In this document: in pieces, positions 1-64,000 of the stretch
How positions within the stretch are numbered: position 1 is the stretch's first letter
Layout: each line of letters begins with the position of its first letter
Assembly: GCA_903813345.2 (NCBI GenBank)
Contig: CAIIXF020000003.1
Coordinates: 26,799,248-26,863,247 of the forward strand
Direction: 5' to 3'
Source: Owenia fusiformis
Taxonomy: Eukaryota; Annelida; Polychaeta; Sabellida; Oweniidae
DNA length: 64,000 bases
Position numbers and translations under genes: made by a program
The notes under the pieces: model-generated
The model's database searches: none
Seen by the model: only the letters and a program-made list of their open reading frames with translations
What the model was told of the DNA's origin: nothing

Positions 1-2860
1 ATGTAGATTATCATACAAGTTGGAATTCACTTCAATAGTTAATGACTTTATAATTGACTCTCTTCCAAATTGCAAATGTGCCCAATTTTATATCAATTAG
101 ATAAACTTTGGGTGCAAATGTGCCCAACTCAAACTAGGTCAGGACATCACATTTTTTGTTTTACTAGAAGTAGCATTTAGGTTGATCTGATTACTTTGAT
201 TTTTTCTTAAAAATTCTTAAAAGTGTTACTTGATTTGATTACATCACCATATTCTACAAAGAATGAACTTTACCATAGTATAACATATAGGGCACGATGA
301 AACAGAAAGTTGAGTAATTTCGCAAAAAATATAAAATTCTGTATCATGTTCCTCAGAAATGTTTAAGGGGAGGTCACATGACATTTTGGTATCATATTGT
401 TGGGAATGATAGCTGCTTCAATATAAAGATGGCAACAATGTTTCATACATCAGAATATGAGAGTAAAATACAAAAAACTTATGTAGGTCACTTGAGGTTG
501 GGCACATTTGGTACCTAAATTTGTGACCTACATAATGCGGTGGAAAAGTGCCATACCTTAGACTGCAAAAGGTACCCATTATACTTTGAGCATATAATCT
601 GAGAGCCACACTTTGTCTAAATAAAGTAGCCATGTGCCCCGCAAACAGCTATGAAAACCATGCACTATGGTCAATAGTAGGGGAACTTATAACAATTGAT
701 GGATGCTGAGGATATATCTTAATGATATTTGCCTAGACAAATTAAATTGTTTATTACACTTCAAAGAACTTCCCAGAGAACTCTAGATCTATAGAACTGT
801 TTCTATATATGTCTCTGTCTAGACGGATATAATTACCGATCTGCTATTAAAACACATTTAATTAATTCGTGCACGGACCTGGAGACGATTTGAGAAATAT
901 TACATGTAACTCGTCTTATTAAGCTAACTATGCGTTTCATATTTACTTATTTATTTATTTATTTATTTCGATCTTCACTTTTGAAACAGTATCACAAGAT
1001 AAAACAATTATTACAACTTACTAAAAACATTCATTTTGAGTATTTAATATAAACTGTTTTTAAAAACTTTTTAAAACTTTTGTCAAACATTGTCCCTTGT
1101 TCTTTACCCCAAGTTCAAAGACATCATCCCCTAAGATGTATTTAAGTTTTTCCTCGGGAGAAAGAGAGATGAACTCAGCTACCAAAGCGTCACATTTTGA
1201 AGTTATACTTAAGTATCATTCATAAATTGTAACCTTTCTTTGATTAAACTTAGGGTACAATGAATCGCATAGCCGTAGGGACCGGGGGTTCGATGTGTTC
1301 GGACGAACCCCCGGTCAGGCTTTCCTCCAAAAAAATATTTGTGGAAAAATTCATTTCAATAACAAGAAACATTAATTCAATTTATATGACCAGTAAATAA
1401 AAACATAATAGAGTTGAAGGGCACTTCTCTCAAAAGTTTGGCAACCTTAGGGCACGGTTTGGGATTGTGTAATTTTGGGAAGACCCCGGATCATCATGCC
1501 ATTATGCAAAGAAATAACAATAATTTTGCACAATTTATTTTCTCACTTAAAAGCTGCTTCATCTCCGGTGAAATAAACCATCTGTCTTAATACTAACAAA
1601 TTGATTTAGTGCAATATTTCGATTTAAATCTTTTTCAACATAAAATTCTCAATCTTTTTTAACATAAAATTTGTTATATTTCATTTAACATATCAACAAC
1701 TACTTATTGTCTTAATACTGATGAGAACACATTTTCTTTCAAATCTGTGCGCCTACGTTTTGTTTTATTTCAAACAAAAAATTCTTGCCCGGAGCTGATA
1801 AATCCCCAAGAGCAAATATCAACAAAATAATAGAAACATTTTGAAATGAGTTATTATAAAAAGCACACATGTATACAGAGTGTCCCGAAAGTATGGGGGC
1901 CTCCCCCTAGGCAGACATATACCAATGTCTTCATGGTATGTGTCATATACATATCCAGGAATCTGTACAGGAAATCGGACATAGACTTATCTCCTTATCT
2001 CCGCCACTATTACTGTGATTACTTATCATCACCAAAACTGTTCAAAGTGAAAGTTATACTAATTCTACTATTCACTATAAGGGCCAGCAGTTCGCCATAT
2101 AGCGTATTGTATTACAGGTTTTTGTGCATTGCAGAGATGGTCTGAGTATCAGAGAATGGTATTTGAACAGCTTACACTTTCCTCCTAGGGGGTTAGAGTC
2201 ACAATTGTTTAGCTAAAACATGCCTAATTAGGAAAAGACAGAAAGTTTCAGGTCAAAAGATAAACTACGAAAATAGTTATCAAAAAGCCCTAAGCTTAAG
2301 TGGGGAAATTTTCCCTCCCCCTCAACCGTTTTTAAAAGGGTTCGTCAATCGTCAAAACGGAAAGAATTCATATCGTTACATTTGGATTTTGATTGTAATC
2401 ATTTGAAGTATTTTTATACGCATTTCAGGGATACTTTTCCTTGAAAAGTTAATGCATGACGTGATGTGATCACCAAAAGACATGGGCTTTCAATGGACTG
2501 AATGCCCATGCCAAAAATAAATCCCAAAACTAACTTCATTTTGGCTGAGACTAACATAAAATGTTTTATGTTAAAAATGTAATAATAATAAATAAAAATT
2601 TTATGTTACTCTCAGATTTTGGAGGGTCGATAGATCAGTGTTTTTTATGCCAACAGGGTTTTAAAAAGCCCTTGCTAAGTTTTCCCGGAGACTAGGCAAC
2701 CGACAGGATGTCGGATGCGATCGAATTAAGTCTTGGAATCACTAATTAGATTGGATGATGAAATCTTGGAGCAATAGTAGACGGATGATGAAATCCCGGC
2801 CAAACACCTGCGATCTCAATAGCGACAAACTATATTCACCTGCACTATTATAGCATTTAT
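1..2860. other. Intergenic upstream region
   Basis: No gene is recognised here. Short ORFs on both strands lack family resemblance and coding character. There is a (TTTA)n microsatellite at about 945-966. A GC-rich hairpin lies at about 1279-1315 (ACCGGGGGTTCG against CGAACCCCCGGT) in a MITE-like context. At 1873-1890 there is a lone TACAGAGTGTCCCGAAAGTA end, resembling the TIR of the mariner-like MITE at 57.7 kb. Confidence 0.6.
2481..2510. mobile_element. 30-bp palindromic micro-insertion, copy 1
   Basis: One end reads CATGGGCTTTCAA and the other, inverted, CATGGGCATTCA, with only about 5 bp between. Flanks are similar but not identical (CCAAAAGA before, CCAAAAAT after). It is the same unit as at 53760-53794 and 60078-60109, where perfect 7-bp duplications show it to be an insertion. 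Confidence 0.6.
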
Positions 2861-2969
2861 TTTATATCTTCATGCGGTAATAATACGTTTTTTTGTCAAA
2901 CTTCGTATTGCCATTGTGTTGAACATTCAGAATTTACTTGGCACTCAGAGTTGGCAGTATCTTTGTTTA

Positions 2970-3319
2970 CCAAGCCACGTGCTATTGTTTATAGAGGGCG
3001 TTGTTTCCTGTCACGTGACATCTTCAATTCCCTCCAAATTAGGATACACAAGCGATCGTAAAGCATACTTTGTTGTGTTTATTGGATTAAATTACAGATT
3101 TCTTCAACCAGAAGTGACAAACACAAAGCAGAAGTTGAAAGTAAGTGTTGATATATGTCCAGAAACGCCTAGGATCTGTTTCAAATAAGAAAAAGAGACT
3201 TTTTACTAAGAAAAATCACACAAGAAATTTTTACAACCGAAAACGTGGTCTCTTCATTGATTCATTGACTGAGAATAAGAGTTTGGATTTGTAGATTTTT
3301 TAATTTAGAATCAATCAAA
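2970..3319 (+). promoter_or_regulatory. Presumed promoter/5' UTR of the SLC7 transporter gene
   Basis: Two E-boxes lie 35 bp apart, CCACGTGC at 2975-2982 and TCACGTGA (inside the palindrome GTCACGTGAC) at 3011-3018, about 300 bp before the start codon. No TATA box is clear. A donor-like AAAGTAAGTG at about 3138 could end a 5' UTR exon, but no matching acceptor was settled. The start context is CAAAATGAG. Confidence 0.35.
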
Positions 3320-6300
3320 ATGAGTAGTCAGCAATCAAATCACACCCATGCTGAAGCAGAACCAATGAATGCTGGAAATCACGACGGTAAATCTGATGAG
3401 GGAAGTGACAATAGTGGTATCAAACTGAAAAAAGAGCTTGGACTTCACAATGGAGTTGCAATCATTGTTGGTGTTATTATTGGAAGTGGGATCTTTGTGT
3501 CTCCAAAAGGAGTCCTCATTGAAGCTGGTTCAGTCGGGTCCTCGCTGATAGTATGGACATTATGCGGCGTTGTTTCATTGATCGGGGCCATGTGTTATGC
3601 AGAACTTGGAACAATGATTCTAAAATCTGGAGCGGATTATGCGTACATCAATGAAGCGTTTGGATCATTACCAGCGTTTCTGTATCTCTGGGTTGCGCTA
3701 CTTGTGATCATCCCGACAGGAAATGCAATCACTGCACTGACATTCGCTAACTACATTCTGCAGCCTATCTTTCCCGATTGTGACCCACCAGATACGGCTG
3801 TGAGGTTGCTGGCAGCTTTAGCGATAAGTAAGTAGATCTGTCGTCCATATATTGTAGATCCACATGAATTTTTGTCTTATTTTCAAGATTATAACTACTT
3901 ATAATGATTATAATGAAATTGGTAATTATTTTTTCATATTTTTATTTGTTATGGTATTTATACGATACATGTAGTTTAGCTAAAACTGCAGTGTTTTATT
4001 AGTTTCTCTGGCACAGGTTATTTCAAGGTAGGTTATTTGATAGTTACTATGTAGGGGTTTTATTGGGTTATAATTATGTGGAGGCTTCAGATTTATTTCG
4101 GACTTTGTGGTTATAAATAGAATTTTGCCCCAAAACACCTGATATTGATTGTGCCAACATATATCATCTTTAAAGTCTTGTTTATGTCTCGTAAAGTCAG
4201 TAACCTGCAAAAGGCTAATACGCCTACTTAAAGCAGATTTATGATTAACTAACATAATAGAACACAAGTAGAATATAATTTAAACCTTATTATTAAAAAT
4301 AGATCTATGGTTTGGTTTTAACTCATTTTAATTGGAACTAAGTTTGGCCCACATGTTAAGATACATTGGAGACTGTCAGGCTATCACATTGACATTGCCC
4401 CCTGTAAATAATGGCTGTAATATTGGTCACAATATTTCCTTGGCTACAATTAATATGGCTTGGTCACAATTTTGACTCAAGGTCACTCACAATTTTGGCT
4501 TGGTTTCAATATTGTCTTGGTCACAATTTTAGCAGAACTATCAAATGTACGTAATATTAATAATAGCCAGAGGGCAGAAAAAAATAAGACCATTTCAAGA
4601 CAAATTGTTACTATATTGCTGATAAAAACATCAGTCTTAAAATGGAACCTAAGCAGACTGACAGCTAAATATACAAATTATGTGCAAATATACAAATTAT
4701 GTGTGTCTGTATGTAAAAAGCCAAAGGTTATAGAGTGCAGCTATATTGTGCATGTTGGCATCTATTGTATATGTTTAATTAATAATATGCCATGATTCAT
4801 AAACTGATATTGATTACTATAAAGATAAATCCAGGAAAACTATTACAAGACTCATCAGATATTCAATCATTGAATTGAATATACTAGCAAAATTGGATTA
4901 AAATCTATGATATAAAAATTGGAACAAATACATGAAAGATTAAAAATGCAGTGTCAATTAAAAAATGTAATAATTACAGTATTTATTTGAAACTTGATTT
5001 GATTCTTAAGTTACAAATGAGCTAGTGCTCAATTTGGTACCCTTTCCATTTATTCAATTTGCTTCTTAAAAGAGAGCTTCATCTTCACTAGTAGTCACTA
5101 GACTGCGTACAGTGTATCCATTTTGAGTTCCTTCAAGAATTTCTAAAATTCTACATGTATATGCATACCAGTGTACCAGGGGCAAACATCTGCCTATCTG
5201 GGTATTTCCAGAGTAATTCCCATTCTCTATTCAATTTCTGGACATAGCACTAGCCACTAGTGACGTAATTCATCCATACTGGGAATTTAGGATTGCACTT
5301 ATATGGAAAATATGAATGGAGTGAAGATATATCGTAAAATAGTAAAAAAAATGGTGAGACTCATGTTTATGGAAGATTTAGAAACAATACTGAGCATTCT
5401 TGACAAATATCCTCAATTGTCAATTCGATGATTGAGAGAAGCAGAATTGCGCTTTTAGTACTAGAAGCGTGTGAGTGAAGAAATTAAACTTGTATTCAGG
5501 GAGACACAAAAAATATAACCAATGAATAAAAATGATAATAACTTTGATTCCCATTGTGATACCTATAAACTTGGCGAAGATTGTACTTTTGTGTCACCCT
5601 GTAGATAATCTCTTAGGGTATACAATAGTTCAAAATCTTGTCCATATTGAATATTCTATAGTAAATTATGTTCTGAATAGGAACAATTGCACTCCCTAAA
5701 TATATGTGGTATTTTCTTGAATGTCTCAGACTAGACATTGCTCAGAAATATGAACTGAATGGTGGCAAAATGTACAAATATCACTGGAAATGAGTACAGT
5801 ACTGAAATGACCTTGTCATGACATCAACCTCTCACAAGCTTTAGATAAAGAGAGATTTTGATAAATCAGAATGTGGTTGTGACAGACAAAACAAAAGAAA
5901 ATAAAAATAAACCTACAGTACAAACTGCGGATACCTCCTCCTGAGGCAACACCTCAAAGGCTTTTGAAGCCTTGCCATTCATAATATATATGTGAAATAT
6001 GTTGAATTAATAATTGCAATGTAGTGATCTCCCCAACACTGGATTGATTGTGCTGTATCCTGTTGGAATTCATAAAATAACATGTCACCTTGTATTGTTG
6101 AAAGTTTGCACCCTCAAAACGGGTTAAAATAGGATTTGCCACCCTGTTGACAACAACATCCCGTTGAGGTCACTTTGACATATAAAGAGAAAAAATGAAC
6201 TCCTCGGTCAGATGTTTTACATATGTAATTGAAACAAAAAGATGTAATGAGAATCTGAATTTGAAAATCCATACATGCACCTGTTATGTAGAAGCACCAC

Positions 6301-9300
6301 TTCTTGGGCTGAACTAGGGACTCTATTTCAGTAATTTAATTTTAGACCATGAAACCAAACCAAAACATTAGATCTACATTTATCTTGAGAAGTACTACCA
6401 CACTGAGAGCAAATTACGCATGGGAGATAATCAGAGGTATCATGACAAATATGTTTCATATCTATGATTACCAGTCAAGTAGAATTTACTTTTGGTTCAT
6501 TTAATCACCTGTAGAATTCTTATGATTGAATCACATGCTAAATTCTTCCCGACAAGTAGCTATTATAGTGAGCCATGAAACTTGTCTACTATTGAAAAAT
6601 GTTCTCGAATAGATATTATTTGAAAAAGTGAGATTTAAGTTTTGTTAATATATACATACTTCTTGAATGAATTATAAGATCAGAGATATGATAACAAAAT
6701 GTGATCATAAATTGTAAGTAGGGGTCAAAATTCAGAATTTCAAGTATGATATACAAAATTACTTGTTTTGTGAGTACAAGGTAAAAAGCTCATCAGAACT
6801 TTTGCATGTTCATTTGTCTTTTTATTTCCTCTCTTATACTACCAGGACAAAAAGCTGAAAAGGAGAAACCCATATCAAGGATTTTATTATCAGCAGGCAA
6901 CAGGCAATTTTAACTGTTTTCACAAAATCACCTGTTGTATTTAGGGCTTTTCAACTTTTCCAAGTAAATTTATGATTTCCATTATATTAATTTTGCCTGT
7001 TGTTTTCATTTAGCCTGTTGTGAGAAATTCTAGTGAAACCCCTACATATATGAGGTGATATTCTCAAGTTGAGGACTTCTTTGAAGTTAGTAGTCATCAG
7101 TCACCATATACTATAATTTAGTCCTCATTGAGAATATTTTTGATAATCTAAAGGTCATGGTCTTAACTACAGAGATTTAGGCCTCCTTGCCAACTAAATA
7201 CATAATTTGAAATAATGATGCTATTGTTAAACTAAGGAGCTCATGTACAAACAAAAAATTAAACCGTTTGGTAGATCAATTTCAAATTTTCAGGGATGAT
7301 TCTCAGTATGAAAATCTAGATCTGATTAGTTTTTGGGCATTCTGGGTAAATGTCAAGGCAGCCATTTTGGATTTTCCGTCCTCAAATCTTGTCTGTAAAG
7401 TCTTGTCTACGCATTTCCAGGTGAACCGTTTGGTAGATCAATTTGAAATTTTCAGGGATGATTCTCAGTATGAAAATCTAGATCTCATCAGTTTTTATGC
7501 ATTCTGGATAAATGTCAAGGCAGCCATTTTGGATTTTCCGTCTTAAAATCTTGCCCGTAAAGTCTTGTCTACGCGTTTTTAGGTGAACCGTTTGGTAGAT
7601 CAATTTCAAGTTTTCAGGGATGATTCTTAGTATGAAAATCTAGATCTGATTAGTTTTTGGGCATTCTGGGTAAATGTCAAGGCAGCCATTTTGGATTTTC
7701 GGTCCTCAAATCTTGTCTGTAAAGTCTTGTTTACATGTTTTCTGGTTAACTGTGTGACGGATCAATTTCAAATTTTCAGGGGTGCTTCTTAGTATGAAAA
7801 TCTAGAACTGACTAATTTTTGGGCATTCTGGGTAAATTTTAAGGTGGCCATATTGGATTTTCCATCCTCAAATTATGTCGTTAAAGTCTTGTCTACTCAT
7901 TTTTAGGATAACCATTTGATGGGATCACCCATAGGTGGGGACATTTTGTACACATTTGTGTTCTTGTATTATTTAGTTACACATCCAAACTTTCTGAGAA
8001 TCCCCAGCAAATGACAATTTGATTCTGAGATTAATTTCAGTGCAAATAATTCCAGACTATCAAACAAGTCAATGAAGTTGACATGAATGTCTGACAGTTA
8101 CACACTAATGTTCAATGAAATTGTCTTCTTATTGGTGTTGCTTTAAATCTAGTCGGGCTATGAATGAATATTGAGAAATAATATTTCAAAAATGTGAATA
8201 GTTCTGATTTGTATGTATTATGTAACAGGCAAGGTGACAGAAGGAGATAAGGCACAAGTATTAATAATTTCATTAACATCTTAATTGTTTGTTTATCAGA
8301 TAGACAAGTGTATCATATTCAGGTAGAGTGTATGATGGGCTGATTTTATCACATGTCTTACATGTATATCCGATTACCTAAATATTCATCCCAGCCCATA
8401 TAGAGACAATCAGAGTGGGAGGGCATAAATATTCATCCCAGCCCATATAGAGACAATCAAAGTGGAAGGGCATGAATATTCATCCCAGCCCATATAGAGA
8501 CAATCAGAGGGGGAGGGCATACATATTCATCCCAGCCCATATAGAGACAATCAGAGGGCGGGAGGGCATAAATATTCATCCCAGCCCATATAGAGACAAT
8601 CAGAGGGAGGGCATGGATATTCATCCCAGTCCATATAGAGACAATCAGAGTGGGAGGGCATAAATATTCATCCCAGCCCATGTAGAGACAATCAGAGGGG
8701 GAGGGCATAAATATTCATCCCAGCCCATATAGAGACAATCAGAGTGGGAGGGCATAAATATTCATCCCAGCCCATATAGAGACATCAGAGTGGGAGGGCA
8801 TAAATATTCATCCCAGTTTATACAGAGACAATCAAGAGTGGGAGGGCATAAATATTCATCCCAGCCCATATAGAGACAATTTTTTTTTTATACATAAATT
8901 TATTCCTTTAGTAAACAATATAAGACATGCAATTGATTGCCAAAGTTTTATAAAAAAAACATTAGCGGCAATTTTAGACAATATGAATAGGAATACATTA
9001 AAATTAAAAATCTAAAAATCTTTATAGAGACAATCAGAGGGGAGGGGCATAAATATTCATCCCAGCCCATATAGAGACAATCAGAGTGGGAGGGCATAAA
9101 TATTCATTCCAACCCACATAGAGACAATCAGAGTAAGAGGGCATAAATATTCATCCCTGCCCATATAAAGACAGTCAGAGGGGGAGGGCATAAATATTCA
9201 TTCCAACCCACATAGAGACAATCAGAGTGGGAGGGCATAAATATTCATTCCAGCCTATATAGAGATAATCAGAGTGGGAGGGCATGAATATTCATCCCAG

Positions 9301-12300
9301 CCCATATAGAGACAATCAGAGTGGGAGGGCATAAATATTCATCCCAGCCCATATAGAGACAATCAGAGTGGGAGGGCATAGATATTCATACCAGCCCATG
9401 TAGAGACAATCAGAGTGGGAGGGCATAAATATTCATCTCAGCTCATATAGAGACAATAAGAGTGAGAGGGCATAAATATTCATCCCAGCCCACATAGAGA
9501 CAATCAGAGTGGGAGGGCATAAATATTCATCCCAGTCCATATAGAGACAATCAGAGTGGGAGGGCATAAATATTCATTCCAACCCACATAGAGACAATGA
9601 GAGTGGGAGGGCCTAAATATTCATCCCAGCCCATATAAAGACAGTCAGAGGGAGGGGGGGGGCATTATTCAGGAATAACTGCATTATTTGTGTCACCACC
9701 ACAAGTAACATAGTGAATTACTTTTACAGTCTCTAACTTTTTAATGGACTGTGTTCAAGTTTGGAGTTTGATGTCTATAATAATTTGGCATCTGTAACAA
9801 TTTGCAATATCTTACAAGGTGGTGCCATTTTATATCATTTTACAAAGTGTTTTACTTTTTGTATTAAAGAGCTGTAATGGTAAAGTTATTGCATTTATAG
9901 CACAAATACAGTGCATGAACAATTGAACCTCATTTATTTTCTTCTTTCAGCTTTATTGACGTTTGTTAATTGTGCGAATGTGAAATGGGCAAACAAGGTA
10001 CAGATAGTGTTCACAGTAGCAAAGGTGGCAGCACTGGTCCTCATCATCATTATCGGAGCTGTGTATCTCGCTAAAGGTATGTAATTGGAAATGTTTTTGT
10101 TAAGTTGTAATCATGTGGAAAATGGAGTGGAATAGTATGGAACTAGCAAGAATTAATGTAAATAGGCATTTATGTTTTCAATACACTATATATAGAAATT
10201 ATAGCTGAGATTGAATGTTTCCTATACCAGCATGTGGAAAATCCGTCACAAAATTGTTCACTAAAATTGCTCTTATTTGAACAATTTTAATCCAATTAAC
10301 ACAAAAATTGTTTTAAAATGTGTAGAAATTATCTCTGTCATCTAATTTTACTAGGTTCTGCATCAAACGTTGTATCCATATTTAGTAAAATGTCAAAAGG
10401 TAGCAAAAATGAAAAAATCTCTTGATTTCAACCGATTTTAGAGCCTGGAATTCAAAAGGTTAAAGCTTGAAGGGTGGCATCAAGAGAAATTATGGCCTTC
10501 TATTAGATTCTTTCTAGTTGAAGACAAAGAGATGTGATGAGTGTCAGAATGGAAGAGTAGTTACCTCATATTAAGTATCATTTATATTAAAGAAGGTATT
10601 TATCAAAGTTCAAGTTGCAGATGATTTCCTTAAAGTTAATTTTTTTAAATTAGGCTATTTTAGGATATGTGTTACAGGTGTAACACTTTAATTAACTGAT
10701 AATTGAACTTGCATTTTTTTATTTACAGGGAATACAAAAAGTTTTGAGGATCCATGGAAGAACTCAAATACAGAACCTGGGGCCATAGCACTTTCATTTT
10801 ACTCAGGGTTATTCTCATATGCAGGATGGTGAGTAATTGTTTTGTGGGGGTTCATTATATTCTAACCAATCAATTTTCAGAATGTCATTCATTTTTTGTG
10901 TCACCCTGTAAAGTTCTCAATGTTGTGGTAGTTCCTTGTTCTTGAGTGGATCAAACTAGGTTTTATCACTAAACCATTTCAACAACAAAGTACATGTACT
11001 AGTCCTTTGAAAATGAGTGTTTTGGTGTTCAACTTCTGTTTCTAATTTAATTTTGTAGTTTCACTAGAACCTTGGAGCTCTAAATAGCCATGTTTTTCTG
11101 TCAGTTGAAATTGATATAGCTTATCTTTCAGTAGCATTTTGTTTGTAATCTATTATAAAAGCAGAATGTTTATGTTTTGTCCAGGCACTTAACTTGTGTA
11201 CAGGATCCCTCTGTCATCACACAAAATGGGTTCTGCCTTACATTTTTTCAAAGATTTCAAAATGATATATTTACAGTAAAGCCTGTGCCATTGTATACAC
11301 TCATCTAATCTTAATCCATTTTGGATTTTTTATTGAAGCCTCATATTATTAAATCTTCTACTGAATTATGATACCAATAAATATTTGACCCAATCTTATC
11401 TAAAAATTTAAGTGTCTGAATGAAAATCAAATTAATTTGCAATAGCCATATGTGGGGTAACCAAAGCTGACTTGTCCTTAAAGAGTAAGTTGTCAAAAAT
11501 AAACAGATAGTTTTCAACATAAATAAATTAATTATACTCTGGTGTAAACACTTTTTGAGGATTGAATGTGTGCAAAACATTAAATTTACATTTGTCAACC
11601 ATGTCACTATACTTAAGATAAATTGCTCTGAGGACCAGCATTGGTCCCAAAAACATGATTTGACAGCGCAAACATGAATCAAAATGAACTAATATGTCAG
11701 ATATGCATGCAATTGTTGTATTCAAGTATAGCATCTGCCACTTATATTAGTTTGAAAGAATTGATAATGAATTAAACATTGTTTAACTGTTAAAGTTGAT
11801 AGTTGTAACATGTTACTGCATTGTTAACAAGTAATTAATGGTCACCTGTAGTACATGTTATACGTTCTTAGCATTGTTCAACAGAGTCATTTTGGATAAG
11901 AAGCAAGATGCAGCCTTTCCTTGTATTCGCGAATGCCACTAACAGCTACCGGCTACGCCTATGAATTTACTTAAATTAACCCGTTAGTTTGAAGTGAGCA
12001 ACCCCTTTAACAGCTAACAGGGATCACATGACTTTTAATTATACAATTGTCACATGATCCAATACAATTAAAACGTGTCTTGCGTCTATGCACATGTTCT
12101 AGATGTACTTCCGCTATTTACAATCCAAATATGTCGATAGTCAGTGCTAGTTGGTGCTTTAATAGCCAAATTAAATCATTATTTAGGTGAGTTATTGCTT
12201 ATGAGGCGAGAGCTGGCAACTAACGGGAAAAATCCATATTATTATTCACTGTCATATTCCTCACTCACTGAGTGGTCTATGTCCTACATGTGACTAGAAG

Positions 12301-15300
12301 ATAATATGCCATATTCCCCTGTGTGTGCTTCATGTACATGTATTCATGTCAATAGAAATGAATGAAATATTTGTATGATATAACTTTCATAGCTTTTATT
12401 GATATATTGAATCATAACATACAAGTTCTTGGGTCATAACAAAAAGAAATAGCCTGTCTAAACTGTTTTCATTTTGTGAGTTACCTGAAAAATCGCTAAT
12501 TTAATCATTTCGAGTTTACAAGTCACAGATCTGTTAAATTAATTAGATTTTGACAAATTTTCAAAATGTTTATAAGTGACATTTTGGAATTTTCAATAAT
12601 GGTTTCAGTCATCACCTCATATGGTAAACTTTGTTCACAGAGTGTCAATGTACAATATGTTTCCTAAATCATTTTTAAATGAAACCAATTTGTCAAATCA
12701 GCATGTGTTATTTGATCTCTGACCTTAAGTAAAAATACTTCCTGGCCTTAAATTAAATGACAGAGCATATCTTTTCACCCCTGGATTTTTTATTCAATTT
12801 GGTGCAAATTCTCTGACTCAACTCCAAAGTTCAGACCAATTTGGTCAAAGTGTGCCAATATCTTTTGGTTTTTATTGATTTAACCTAGGGGTTTTCAGGT
12901 GGGTGCAAGCCTATTTTTAAAATCTCAAGTGGGTGCAGCATCAATGCTAGGGACCCCTGGATATATTTACAGAATATCAAATATAAAAGTATCACAGAAC
13001 CCAAAATTCTTTATCTTACCTCTGCATTAGTTCATCAAACAAATACAAAAAATGGCAAACCTTAATGTTGTTTTAAACGATAAACCATAGAATTGTAAAT
13101 ACAAATGTATTGTATCGTTAATATTGTATATTTTTAATTGAGTTTCTTTTTCATTTCAGGAATTATCTCAACTTTGTAACTGAAGAGCTTCAAAATCCTT
13201 ACAAGTAAGTTTCCATCGTGATGTCTTAATGTCTTCACTTGATTTGGGTCCACTGGTTAAGCCTTGTATTTTACATTTAAATTCAATTCATGTGTACATG
13301 TAAAGTTAAGAGTTTTTTTAATGAGGAAACTAAAGATTTCCTTGAATAAAAATTTGCGAAACTGATATATAGGATTAAAGAGTATATACTGTGGAGGCAC
13401 ATAACATTTAAACAGTGATAAAAATTATATACAGCTGTACTTGAATTATTTTTAAGTGTCCTTTTGGATTTCAAGGTGAAGTGTTTCATGTTGATAAAGT
13501 TATTAAGTCATGTACAATAAGTAAGCACAGAACATACAGTATACTCCTGATTCACTAGGACTTTAAGCAATAATTGTCAAAATACAGTAAATGATAAATC
13601 TTTGTCATATAGCACCTCATCAAAACTATCTTCTAGGAGGTTGTTTGGCTCTAAATCATTCCCTCGACACCAGGAACAAATAAAAATAAAATGCTGAAAA
13701 TAAAACAAAATAAGAGCAAGAGACTGCACTATTTCTTAAAATACATGTATATCGATGTTATGCATTTATTAGAGGTTCAAAATTGTAAGAATTGTACTTA
13801 TGACCTCACCATTGCTGAACAATCATAGTAAATTACAATTAAATGTGCCATATATGAAGTTCACTGGGTTTTTTTAAATGATAAGACATTACAATTGATT
13901 AATGTTTCATTTAAGGTTATTTATCAAATTAGAGACACTTGACATCATAGTTAATTGCATGCTGGGTTCAGATACACATATGAAAAAGTGAAAATATAAA
14001 TACACATGATTCTACCGAATTACATTCCTAACATAGATGTGACATGTTGGGCAGATCATTTTGGGCAGGTTTTTAAACCGCCAAACATTAACCTCATTTC
14101 TTTAACAAACACAGTTGAATATGTTTATATTTACAATTCAATTTTTCACAAATACCCCCTATAGAACATGTCTTGGGAGAGCTAAATCCTTATACAGTTC
14201 ATGACTCTGTCAGAGAGATCACTTATTCTGGAACAAAGCTCAACAGACGAGTTCCCCTTGTATTATCGTATGTACATTCAGTGGGTTATGTTTATTTAAA
14301 CTTTTTTGTCATTATTCAGTCATTTATAGGCTCACCTTATGCTAAGACACAAAAATTGAATCCCTTGATGTTTCTTTTTTGAGGGAATTCCCCTGGTACT
14401 TTTCCAATTTAAGTCTATTTAGTAAAATATTATTTTTGTAAATTTTATTAAGTTTTTATGAGAATCACTGTGAATTCAAAATCTCAAGGTCTTTCTTATA
14501 AGAGTTCATGTGTATCCTTCAGAGAGCAAAGTCTTGATTTTTAACCTGGCTGCCTCTCGTTTGAATCAAGCCTTAAATTCAACAAAATAAAAGTTTGGCT
14601 TTCTAATATGGTACCAAAGTTAATGCTTTCCCCCACAACCTGGAGTACATGTTTTGTTACAATGTCACGAGTCACCTTTACTTCTACCAATTTACCTAGT
14701 TGTAAGTTATGCAGTCTACAGTCTACTTGATCTTTGATATGCTATTCGTTAATCACAAGTTTTAAACTTTTTTTGACATAACCTCATTCAAAGATTGTTT
14801 AACATTACACAATGATCAAAGTAAAATCCAGAATTGTGAATCCTAAATTCAAATTTAATTCATCTCTATAACAGTGTCAATAAAATAGTTTCGTAATTTT
14901 AAACAGGTGTTTTCATATCCATATATGACATTGAACAAATATTTCACTCTATTGAGGTGAATACCTGTACATCTTTCACAAGTGATATTCCACGAAGCCC
15001 GAAGGGCAAGTGGAATATCACCTTGTGAAAGTGCTACAGGTATTCACCGAAAATAGAGTGAAATATTTGTTTTATTATATCACTGTCTAGCTAAACATCC
15101 CTAATATTATTAAGTCATAGGTTAACATTTGAAATACATTGAATCTACTCGGTTCGTCTGCCATTTTGACTTAATTGAATATCGCCAGATATCCCACGAC
15201 ATGTGACCCGGTTTTGACCAATCATACTGTCGCTAGCTAGATAGTGATATAATAATTCATGATATTAAGTTACTGTCAAACCAGTGTTTACTGAGCTGTT

Positions 15301-18300
15301 CGGAAATGACAGACTTTAACAGAAAAAGTTAACACAATCTTAGATTCGATTTTATTCAAGCAATTTTCATCTTTTGAGATTTTGATGCCTTTGATGACGG
15401 AATTAAAGTTATGTGGTATAATGAATTCACCTTTTTGTTCCTATAAGGAAATGCATTTAGAGCTAAATACTGCTAACCCACAGGATACATCTACATCTGT
15501 ACCTATCTGCCATCATAATGGGTAATAAAGTCCTTATCAAATGGACATCACATGAAGTTCATCAAGTTAATTTTACATAGATATGATGTGTTGTGAGATA
15601 TTAGCCTCTATCAAGCTGGTAAGGAAATGGATAGAATTAATTTTGGATTGCTGAATCAGAAATTGAACAACACTTCTGTGATATTTCTCATTGTGATGAA
15701 TCATGTTATACATTAATTCTCAGTTCAGATTCCATGATATTGTCAATAAGATTTGCTAATGCCTATTGTGTAATACACGGACATTACAGTCAATAGATAT
15801 ATGATTACTTCACACCTTGTGACATCTGTAACTTACCTATTAGTCTAGCTACAAGCTCCTGTGTCCCCCCCACCTCTGATTTGACACACACCTTCCTTGT
15901 AGCTAGACTACTTCATATCTCGAAAGCTTAAATCAGAGATGAAGTGTCCTAAATTCAGAAAATGTTGCTTGTGAAACTGAAAGATGGATATCAGAATGGA
16001 TTATCTCCATAATGTTATATCATACCCCATCCCTTGGCCATTCATTAATTTAATACATGAAGTTCAAATATGCTGCAGCAAAGCATACATTAAAGGTCCC
16101 ATACAAAGTTTGTAAAGAAGTTTTTGTCGTTAGTTTACTGTTTTTCATGGCTTTCAAAGTTATTATATAGATTTTCCCCCAAAATGTTTTTGAAAAAAAG
16201 TTGTCAGCTTTTTATTTCCTCAAATAAAACATTGACTTTGCATATTTTTAGAAATCTTCCAAGGGCAATCTGGATCTCAATGCCCCTAGTGACGGGAGTC
16301 TACGTGCTGGCCAATGTGGCATACTTTGCTGTCCTCACTCCTGAAGAGCTCTTAGAATCTAATGCAGTCGCTGTTGTGAGTATAGCTCTTGCCTTAAGAA
16401 AATAAAAATCTCACCTTAGGAAGCTACAATATTATTACTAAATGTATTTATTTTTCAGCATTTTAGAGTAAATAGTGAATATTAAATATATGGAGGGCTA
16501 TTTTGATTTCTTATGTTACAGACATTTGGTGGTCGGATGTTGGGCCCAATGGCATGGATAATGCCAGTTTTTGTAGCTGCATCAACATTCGGGGGCCTCA
16601 ATGGTGCCATCTTTACTTCAGCTAGGTAACTAACTTAGATGGTTTAGAAATAACGATTTTTAAATAATAGTTTAATGCTTAATAGTTTGACATAATATTC
16701 GCTGTTCTCTTAACTAGTTACATTTATGAAACATCATAATAACAAGATGGAGGAACTGTCAAAGTTCAAGTTTGGCAAAAAAAATTGTTTTTTTGATTTA
16801 AACCTACCTATACGTCAAGTTTCAGGAAATAACTTGATTCAAAGTTACAGAATAAGTCAAGAATAAGATTAAAGCTTTTTGTTTGGAATTTGGTTTTAAA
16901 AGAGGAGGCAATTTATATAAGTTTGTCCCTTGCTTTTGTTACATTGACAAAATTCTAGAATATTACCAATGTTAATTTGACATGGACTAACATCAATGTG
17001 ACAAAGGCGAGGGACCAAATGACCAAATATATGAATTGTGGCTTCAAAAACCAAATTCCCAACTCCATGTATATTCTGAAACTCTTTTTCTAAATTTGAG
17101 CCAAGTTATAATCTACAACTCGGTTTAAATTGAAAAAACAAAACATCTTACCAAACTTGAACACAGGCACTACCTCCATTTTGTTCCTTTGATGTTATAT
17201 TTCTGTTATTCATTTGTTGTTTGTACTTTGAAGTGAGCATGTTGTAATATTTTAAAGCATTATCGAAAGTTAATTCATTTTGGCATCTTTTGCAGGTTAT
17301 TTTTTGTAGGGGCAAGACAAGGTCATCTCCCAGAATCCTTAGCACTTATAAATGTCAAACATTATACTCCACTGCCCTCTTTAGTATTTGTGGTGAGTTA
17401 AAAGCAGACAACATTTTAATGTTGTTAACCAATCAATAACTGGAGAATATTCAGCTCTACCTTCATCCATTGCAATCTGGCTCTCATCCATGACCCACCC
17501 AATATAGTTTAGGTGCATAGATTGCAATAAGTATTGTTAGTTGCTTTAAAACAGTTCATCAGTGCTTGTTATGGAAATGCATGATCATTTTTGACAAAGG
17601 CTTCAAAAAAATTCAATTTGTCAAATTTAGATATCATATCACATAGTTCATGAGTTCATTTGAGTATGCGGCATTAGTTCATAATAATCTAATTGACTTG
17701 GTCTCTAAAAAGCTGTACATGCCTAATTCATTCTTATCATATTGCATGAGAAATTATTCGTATGAGGCCTACATTTTAAAATCAATGCATGGAATTCATT
17801 CTTGAATACTCCATTACTCTGGCTTGAGTTTGCAAATAAAAGAGTATGCTATGTAAAATTATGATTTGTTTTAATCCATTAACTTATCTCTGGCTGGATA
17901 GTATTCATTTGATAGGAGCCAATTAAAACATTAGAAAATCCAATGCCGCTGAATCATGCTATGTTATAAATAATATGCTTCATGCAAAATGCTCAAACAA
18001 TTCATGGCTGGTCACTCGTGTGACATCCTTCACATAATGCAAAAATAGTGCTGCAATATCCCTATTTACATATTCATTATTCAGTAACAAAGTATATTAG
18101 TTTAGTAGATACATGTAGTTTGCAGATACTAAAATCTGACATGGCAATTATGTAAATGGATGGAGGTCTGCCAGTATTCTCCAGTGAAAGGCCCTTTGTA
18201 TTGGCTTTCACTTTTTGAGTTGATTAACTTACTTTGTAATTAATTTTTTTTGATTAGAAGCCTTGAATATCTGCCTATTTTACCAATGCCTCTAAGTTGG

Positions 18301-21300
18301 ACATGTGATTGCTTTACGGTAAAATCTGTACATCTGAACGCCTCTCTATTCTGAACACCTCTCAATATTAAAACCTTTTCTTGGTCGATATTTCGTTATC
18401 TCCCATCCTTAAGAAATCATAAGATGGGAACACCTGCTAATCAGAACACTTGGTTTGTCCGTGTGGCGTTCACATAACATTGAAAATTTGCACGGGTTCA
18501 GATCTGGTGTTACGAGTGTAAAAGAATCACACTGCCATCTTTTAGTGTCCCAGAACCATGGTGCGACACAGGATTTTTCGCAATATGGAAAATAATACCA
18601 AAACTTGTTTTGAATGAAATTCTGACCAGATAGTCAGAAATCCTAATGTGACGCACCCTGCCTGGCACATTAGTCCTATCGGTTTTGCTAACATGTGTCA
18701 TTTCATTCATTTGTAGTTGTCCATTTCTATATTCATTGATAATGACTTAATATAGGTCTAGTTGAATGATTCTTCCATATGGTGTTAGGAAAGCCTACAG
18801 TACATAAATGAATGAAAAGATCCAAGTAAAACATCAAGACTATTTACTTGGTTTGGTCTGCCTTAAATCAGCATGTCTGTTCAAATGTAGAACTGTTTTG
18901 ATGACTGAGTTAGTGAAACAGAATTAATTACATACAAGTTTTACTGTAGTGATGTTGATTTGATGCATCATGTAGAAGAGTTGAATACTTTGAATGAAAT
19001 GACACTTTGTTGTTATGATAGATGTTTTATAAGCTTTGTTATGTCCCCACCACATAGTGTTGGGCCATATTGTCGTCCTAGGCGCGTCCGTCCGTCCGTC
19101 TGTCTGGTTGGTTGTCTGTCTGTCTGTCCGTCCGTACGTCCGGCAGTTTTCTCCAAAACCGCTACAGGTATCACCTTCTAATTTTCAGGAATAACTTATG
19201 AGTGCCTATAGATGTGGATGAAAAAAATTTAACTCGAAACCTACTTCCTGTCGGCCATTTTGAAGTCAAATGCTAAAATCCTTGTCTGCAAACTTTAAGA
19301 AAAACTGCTTCACAGTTGCTTTTAAAACTTTAACATCTTGTTCAGCTCACTTCATTCTAGATCTGATTAGGTTTTGGACCTGCTAGCTCAGTCATGTCAG
19401 CCATTTTGAATGTCTTAAGAAAAGTTAGCGCGCGATAATACTTTGTATCATATTGAATGGTGTTTTTGAGTTTTCATACTTTAACTATTTAGTAGCTTTA
19501 TAAATAATTTCAGATGTACTTTGCTGTAAAAGCCTACTTTATTGTTAACAGTAGTTATATGTGATAATTTTGTAAAAAGAAATCAGCAAAAACTCATATG
19601 GACTTTTTTATTGTCGGCCATTTTGGATTTTTCGGTCCTAAAATCTTGTCTGTGAAGTCTTGTCTGCGCGTTTTCAGGTGAACCGTTTGGTGGATCAATT
19701 TCAAATTTTCAGGAATGATTCTTAGTATAAAAATCTAGATCTCATTAGTTTTTTGGCATTCTGGGTAAATGTCAAGGCAGCCATTTTGGATTTTCCGTCC
19801 TAAAATCTTGTCTGTAAAGTCTTGTCTACTCGTTTTCAGGTGAACTGTTTGGTAGATCAATTTCAAATTTTCAGGAATGATTCTTAGTATGAAAATCTAG
19901 AACTGATTAGTTTTTTTGCATTCTGGGTAAATGTCAAGGCAGCCATTTTGGATTTTCTGTCTTAAAATCTTGCCTGTAAAGTCTTGTCTACGCGTTTTTA
20001 GGTGAACGGTTTGATAGATCAATTTCAAATTTTCAGGGATGATTCTTTGTATGAAAATCTACATCTGATTACTCTTTTTGCATTCTGCGTAAATGTTAAG
20101 GCAGCCATTTTGGATTTTCTGTCCTAAAATCTTGTCTGTAAAGTCTTGTCTACCCGTTTTCAGGTGAACCGTTTGGTAGATCAATTTCATATTTTCAGGG
20201 ATGATTCTTAGTATGAAAATCTACAAACAGATTAGTTTTTTGACATTCTTGGTAAATGTCAAGGCAGCCATTTTGGATTTTCCATCCTGAAGTCTTGTCT
20301 GTAAAGTCTTGTTTACATTTTTTCTGGTTAACTGTGTGACGGATCAATTTCAAATTTTCAGGGGTGGTTCTTAGTATGAAAATCTAGAATTGACTAAATT
20401 TTTGGCATTCTGGGTAAATTTTAAGGTGGCCACTTTGGATTTTCCGTCCTCAAATTGTGTTGGTAAAGTCTTGTCTACTCATCTTCAGGATAACCATTTC
20501 ACGGGATCACCACTTGGTGGGGACATTTTGTACACATTTGTGTTCTTGTTTATATTGTATTGTTTGTATTGCTTTCAGTGGTCTCCCCAGCATTAAAGCA
20601 AGTGGGCGCAGCACCCACCTGAGATTTTGAAAACAGGCCTGCACCCATCTGAAAATCCATTTGCACCCACTTGAAAATGAAGAAATCATGAAAAATAGGC
20701 ATATTTTGACCAATTTTGGTCTGAATTGTGAATATGAGAATTTTGCACCCACCCGAATAAAAATCCTGGGGAGATCACTGGCTTTGTTTTTATTGCTTTG
20801 TTTTACTGCTACTCTGTCTGTGATCCTATTATGTAAAAATATTTACTTGCATAATTATATAAAATTGTCTCAGCCAAGTTTTTATAATTCCTATATTCTT
20901 TCTATGTGCCTGCTTAATGGAGGAAAGCTGCGTTAATTAAATGAACTCCATAATGGGTTTATAATGCATTATGGGAGATTTTTAAAAAATAAATATGATT
21001 TTGCCATAAATGATGGGAATCAAGTCGCAATATCAGTACATGTATACATGTATATCCAGAAGTGGAACCTTTTTGTGATATGGGCTGTCCCTGAATTTCA
21101 ATAATACCTCACAGTTTTTTTAGAAAGCCTTAATACACCTCATGTCTCATGATCCCACCGTTCCCTTAATGCATTATAAGATGGTACCCTTCTTGGGATA
21201 CAGTATAAGACCTTACCCAACTTCTTGTGTTCCCTTTTGATGCATTCTGGAATGCAATTCTTTTTATTTATGTTGCATCCTGGGACAAAACATGTACCTC

Positions 21301-22986
21301 TGTTGTGGAATAATCATAACCATTGTTTTATTTAAGTAGTTTAGTACCTCTTTAAATTTTCTATATTTCTTAGACTGGTTTTTGTTGGGGCGCGTAATGG
21401 CCATTTCCCACATGCCCTCGCTCTGATAAACACCAAATTCTTCACTCCTGTGCCTGCCCTCTTTTTCGGGGTAAGTCAGCATAGGCATCAAGAATGATAT
21501 AGTTTGTTCTTAATTCTTAATGCCCATGACCGCACATATTGTAGCATGTATATTTGTTTTCATTTTATGTTGTATTTTTTGGTCTAAATGTTTAGTATAT
21601 TTCTTTTTCTCATTTTTTTATTACACAAAAATAAGCATGCATACTACTTTTCTGTCTAAGTATTGCTTAAAAATGGCTGGATACGTTTATATTCTGTTTT
21701 TTTTTAATTTGAACCAGAAGTTATAAGATATGCATGGATGCATTTATCGATCACAATGCTTACAATGCACAATGTGTTGCCATACTGATTTTGTTCATAT
21801 TGTTATATTATTAAAAGAAGTAAGAAAAAATCATGAAATGTTTTGTTTCAGTGTCTCATGTCACTAGTGATGTTGTGTACTAGTGACGTCTATGTCCTCA
21901 TTAACTACACAAGTTTTGTTGAATCAGCATTTATTGGGATCTCAATCGCTGGATTATTGTACCTCAGATGGAAACAACCAGACACATTTCGACCAATCAG
22001 AGTAAGGCATTTATTCATGTTTTTCAATGCATGTTCATGTGTGTTCAGTTATTTGTTGAACATTATGAATTCTGATCATTCAAAACGTTAATGCTTCTTA
22101 TATGGGTTAAACTTATCTGCCATTTATTTGAAATATTTAAAAATAAATAAATATCACCATGTAAGCCCAGCAAATAGTGCCAATCTATTTTTAAGAAGCT
22201 CATAGGTAAATGTGATAAATCTGAGACAAGTAATCAAACCTGGAAGAAAACCCATAGTCAAAAGTTATGCCAATCTAAACCAATGAGAATCCCGGAAATG
22301 CAATTTGTAAAATAGAAGTTTTTCCAAGCTTTATTTCAATGATCCAGTCAATTCATTGTATCATGAAATAAACAAAAGAAGTTACTCCTGTTTTTTTTCA
22401 GGTTAGTCTTGTGTGGCCAATTATATTCTCAGTGATCTGCGCGTTCCTGATCCTCTTCCCACTGTTCTACAGTCCCTTTGAGTGCCTCATGGGAATCATT
22501 ATGACGGCCACTGGTATCCCCGTCTACTGGCTTGGTGTCAGTTGGTCCAAAAAACCTAAATTGATTCGCTCATGGATTCGTAAGTATTTCTGTAGATTGT
22601 CAAGCTCTGTATTTATGCACCATTTAAAGGTTTGCATGAATGGTGCAATTTGTCTTAATCGTAAAGTTGATTTCCAAAAGAATCAGAAACTTAGTATTAA
22701 GACATGTGTGAGTGAACATTTTCTTGCTTTTTTAATGCATTTTTTTATCTCTTTGTGGAAAATAAGACCTCATTACTGATGATTTGTGTTATAAAATTGT
22801 GAACACCATTTACATGTTTCTTGAACTCTTTCTTAATCCAACAGTATGTGCTCTTTATTACTTTGATTGCAATAAGACAATCGATTGATTCAAGTATATT
22901 ATAAACTATCATTTTACTTTTCAGAACGTTTCACAATATCTGTTCAGAAGTTGCTTTACTGTGTATATCAAGAAAAAGAAGACTAG
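3320..22986 (+). CDS. SLC7A8-like: SLC7-family heteromeric amino-acid transporter light chain (LAT/y+LAT type)
   Basis: Membrane exchanger for amino acids that normally works disulfide-linked to a 4F2hc/SLC3 heavy chain. Exons: 3320-3827, 9951-10076, 10729-10828, 13160-13204, 16252-16375, 16522-16625, 17296-17392 (or 21374-21470), 21852-22001, 22402-22579 and 22925-22986. All introns are GT-AG. The total is 1494 nt, giving 497 aa plus stop, close to human LAT1/LAT2/y+LAT. The GSGIF substrate-loop motif is at residues 55-59. Cys154 in FPDCDPP sits where the heavy-chain disulfide cysteine lies. TM segments follow the 12-TM APC fold ([20 protein letters not shown] before the last TMs). Residues are a mosaic of LAT2 and y+LAT features ([12 protein letters not shown] is y+LAT-like), so substrate class is not assigned. 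Introns are heavily colonised by repeats. Exon 7 is duplicated. Family is certain; subfamily is not. Confidence 0.93.
3828..7264. other. SLC7 intron 1, first part
   Basis: Unique-looking AT-rich intron. I see no exon, RNA gene or clear repeat here. Short ORFs at 4460-4795 and elsewhere do not resemble known proteins. Confidence 0.5.
7265..7945 (+). repeat. 162-bp tandem array, about 4 copies, end of a TIR element
   Basis: The landmark GTAGATCAATTTCAA recurs at about 7271, 7433, 7595 and (diverged) 7756, a period of 161-162 bp. The array ends in GGTGGGGACAT, the right terminus of the complete element at 19041-20526, so this is a 5'-truncated relative. An ORF runs across two units only because a unit is divisible by three. 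Confidence 0.85.
8380..9660. repeat. Minisatellite, about 24 copies of a 46-47 bp unit
   Basis: The unit reads approximately GGGAGGGCATAAATATTCAT followed by CCCAGCCCATATAGAGACAAT. ATTCAT occurs 24 times at 45-50 bp spacing. Variants differ in GAGTG/GAGGG and CCCATAT/CCCACAT. The array is interrupted once, at 8881-9022, by a retrotransposed fragment. Open frames on both strands here are artefacts of the repeat. Confidence 0.95.
8881..9022 (-). mobile_element. Retrotransposed LINE/SINE 3' end with 12-bp target duplication
   Basis: 142 bp inserted in the minisatellite, flanked by TATAGAGACAAT at 8869-8880 and 9023-9034. It opens with a T-run, so the poly-A tail lies on the minus strand. Read on minus, the 3' end (AATAAATTTATGTATAAAAA) resembles the 3' end of the L1/Tx1-type LINE at 49.26 kb. 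Confidence 0.8.
9687..9848. mobile_element. MITE with GTCACCACC ends
   Basis: It runs from GTGTCACCACCACAAGT to AAGGTGGTGCCATTTTA. The interior (CATCTGTAACAATTTGCAAT) matches the copies at 58684-58803 and, inverted, 34440-34630 and 46967-50342. It sits just before exon 2 of the transporter. Confidence 0.65.
10077..12776. other. SLC7 intron 2 and most of intron 3
   Basis: Apart from exon 3 (10729-10828) I see no gene. Overlapping minus-strand ORFs at 11341-11734 look like chance frames in AT-rich DNA. Confidence 0.5.
12777..12962 (-). mobile_element. MITE, GTGGGTGCAGC family, inverted copy
   Basis: Diverged reverse copy of the elements at 20571-20788 and 50113-50312. Shared parts are the GCACCCAC blocks, a TTTGACCAAATTGG core and CCAGGGGT-type ends. 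Confidence 0.6.
13205..14930. other. SLC7 intron 4, first part
   Basis: No gene, RNA or clear repeat recognised. Confidence 0.5.
14931..15254. mobile_element. Hairpin MITE, copy 1
   Basis: A long hairpin (AACAAATATTTCACTCTATT against its complement at 15052-15071, apex GAAGCCCGAAGGGC) is followed by a segment with TIRs TATATCACTGTCTAGCTA and TAGCTAGATAGTGATATA. A second copy, longer by a ~100-bp internal segment, is at 60226-60648 in TIMM21 intron 4. Confidence 0.8.
15838..15913. repeat. Short inverted repeat
   Basis: TAGTCTAGCTACAAG and CTTGTAGCTAGACTA flank a C-rich 40-bp loop. It may be a tiny MITE or a structured intronic RNA. The rest of intron 4 to 16251 shows nothing. Confidence 0.5.
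16738..17187. mobile_element. 450-bp foldback element in intron 6
   Basis: Diverged arms of about 190-200 bp pair end to end. AACAAGATGGAGG pairs with CCTCCATTTTGTT, GTTCAAGTTTGG with ACCAAACTTGAAC, GGAATTTGGTTTT with AAAAACCAAATTCC, and GTCCCTTGC with the GCGAGGGAC block. In the pre-mRNA it would fold about 110 nt before exon 7a. Confidence 0.75.
17296..17392 (+). CDS. SLC7A8-like: Transporter exon 7a (alternative version)
   Basis: 97 nt bounded by TTTTGCAG and GTGAGT. It encodes residues 336-368, from [15 protein letters not shown] to TPLPSLVFV. In this fold that is the cytoplasmic end of TM8, the intracellular loop and the start of TM9. The phase matches exon 6 (ends AG, completed to AGG Arg) and exon 8. 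It lies about 108 bp downstream of a 450-bp inverted repeat. Confidence 0.9.
17393..19040. other. Intron between exons 7a and 7b, first part
   Basis: No exon or RNA gene recognised. No third version of exon 7 was found here by eye. Confidence 0.5.
19041..20526 (+). mobile_element. TIR element with internal 162-bp tandem repeats
   Basis: Ends are ATGTCCCCACCAC and GTGGGGACAT. The head is a GTCCGTCCGTCTGTCTG-type simple repeat at about 19085-19140. The interior has about five 161-163 bp units (GATCAATTTC landmarks near 19690, 19852, 20013, 20176, 20338). There is no transposase ORF, so it is non-autonomous. It lies between exons 7a and 7b. Confidence 0.75.
20571..20788 (+). mobile_element. MITE, GTGGGCGCAGC family
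   Basis: TIR-like ends CAGTGGTCTCCCCAG and CTGGGGAGATCACTGG. A close second copy lies at 50113-50312 and an older inverted one at 12777-12962. Confidence 0.75.
21374..21470 (+). CDS. SLC7A8-like: Transporter exon 7b (second version of the same segment)
   Basis: 97 nt bounded by TATTTCTTAG and GTAAGT, 3981 bp after exon 7a. It encodes [15 protein letters not shown] to TPVPALFFG, the same 32-residue segment with conservative and non-conservative changes (Q to N, L to F, E to H, VKHY to TKFF). Length and phase are identical to exon 7a. Using both, or neither, would shift the frame, so the two should be spliced as alternatives. No stop or broken splice site argues against function. Confidence 0.88.
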
Positions 22987-24790
22987 AGCTACTTATTTAA
23001 GTGTAATGGTCAATTTGATTGTGATGCTGTTGTGACACCTTTTGGTGACATTTACAACTAAAAGACCGTCAGCATAACTGTTAACACCATTATGGAATAA
23101 TGCATATGTACCAAAGATATGATATACAAGACATTAAATCTGAAATGTATCATAGCAAGATCACAAGCACTGACTTGAGTATGGATCTGAATATGTTGAT
23201 AGATACATGTTCAGGGCCAGGCTGAGAAACAGGGATAAAGTAATGAGTATTAATGTTTGAACAGTATTGCTTTTGTGGAAGCCATTTTTTCATGAACTTT
23301 TTGAGAACATAAAATGCTTGGATTTTTAGAATGTATAATTGAACAATAATTGGTAAGCTACTCATGCTCTACATCAGTTTTATGACATCATTTCAAAACC
23401 ATTTTAAGTAACAGATTCGTTGAGCTGAAGAAAATCAGCTGAAATCCAGAATCTTTGGAATGAAAAAACATAGGGCTGGCATAAAACAGGTTTTACCTTT
23501 GGAAATGATGAATTTGAATTGATTCATCATGTTTTCCTAGAAAAGATATCCTTTATAACTTAAATGCACACATGTTGCAAGTGTCTATGTCTTATATATT
23601 GGCCCCATTCCAATTGAGAATATTATACTCATAAGATTTTGAAATGTCACATCTTTTCTCATGAAACATTGATATCAATATTTGATTTCTCCTCGGCAAC
23701 ATAAATGCAATATATAATACCTCAAAAAGAAAAAAGAACAAGAACAGTTAATATTTGATGAAGATACTGATAGAGACAAATTACCTAGATGCGAGTAGAA
23801 ATAATCTTGATTTAAGTCATTAAAAATTCAAAATTCAGTCAAAGTAATATCATATTTGAAATCTACATGTAAAATTACATCTAGAAATGTGGTTTTAAAA
23901 AGCGTTTATCAACTTTGAAAAATTAATTTTCTTTGAAAATGTGACTTCTAGCTCGGGGAGATTCCCCATAGACCCCATGCTATAAAATCACAAAAAATGA
24001 AATATCTTTTCTTTTAGTGGACAGATAATATTTTGCTTTACTGGACATATTTTCATTCGTATAAGTATCAGGCACATAAGGGTTATATGAAAATTGAGCC
24101 ACTTAAATTGATAATATTCAAGTTTAAGGGAACTTTCTTATATACCTGCCATGTTAATTGACCCGAATCAGCCACCTGGTGGTGAAACTGGTAACTACCT
24201 ACTCGCATTTGGGTAATTGAGATGGACAAAAATAACAATGAGCAATCTCGAAAATTGTTTGATTTTGTTGTTTGCAGTTCTTTTCTACCCTCCTCGTCCA
24301 AAGTAAACAAATTCCTTATTACTAACACACCATGTATTGTTACAAATGCAAATTGGCTTAGGGTGAGTTGAAATATGTTTGTGCTTGTGTATATGATATG
24401 TATAGGGAATTCTCTTATTTTTCTATAAGCTTGAGTTTTGGTAGTACATGTAATGTATAATGTTATTTTTTGGTAACAGTACATATTAATTGTGAATATA
24501 TGTACTCCCTCAATGGCCCATGATGTGCAAAGTTTGTGAATTAGAAGTTATTAGATACTTGGCAATTAATGTTTACTTTTATAATCATAAGTACTTTATT
24601 TCATTGCATATATCTGTGAAGTTTTAGGTGCAAAAACATCATGTTTGCCCAGATGTGCATTTCTAACTGCCACTTAGCCCCATGTAAAATGACATTTTGT
24701 TATTCTCTGATTTGAAAGCTTTTATTTTACTATGAAACGTGCTTCTGAAGACTATGAATGCAAGGCTTATAACAAATATACTGGTTTTTA
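22987..24790. other. Transporter 3' UTR / downstream flank
   Basis: The stop codon is at 22984-22986. The true polyadenylation site is not clear from sequence. AATAAA-type signals occur as far down as 28670 and 29129-29165. No other gene is seen. Confidence 0.4.
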
Positions 24791-26221
24791 TCGCACTTTG
24801 AAAAAGTGCTATATTGCCGTCGTCTTGTGCTGTTGGGCGGGTGGGCATGCGGGCGGGCGGGACATAAACCAAATCTTGTCATCAAATTTCCAGGATAACT
24901 GCTTACCTGTTCAACTTGAAATTTTTACAGATGCAAGAGCAGACTAGTACCAAGATCTGATTAGGTTAAGGGCATGCTGGGTAAACTACGTGGCGGCCAT
25001 TTTGAATTTTTCAACAAATCTTGTCATCAAAATTCCAGGAAAACCACTTATCCGTTCAACTTGAAATGTTTACAGATGCAAGAGCAGACTATTGCCAAGA
25101 TCTGATTAGGTTTTGGGTATGCTGGCTGAATTACATGGTGGCCATTTTGAATTTTTCAATTTGGCGGCCATTTTGAATTTTTCAACTTGCTCCAAATTGA
25201 CCAAATTTTTTTTTAAAAACATCTACAAGTTCTCAGAAGTTCAAAACTGACCTTAGATTTCAGATTTGACCTTTCATTCACCTTCAGTGACCTTGAAAAG
25301 GTCAAAAAAGTTGATTTTCTAAATTGATATTTTGGATTTAAATTTAGGTCAGCTTAATTACAAAACACCTACTGAGGTCTGAAAAAGTTAAATTTCAAGG
25401 TCGAAGGTCAAGGTCATTAAACTAGGTCACAAATGATGTTATCCAAGTTTCTCAAAGTTTGAGACTACAAATCAATTCTTGTCATCAAAATTCCAAGAAA
25501 ACCGCTAACCTGTTCAACTTGAAATTTTTACACATGCAATAGCAGACAAGTGCCAAGATCTGATTAGGTTTAGGGCATGCTGGGTAAACTATGTGACGGC
25601 CATTTTGAATTTTTCAACAAATCTTGTCATCAAAATTCCAGGAAAACCACTCATTCGTTCAACTTGAAATTTTTACAGATGCAAGAGCAGACTATTTCCA
25701 AGATCTGATTAGGTTTTGGGTATGCTGGCTGAATTACATGGTGGCCATTTTGAATTTTTCAATTTGGCGGCCATTTTGAATTTTTCAACTTGCTCCAAAT
25801 TGACCAAATTTTTTTGTAAAAACATCTACAAGTTCTCAGAAGTTCAAATCTGACCTTAGATTTCAGATTTGACCTTTCATTCACCTTCAGTGACCTTGAA
25901 AAGGTCAAAAAAGTTGATTTTCTAAATTGATATTTTGGATTTAAATTTAGGTCAGCTTAATTACAAAACACCTACTGAGGTCTGAAAAAGTTAAATTTTC
26001 AAGGTCGAAGGTCATCAAATTAGGTCACAAACGATGTTATCTAAATTTTCCCAAAGTTCCAGACTACAAATAAATTCTTGTCATCAAAATTGCAGGAAAA
26101 CCGCTAACCTTGTCAACTTGAAATGTTTACAGATGCAAGAGCAGACTAGTGCCAAGGTCTGATTAGGTTTTGGCCATGCTGGGTAAATTGCATGGTGGCC
26201 AGTTTGCTCTTCAAAGTGCGA
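24791..26221. mobile_element. TA-flanked TIR element with ~600-bp higher-order repeats
   Basis: Termini TCGCACTTTGAA and TTCAAAGTGCGA are flanked by TA on both sides, as for Tc1/mariner-type MITEs (1431 bp). The head is GC-rich (GGGCGGGTGGGCATGCGGGC). CTTGTCATCAAA recurs at about 24876, 25021, 25479, 25622 and 26069: two ~145-bp subunits plus ~455 bp of other sequence form a ~600-bp unit repeated a little over twice. TGACCTTGA/TCAAGGTCA words recur. There is no transposase. Confidence 0.8.
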
Positions 26222-26510
26222 TATTTATCACTGCGTGTCTTGTTGTAATTCATATACTGTAGTTATTAAAAAATGCTTAATGATACCATTGTGTATAACT
26301 AAGGCCAAAAGGAAATTGGCTTATTATAGAAGTAGAGAGCTATATATTTTATTTGATAGAGGTGATCTATGTGCATGTGTTAAATTAGTTTGTTCAAATT
26401 CTGAAGTGATCAAAATGGCGGCTGTTTGAATTCGAATCAAGACATCTCCATATATGGCAGAATATTGAGTTGGAACCCTGGGAGCCACCTCGTCGGTGCT
26501 TTCACTTTGA

Positions 26511-27246
26511 TTTTGCATATCATATAAGGTCAATCCCCTAGGGGTCAATCGTAAATTTCTTCATCAATACAGGGTGTAATTGGATCTAATCTAGTCTAAC
26601 GGCTTGATTTTAAACTGAATGAGAAGCAATAAGATGATTGGTGCAATTCAAAAAGAGAAAAACTACAGCACAAGTTCTGTTTCTTATGGAACAATCTGTT
26701 TTCATTGTCGTACTTTAAGGTCTTCCAAATGACTTACATTAAAGTAATTCATTGTGCATACATTGTATATGTAATTCATTGTGTATGTGAATACATGCAG
26801 TCGAATAATATATACCTCGATGAACCTCATTGATTAAAGCAGGCCCAAAGCCAGAATTTTCCAAGGGGGGTTCACTTTTCCAAAAAATTCTAGGGGGGGT
26901 TCACTTTGGCCAAAAATCACTCAAAAATAGTCAGAATGGTGAAAAACTGCATGATTTTGAAAGAAATTTTGTCCAGGGGGGGGGGTTTGGCCCGGGGGGG
27001 GGTTTGATTTTGCATATCATATAAGGTCAATCCCCTAGGGGTCAATCGTAAATTTCTTCATCAATACAGGGTGTAATTGGATCTAATCTAGTCTTACGGC
27101 TTGATTTTAAATTGAATGAGAAGCAATAAGATGATTGGTGCAATTCAAAAAGAGAAAAACTACAGCACAAGTTCTGTTTCTTTTGGAACAATCTGTTTTC
27201 ATTGTAGCCCCCTTGGCTACGGGCCTGTAACCTCATTGATTAAAGC
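26511..27246. repeat. Duplicated 198-bp segment carried inside a MITE
   Basis: 26511-26708 and 27007-27206 are nearly identical. The second copy lies inside an element with ends like CAGGCCCAAAGCC (26841 on) and GGCTACGGGCCTG (to about 27227), the family seen at 36275, 45174 and 57448. The same CCTCATTGATTAAAGC word flanks the element on both sides. Confidence 0.7.
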
Positions 27247-29626
27247 CCAGTATGTATTGAAAAACTTGTTAAAGTCTCATGTCTATCTCCACCTATTTTA
27301 CAAGGTCATTTTATGCAATATTAAAATGCATAATATCAAGAGGGATGTTTCATAATTCCAGGCACACTGTCAATATATGAGCTTGTCAATTTTGTATTGT
27401 CTTATGTGTGTAAGCAATTAAACCCTTTAACATGTATGTTGGTGTCAGTTTGTCTTGCCTCTAATATTGTGTGCCATTTTGTCTTTACTTAGCTGTTCTT
27501 TACTCTTGTGACAATTTATAGATAACTCAATCTTAGAACTTTTACGATGTCACTTTTAATGACTTCACAATTTTTGAATAACACATGTAAGAGAATAGTA
27601 ATTAAGTTTGGAAAATTATATGTGTACTCATTTGGAAAATTATATGTGTACTCATTTTGCGTTCTCTCGATCTTTTAAATAGAAAGCTAATTCTGCCATT
27701 ATACCTTCAGGGACCATCAAGGCAAAATAGTTATGCCCTGTTTTTAGTGTCCAACATTTAGCGTTGGGCAGTCATCGTCTGTAACGAGTTGTTTCACCTT
27801 TGTAATCATTGCTATGCAAAGATTATGTTAATGCCTTGTGTAGAACATGTTGAAGTTCAAGTATGGGGCGTTGGGTCTTACGCTATTGCAGAATGAATTG
27901 TATATTATGTATATGATGTGTAAATACATGTATTAAGACAACTATAGCATCTTGGAGATACTGAATTTTGCAAATGAATATGAGGATCTCATCTGGTTTT
28001 ACCCTTTTAAAAAGTTTGATCATACAAAATGTTATACTCAGAGGGTCGAATTGTTACTGCTAGCCTTTGGGCTTCAGTGATTTTGGAGCAAAATTCATAA
28101 GATTTGTTGAATATACAAGATAACTGAACAGTCTCCCATCAGTTAGATGTAAATATTAATGTAAATATAACATATCCAGGATTAAACTTGGGAATAATTA
28201 AAACCATGTTATGTATCATATTCATTGGTAGGGATCAAATATTATTCTGCAAAAATCGCAATATGTGTTGTTTCTACATATTTCCCTTAGCCATCAACAA
28301 AAAAAATAAAAACCCATAGTGCTAGATGGCAATTTCAGTATATTAAGTTTATTGAGCGTTGTCATTGTTTATCATCATATAATTTTATTGTTACAGGAGA
28401 CGGGAGAATGATATTTGATCCATACCTATGATATTGTAAAAACGGAAAAACTATTTGCTCTAACGCTAGTGCCTTTGATTACCTATTACTGGTACTAGGG
28501 CTACTGTTGTTGTCAGGGGACAGGTTATATAACTGCTGTTGAAATATTGTTTGTATATGTACAGCTGTAACGGCTGTAAAAGGCATAACAGCTGAATTCA
28601 TTGAAATGTACAATTGTTATTGGGTTTACTGGTTATTGTGTATTCCTGATCCTGAATTTAGGCCACAGAAATAAACTAAAGTGGTTCTCATTAATATTTG
28701 AGTGCAATATACATTATGAAAGAACTATTTTCACAGCTAATTTTTGTGGCCTAAAATGTTAATGGTTTATTGTTAAAATGCCTTATTATTGTTGTATGTT
28801 TGAATGTTATCTTAAAATTGGTGATTTGGTGCTTCCAATGTTAATAAGTCTCATGTTAAAATATAGATGTCAGTGTAATACATGCTGCAATATGACACCT
28901 TTTGGTGGAAACAGAAACAAGTTGTCAAAATAATTCATGTTGAAAAGTGCGATAGATCATGTTTGGAGTTTAACAATGTTACAGATGTAAGTGATACTGT
29001 AAGGGACCTCATTTATGTAGATGTGTATGTATTATGTCAATACTAAATACAAATTTAGCTTCATGTAGATGGATAAACAGTCTGCTCTCCAATATCATTC
29101 TATGTCCTGTATATGTGATGAAATATGTAATAAACATATGTCTGAATATTAATAAACAATAAAAGATTTTGTTCTATACAGTATGGGTTACATACATGAA
29201 TAGTTTTTTTTAACAAGTTGGAGTGTGAGTTTCCCCCAAAAATTGTGGCAATTTTACAAATATTGCCCTTATCATTCCATATATTATTTCAGCTTAATTC
29301 CACGTGTCTGAATTCCCTATTTAAGTCCCCTTTTCAATGCTGATGATTTTTACATTTGTTTGTTATTCTTCAATAACTTTTATATTTGGACAGACATCTC
29401 AGTTCTTTCTCCAAAATATGTAAATATTATAAAAATTATCTATCAAAATGTAAGAAAAACATTGGCATAATTTCTAAACCAACTTTTAACAATTTACACT
29501 TTCAAATCAAAATGCTGTAATTTGACGAAAAGGGTTCTCCAGTAACATTAAAAGTAAACCATTTGCAGTTAGTAAGAGAATCTGATTCATTTGAAGAATG
29601 GTACCAGGCACCAGGGATATATCCTC
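27247..29626. other. Spacer between convergent genes
   Basis: No gene recognised. A 24-bp tandem doublet with TTTGGAAAATTATATGTG lies at about 27608-27656. Polyadenylation-like AATAAA words at 28670 and 29129-29165 may end the plus-strand transporter transcript. Confidence 0.45.
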
Positions 29627-30736
29627 TTATGTTAAACTCAATCTTATTAGCCTTTTACCTTTCACTTTGTTACCAGCTCTTGCTGTAATATTCTTATGCA
29701 ATGAAACATGATCAAAGAACCCTTTAACATGAGTCCCAAGACCATTGTACATCTTCCTTACTTGTCCTTTCTTAATCAAAGGAAGCTGTTGTGCACTGTT
29801 TTCTTTTAACTGTCTCCATAACAATTCCATTTGTTTGGTTCCTATTGGTTGAGCTGTCATTGCCGTGGTGATAATCATTGCATCACTCAGTTTCTGGGTA
29901 TTTGGCAGGAAGCTTGATAAATGAGCCAACCTTACCCTGGATAGCTCAGTCCTGCATAAGCCAGTGAGGTACACATCTTCCCGAGGTAATGATTTGATTT
30001 TATCAACAATACCCATAATGCTTTGCATCACTTTAACAGGCATAATGTAACCGGAGCTCCCATCCACAAAATCGGGGTATTTCTTCCCTGCAAACAGTTT
30101 TAATGGCACAAAATCGACAGAATTCGGGAACCTATTAGTGTCCAGACCAGATATGACTCTGCCTGCGATATATTTCATATTGGATCTTCTTCCAGGTGTT
30201 TTAATCAGCGCAAGGATTTTATAATAGTTCACAAAACTGTTATCATTTGTTCTTAGGACAAATCTAGCCTCTTTACAATTATTTAGGATCCATCTTAGAC
30301 TCATCAAACTCTTAATTACTCCGATAGATGTTGTGTATCCCCCTCCCACTAGTAACATATCTGCATAACGATTATTTTCAGCTTCAACTAAAGTATTAAG
30401 TGTATAGTTTCTAGGTTTTTCCAAAACAAAAATCAGTTTAATATTCTTGTCACCAAGCTGATGTGTTGAGCCCCAAGTGTGTCTCACCGCGAGCCTCTGT
30501 TTGATATTCCAAGCCTCCGAATGAACAACTGTCACTAAGTAAACATTCTCTGTTTTTGCACAGGCTGGAGGTGACTTATACACTGGGAAATGTACCTCAT
30601 TACATGTTGATTTGCATACGTAGTTGTGAGGCTCTGGGATCAAAGCAAGGTATATGGTAAAGCTAACACAGATGCCAACCACTACTAGGAACTGGAGCAT
30701 CCTCTTGATCGCAACTTTGGGCTTTCTAGCCATCAT
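29627..30736 (-). CDS. GT31 beta-1,3-galactosyltransferase-like protein lacking the DxD motif
   Basis: Uninterrupted 369-aa ORF with the layout of a Golgi type II glycosyltransferase. It has a short basic N-terminus, a TM anchor at about residues 14-33, a stem with cysteines 41, 45 and 59, then the GT31 domain from about residue 64. Family motifs visible are QRLAVRHTWG (80-89), LIFVL (101-105), YADML (124-128), KSLMSLRW (142-149), YPDFVDGSSGYIMP and EDVYLTG. The metal- and UDP-sugar-binding DxD position reads RTNDNSFVN (NDN at 164-166). It is therefore either a pseudoenzyme or an enzyme with altered metal binding. The start ATG (or the next codon, also ATG) fits the anchor. A single coding exon is common in this family. 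It converges with the transporter gene. Donor and acceptor sugars cannot be told. Confidence 0.88.
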   Translation of the reverse strand: MMARKPKVAIKRMLQFLVVVGICVSFTIYLALIPEPHNYVCKSTCNEVHFPVYKSPPACAKTENVYLVTVVHSEAWNIKQRLAVRHTWGSTHQLGDKNIKLIFVLEKPRNYTLNTLVEAENNRYADMLLVGGGYTTSIGVIKSLMSLRWILNNCKEARFVLRTNDNSFVNYYKILALIKTPGRRSNMKYIAGRVISGLDTNRFPNSVDFVPLKLFAGKKYPDFVDGSSGYIMPVKVMQSIMGIVDKIKSLPREDVYLTGLCRTELSRVRLAHLSSFLPNTQKLSDAMIITTAMTAQPIGTKQMELLWRQLKENSAQQLPLIKKGQVRKMYNGLGTHVKGFFDHVSLHKNITARAGNKVKGKRLIRLSLT

Positions 30737-31688
30737 AAGTCCATATTTATCCTTCCTCTAAATTTTGATCACTAAAAGTCATATCCCACATGTATATTTT
30801 TGTCTATGGTATGTTATAATTGCATGTTATCAGGTGTTCAGTTGAACTTTAACCAGTTAAATATTACAAAGATGTTAATCATTAAATCAGTTGCAAGATA
30901 CTTATGACTTGATATTAACTATCAAAGGAATATAATTTTAGTTCATTTGATTTGATTTTAAGAACACCTTCTATCATCAATATACTTAAGATGGAAAACC
31001 ATTGTTAAAATATAACTTTTCATGCCATTTATTAGATAAACATCATAATATTTCCTGGAATGAGGCTTATATTTATATGTAAGTGTACTGGTCATGCAAA
31101 TTGTGGCCTTTAATTATTTTTGGGGGTATATAAAAGGACATGATCAGAGTTATGTAGATGCTTAAACCCTCAATGCAAATACCTTATGGGATCATTTTTA
31201 TGTTAAAATCAACATGACAGATAGCCAAATGTCAGGTTATATTTTTATTTTTTTTGCTCTCTATATATATTTTTACAGAATGCTAGTAGATGAACATTTC
31301 TTAGTATAGCCCTCTTATAGGTAATTCACATAATACAAAAGGTAATTCACATAATACAATAGGTAATTCGCATTGGCAACTCACATAATGCAAAGACAGG
31401 CGTACATAAGTAATCACATATCATAAGCTCAAAATGAAATTACATGTTATTCTAGATATGTAATGTCTAGAAATCAAATTCTGCCATATCTTCAATTAAA
31501 GGATCACACCAAAGCATTTGACGCACATTTGCATTTTAAATATCTATATTTTTGACAAAATATTAACAGTAGAAACCTAAAAAGTGGGACCCATCTCTGA
31601 GTGTAACATCTTGATAAGTGGAACACTACTTGATGTACAAAATGTATTCCAAATACACATGTTTTACTGTACACTAAAATCTAAAACA
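30737..31688. other. 5' flank of the glycosyltransferase-like gene
   Basis: No gene seen. A short direct repeat, GGTAATTCACATAATAC, occurs about three times at 31319-31375. Confidence 0.45.
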
Positions 31689-31700
31689 ATATCAGTTACC

Positions 31701-31988
31701 ACAAAAATATTTTTTTCTTCTTTTCACAACCTTTATTTTACTTAACAGGACGTTTCGGATCCTGTCTGGATCCTTTTTCAACTGTATAAAAACTGAACTG
31801 AAGCGCTACAAAACAATTAAATAAAAACAATATAACGTTTTGTTTTGTAGCGCTTCAGTTCAGTTTTTATACTGAAAAAGGATCCAGACAGGATCCGAAA
31901 CGTCCTGTTAAGTAAAATAAAGGTTGTGAAAAGAAGAAAAAAATATTTTTTGTGATTTGATAATCCAACCTGAAGAACATGTTTATGC
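31701..31988 (+). mobile_element. Penelope-like inverted insertion with hammerhead-like motif
   Basis: 288 bp flanked by perfect 12-bp duplications ATATCAGTTACC (31689-31700, 31989-32000). Arms 31700-31815 and 31841-31951 are near-perfect inverted copies around a 25-bp loop. The right arm adds a unique tail. The unit contains ACTGAAAAAGGATCC and GGATCCGAAACGTC, which resembles a hammerhead core (CUGANGA, stem II, GAAA) with one core G changed. Inverted partial copies with variable target duplications are typical of Penelope-like retroelements. The class call is inference. Confidence 0.55.
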
Positions 31989-32296
31989 ATATCAGTTACC
32001 ATTTTAACTGAATTTCAATCATATTTTCTTTCTCTATATGTTGTAGTGATTCCCTGTGAGTAAACACTCAGCTTTTTCTAAAATATAAGCTAGATACTGC
32101 ATTGTTGTTGCATTTCTATATATCAGGTTGGAGTGTTGTCTAGTGCATTTTATTCCTACTTGATTCCACTCATTTCTAATGTATGTATGTATATATTTAT
32201 TGCCCTTTATATAAAGGAGATACATGTATACAAATTATGTAAATGTTAAATTGAAAATAATCACTATTTACAAACAAACAATATTGCTGTTTTTGA

Positions 32297-32745
32297 CTGA
32301 CGACGACGCCTAGCTACCGCGTAGACGCACGTCGCCGACCAAAATTGGCCTAGCATCTAATTGTAACGCAATTATAAAAAAATGACTGTATTTTACAAAC
32401 ATTCATTGTTTTTTTTTTTTGTTTTTTTTTATACTGACGACGACGCCTAGCTACCGCGTAGACGCACGCCGTAGGCCTAGATAGACCTGTTACCTAACAC
32501 TCTTGAGATTAATAAAAACATGACATTATGGATCTGCATTTTCTATAAAATTAAAAGGAAGACATACATGCATCTGAACGGCTGCAATTTGTTGTTGCTT
32601 TTTTGTACTGACGACGACGCCTAGCTACCGCGTAGACGCACGCCGTGGGCCTAGATAGACCTGTTACCTAACACTCTTGAGATTAATAAATAATGACATT
32701 ATGGATCTGCATTTTCTATAAAGATAAAAAGGAAGACATAGCATA
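32297..32745. repeat. Three copies of a CpG-rich conserved block
   Basis: ACTGACGACGACGCCTAGCT followed by ACCGCGTAGACGCACG occurs at about 32297, 32434 and 32607 (spacing 137 and 173 bp). The last two sit in a longer tandem unit (GACCTGTTACCTAACACTC onward). The block is better conserved than its surroundings. Confidence 0.85.
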
Positions 32746-33163
32746 TCATCATACCTTCCCCAAGGTAGGTACTGCAGTACTGTATGAAAGTATGAGATGC
32801 TTTCAATATCTTGTAAGCTAGTAAAAGAAATATACAATTTTTGTAAATTGAAGAAAGGTGGTGTTGCCCTATGGTGCAATTCTAAATTAGTGTGTATAGT
32901 AAGTGTACATAAATATAAATACAAATATGCGAGTAGAACTAAAATGTATTTATAGCTGCTTAAGAGATATAATCGTTTGTTGCAAATACGTCAGGCTGCC
33001 GCGTTGACGTTGCAACTACCAATCAAGAAAAAACAAACATAAAGCATTCCTTATAATTGTACCTTCCCCAAGGTCGGTACACTCAGAATAAATACTTATT
33101 GCATATTACCCCCTGGTCAGCCCATGTTCCTCCCTTGAGGACCACCCTTTCACGCTGATAAAG

Positions 33164-33769
33164 TTACATTAAGTTTGTAAACTTGTCAAGTACCGTTGAC
33201 GACACAAATATTGTTGCATAACTATATGCCATATCTTTTAAAAATACAAGTAGTTGTTCGTTTGTAAAGTGCAAATCTTCAATTCCTATGCCAAGAATGT
33301 TTTTAGTGTTCATTTGGATACCCCATTCGCAGCAATGATTGCTAAGTTGTTCTCTATAAATAATATATATATTTGCTGGGCATTTAAGTAAGAAATGATC
33401 TACGTCTTCTTTTTCATAAGTGCTGCACATTGAGCATATAACTGATTTATCTTCGGAACCTCTATATTTTGATCTAAGCGCATGTTCATCTACTAGCAGT
33501 TTCACCATTATTTTACAACTACTTAAAGCAAAAGGGAACAGTCTTGCAACTCTCCACCATATAATTGGCCTCAGAATTTCAAAGTTACCCATTCTAAAAT
33601 AGTTTAGGCCCTTGTACATTAGTGATTGGAAAAATGTCCTTTGCATCTGAACGGCTGCGATTTGTCTATACACAATATTCTTCCACCTATTTTTGGGGAT
33701 GAACATTTTACAGTCTACCATATTTAGAACATGGTTATATAAATCGTACCTTTTTGATGTCAGTAACAT
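33164..33769 (-). pseudogene. LINE ORF2 C-terminal remnant
   Basis: 201-aa frame ending at a stop. It has the zinc-knuckle-like tail ICSMCSTYEKEDVDHFLLKC that follows the reverse transcriptase in many LINE ORF2 proteins. The reverse transcriptase itself is missing. The sequence differs from the LINEs at 37.6-43.4 kb and 47.1-50.1 kb, so it is a third lineage. Confidence 0.8.
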
Positions 33770-33800
33770 GCATTTTATTGGAGAGAAGGTAATAATACTA

Positions 33801-34439
33801 TTTTACATTTCTAAACAGGTGAGGAGACCACCACTGTGACGTAGTATTACAATATTTTGATCCGATAGCTCTATTTTTTATTTCTTTTTCCTATTTTCTC
33901 ATCTAGTGTCTCCCCTCTTAATTTTTTTGGGCAAATGCCAGAATATACAGTCCATGACATGTGCATGTCAACCAGTGAAAATCACACTCTCTCTACTTTA
34001 TGTTATTTTGGTATTAGTCTGTATAGTTTATTAACAAATATATTATTCTAACATACACAAGTCACAGGTCCCCTTTACAAAATCTTGGTCCCATTTGATA
34101 CATTCTAGGCCCATTAGAGGGATGAGAGATCCCCCTCAAACCATTAAACTAGGAGGGCTAGAACACACTTGAAGAATTCACAGTAAATGTGATAACAATG
34201 TAGTTTTCTGTGTTATAACTAATAAATGCATTTAGTGAGGAATATTGGAAGTTCTGAACTTCCACCAAAAAAGTTAAAAACCAATTTATCAAAATATTTG
34301 GATGAATTGAATAAAATAATATTCCACTGAATTAAAATATTTTGATTTTGAGTTCTATATTCTACCATAATGTGTGATATCCAGATAAAAATGCTATATG
34401 TATAAATATTAACCATCTCATTATTTATTCACAATTAGA
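33801..34439. other. Spacer
   Basis: Nothing recognised. Confidence 0.5.
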
Positions 34440-34630
34440 ATCATAACAATTACAAACAAGGCATTAACATGCAAAATGTCACCACCTACCATTTGTTACA
34501 TTCACCAACCACCAAATGCATTTGTGACAGATGCCAACTGCCATCCGCCAACCATCAACTGCCAAACACCATCCACAAAATGATTGGGGGACCATAACCA
34601 TATGTCACCACTTGTTGTGGTGACATAAAA
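34440..34630 (-). mobile_element. MITE with GTCACCACC ends, inverted copy
   Basis: Bounded by CAAAATGTCACCACC and TTGTGGTGACATAAAA. The interior (CCAACCACCAAATGC, GCCAAACACCATCC) matches 46967-50342 and, in reverse, 58684-58803. Confidence 0.7.
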
Positions 34631-34877
34631 CTGTCATCATGATGAACTGCCTTAAATCAACCTTGAATATTTGGAGGCAGACAAATGCAGCAAATGTTTG
34701 TAAATCCTCAATCCATCACAATTATGTCAATCTAAGGAAATGATATCATTGATATTTGATATTAATTGTGTATTGTTTTATATATCATTCATATGGGTAA
34801 GATACCAAACATATGTGTGTGTAATATCAAAAAATCAGCATCCATATGGATGTATAATTTTTTAAACTCCATGCATT

Positions 34878-35195
34878 AACCCTTTCCCGACGTGAATATA
34901 TGAGGAAAATATGGGACTGGTGACGGATAAGTAAGAACAGTTTTTAGGGAATAACTGTAAATTACCTATATCCCAGGACGTATGCTCTAAATTTTATCAC
35001 CTAAATACATTTTTTAAAAAGGGCTATCACATTTTAACAACTTGTCAAAATTTGGTGTAAAAATACTGAATAGAACTGGAGATATTGTTATTTCATTGAT
35101 GCATATAAATAAAAATAATGGTGCCAAAAGGAGCCCATCGTCCTGAAAGGTATTACATTATAGAGCTCCATATGGAGCCTATCGTCGTGAAAGGG
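34878..35195. mobile_element. TTAA-flanked MITE (piggyBac-like ends)
   Basis: Left end TTAACCCTTTCCCGACG and right end CGTCGTGAAAGGGTTAA, so the element is about 320 bp with CCCTTTC-type TIRs and TTAA on both sides. No transposase. The target site suggests piggyBac-type mobilisation. Confidence 0.65.
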
Positions 35196-35476
35196 TTAAA
35201 TAAACCCATCCAATGTCATATATATTCCCTGGTCCATTCTGCTCACACATATTGCTATCAACTCATTTGTGAAATGGATCACTCCAAATCATATGATGCT
35301 AACTAAACCTTATGATGATACACATGTAATGAATTTAAAATATTTTAAGAATAAATGAATTATAAACTGATGTAACACATCTTTTTGTAGTAATCCAGAC
35401 AAATTAATTGGTCATATTTAGTAAATCCTATATATGTTACATGAGCTATTCTCGTAAATCCTAATAGCTACTTTGG

Positions 35477-50681
<15,205 letters not shown>

Positions 50682-50697
50682 TCATTGTTTCGCTCAC

Positions 50698-51739
50698 CTA
50701 CAACCACAAACATATAATATGTAAATAATTGGATCAAGATAAATTTTAGTTTTTAGATTTGACTGATCCAGAGAAAAAATGAAATGGACTTAAGGTGTGG
50801 ATTCTGTTATGTCCAGTCGGTTTTGGATCCCTATGATCAAAAACATATTTCTCTTAAAATAAACCCTGTATCACAAACCTGCCACTGATAAGCTTATTAT
50901 ATACAACAATGAACAGGTTATGGAAAAAAAAACATTCCATTTCTTCATGGCTTCTCGCAATCTGATTGGTGCATTTGCGAAAAGTTAAAGGTATAGCACA
51001 TCCTTTTAAGAATTTTGCAGTATTATCTGGCCAGAAAAGCAAGAAGGTATCATAAATGTTGGCCAGATCGTTTTGCAGTAGGATCTCGGGGGCTCGAAGA
51101 ATAATTCAGAAAATGACACCAGATTGGAAAATTTCAAAAAATGTGACCACCTTTCAAAACGAACAACTCCTTCTACAAAATGGTACCTGCTTACCCGTGA
51201 CAGATTTTGCACTAATTTATAGCTGATATCTTCATCTTTCTATTTCTACTTGTTTGGTTCAAGTAAATAACCTAAGGACGCAGTAATTTGACTTTTAATA
51301 TGGCAAATATTTTTCACTTGATCCGGGCTCTTGGGTGTCCAAATATCATTGTAATTCTGACGTCACATTTGAAATTTCTGGAATCACAGGAGCACCATTC
51401 AGATTTGGACAGACAAGAGCCCGGAGATAAAATATCCCTGTTTTGGCCTCTTATCAACGCAGTATTGCTTGAATAACGTTCATTAGTCATTGAAAAAGTT
51501 AAAGAATAACAAGAAACTTCGAATGAGGTATGATTTGTCTCATATTTTTCGGAAATGGCTGCACAATCGTCATTTTAAAATTTTGAAATTATTTTGGTGT
51601 CTCATCTGGATTAATATTTATTGAGCTACTACAAAAGAATCTGGCCGGGATCTATGGAAGCTATGGATTATTTTTTCTAAGTTTGTTATCAGTTATCTCG
51701 AACTTGTGCCACTAGCCTAAATCAATGTCATCCCTATAG
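50698..51739. other. Upstream flank of SLC66A2
   Basis: Presumed promoter side of SLC66A2. I see no TATA box or confident upstream exon. On minus, TTTGTGGTTGTAG at about 50710-50698 could be a 3' splice site for a 5' UTR intron. No other gene. Confidence 0.35.
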
Positions 51740-52006
51740 TCAAAACAGAAATGTTTGTGACTACTTTGAATTTAAAAAATAAGCAATCAAATGACCATAT
51801 TGAAACAGTTTATCTAAAAATAGAAACATTTATATTTATCCTAACTTTTGTATATTTTAGTTTGTTTTGTAGTTTAGCTATCATATCTGTGTCCTCTTAT
51901 ATTTTGATCCGGGATTTTGATACTTCTCTGCCATGTTATTTTCGGAAAAATTAACATGACTGTGAAACTCCTTAAATTACATAAGGCCACAGCTTTGCTG
52001 CACATT

Positions 52007-52462
52007 GGGTCAAGATTGCAGTAAAAAATCCCATTGACGACCATTATAACGTTTCATTTCATAATATATTCACGGGCACAGATCTAGCTCAGCGAAACAG
52101 TGCCCAGTGTTCATTGGAGTCTTGTCTAGCTTGCCGTTACAAAATAAGCATACGGTGACCACACCGTTTTTGAGATAACTGAATCTGGAGAGAGCTACCA
52201 CCGTAAAGCTACCTGTTTCAGAAAATTATTCTGCTCTACATAGTCTCAAAAATCACTCCGCCATCTATAACAATTCTGTTTCTAACCAAACTTGTAAATG
52301 TTTCCTGATAGATTAGTACTTACCCTATCGAGAATAAACCTTGATTCATTTATCAAACACTAGATGGCGCTGCGACGGGACAGAAAAGGAGAAAAAGCTT
52401 TTTTATACAGAAAACCAAATAACCAACGGTAACCGCTAGTATCCCTACTCCGGACTATATTC
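52007..52462 (+). repeat. 456-bp direct repeat, copy 1 (uninterrupted)
   Basis: From GGGTCAAGATTGCAG to CCGGACTATATTC. Nearly identical to copy 2 at 53328-54651. It keeps the sequence ACCGCTAGTATCCC intact, the empty site for two insertions found in copy 2. 52463-53327 between the copies has no recognisable gene. Confidence 0.9.
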
Positions 52463-53759
52463 TAATAGTGACACGGTTGAATGATTTTGTGCCAGAAATC
52501 TTGTTTTTCTTAAACATTAGAGTGTTTCAAGACTTTTTGTGCAATTTAAGCCCAATCGCACCAATAGAAGAGCTTTTATAGCTGCTTTGTTAACCCCGGG
52601 GTCATTTATTTTAGGGCCATGCAGTTTTATACATAACTGACCATTTTTGCAATAGAAATACTGCTACTCACTATGGCTTAACAAAAATTCACAATATTTA
52701 GCATGTCAAAACGTTAATTCGTACTTCCATCATGTTTATTGCCAAAATCACTGAACCATGAAACAAAAAAATGGTCAAATCTAGTCATTTTCGGTCAGAG
52801 ATTACCCCAAATTAGCCATTATTTAGTGATTAATTTTCAGTAAATGAGCTTCTATATTAAATTATCATATCAGTTTTGCAAAGCAATGTTCTTGTTTTAA
52901 TTACATGCTTGTTAGTAACTGTTTTCAGCCATATTTGGTCAGTCTATGGGGTTAAATGTGTCAATTTTGTCATATATTTTCAAGAAAAATTCAGACACAA
53001 AGGAAAAAGCTGTATTACATGCTATGATAATGGCTGAATCCTTAAATTCGGTAATAATTTGATAAAAGCCTGTCAACAACCTCTTAAAACCAGCACTAAC
53101 AGCCCTCTTGTGCTATCCTGTAACAAAATACAGGCCAAAAATGGTCAAAACCTGTGATTTTTAGGTAAAAAATGAAAAATGCTGAATCAGCGAAAATCTA
53201 AATTGCTAATTCTTCGGATGATTTGATTTTTCTTAGAGATGCAAGGTACACATTGCTAAGAAAGTGTAATTTTTACAAAAACAACGCTATTTCCCACCCT
53301 AGTACTGTCACCACCCTGTTGCTAATAGGGTCAAGATTGCAGTAAAAAATCCCATTGACGACCATTATAACGTTTCATTTCATAATATATTCATGGGCAC
53401 AGATATAGCTCAGCGAAACAGTGCCCAGTGTTCATTGGAGTCTTGTCTAGCTTGCCGTTACAAAATAAGCATACGGTGACCACACCGTTTTTGAGATAAC
53501 TGAATCTGGAGAGAGCTACCACCGTAAAGCTACCTGTTTCAGAAAATTATTCTGCTCTACATAGTCTCAAAAATCACTCCGCCATCTATAACAATTCTGT
53601 TTCTAGCCAAACTTGTAAATCTTCCTGATAGATAAGTACTTACCCTATCGAGAATAAACCTTGATTCATTTATCAAACACTAGATGGCGCTGCGACGGGA
53701 CGGAAAAGGAGAAAAAGCTTTTTTATACAGAAAACCAAATAACCAACGGTAACCGCTAG

Positions 53760-53794
53760 CATGGGCATTCATCTAGACTAGTTGAAAGCCCATG
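53760..53794. mobile_element. 35-bp palindromic micro-insertion, copy 2
   Basis: Ends CATGGGCATTCA and, inverted, CATGGGCTTTCAA, with about 10 bp between. The 7-bp flank CCGCTAG (53753-53759) is repeated on the right, once the TA-flanked foldback inside that right copy is discounted. The empty site is present in direct repeat copy 1 (about 52430-52445). Confidence 0.85.
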
Positions 53795-53800
53795 CCGCTA

Positions 53801-54625
53801 CTACTTTTTGCAAGGCCTGACTTCGTCGCTAACATGCTAAATATAAGAGTTAGCTGACGTTTGGGAGTCTGACTTACCTTCCAAAGGTTAGAACCCGAAT
53901 CTTAATGAAACCATATCACCTTTGTTCCGTCAACCATGGAGCATTTGCCACAACATCCAAGAGGTAAATCATGGACCGAGAAAATGAATGATTTCCTTGT
54001 AAGTTCCGGAAGTTTCAATACGAAAAATTACCGAACATATATGAAAACCGAATATTTGTTCGTTGTTTTCACGATTTACAGGTTCGTATGTTCTTCAATG
54101 TTTTGGTCTAAATTATAAAGCATCACCAACAGGTCTTACTCTATTAATCGACTAATACAGCAGACGGCTCATATTTCTACGTAGCATTTCGTTCAGACAA
54201 ATAGTGGGACTGTAGATCACGCAGTTTCGTTCGTTGCGTACTTCACTCGAAATTGGTAATTTTATATTGGCTACTTCACTTAGCTTGGCGGATGTAGAAC
54301 ATTGCTTAATATTCTTTTAATTTTCACACCAGACATGCTTGGTTGACACGTCAACAAAGTAAAGTTCAAGGGTCAATGCGTTATTTCGTGATAACTACAA
54401 CGCCTTCCCGAAAGTCAACATTGATGAAAAATGAAAAAGTTGGAAAAGCATTTACACTAATTTCTATCAAATGCTATGTTTATGCATCATCATCGACGCA
54501 ACAAAGGTGATATGGTTTCATTAAGATTCGGGTTCTAACCTTTAGAAGGTAAGTCAGACTCCCAAACGTCAGCTAACTCTTATATTTAGCATGTTAGCGA
54601 CGAAGTCAGGCCTTGCAAAAAGTAG
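53801..54625. mobile_element. Inner foldback element, TA-flanked (825 bp)
   Basis: Arms of about 130 bp (CTACTTTTTGCAAGGCCTGA at the left, its complement at 54606-54625) surround a ~565-bp loop. TA lies on both sides (53799-53800, 54626-54627). Its loop shares words with the outer foldback, so the two are relatives. Splice-like words inside (GACTTACCTTCC) are part of the arms and not evidence of exons. Confidence 0.85.
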
Positions 54626-55224
54626 TAGTATCCCTATTCCGGACTATATTCATTATACATTACAGTCAAATTTTTTATTCTGTCAATCAGTTCATATGGT
54701 TAGAATAAGGAAAGAATGTGATGTAACCACGTGTCTACTTACTAGCTTGTTCTATGTCATCCATCGGACTAGGTTACATCGTGGAACGCAGCCAAACACG
54801 ACAATGAAGCCAGTATTCTGAGGTTATAAAATCTAAATCTAAATAATTTCCCATTTGCAGCCCCTTGGAGATTTCCGGAATTGAACAAAGTAGCGAACGT
54901 TCCGATCTTTCAACTTTAGTTCGTTGTTTTTTCACCACCTTATGTGTACTGTTTTCATTTAGGAGGCGGTCTTATTTGAATGCATCATTACAGGTCTTTA
55001 TGAATCAATAGATCAATAAACAGCAAAATACAATTAGCAGTTTCTTTCATTGCGTACTGCGCATGTTAGGCACGAAAACCATTTAGCAGTTTCGTTCGTT
55101 GCGTAATTGGGCCTTCTATAATCAGTAGCAAATGCTCGGAAAACATTTTCCAAAATATTTACTTCCGATTTCCTTGAAGACATGATTGGGTGACACGTCA
55201 TTGACACTAGATTAAGTCACATGA

Positions 55225-55281
55225 TCGATACAGTAACTAGTCACGTGATCAGACATGTGTCACGTGTCAGTCACGTGAGCT
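55225..55281. promoter_or_regulatory. Cluster of CACGTG E-boxes
   Basis: GTCACGTGATC, GTCACGTGTC and GTCACGTGAGC fall within about 50 bp, with a GTCACATGATC just before. They lie in the loop of the outer foldback, between the divergent SLC66A2 and TIMM21 genes and about 0.8 kb before the TIMM21 start. Function is inference. Confidence 0.35.
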
Positions 55282-55843
55282 TGCAAAATGGACGATCTAA
55301 ATTTCCAAAAATTCGTCTAAGATCAAGATAGATATGCTGTTGCCTTCAGCGTCCTGTTCGGCTGCGTTCCACGAAGTAACCTAGTCCGATGGATGACATA
55401 GAACAAGCCGGTAAGTAGACACGTGGTTACATCACATTCTTTCCTTATTCTAACCATATGAACTGATTGACAGAATAAAAAATTTGATTGTAGATTACTA
55501 TCTGAAATATACAAAAGTTAGGATAAATATAAATGTTTCTATTTTTACATAAACTGTTTCAATTTGATTGCTTATTTTTTAAATTCAAAGTAGACTAGTC
55601 TAGAGTCACAAACATTTCTGTTTTGACTTTATTTTAGATCTAGACTACTAAAATTTTTAGCCTACCCCCCTAGGATATTAGATCTACTTTCATTACCTCT
55701 GGATCCTTTGTAAAAAATACTTATTTTCATAATGACATTATACCAAGGGGAAAGATCTGGATGGGGATCTGTGTGTAAAAACTCACCATATCAACTTAAA
55801 TCCAACAAAACCGAAGATTTTTTTAAATATTTTGCCAACTCTC

Positions 55844-55875
55844 AACTTCCGGTTTTTCCACCTGGGCATGCGCAG
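55844..55875 (+). promoter_or_regulatory. TIMM21: TIMM21 promoter: ETS/GABP-like and NRF-1-like sites
   Basis: AACTTCCGGTT (55844-55854) is an ETS/GABP-type site. TGGGCATGCGCA (55863-55874) differs from the NRF-1 palindrome TGCGCATGCGCA at one base. They are 20 bp apart and about 160-190 bp before the ATG, the usual combination for nuclear genes of mitochondrial proteins. Confidence 0.5.
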
Positions 55876-56032
55876 AAGTATCTACAGGCAACTTCCTGTC
55901 AAAAAGTTACTTTTCAAAAATTGTAACAAAAAGTACATTTCAGTTTGATTTGAGATAGTATTGTATTATATAGACATCACTTCAGTAGGTGTAAATGATA
56001 GTTAAACCATTTGAACCAGTTGTCAACGCAAA

Positions 56033-59000
56033 ATGATTTCGATAAGGATCTGTGCGCGGAATCAAAATAAATTCCAAAACTTTTCACAATTATTTTTCAA
56101 CACATGCCCTTCAAAGGATACAAAATTGTGCAAAAATGACATTGTTAGGAGGTTCTTACACAGAAATGCATTAAACCAAAAACTGAAAGAAGATTCTGGA
56201 CGCCATAATACACAAATTGCAGAACAGAAAGACAAGCCATTCTCTGAACTTTCACTGGGACAGAAAGGTACCTACGTTGTATTGCACATTTGTACTGCTA
56301 GAGGTCTACGGAATGCGTGTACAGATTCTGAATTGTCCAAAGGTCCTGAATTTGGACAATCCTAGAATTTATCCCCATACAGTTTATCCCGAACTCTCGT
56401 GCAGTGATATATCACTGCGGCGGGCAGGTATCTCATCGTAAGCATGGTAACTTCGTAATAAACAACTGACGTGATTGGTTCTAGTCCCATGCTCAGGTCG
56501 CGTGATTGTAAAATTTAGACAATTTCATTGGTTGAATAGCGTTTATTAACTAATAAACAACACGTGCGGTAAACTATTATCAACAAAACTTTTACTCAGA
56601 ATTCATTCCGCGGTGATTTCTTCTCATATTTCAATAATTATGAAATATTTTGACAAAATAATGTTTGGGGAACATTCATGAATACATATTTTAAAAGTTG
56701 TGTGAAAATTGACCACATATGCGATGAAAAGGGGAACTATTTTCCCCAAATTTTGGGGATTTGCTTCATCTGCCCGCCGCAGTGTCTATACCGAGACACT
56801 GCATTGGAGTTCGAGTTTATCCCCTACATATAGTATAAGTTTTGGAATATCGATCGGGATAAATATTTTGTCAATTTGTACGATCTTAGGATTTTGATCG
56901 AATCTCCAGGGGGAATCCCAAAGAATAATCTGAATTGATTCTTCAACATAAGTTCTGTTGTTTATCATCTTTCTCATGATGACTTATTATTCACATTTGG
57001 CAGGCATACATGTACAAACCTGAGAAAACATCCAATTGGTAAATTATATAGGAAAATATAATTCATACCTCTAACCATGTCTATCTTGCATCTACTGGCC
57101 AAATTATAGTGCAAATGTAAGACTATTGCAAAATTCAAAGAATGGGATGCGCTCCATTTTCATAAATGGTCCAATCAGATTGCCAGACACATGCACATGT
57201 AATCGTTATTTTACTTTCATTAATCTGGTGCATAATCAACTTTGTAAAATGTCCCAATATGCATGATTGCACTTGTTATCTCTTTTTACCAATGGTATTT
57301 TATTTCAAGATGGATTGTTTATTTGTGTTTCAGTTGCTAGGACAGGGAAGGATGCTTCTTACTTAACAGTCATTGTAATCGGAGTATCAATCACAGGTAA
57401 GTGTAATCAATAGATGACAATACAATCGAATCTGGGTAATTAGTACGCAGGCTGTAGCCAAGGGGTTTGATGGGTTTCTTTCAAGCCATTTTTGGACTAA
57501 AATTGTCAAAAGTGAACCCTTCTGGAATTTTTTAATAAGTGAACCCCCATCTGGCAAATCCTGGCTATGGCCCTGGTACTAATACAGTACTTATCATTTA
57601 CAAGTTTCAAACATGGATGTTAATAAAAGGGCACATGATTATCATATGTGAGTGTACAGTACATCAAAACCATCTATTTAGGGGTGGATAATTACAGGGT
57701 GTCCGGAAAGTAAAGATACAAATACTCTAATTTTAAAAGATTTAGTTTTTTTGTAATGAAATCGCTACAGATTGTAGAGGAACTACATTACAATGCATCT
57801 ACCAACTTTTATATCACATAGTCTAAATTTGTTAAAGTTACAGTTGTCATGGCTATGGTGGTGAGGGGTATGCGGAGCAGTTCCAGGATATCGATAAATT
57901 GCTAAAATATAACCATTTGAAATAGTGTTTATTATTGTATTTCTTATCAGTTTTTTGTTTTGTCCAATATTGTATTATTGCTGCCATAGTATTCTCTTTA
58001 GTATAACGATATCATTGATACATATCAGAACTATGTAATGTCACAAGTATAATCAAAGAAAAAGAGTATATAAGTGCTTAGAAAAAGGGTCCCTGGATTA
58101 ATAGGAAAGTCAATAGTGCATCTTCACAGTCAATGCTCCAATGCACAAAGCAAAAAAAAATTCTTTCAATTGAATATCTTGACATTAACCTTTTTTGTAC
58201 AATGGCCCATATTTCCCTGATAATGTCTCGTTGGACTTAATGAATATGTTAAAGCAATTTGTGAGAAGTTCAACATAAAAATGAGACTCGGCTGGATGCC
58301 AATGTTATCAGCAATCTTTGAGACTGACAGAAAAGGTTTTGTCAGGTCTTGAATCTCTGGTCAAAATGCACCAAGAATGTTTAAATAAAGGTGGAAAATA
58401 CATAATACTGGATAACAGTAGCGACTCCTGTTACCATAACAACCATAACTGTTTTATTTTGAAACAATTTGTCATGAGAGTTGCAGGATAAATTGTTACA
58501 ATGTCATTCTTCTATCTGTAGCAATTTCATCTCACACCAAGTAAATCTAATGAAATTAGAGCATTTGTATCTTTAGTTTCCGGACACCCTGTATAAATGA
58601 TCACAGGTGTTTATCAAAAATGTGTAATTTACACAACTTAGTGTTAGGTGTCAAGTCATTTTATTTCTTGAATAGTATTTTTTATGTCACCACCACAAGT
58701 GGTGAAATATTGTAATAGTCTCCAACTTTTTTGTGAATGGTGTTTGGCATTCAGTGTTTAGTGTCTGTAACAATTTGCAATAAAATACAAGGTGGTGACA
58801 TTTTGTCATGTTAATTCATGTCATACCAAACAACTTAATCATACCCTCCCCTTTAACAACTAATCCTTGCATTCATTTTAGGTGCTATGTTCTATATGAT
58901 TGGAAGGGAACTATTTTCTAGAGAGAGCCCTAATGGTGTCTACAGCACTGCATTGAAAGATTGCACAAACGATGTTAGGGTATGTGACACCACATATCGT

Positions 59001-61658
59001 ATATACTGGGTGGGCCAAAAATGCTATAACTTTTTTAATTTTTGATACAAAATCATAATTTGCATACCAAATGAAACTTGAAGTTGTTATACCTTTATAG
59101 CTAGTTATCTAGCCATGGATCATGAATTATACACTTTTACTTGAATAAAATATGTCACCAGCGTCTCACTTAAACATGTGGTGTGCCATGAAAAATAAGC
59201 ATAATTTGCAAAATGTTCCTGAACTGATACGGCCTGATGACAGCCAAGCTAATAGGCCTGATGCAAACTCCAGTGAGCATAGGGTATGGGAATGTCTCCA
59301 GGAGATTGTATTAAGGCACCCTATCCAAAAATTGCTAACTAAAACTTAACTAACATTTCATTGATACTGCTAAATCAGCAAGGCGACTAAAACTAAAATC
59401 GATTAGCAAATAGGGTGGCGGACCAATTGAACTCCTCTTTTAGATCAAATATAACCCACGTTGAAGGGCTTGTTACATTAAGAACCCCTGGCTCTATATA
59501 ACTGCAAAATCTGGGGTGTGTAGGTTGGAAAATAAAAAAGTTGTAGTCTTGAAAAAAAGTGGTGTTTCTTTGGCCCACCCTGTACATACATGCATACAAT
59601 ATATGTACATACTGTAACTTCACCAAAACTGAACATAAATTCCTTGCATTTTATTCTTTTCACTATTATATACTTGTCCAATGTTTGAAAAATGCCACAC
59701 CTGTACAATATGATTTTGGATGCATATTTCAGTTTAAAATTTGTATATAAGAGAAGTCAAGAAAGGTATCTTTAATGATTGAGCTGATAGAATTGTTTTT
59801 CAGATAGAGGCAGCTCTAGGGAAGCCAATAAAGGGTTATGGAGAAACAACAAGAAGAGGGAGACGTAGGTTTACAAGGTGAGATATAATTATGTGTGGAT
59901 TCAGACGAATAATTAATCTCCCTCAAAATTCAAAATATACTAGTACACAATAAATATGAAAGTGGTTTTATACTTCAATGAATAATTTCCCTTTAAATCA
60001 CCTATTTGTCCACCAGTATACCTGTAAATATCCTTGATGATTAATCCTGTGTGTCATTTGTCCAATGTGTGTTAATCCACGGGCTTTCAATATTCATTGA
60101 ATGCCCATGGTTAATCCAAATTGTTCCAACTTTGAAATGTCACAACGATGATCTTTGATTGATGTATATCTTACATGTATGTTGTAATCTGTTACGTATA
60201 TTATACACGTGCAGATATTGAACAAATATTTCACTCTATTGAGGTGAATACCTGTACACCTTTACAAGTGATATTCCACGAAGCCCGAAGGGCAAGTGGA
60301 ATATCACCTTGTGAAAGTGCTACAGGTATTCACCGAAAATAGAGTGAAATATTTGTTTTATTATATCACTGTCTAGCTAAACATCCCTAATATTATTAAG
60401 TCATTAAGTCTTCAGATATTTTTACGAATCTACTCGGTTCATCTGTCATTTTGACTTACACTGAACTTAATTATTTACACTGAACGAAAACAAATTCTTT
60501 GAAAATTCCCGGGAGCGTGGGATATCGCTAGATATCTCACGGTTGTCTTATCTGATTAGCATTGCCATTAAATATCGCCAGATATCCCACGACATGTGAC
60601 CTGGTTTTGACCAATCATACTGTCGCTAGCTAGATAGTGATATAATAATGGTGAATATTACATGTACTGTATTAGTGACGGATATATTTATTAAACTATT
60701 GTAGTCACTCGGAGTATGAAGTAGAAGGGGTGAAGCACATAAGAATGAAGTTCTACATTGAAGGACCACACAATAAGGGAACTGTACACTTGGAAAAAGT
60801 GAAGGTTTGTAAAATACCAAACAGTTTACTATGCTCTTTTATCTCAAAATTGACAAAGTTTTATGTCCCCTTCAGGAAGTGGTGACATTGTTTAGTCACC
60901 ATATTTTGCAACAGAGAGGGTAATTTAAACAGAAGTCAGTAGAGTTTGTGCTGAGAAAGGGTGTCCACTAGAAAGAGAGGTGTTCACTAAGACAGGTTTT
61001 ACTGTAGTCCTCTTAACATTGTTTGTTACACATCACCTTGAATAAGTACTGTAGATTTGGTTAATTTGGTGCCCGCTTTAATTTGGCGAATTTGGCGAAA
61101 TTGTAAAATTCGCCAATATAAATCTTCGCCAAAATTTAGAATGAATCCCCGGGAATTATCTAGGGTATTTTGTCCAGTGTATTAAGGTCACTTCCGGTTA
61201 AGTTTTTTCCAAAAATATGAAAAAAGTCTCATAAATTGGCTCAGAACTGGTCAGTCACCCATTAATACTCAGGGAAAAACTAGAAAGGAAAAGCGCGATA
61301 TAGTAGCAAAATCGATCGAAGTGCAAAATGTAAAGGTTGATCTCACAAAAATGTACAAACATGGTGAATATCGCCAGTGGTCCTCAAAAGAAAAAATGAA
61401 CATAGCCAAACATGCCCAATTTTTTGCATATCCGCCAAATTAAATAGCCGCCAATATGCCAAAAATGGCAAAATCGTCAAATTAAGTAGCGCCAAATTAA
61501 CCCAATCTACAGTAACTATTAATAAACGTTATGTTTTTCAGGACCCCAATAATAAATACCAGTACAGATATATGTTTGTGGATTTGGACAACTCTAATAG
61601 GTCTATTATAATAGAAGACAATAGACAAATGCTAGATAATTTATTGAAACAAGTATAG
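56033..61658 (+). CDS. TIMM21: TIMM21, TIM23-complex subunit of the mitochondrial inner membrane
   Basis: Tim21 tethers the TIM23 presequence translocase to the outer-membrane TOM complex through its intermembrane-space domain. Exons: 56033-56267, 57334-57396, 58882-58979, 59804-59877, 60705-60804 and 61542-61658. Introns are GT-AG. The total is 687 nt, 228 aa plus stop. The N-terminus is a basic Arg/Ser/Phe-rich presequence (MISIRICARNQNKFQNFSQL). One TM segment lies at about 88-106 (YLTVIVIGVSITGAMFYMI). The Tim21 domain follows: GRELFSRESPNGVY, KGYGETTRRGRRRF, MKFYIEGPHNKGTV, YRYMFVDLDN and IIIEDNRQ. The core aligns with human TIM21; the terminal LDNLLKQV is extra. Every intron carries one or more MITE-like elements. 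A Gln-rich frame follows the stop. Confidence 0.95.
56350..56900. mobile_element. Diverged inverted-repeat element in TIMM21 intron 1
   Basis: TTTGGACAATCCTAG at the left and GATCTTAGGATT at the right mark the ends. The inner parts CACTGCGGCGGGCA and TGCCCGCCGCAGTG are perfect complements. The loop is about 300 bp. No coding content. Confidence 0.65.
57448..57575 (-). mobile_element. MITE, CAGGCCCGTAGCC family, third copy
   Basis: Ends CAGGCTGTAGCCAAGG and CCTGGCTATGGCCCTG, flanked by GTAC-type words. More diverged than the copies at 36275 and 45174, and in the opposite orientation. TIMM21 intron 2. Confidence 0.7.
57695..58591 (+). mobile_element. TA-flanked mariner-like element (897 bp)
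   Basis: TIRs CAGGGTGTCCGGAAAGTAAA and (inverted) CTTTAGTTTCCGGACACCCTG are flanked by TA on both sides. A decayed frame near 58330-58420 (SLVKMHQECLNKGGKYI) resembles a transposase C-terminus. TIMM21 intron 2. Confidence 0.8.
58684..58803 (+). mobile_element. MITE with GTCACCACC ends
   Basis: ATGTCACCACCACAAGTGG at the left, GGTGGTGACATTTTG at the right. Same family as 9687, 34440 and 46967. TIMM21 intron 2, about 80 bp before exon 3. Confidence 0.75.
59006..59582 (+). mobile_element. TA-flanked mariner-like element (577 bp)
   Basis: Ends CTGGGTGGGCCAAAAA and TTTGGCCCACCCTG with TA on both sides. Inside, at about 59240-59320, a decayed DxN-type transposase motif is visible (NRPDANSSEHRVWECLQEIV, compare PDLNPxDxxVW in mariners). 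TIMM21 intron 3. Confidence 0.8.
60078..60109. mobile_element. 32-bp palindromic micro-insertion, copy 3
   Basis: Ends CACGGGCTTTCAA and (inverted) CATGGGCATTCA, with perfect 7-bp duplications GTTAATC at 60071-60077 and 60110-60116. TIMM21 intron 4. Confidence 0.8.
60226..60648. mobile_element. Hairpin MITE, copy 2 (423 bp)
   Basis: Same element as 14931-15254, including the AACAAATATTTCACTC hairpin and the TAGCTAGATAGTGATATA end, with about 100 bp more in the middle (around 60410-60560). TIMM21 intron 4. Confidence 0.8.
61049..61512. mobile_element. TA-flanked MITE (464 bp) in TIMM21 intron 5
   Basis: Left CTGTAGATTTGGTTAATTTG, right CCAAATTAACCCAATCTACAG, TA on both sides. The subterminal regions repeat TTCGCCAA-type words in inverted order. 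The right end is only about 30 bp before exon 6. Confidence 0.8.
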
Positions 61659-61812
61659 ACTACAGCAACAAGCATATAGGCCTTAACAACAAGCATATAG
61701 GCCTCAACAAGCATATAGACCTCAACAACAAGCATATAGGCCTCAACAACAAACTCAGCGTACAACAAGATACAAAAGATATAGACAACAATACTATAAC
61801 CCTGGAGACTAG
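61659..61812 (+). repeat. CAA-rich tandem repeat with a Gln-rich reading frame after the TIMM21 stop
   Basis: Units of 21 or 18 bp (CAACAACAAGCATATAGGCCT, some lacking one CAA) are repeated four times. In the frame offset from TIMM21 they read QQQAYRP repeats, then TTRYKRYRQQYYNPGD and a stop at 61810-61812. One TAA breaks the frame where other units have CAA. It is treated as 3' UTR, possibly a former or alternative C-terminus. Confidence 0.6.
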
Positions 61813-62787
61813 CAAACGTAATATCTGGATGGATGATATTTGACTGCATTGTGTAATATTGAAATATAAATGTCCTTCAGTGGTGCCTCATATGCAATGA
61901 AATGAATTACAAAAAATGGTCTACATGTACCATTGTAAATTATATAGTGTTCTCTTATTATTTGCTTCATAGGCTTACAAACTGTATACTAAGTGAAAGC
62001 AGGTTAACTCTGGATCAATGGTGAGTATCAAGCGAATGTTAAGGCCGTCACCTTGTTGGACGGGAAGCGTTGAATATATAAAGTAGTTTCAGTTTACGTT
62101 CGATGAGAACTAAAAATATCGAAACGACACTTCTCGTCCGAAATCTTAAATGGCGAATGTGAGAGAGAGATAATTCTTTCTTTGAATAAATAGGACCCAG
62201 CTAATAATCAACATATTGTGACATTAAAATTTTAAAACGTCTGCATAATACATATAGAGTGTAATACAGCAACCCATTTTCATTTTCTACACATGAAAAT
62301 AAGACGCAAAATATAATATACATGTAGCTGGTTTCAACCAATAAAATCTGGCCCATGCATTGTTTACCACATTATAAGAATTTTGTTCCCATTTAATATT
62401 GTATGTTCGTCGTGTTTCAATGACCTAGAATGCTTTTTTTTACCAATAACATCACCATGAACATGGTGTTTATTTTCCAAACGGAAAACGTGTGGTAATT
62501 TATGGATTCCGAGGATGCTAGATAAGATTTACTTAGTCTAGCCAATACAGTACACATTCAGTGGCCATGGAATATGGTAACATAAAATGAATAATGATAA
62601 TTGCAGTTAGACCATGCACAGAGGGAATTCGCCCTCCCCGCCAAAAATTCAAATCATGCAGTCTCAACATTATGTGCACTTTTCAAGTGATTTTGGCCCA
62701 AAGTTCCAGAAATCTTTTTAAATGTGAGACCCCAGAACTGGAGCTTATGGGACAAAATATTTCCAAACTAAAAAAATAAATAAAAAT
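61813..62787. other. TIMM21 3' flank
   Basis: No gene recognised. The TIMM21 polyadenylation site was not placed with confidence. Confidence 0.4.
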
Positions 62788-62792
62788 AAAAA
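62788..62792 (-). terminator. Pol III terminator of the SRP RNA gene
   Basis: On the minus strand the RNA end is followed by TTTTT, then further T-runs (TATTTTTATTTATTTTTT), a standard Pol III stop. Confidence 0.7.
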
Positions 62793-63087
62793 GAATTGAG
62801 TCCAACTGTGTTGGACGGGCTACAAGCCGTCGCCTATTCACAGGCGCGAACCCACTACTGCTCGACATGAGGACTTTTGTCTGCTGCGTTTCCGCCCTGG
62901 ACCTGTACGTCCCTCCTTAGACAACCTGGGCACCCTAGGCTCCCCAGGGGTGACCATATTGATGCCGAGCTTAGTGCGGACGCCCGATCGACATAGAGCA
63001 CCGACAAGCAGGACTCCCGCCCTCAAACCGTTCCACAACCCCAGCCTCCAAGTAACTGGATTACAGGAGCACGCCACAACTCCCAGC
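62788..63087 (-). ncRNA. RN7SL (SRP RNA): Signal recognition particle RNA (7SL/SRP RNA)
   Basis: About 300 nt, the usual metazoan length. Read on minus, the Alu domain begins GCTGGGAGTTGTGGCG with the CTGTAATCC loop motif. The conserved middle has GTCCGCACTAAGCTCGGCAT and CAATATGGTCACC. The S domain has the SRP54-binding helix 8 GGCGGAAACGCAGC (62883-62896, GGAA tetraloop). The 3' strand has AGTAGTGGGTTCGCGCCTGT and GAATAGGCG, matching the end of human 7SL closely. It is GC-rich unlike its surroundings. The RNA forms the scaffold of the particle that targets nascent secretory proteins to the ER. Intact core motifs, length, a T-run terminator and an upstream TATA-like box argue for a functional gene. 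It lies tail-to-tail with TIMM21. Confidence 0.95.
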
Positions 63088-63112
63088 TGACATCTATTTG
63101 TTCATTTTAGCG

Positions 63113-63118
63113 ATTTAT
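63113..63118 (-). promoter_or_regulatory. TATA-like box of the SRP RNA gene
   Basis: ATAAAT (minus strand) falls at about -31 to -26 from the predicted RNA 5' end, the position expected for an upstream TATA element of a Pol III gene. No other promoter element was assigned. Confidence 0.45.
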
Positions 63119-63119
63119 C

Positions 63120-64000
63120 CAATTGGAATGGTATGCATATACCACAGACCGTGCACACTGGCACTACCATTCACACTAAAATGTAGTGAGCTAAAACAAA
63201 AAAATAAATAAAATAAAATAAATAAATTGGTAATCATATTGTAGAGCTGCATCTGTCCATGACCTTATCGCTTTAACGTTTCAATCATGTGAAAGGCATT
63301 CTCAGTCATAGTCTGGGTTTTAGAAGACAAACGAAACAGGGAATACTGACTGACTGAGTTGGGTTGTGTTAAATTTTGGCGATTTTGGACCATTGATCTT
63401 CGATAAACTGGACAACTCCAAGATTATATTAGAATTTTATATGCATATTTTACACCGATAGCTTAAAATATCTCTTGATGCATTGCAAATCATACATGTA
63501 TGTACAATTGTACATGTGTGTGAACAATGTAGACCTTTATTAAAATTGTATCCATATCTTTCTAAAACCTATGTATATGCTCTTCTAATTACTTATTACT
63601 TAAATGCCCGGGTAATGATGAATTAACGAGGTATTTGATGTTTTAGTGACAATTTGATAATTTATTGCAAAAAAGGAGGTGGCGTAGTACAGACACCTAC
63701 TGGTAGACATCACAACTAAAACACAATCTTACAAAGACGGACATTTGGTTGTGCGACATATTCTTCCTTTAATAATGCTAAAATATAGAACTGACATACA
63801 AATGTGGGAATTTCAATTTACGTTAATGAACTTCATCTTGATAAATAGGTGGCAGCATTGTATTGTGTTATAATTTTAAACGAGTGAAGCGAGAACAAGT
63901 GAAGACACAATATTAGTAAAGTAGACAGATAAGCACCAGTATGATAAAAAGCATGATGAGGGTAACATTGATAAACTTTTAATTTAGAATATTCACGTTT
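63120..64000. other. Right edge of the window
   Basis: Intergenic AT-rich DNA. I see no gene or clear repeat. Confidence 0.45.

Follow-up and report, generated by a model that had tools for sequence, protein, structure and literature searches.

In the annelid Owenia fusiformis, a gene which on sequence grounds is taken to encode a LAT2-like heteromeric amino-acid transporter light chain (LAT-type SLC7) carries its seventh coding exon in two copies, 7a and 7b, separated by a 3,981-nt intron. It is probable that this exon was anciently duplicated in tandem, that the copies are used singly and that the effect of the swap would be mainly kinetic. Both copies are intact, conserved as protein and provided with good splice sites, and the reading frame is kept only if one of them alone is included. 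We infer that both isoforms are made and that they are kinetically different. The window, that is, the whole stretch of DNA analysed here, is 64,000 nucleotides long.

The gene and its two copies of exon 7

The gene has 10 coding exons on the plus strand, from 3320 to 22986, with GT-AG introns throughout, and yields a 497-residue open frame with either 7a alone or 7b alone. A 5′ UTR exon ending near 3139, as judged by eye, may lie upstream of coding exon 1. The exons and the features discussed below are as follows.

3320 to 3827, plus strand: coding exon 1, with the ATG start at 3320
9951 to 10076, plus strand: coding exon 2
10729 to 10828, plus strand: coding exon 3
13160 to 13204, plus strand: coding exon 4
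16252 to 16375, plus strand: coding exon 5
16522 to 16625, plus strand: coding exon 6, whose final AG forms the first two bases of a split Arg codon
17296 to 17392, plus strand: exon 7a, 97 nt, residues 336-368 of isoform A, sharing the split Arg codon with exon 6
17578 to 17791, plus strand: three TGCATG hexamers, at 17578, 17743 and 17786 (186, 351 and 394 nt after 7a)
19617 to 20489, plus strand: 162-bp tandem repeat array in the 7a-7b intron, present also in intron 1 (7262-7918)
21374 to 21470, plus strand: exon 7b, 97 nt, residues 336-368 of isoform B, sharing the split Arg codon with exon 6
21852 to 22001, plus strand: coding exon 8
22402 to 22579, plus strand: coding exon 9
22925 to 22986, plus strand: coding exon 10, carrying the stop

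Over its full length, the protein is nearest, among solved structures, to SLC7A8 (LAT2) and further light chains of heteromeric transporters. In a PDB sequence search, where 28 distinct sequences were matched per isoform, LAT2 came first (7b00, 8a6l and 7cmh; E 4.1e-176 for isoform A and 1.4e-173 for isoform B), y+LAT2 and the remaining heteromeric light chains coming next. The Pfam domain AA_permease_2 is found in both isoforms. For isoform A, the only one compared with NCBIfam, the best model is that of the L-type transporter, TIGR00911 (E 2.2e-193), at 643.3 bits, below the cut-off of 701.8. C154 of the protein aligns with a cysteine of LAT2, at the position that we take to be the disulphide link to the heavy chain. 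In a collection of bacterial and archaeal genomes, 18 relative loci were found, 34-48% identical and all bacterial by title. Large neutral amino acids are the substrates of LAT-type exchangers, among which LAT1 serves as a drug target (PMC7988154).

An earlier note on this DNA had described two exons of 97 nt that complete the same Arg codon and end on a codon boundary; its coordinates and these properties proved exact. The split codon is completed as AGG by 7a (AG-G) and as AGA by 7b (AG-A), and both copies have GT-AG sites. They are identical at 59 of 97 bases and at 21 of 33 residues. The GC content is 52% in 7b, 38% in 7a and 34% in the window. The equal length of the two exons follows from exon duplication and should not be counted as an independent coincidence. 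The flanks of 7a and 7b, when searched against each other, are not significantly similar as DNA (best E 0.035), which argues for an old duplication. In the exon 7 segment, identity to LAT2 is 21/33 for 7a and 19/33 for 7b. 7a is thus equally close to 7b and to LAT2, so that either the duplication is very ancient or 7b changed fast afterwards. L353 and N355, which the two copies have in common and which none of the seven light chains compared possesses, are consistent with a duplication within the gene's own lineage, two such columns being no proof; N355 is also Asn in CAT1. Altogether, the sequence speaks for a single old tandem duplication of one exon.

The copy 7b is the more derived one. 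Among the 12 columns that differ, 8 of its residues occur in none of the seven PDB light chains used as the main comparison, against 4 for 7a. When two further PDB chains are added separately, 7nf6 (a second b0,+AT) and 7ccs (a consensus-mutated xCT), the counts become 7 and 4, because 7nf6 has Val at column 338, like 7b. The mean BLOSUM62 score is likewise lower for 7b (88) than for 7a (105). SLC7A13 (8wk6) was excluded from the light-chain comparisons entirely.

Introns of the gene contain several repeats. The 162-bp arrays of intron 1 and of the 7a-7b intron have the same orientation and are at most 91% identical over 712 bp; they are not thought to be functional. Intron 1 also carries a 47-bp minisatellite of about 27 copies (8379-9650), and an inverted repeat lies on either side of 7a (17240-17259 and 17542-17561), one of 14 such pairs in 6 kb. 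Elsewhere in the window, the minus strand holds a full-length match to the metazoan SRP RNA gene (62790-63087; 256.9 bits, E 1.1e-69), an uninterrupted frame of 376 codons with a galactosyltransferase domain (29627-30757; Pfam Galactosyl_T, E 1.6e-22) and a PQ-loop repeat frame, which may represent a single exon of a PQ-loop gene product (50388-50681; E 1.9e-9). On the plus strand, 37582-43386 and 46979-49154 are probably remains of non-LTR retrotransposons, with frames resembling an endonuclease (Exo_endo_phos, below the Pfam cut-off), RVT_1 (E 7.9e-20) and zf-RVT. A search of the window for tRNA genes found none.

Coding constraint and splicing logic of the pair

The window contains 47 stretches of the form AG-97 nt-GT without an in-frame stop, 30 on the plus strand, including 7a and 7b, and 17 on the minus strand. 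When these are scored against 7a with BLOSUM62, 7a itself reaches 170, 7b 111 and the next best 3. With 7a as the query, tblastn finds 7b in the window at E 1.9e-11. The 38 base differences between the copies are distributed as 14, 4 and 20 over the three codon positions, and the scarcity of second-position changes (4/38) has a P value of 1e-4. The NG86 method gives a dN of 0.34 and a dS of 2.28, near saturation; a maximum-likelihood method gives a dN of 0.29 and a saturated dS. In 20,000 random sets of 38 changes, about 11.5 of the 33 residues were kept on average, with a maximum of 20 and never the 21 observed, and 29% of the sets were still free of stops. A dN of 0.34 with a dS of about 2.3 indicates that 7b is old and has been retained as coding sequence. 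A chance open reading frame as the source of 7b is ruled out by the scan of 97-nt stretches, by tblastn and by the substitution pattern.

If 7a and 7b are included together, translation meets a stop after codon 375, inside 7b and 404 nt before the last exon junction. If both are skipped, the stop comes after codon 340, in exon 8 and 315 nt before that junction. The frame shift that had been predicted for both or neither is thereby verified. By the rule known from vertebrates, transcripts with such early stops would be degraded, though this need not hold in this animal. The donors of 7a and 7b score 9.5 and 9.3 with a donor-site matrix, which places them third and fifth among ten donors (range 4.7-10.3). 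The two exons are adjacent and homologous, have compatible length and phase together with good splice sites, and are unproductive when jointly included or skipped, all of which characterizes mutually exclusive pairs. On these sequence features, 7a and 7b most probably form such a pair. The probable mutually exclusive splicing put forward in the earlier note holds as far as the duplicated exon, its coding capacity and the one-or-other frame logic are concerned; its accompanying remark, that no described case was known for the family, does not (see below).

Several devices that may enforce exclusivity were considered. Steric crowding, with less than about 50 nt from donor to branch point, does not apply to an intron of the length found here. 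A U2/U12 mismatch is not seen at the 7a and 7b sites either, the donors of both being GT-AG and, judged by eye against the U12 consensus, of U2 type. As for intron-intron RNA pairing near the two exons, eight pairs of nearby regions gave z values from -0.59 to 1.45 with 60 shuffles each. Neither crowding nor a U2/U12 mismatch can therefore force the choice, which would then rest on regulated use of the sites and on disposal of frameshifted products. Such a mode fits a survey of human mutually exclusive exons, where 60% of the clusters are of a length that is no multiple of three and joined reads occur in 83 (22%) of the clusters of frame-shifting type (PMC5740500).

The three TGCATG hexamers lie within 400 nt downstream of 7a, and of the 24 occurrences on the plus strand of the window no other three fall within such a span. 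TGCATG is presumably an Rbfox-type motif. A count of 3 in the region downstream of 7a is attained by 2 of 708 comparably frequent hexamers, and 18.5% of Markov shuffles (n = 200) have such a TGCATG cluster somewhere; the minus strand has one too. Because ten patterns were scanned around 11 exons and the shuffle control weakens the case, the cluster is no evidence of regulation. It may be retained as a lead to possible Rbfox sites.

Expected consequences of the swap for the transporter

The residues of exon 7 were aligned with the seven PDB light chains and CAT1. In this ungapped alignment, residues 336-368 correspond to LAT1 348-380 and to CAT1 353-385 (9uat chain numbering), and they span the cytoplasmic end of TM8, loop 8-9 and the start of TM9, in agreement with the region first proposed. 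In the outward-facing state of LAT1, Arg348 and Arg355 of TM8 hold the inner gate through Glu266 and Glu265, and its hydrophobic contacts include Phe344, Phe351, Ile366 and Val374 (PMC7988154). LAT1 Arg348, Arg355, Phe351 and Ile366 are R336, R343, F339 and I354 of the annelid protein, with no difference between 7a and 7b. The counterpart of Val374 is position 362, Leu in 7a and Val in 7b, and the equivalent of Phe344 falls upstream of exon 7. The columns that differ between the copies are 338, 344, 347, 349, 350, 356, 358, 359, 362, 364, 366 and 368; E349H, V356T, H358F and Y359F are among the changes and lie in the loop. Ten columns are invariant in the seven light chains, and 7a and 7b each keep nine of them, the exception being 344. 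At residue 344, where 7/7 light chains carry Glu, 7a has Gln and 7b has Asn; this residue adjoins the Arg at the CAT-2 affinity site.

According to the explanation that we favour, exon 7 would have been duplicated in tandem long ago and one copy would be used per transcript, transcripts with both or neither being truncated and probably destroyed. Isoform 7a would be the default form and 7b a specialised one, since 7b has the larger number of residues absent from the seven light chains. The swap would leave the main inner-gate contacts in place and alter the surrounding TM8 end, loop 8-9 and TM9 start. By analogy with CAT-2A/2B, it would mainly modify apparent affinity, turnover or trans-stimulation, and not the substrate pocket formed by TM1, TM6 and TM10. 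A kinetic switch is thus expected more than a new substrate range.

Other views of 7b may be envisaged. In one of them, 7b would be mainly a poison exon: only 7a would be productive, and added 7b would shift the frame and lower expression. The stop produced by joint inclusion, 404 nt before the last junction, and the joined reads of the human frame-shifting clusters (83, or 22%; PMC5740500) would suit this idea. However, a poison exon needs no conserved reading, and 7b keeps 9 of the 10 invariant columns with a dN of 0.34 against a dS of about 2.3, so we regard it as improbable. A dying, disused relic of the duplication would account for the more derived character of 7b (8 absent residues versus 4, or 7 versus 4 with two more chains; BLOSUM62 88 versus 105), but would hardly be left without stop or frameshift, with good splice sites, protected second codon positions and synonymous sites near saturation; we hold it to be slightly less probable still. 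The repeat-rich intron between the copies could also raise the suspicion of an assembly artefact or of a fragment of a neighbouring paralogue. Against it, 38 of the 97 bases differ between the copies, and other exons have no second copy. A scan of the plus strand for equal-length counterparts of seven other internal coding exons returned at best 12, whereas these exons score 77 to 320 against themselves. When both isoforms were searched in the window by tblastn, with E up to 1, only exon 7 proved doubled, save for one 27%-identical stretch (E 0.44). On tblastn, the substitution pattern and the equal-length scan, artefact and paralogue fragment were rejected as very improbable.

A more serious alternative, though still an unlikely one, would leave the two isoforms in place and give the swap a non-kinetic role, such as the choice of heavy-chain partner, trafficking or regulation by cytoplasmic factors. 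The loop changes E349H, V356T, H358F and Y359F would be well placed for this, and an intracellular interface with the heavy chain is mentioned in the LAT1 paper (PMC7988154). However, the heavy-chain contacts named there, Glu303 and Ser307, are outside the segment, whose residues in LAT1 help to shut the inner gate (PMC7988154), and the precedent in the TM8-TM9 slot is kinetic (CAT-2, PMC5803215). A mainly kinetic swap between two singly used copies remains the preferred reading. If one gene makes two gates in this way, the surroundings of its inner gate are varied at 12 positions with the main contacts kept.

Comparison with alternative exons of the SLC7 family

The CAT-2 exons of SLC7A2 are regarded as strictly mutually exclusive. 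We know of no exon-7 pair in SLC7A8 (LAT2) or in other heteromeric light chain genes. The literature on mutually exclusive exons with LAT or SLC7, most subscription papers being outside the scope of the search, brought up no LAT or heteromeric case, PMC4209874 included, an absence that weighs little. The main text of the human survey (PMC5740500) names no SLC7A gene, and that of PMC4465641 does not mention SLC7A2. The remark in the earlier note that it knew of no described case in the family needs correction, as SLC7A2 (CAT-2A/CAT-2B) and the teleost genes slc7a1a and slc7a1b had already been reported to have alternative exons, which extend from halfway through TM8 to halfway through TM9 (PMC7584565). 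In zebrafish slc7a1a, exons 6a and 6b change residues 352-399 / 352-398, a splicing event common with SLC7A2; that paper terms the CAT exon choice 'alternative splicing' (PMC7584565). The exon swap itself is thus known in the family, and what looks new is a TM8-loop-TM9 slot duplicated in the LAT (heteromeric) branch.

CAT-2A differs from CAT-2B by an about tenfold lower affinity and by the absence of trans-stimulation, for which Arg369 and an inserted Asn381 are held responsible (PMC5803215). Arg369 of CAT-2A is Arg334 of GkApcT, where a change to Glu lowered the alanine IC50 from 2 to 0.4 µM (PMC5803215). The end points of the alignment match GkApcT 327 to the first Arg of exon 7; hence GkApcT Arg334 is R343, which is Arg in both 7a and 7b. 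The swap of 7a and 7b occupies the same TM8-loop-TM9 segment as that of CAT-2A/2B, with neither an Arg versus acidic residue at the Arg369 site nor a one-residue insertion, R343 being present in both copies and their lengths being equal. As 7a and 7b both have Arg at the equivalent of the CAT-2 switch residue, they do not repeat the CAT mechanism at the level of single residues. The two systems share a protein slot and differ in the residue solution.

It is tempting to go further and to imagine, tentatively and at somewhat less than even confidence, that the TM8-TM9 inner-gate hairpin is a recurrent splicing-controlled dial in SLC7. The slot would have been duplicated independently in the CAT and LAT branches, and the choice between 7a and 7b would tune exchange kinetics, possibly with Rbfox control of 7a. 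If this is true, one hairpin, considering CAT-2 as well, sets kinetics in two SLC7 branches of only about 20% identity.

Among known systems, SLC7A2 is like the present gene in belonging to the SLC7 family and in swapping late TM8, the cytoplasmic loop and early TM9 (CAT-2A/CAT-2B; PMC5803215, PMC7584565). It differs in that its branch is cationic and non-heteromeric, with about 20% identity to LATs (PMC5803215). What distinguishes the CAT-2 isoforms is Arg369 and the inserted Asn381, whereas 7a and 7b both retain the equivalent Arg, R343, and have their 12 differences elsewhere. Exons 6a and 6b of teleost slc7a1a and slc7a1b are also alternative exons over the TM8-TM9 slot; unlike 7a and 7b, those of slc7a1a are of the CAT branch and differ in length by one residue, with a function described as awaiting confirmation (PMC7584565). 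Finally, human mutually exclusive exons in general are homologous and of equal length, like 7a and 7b (PMC5740500).
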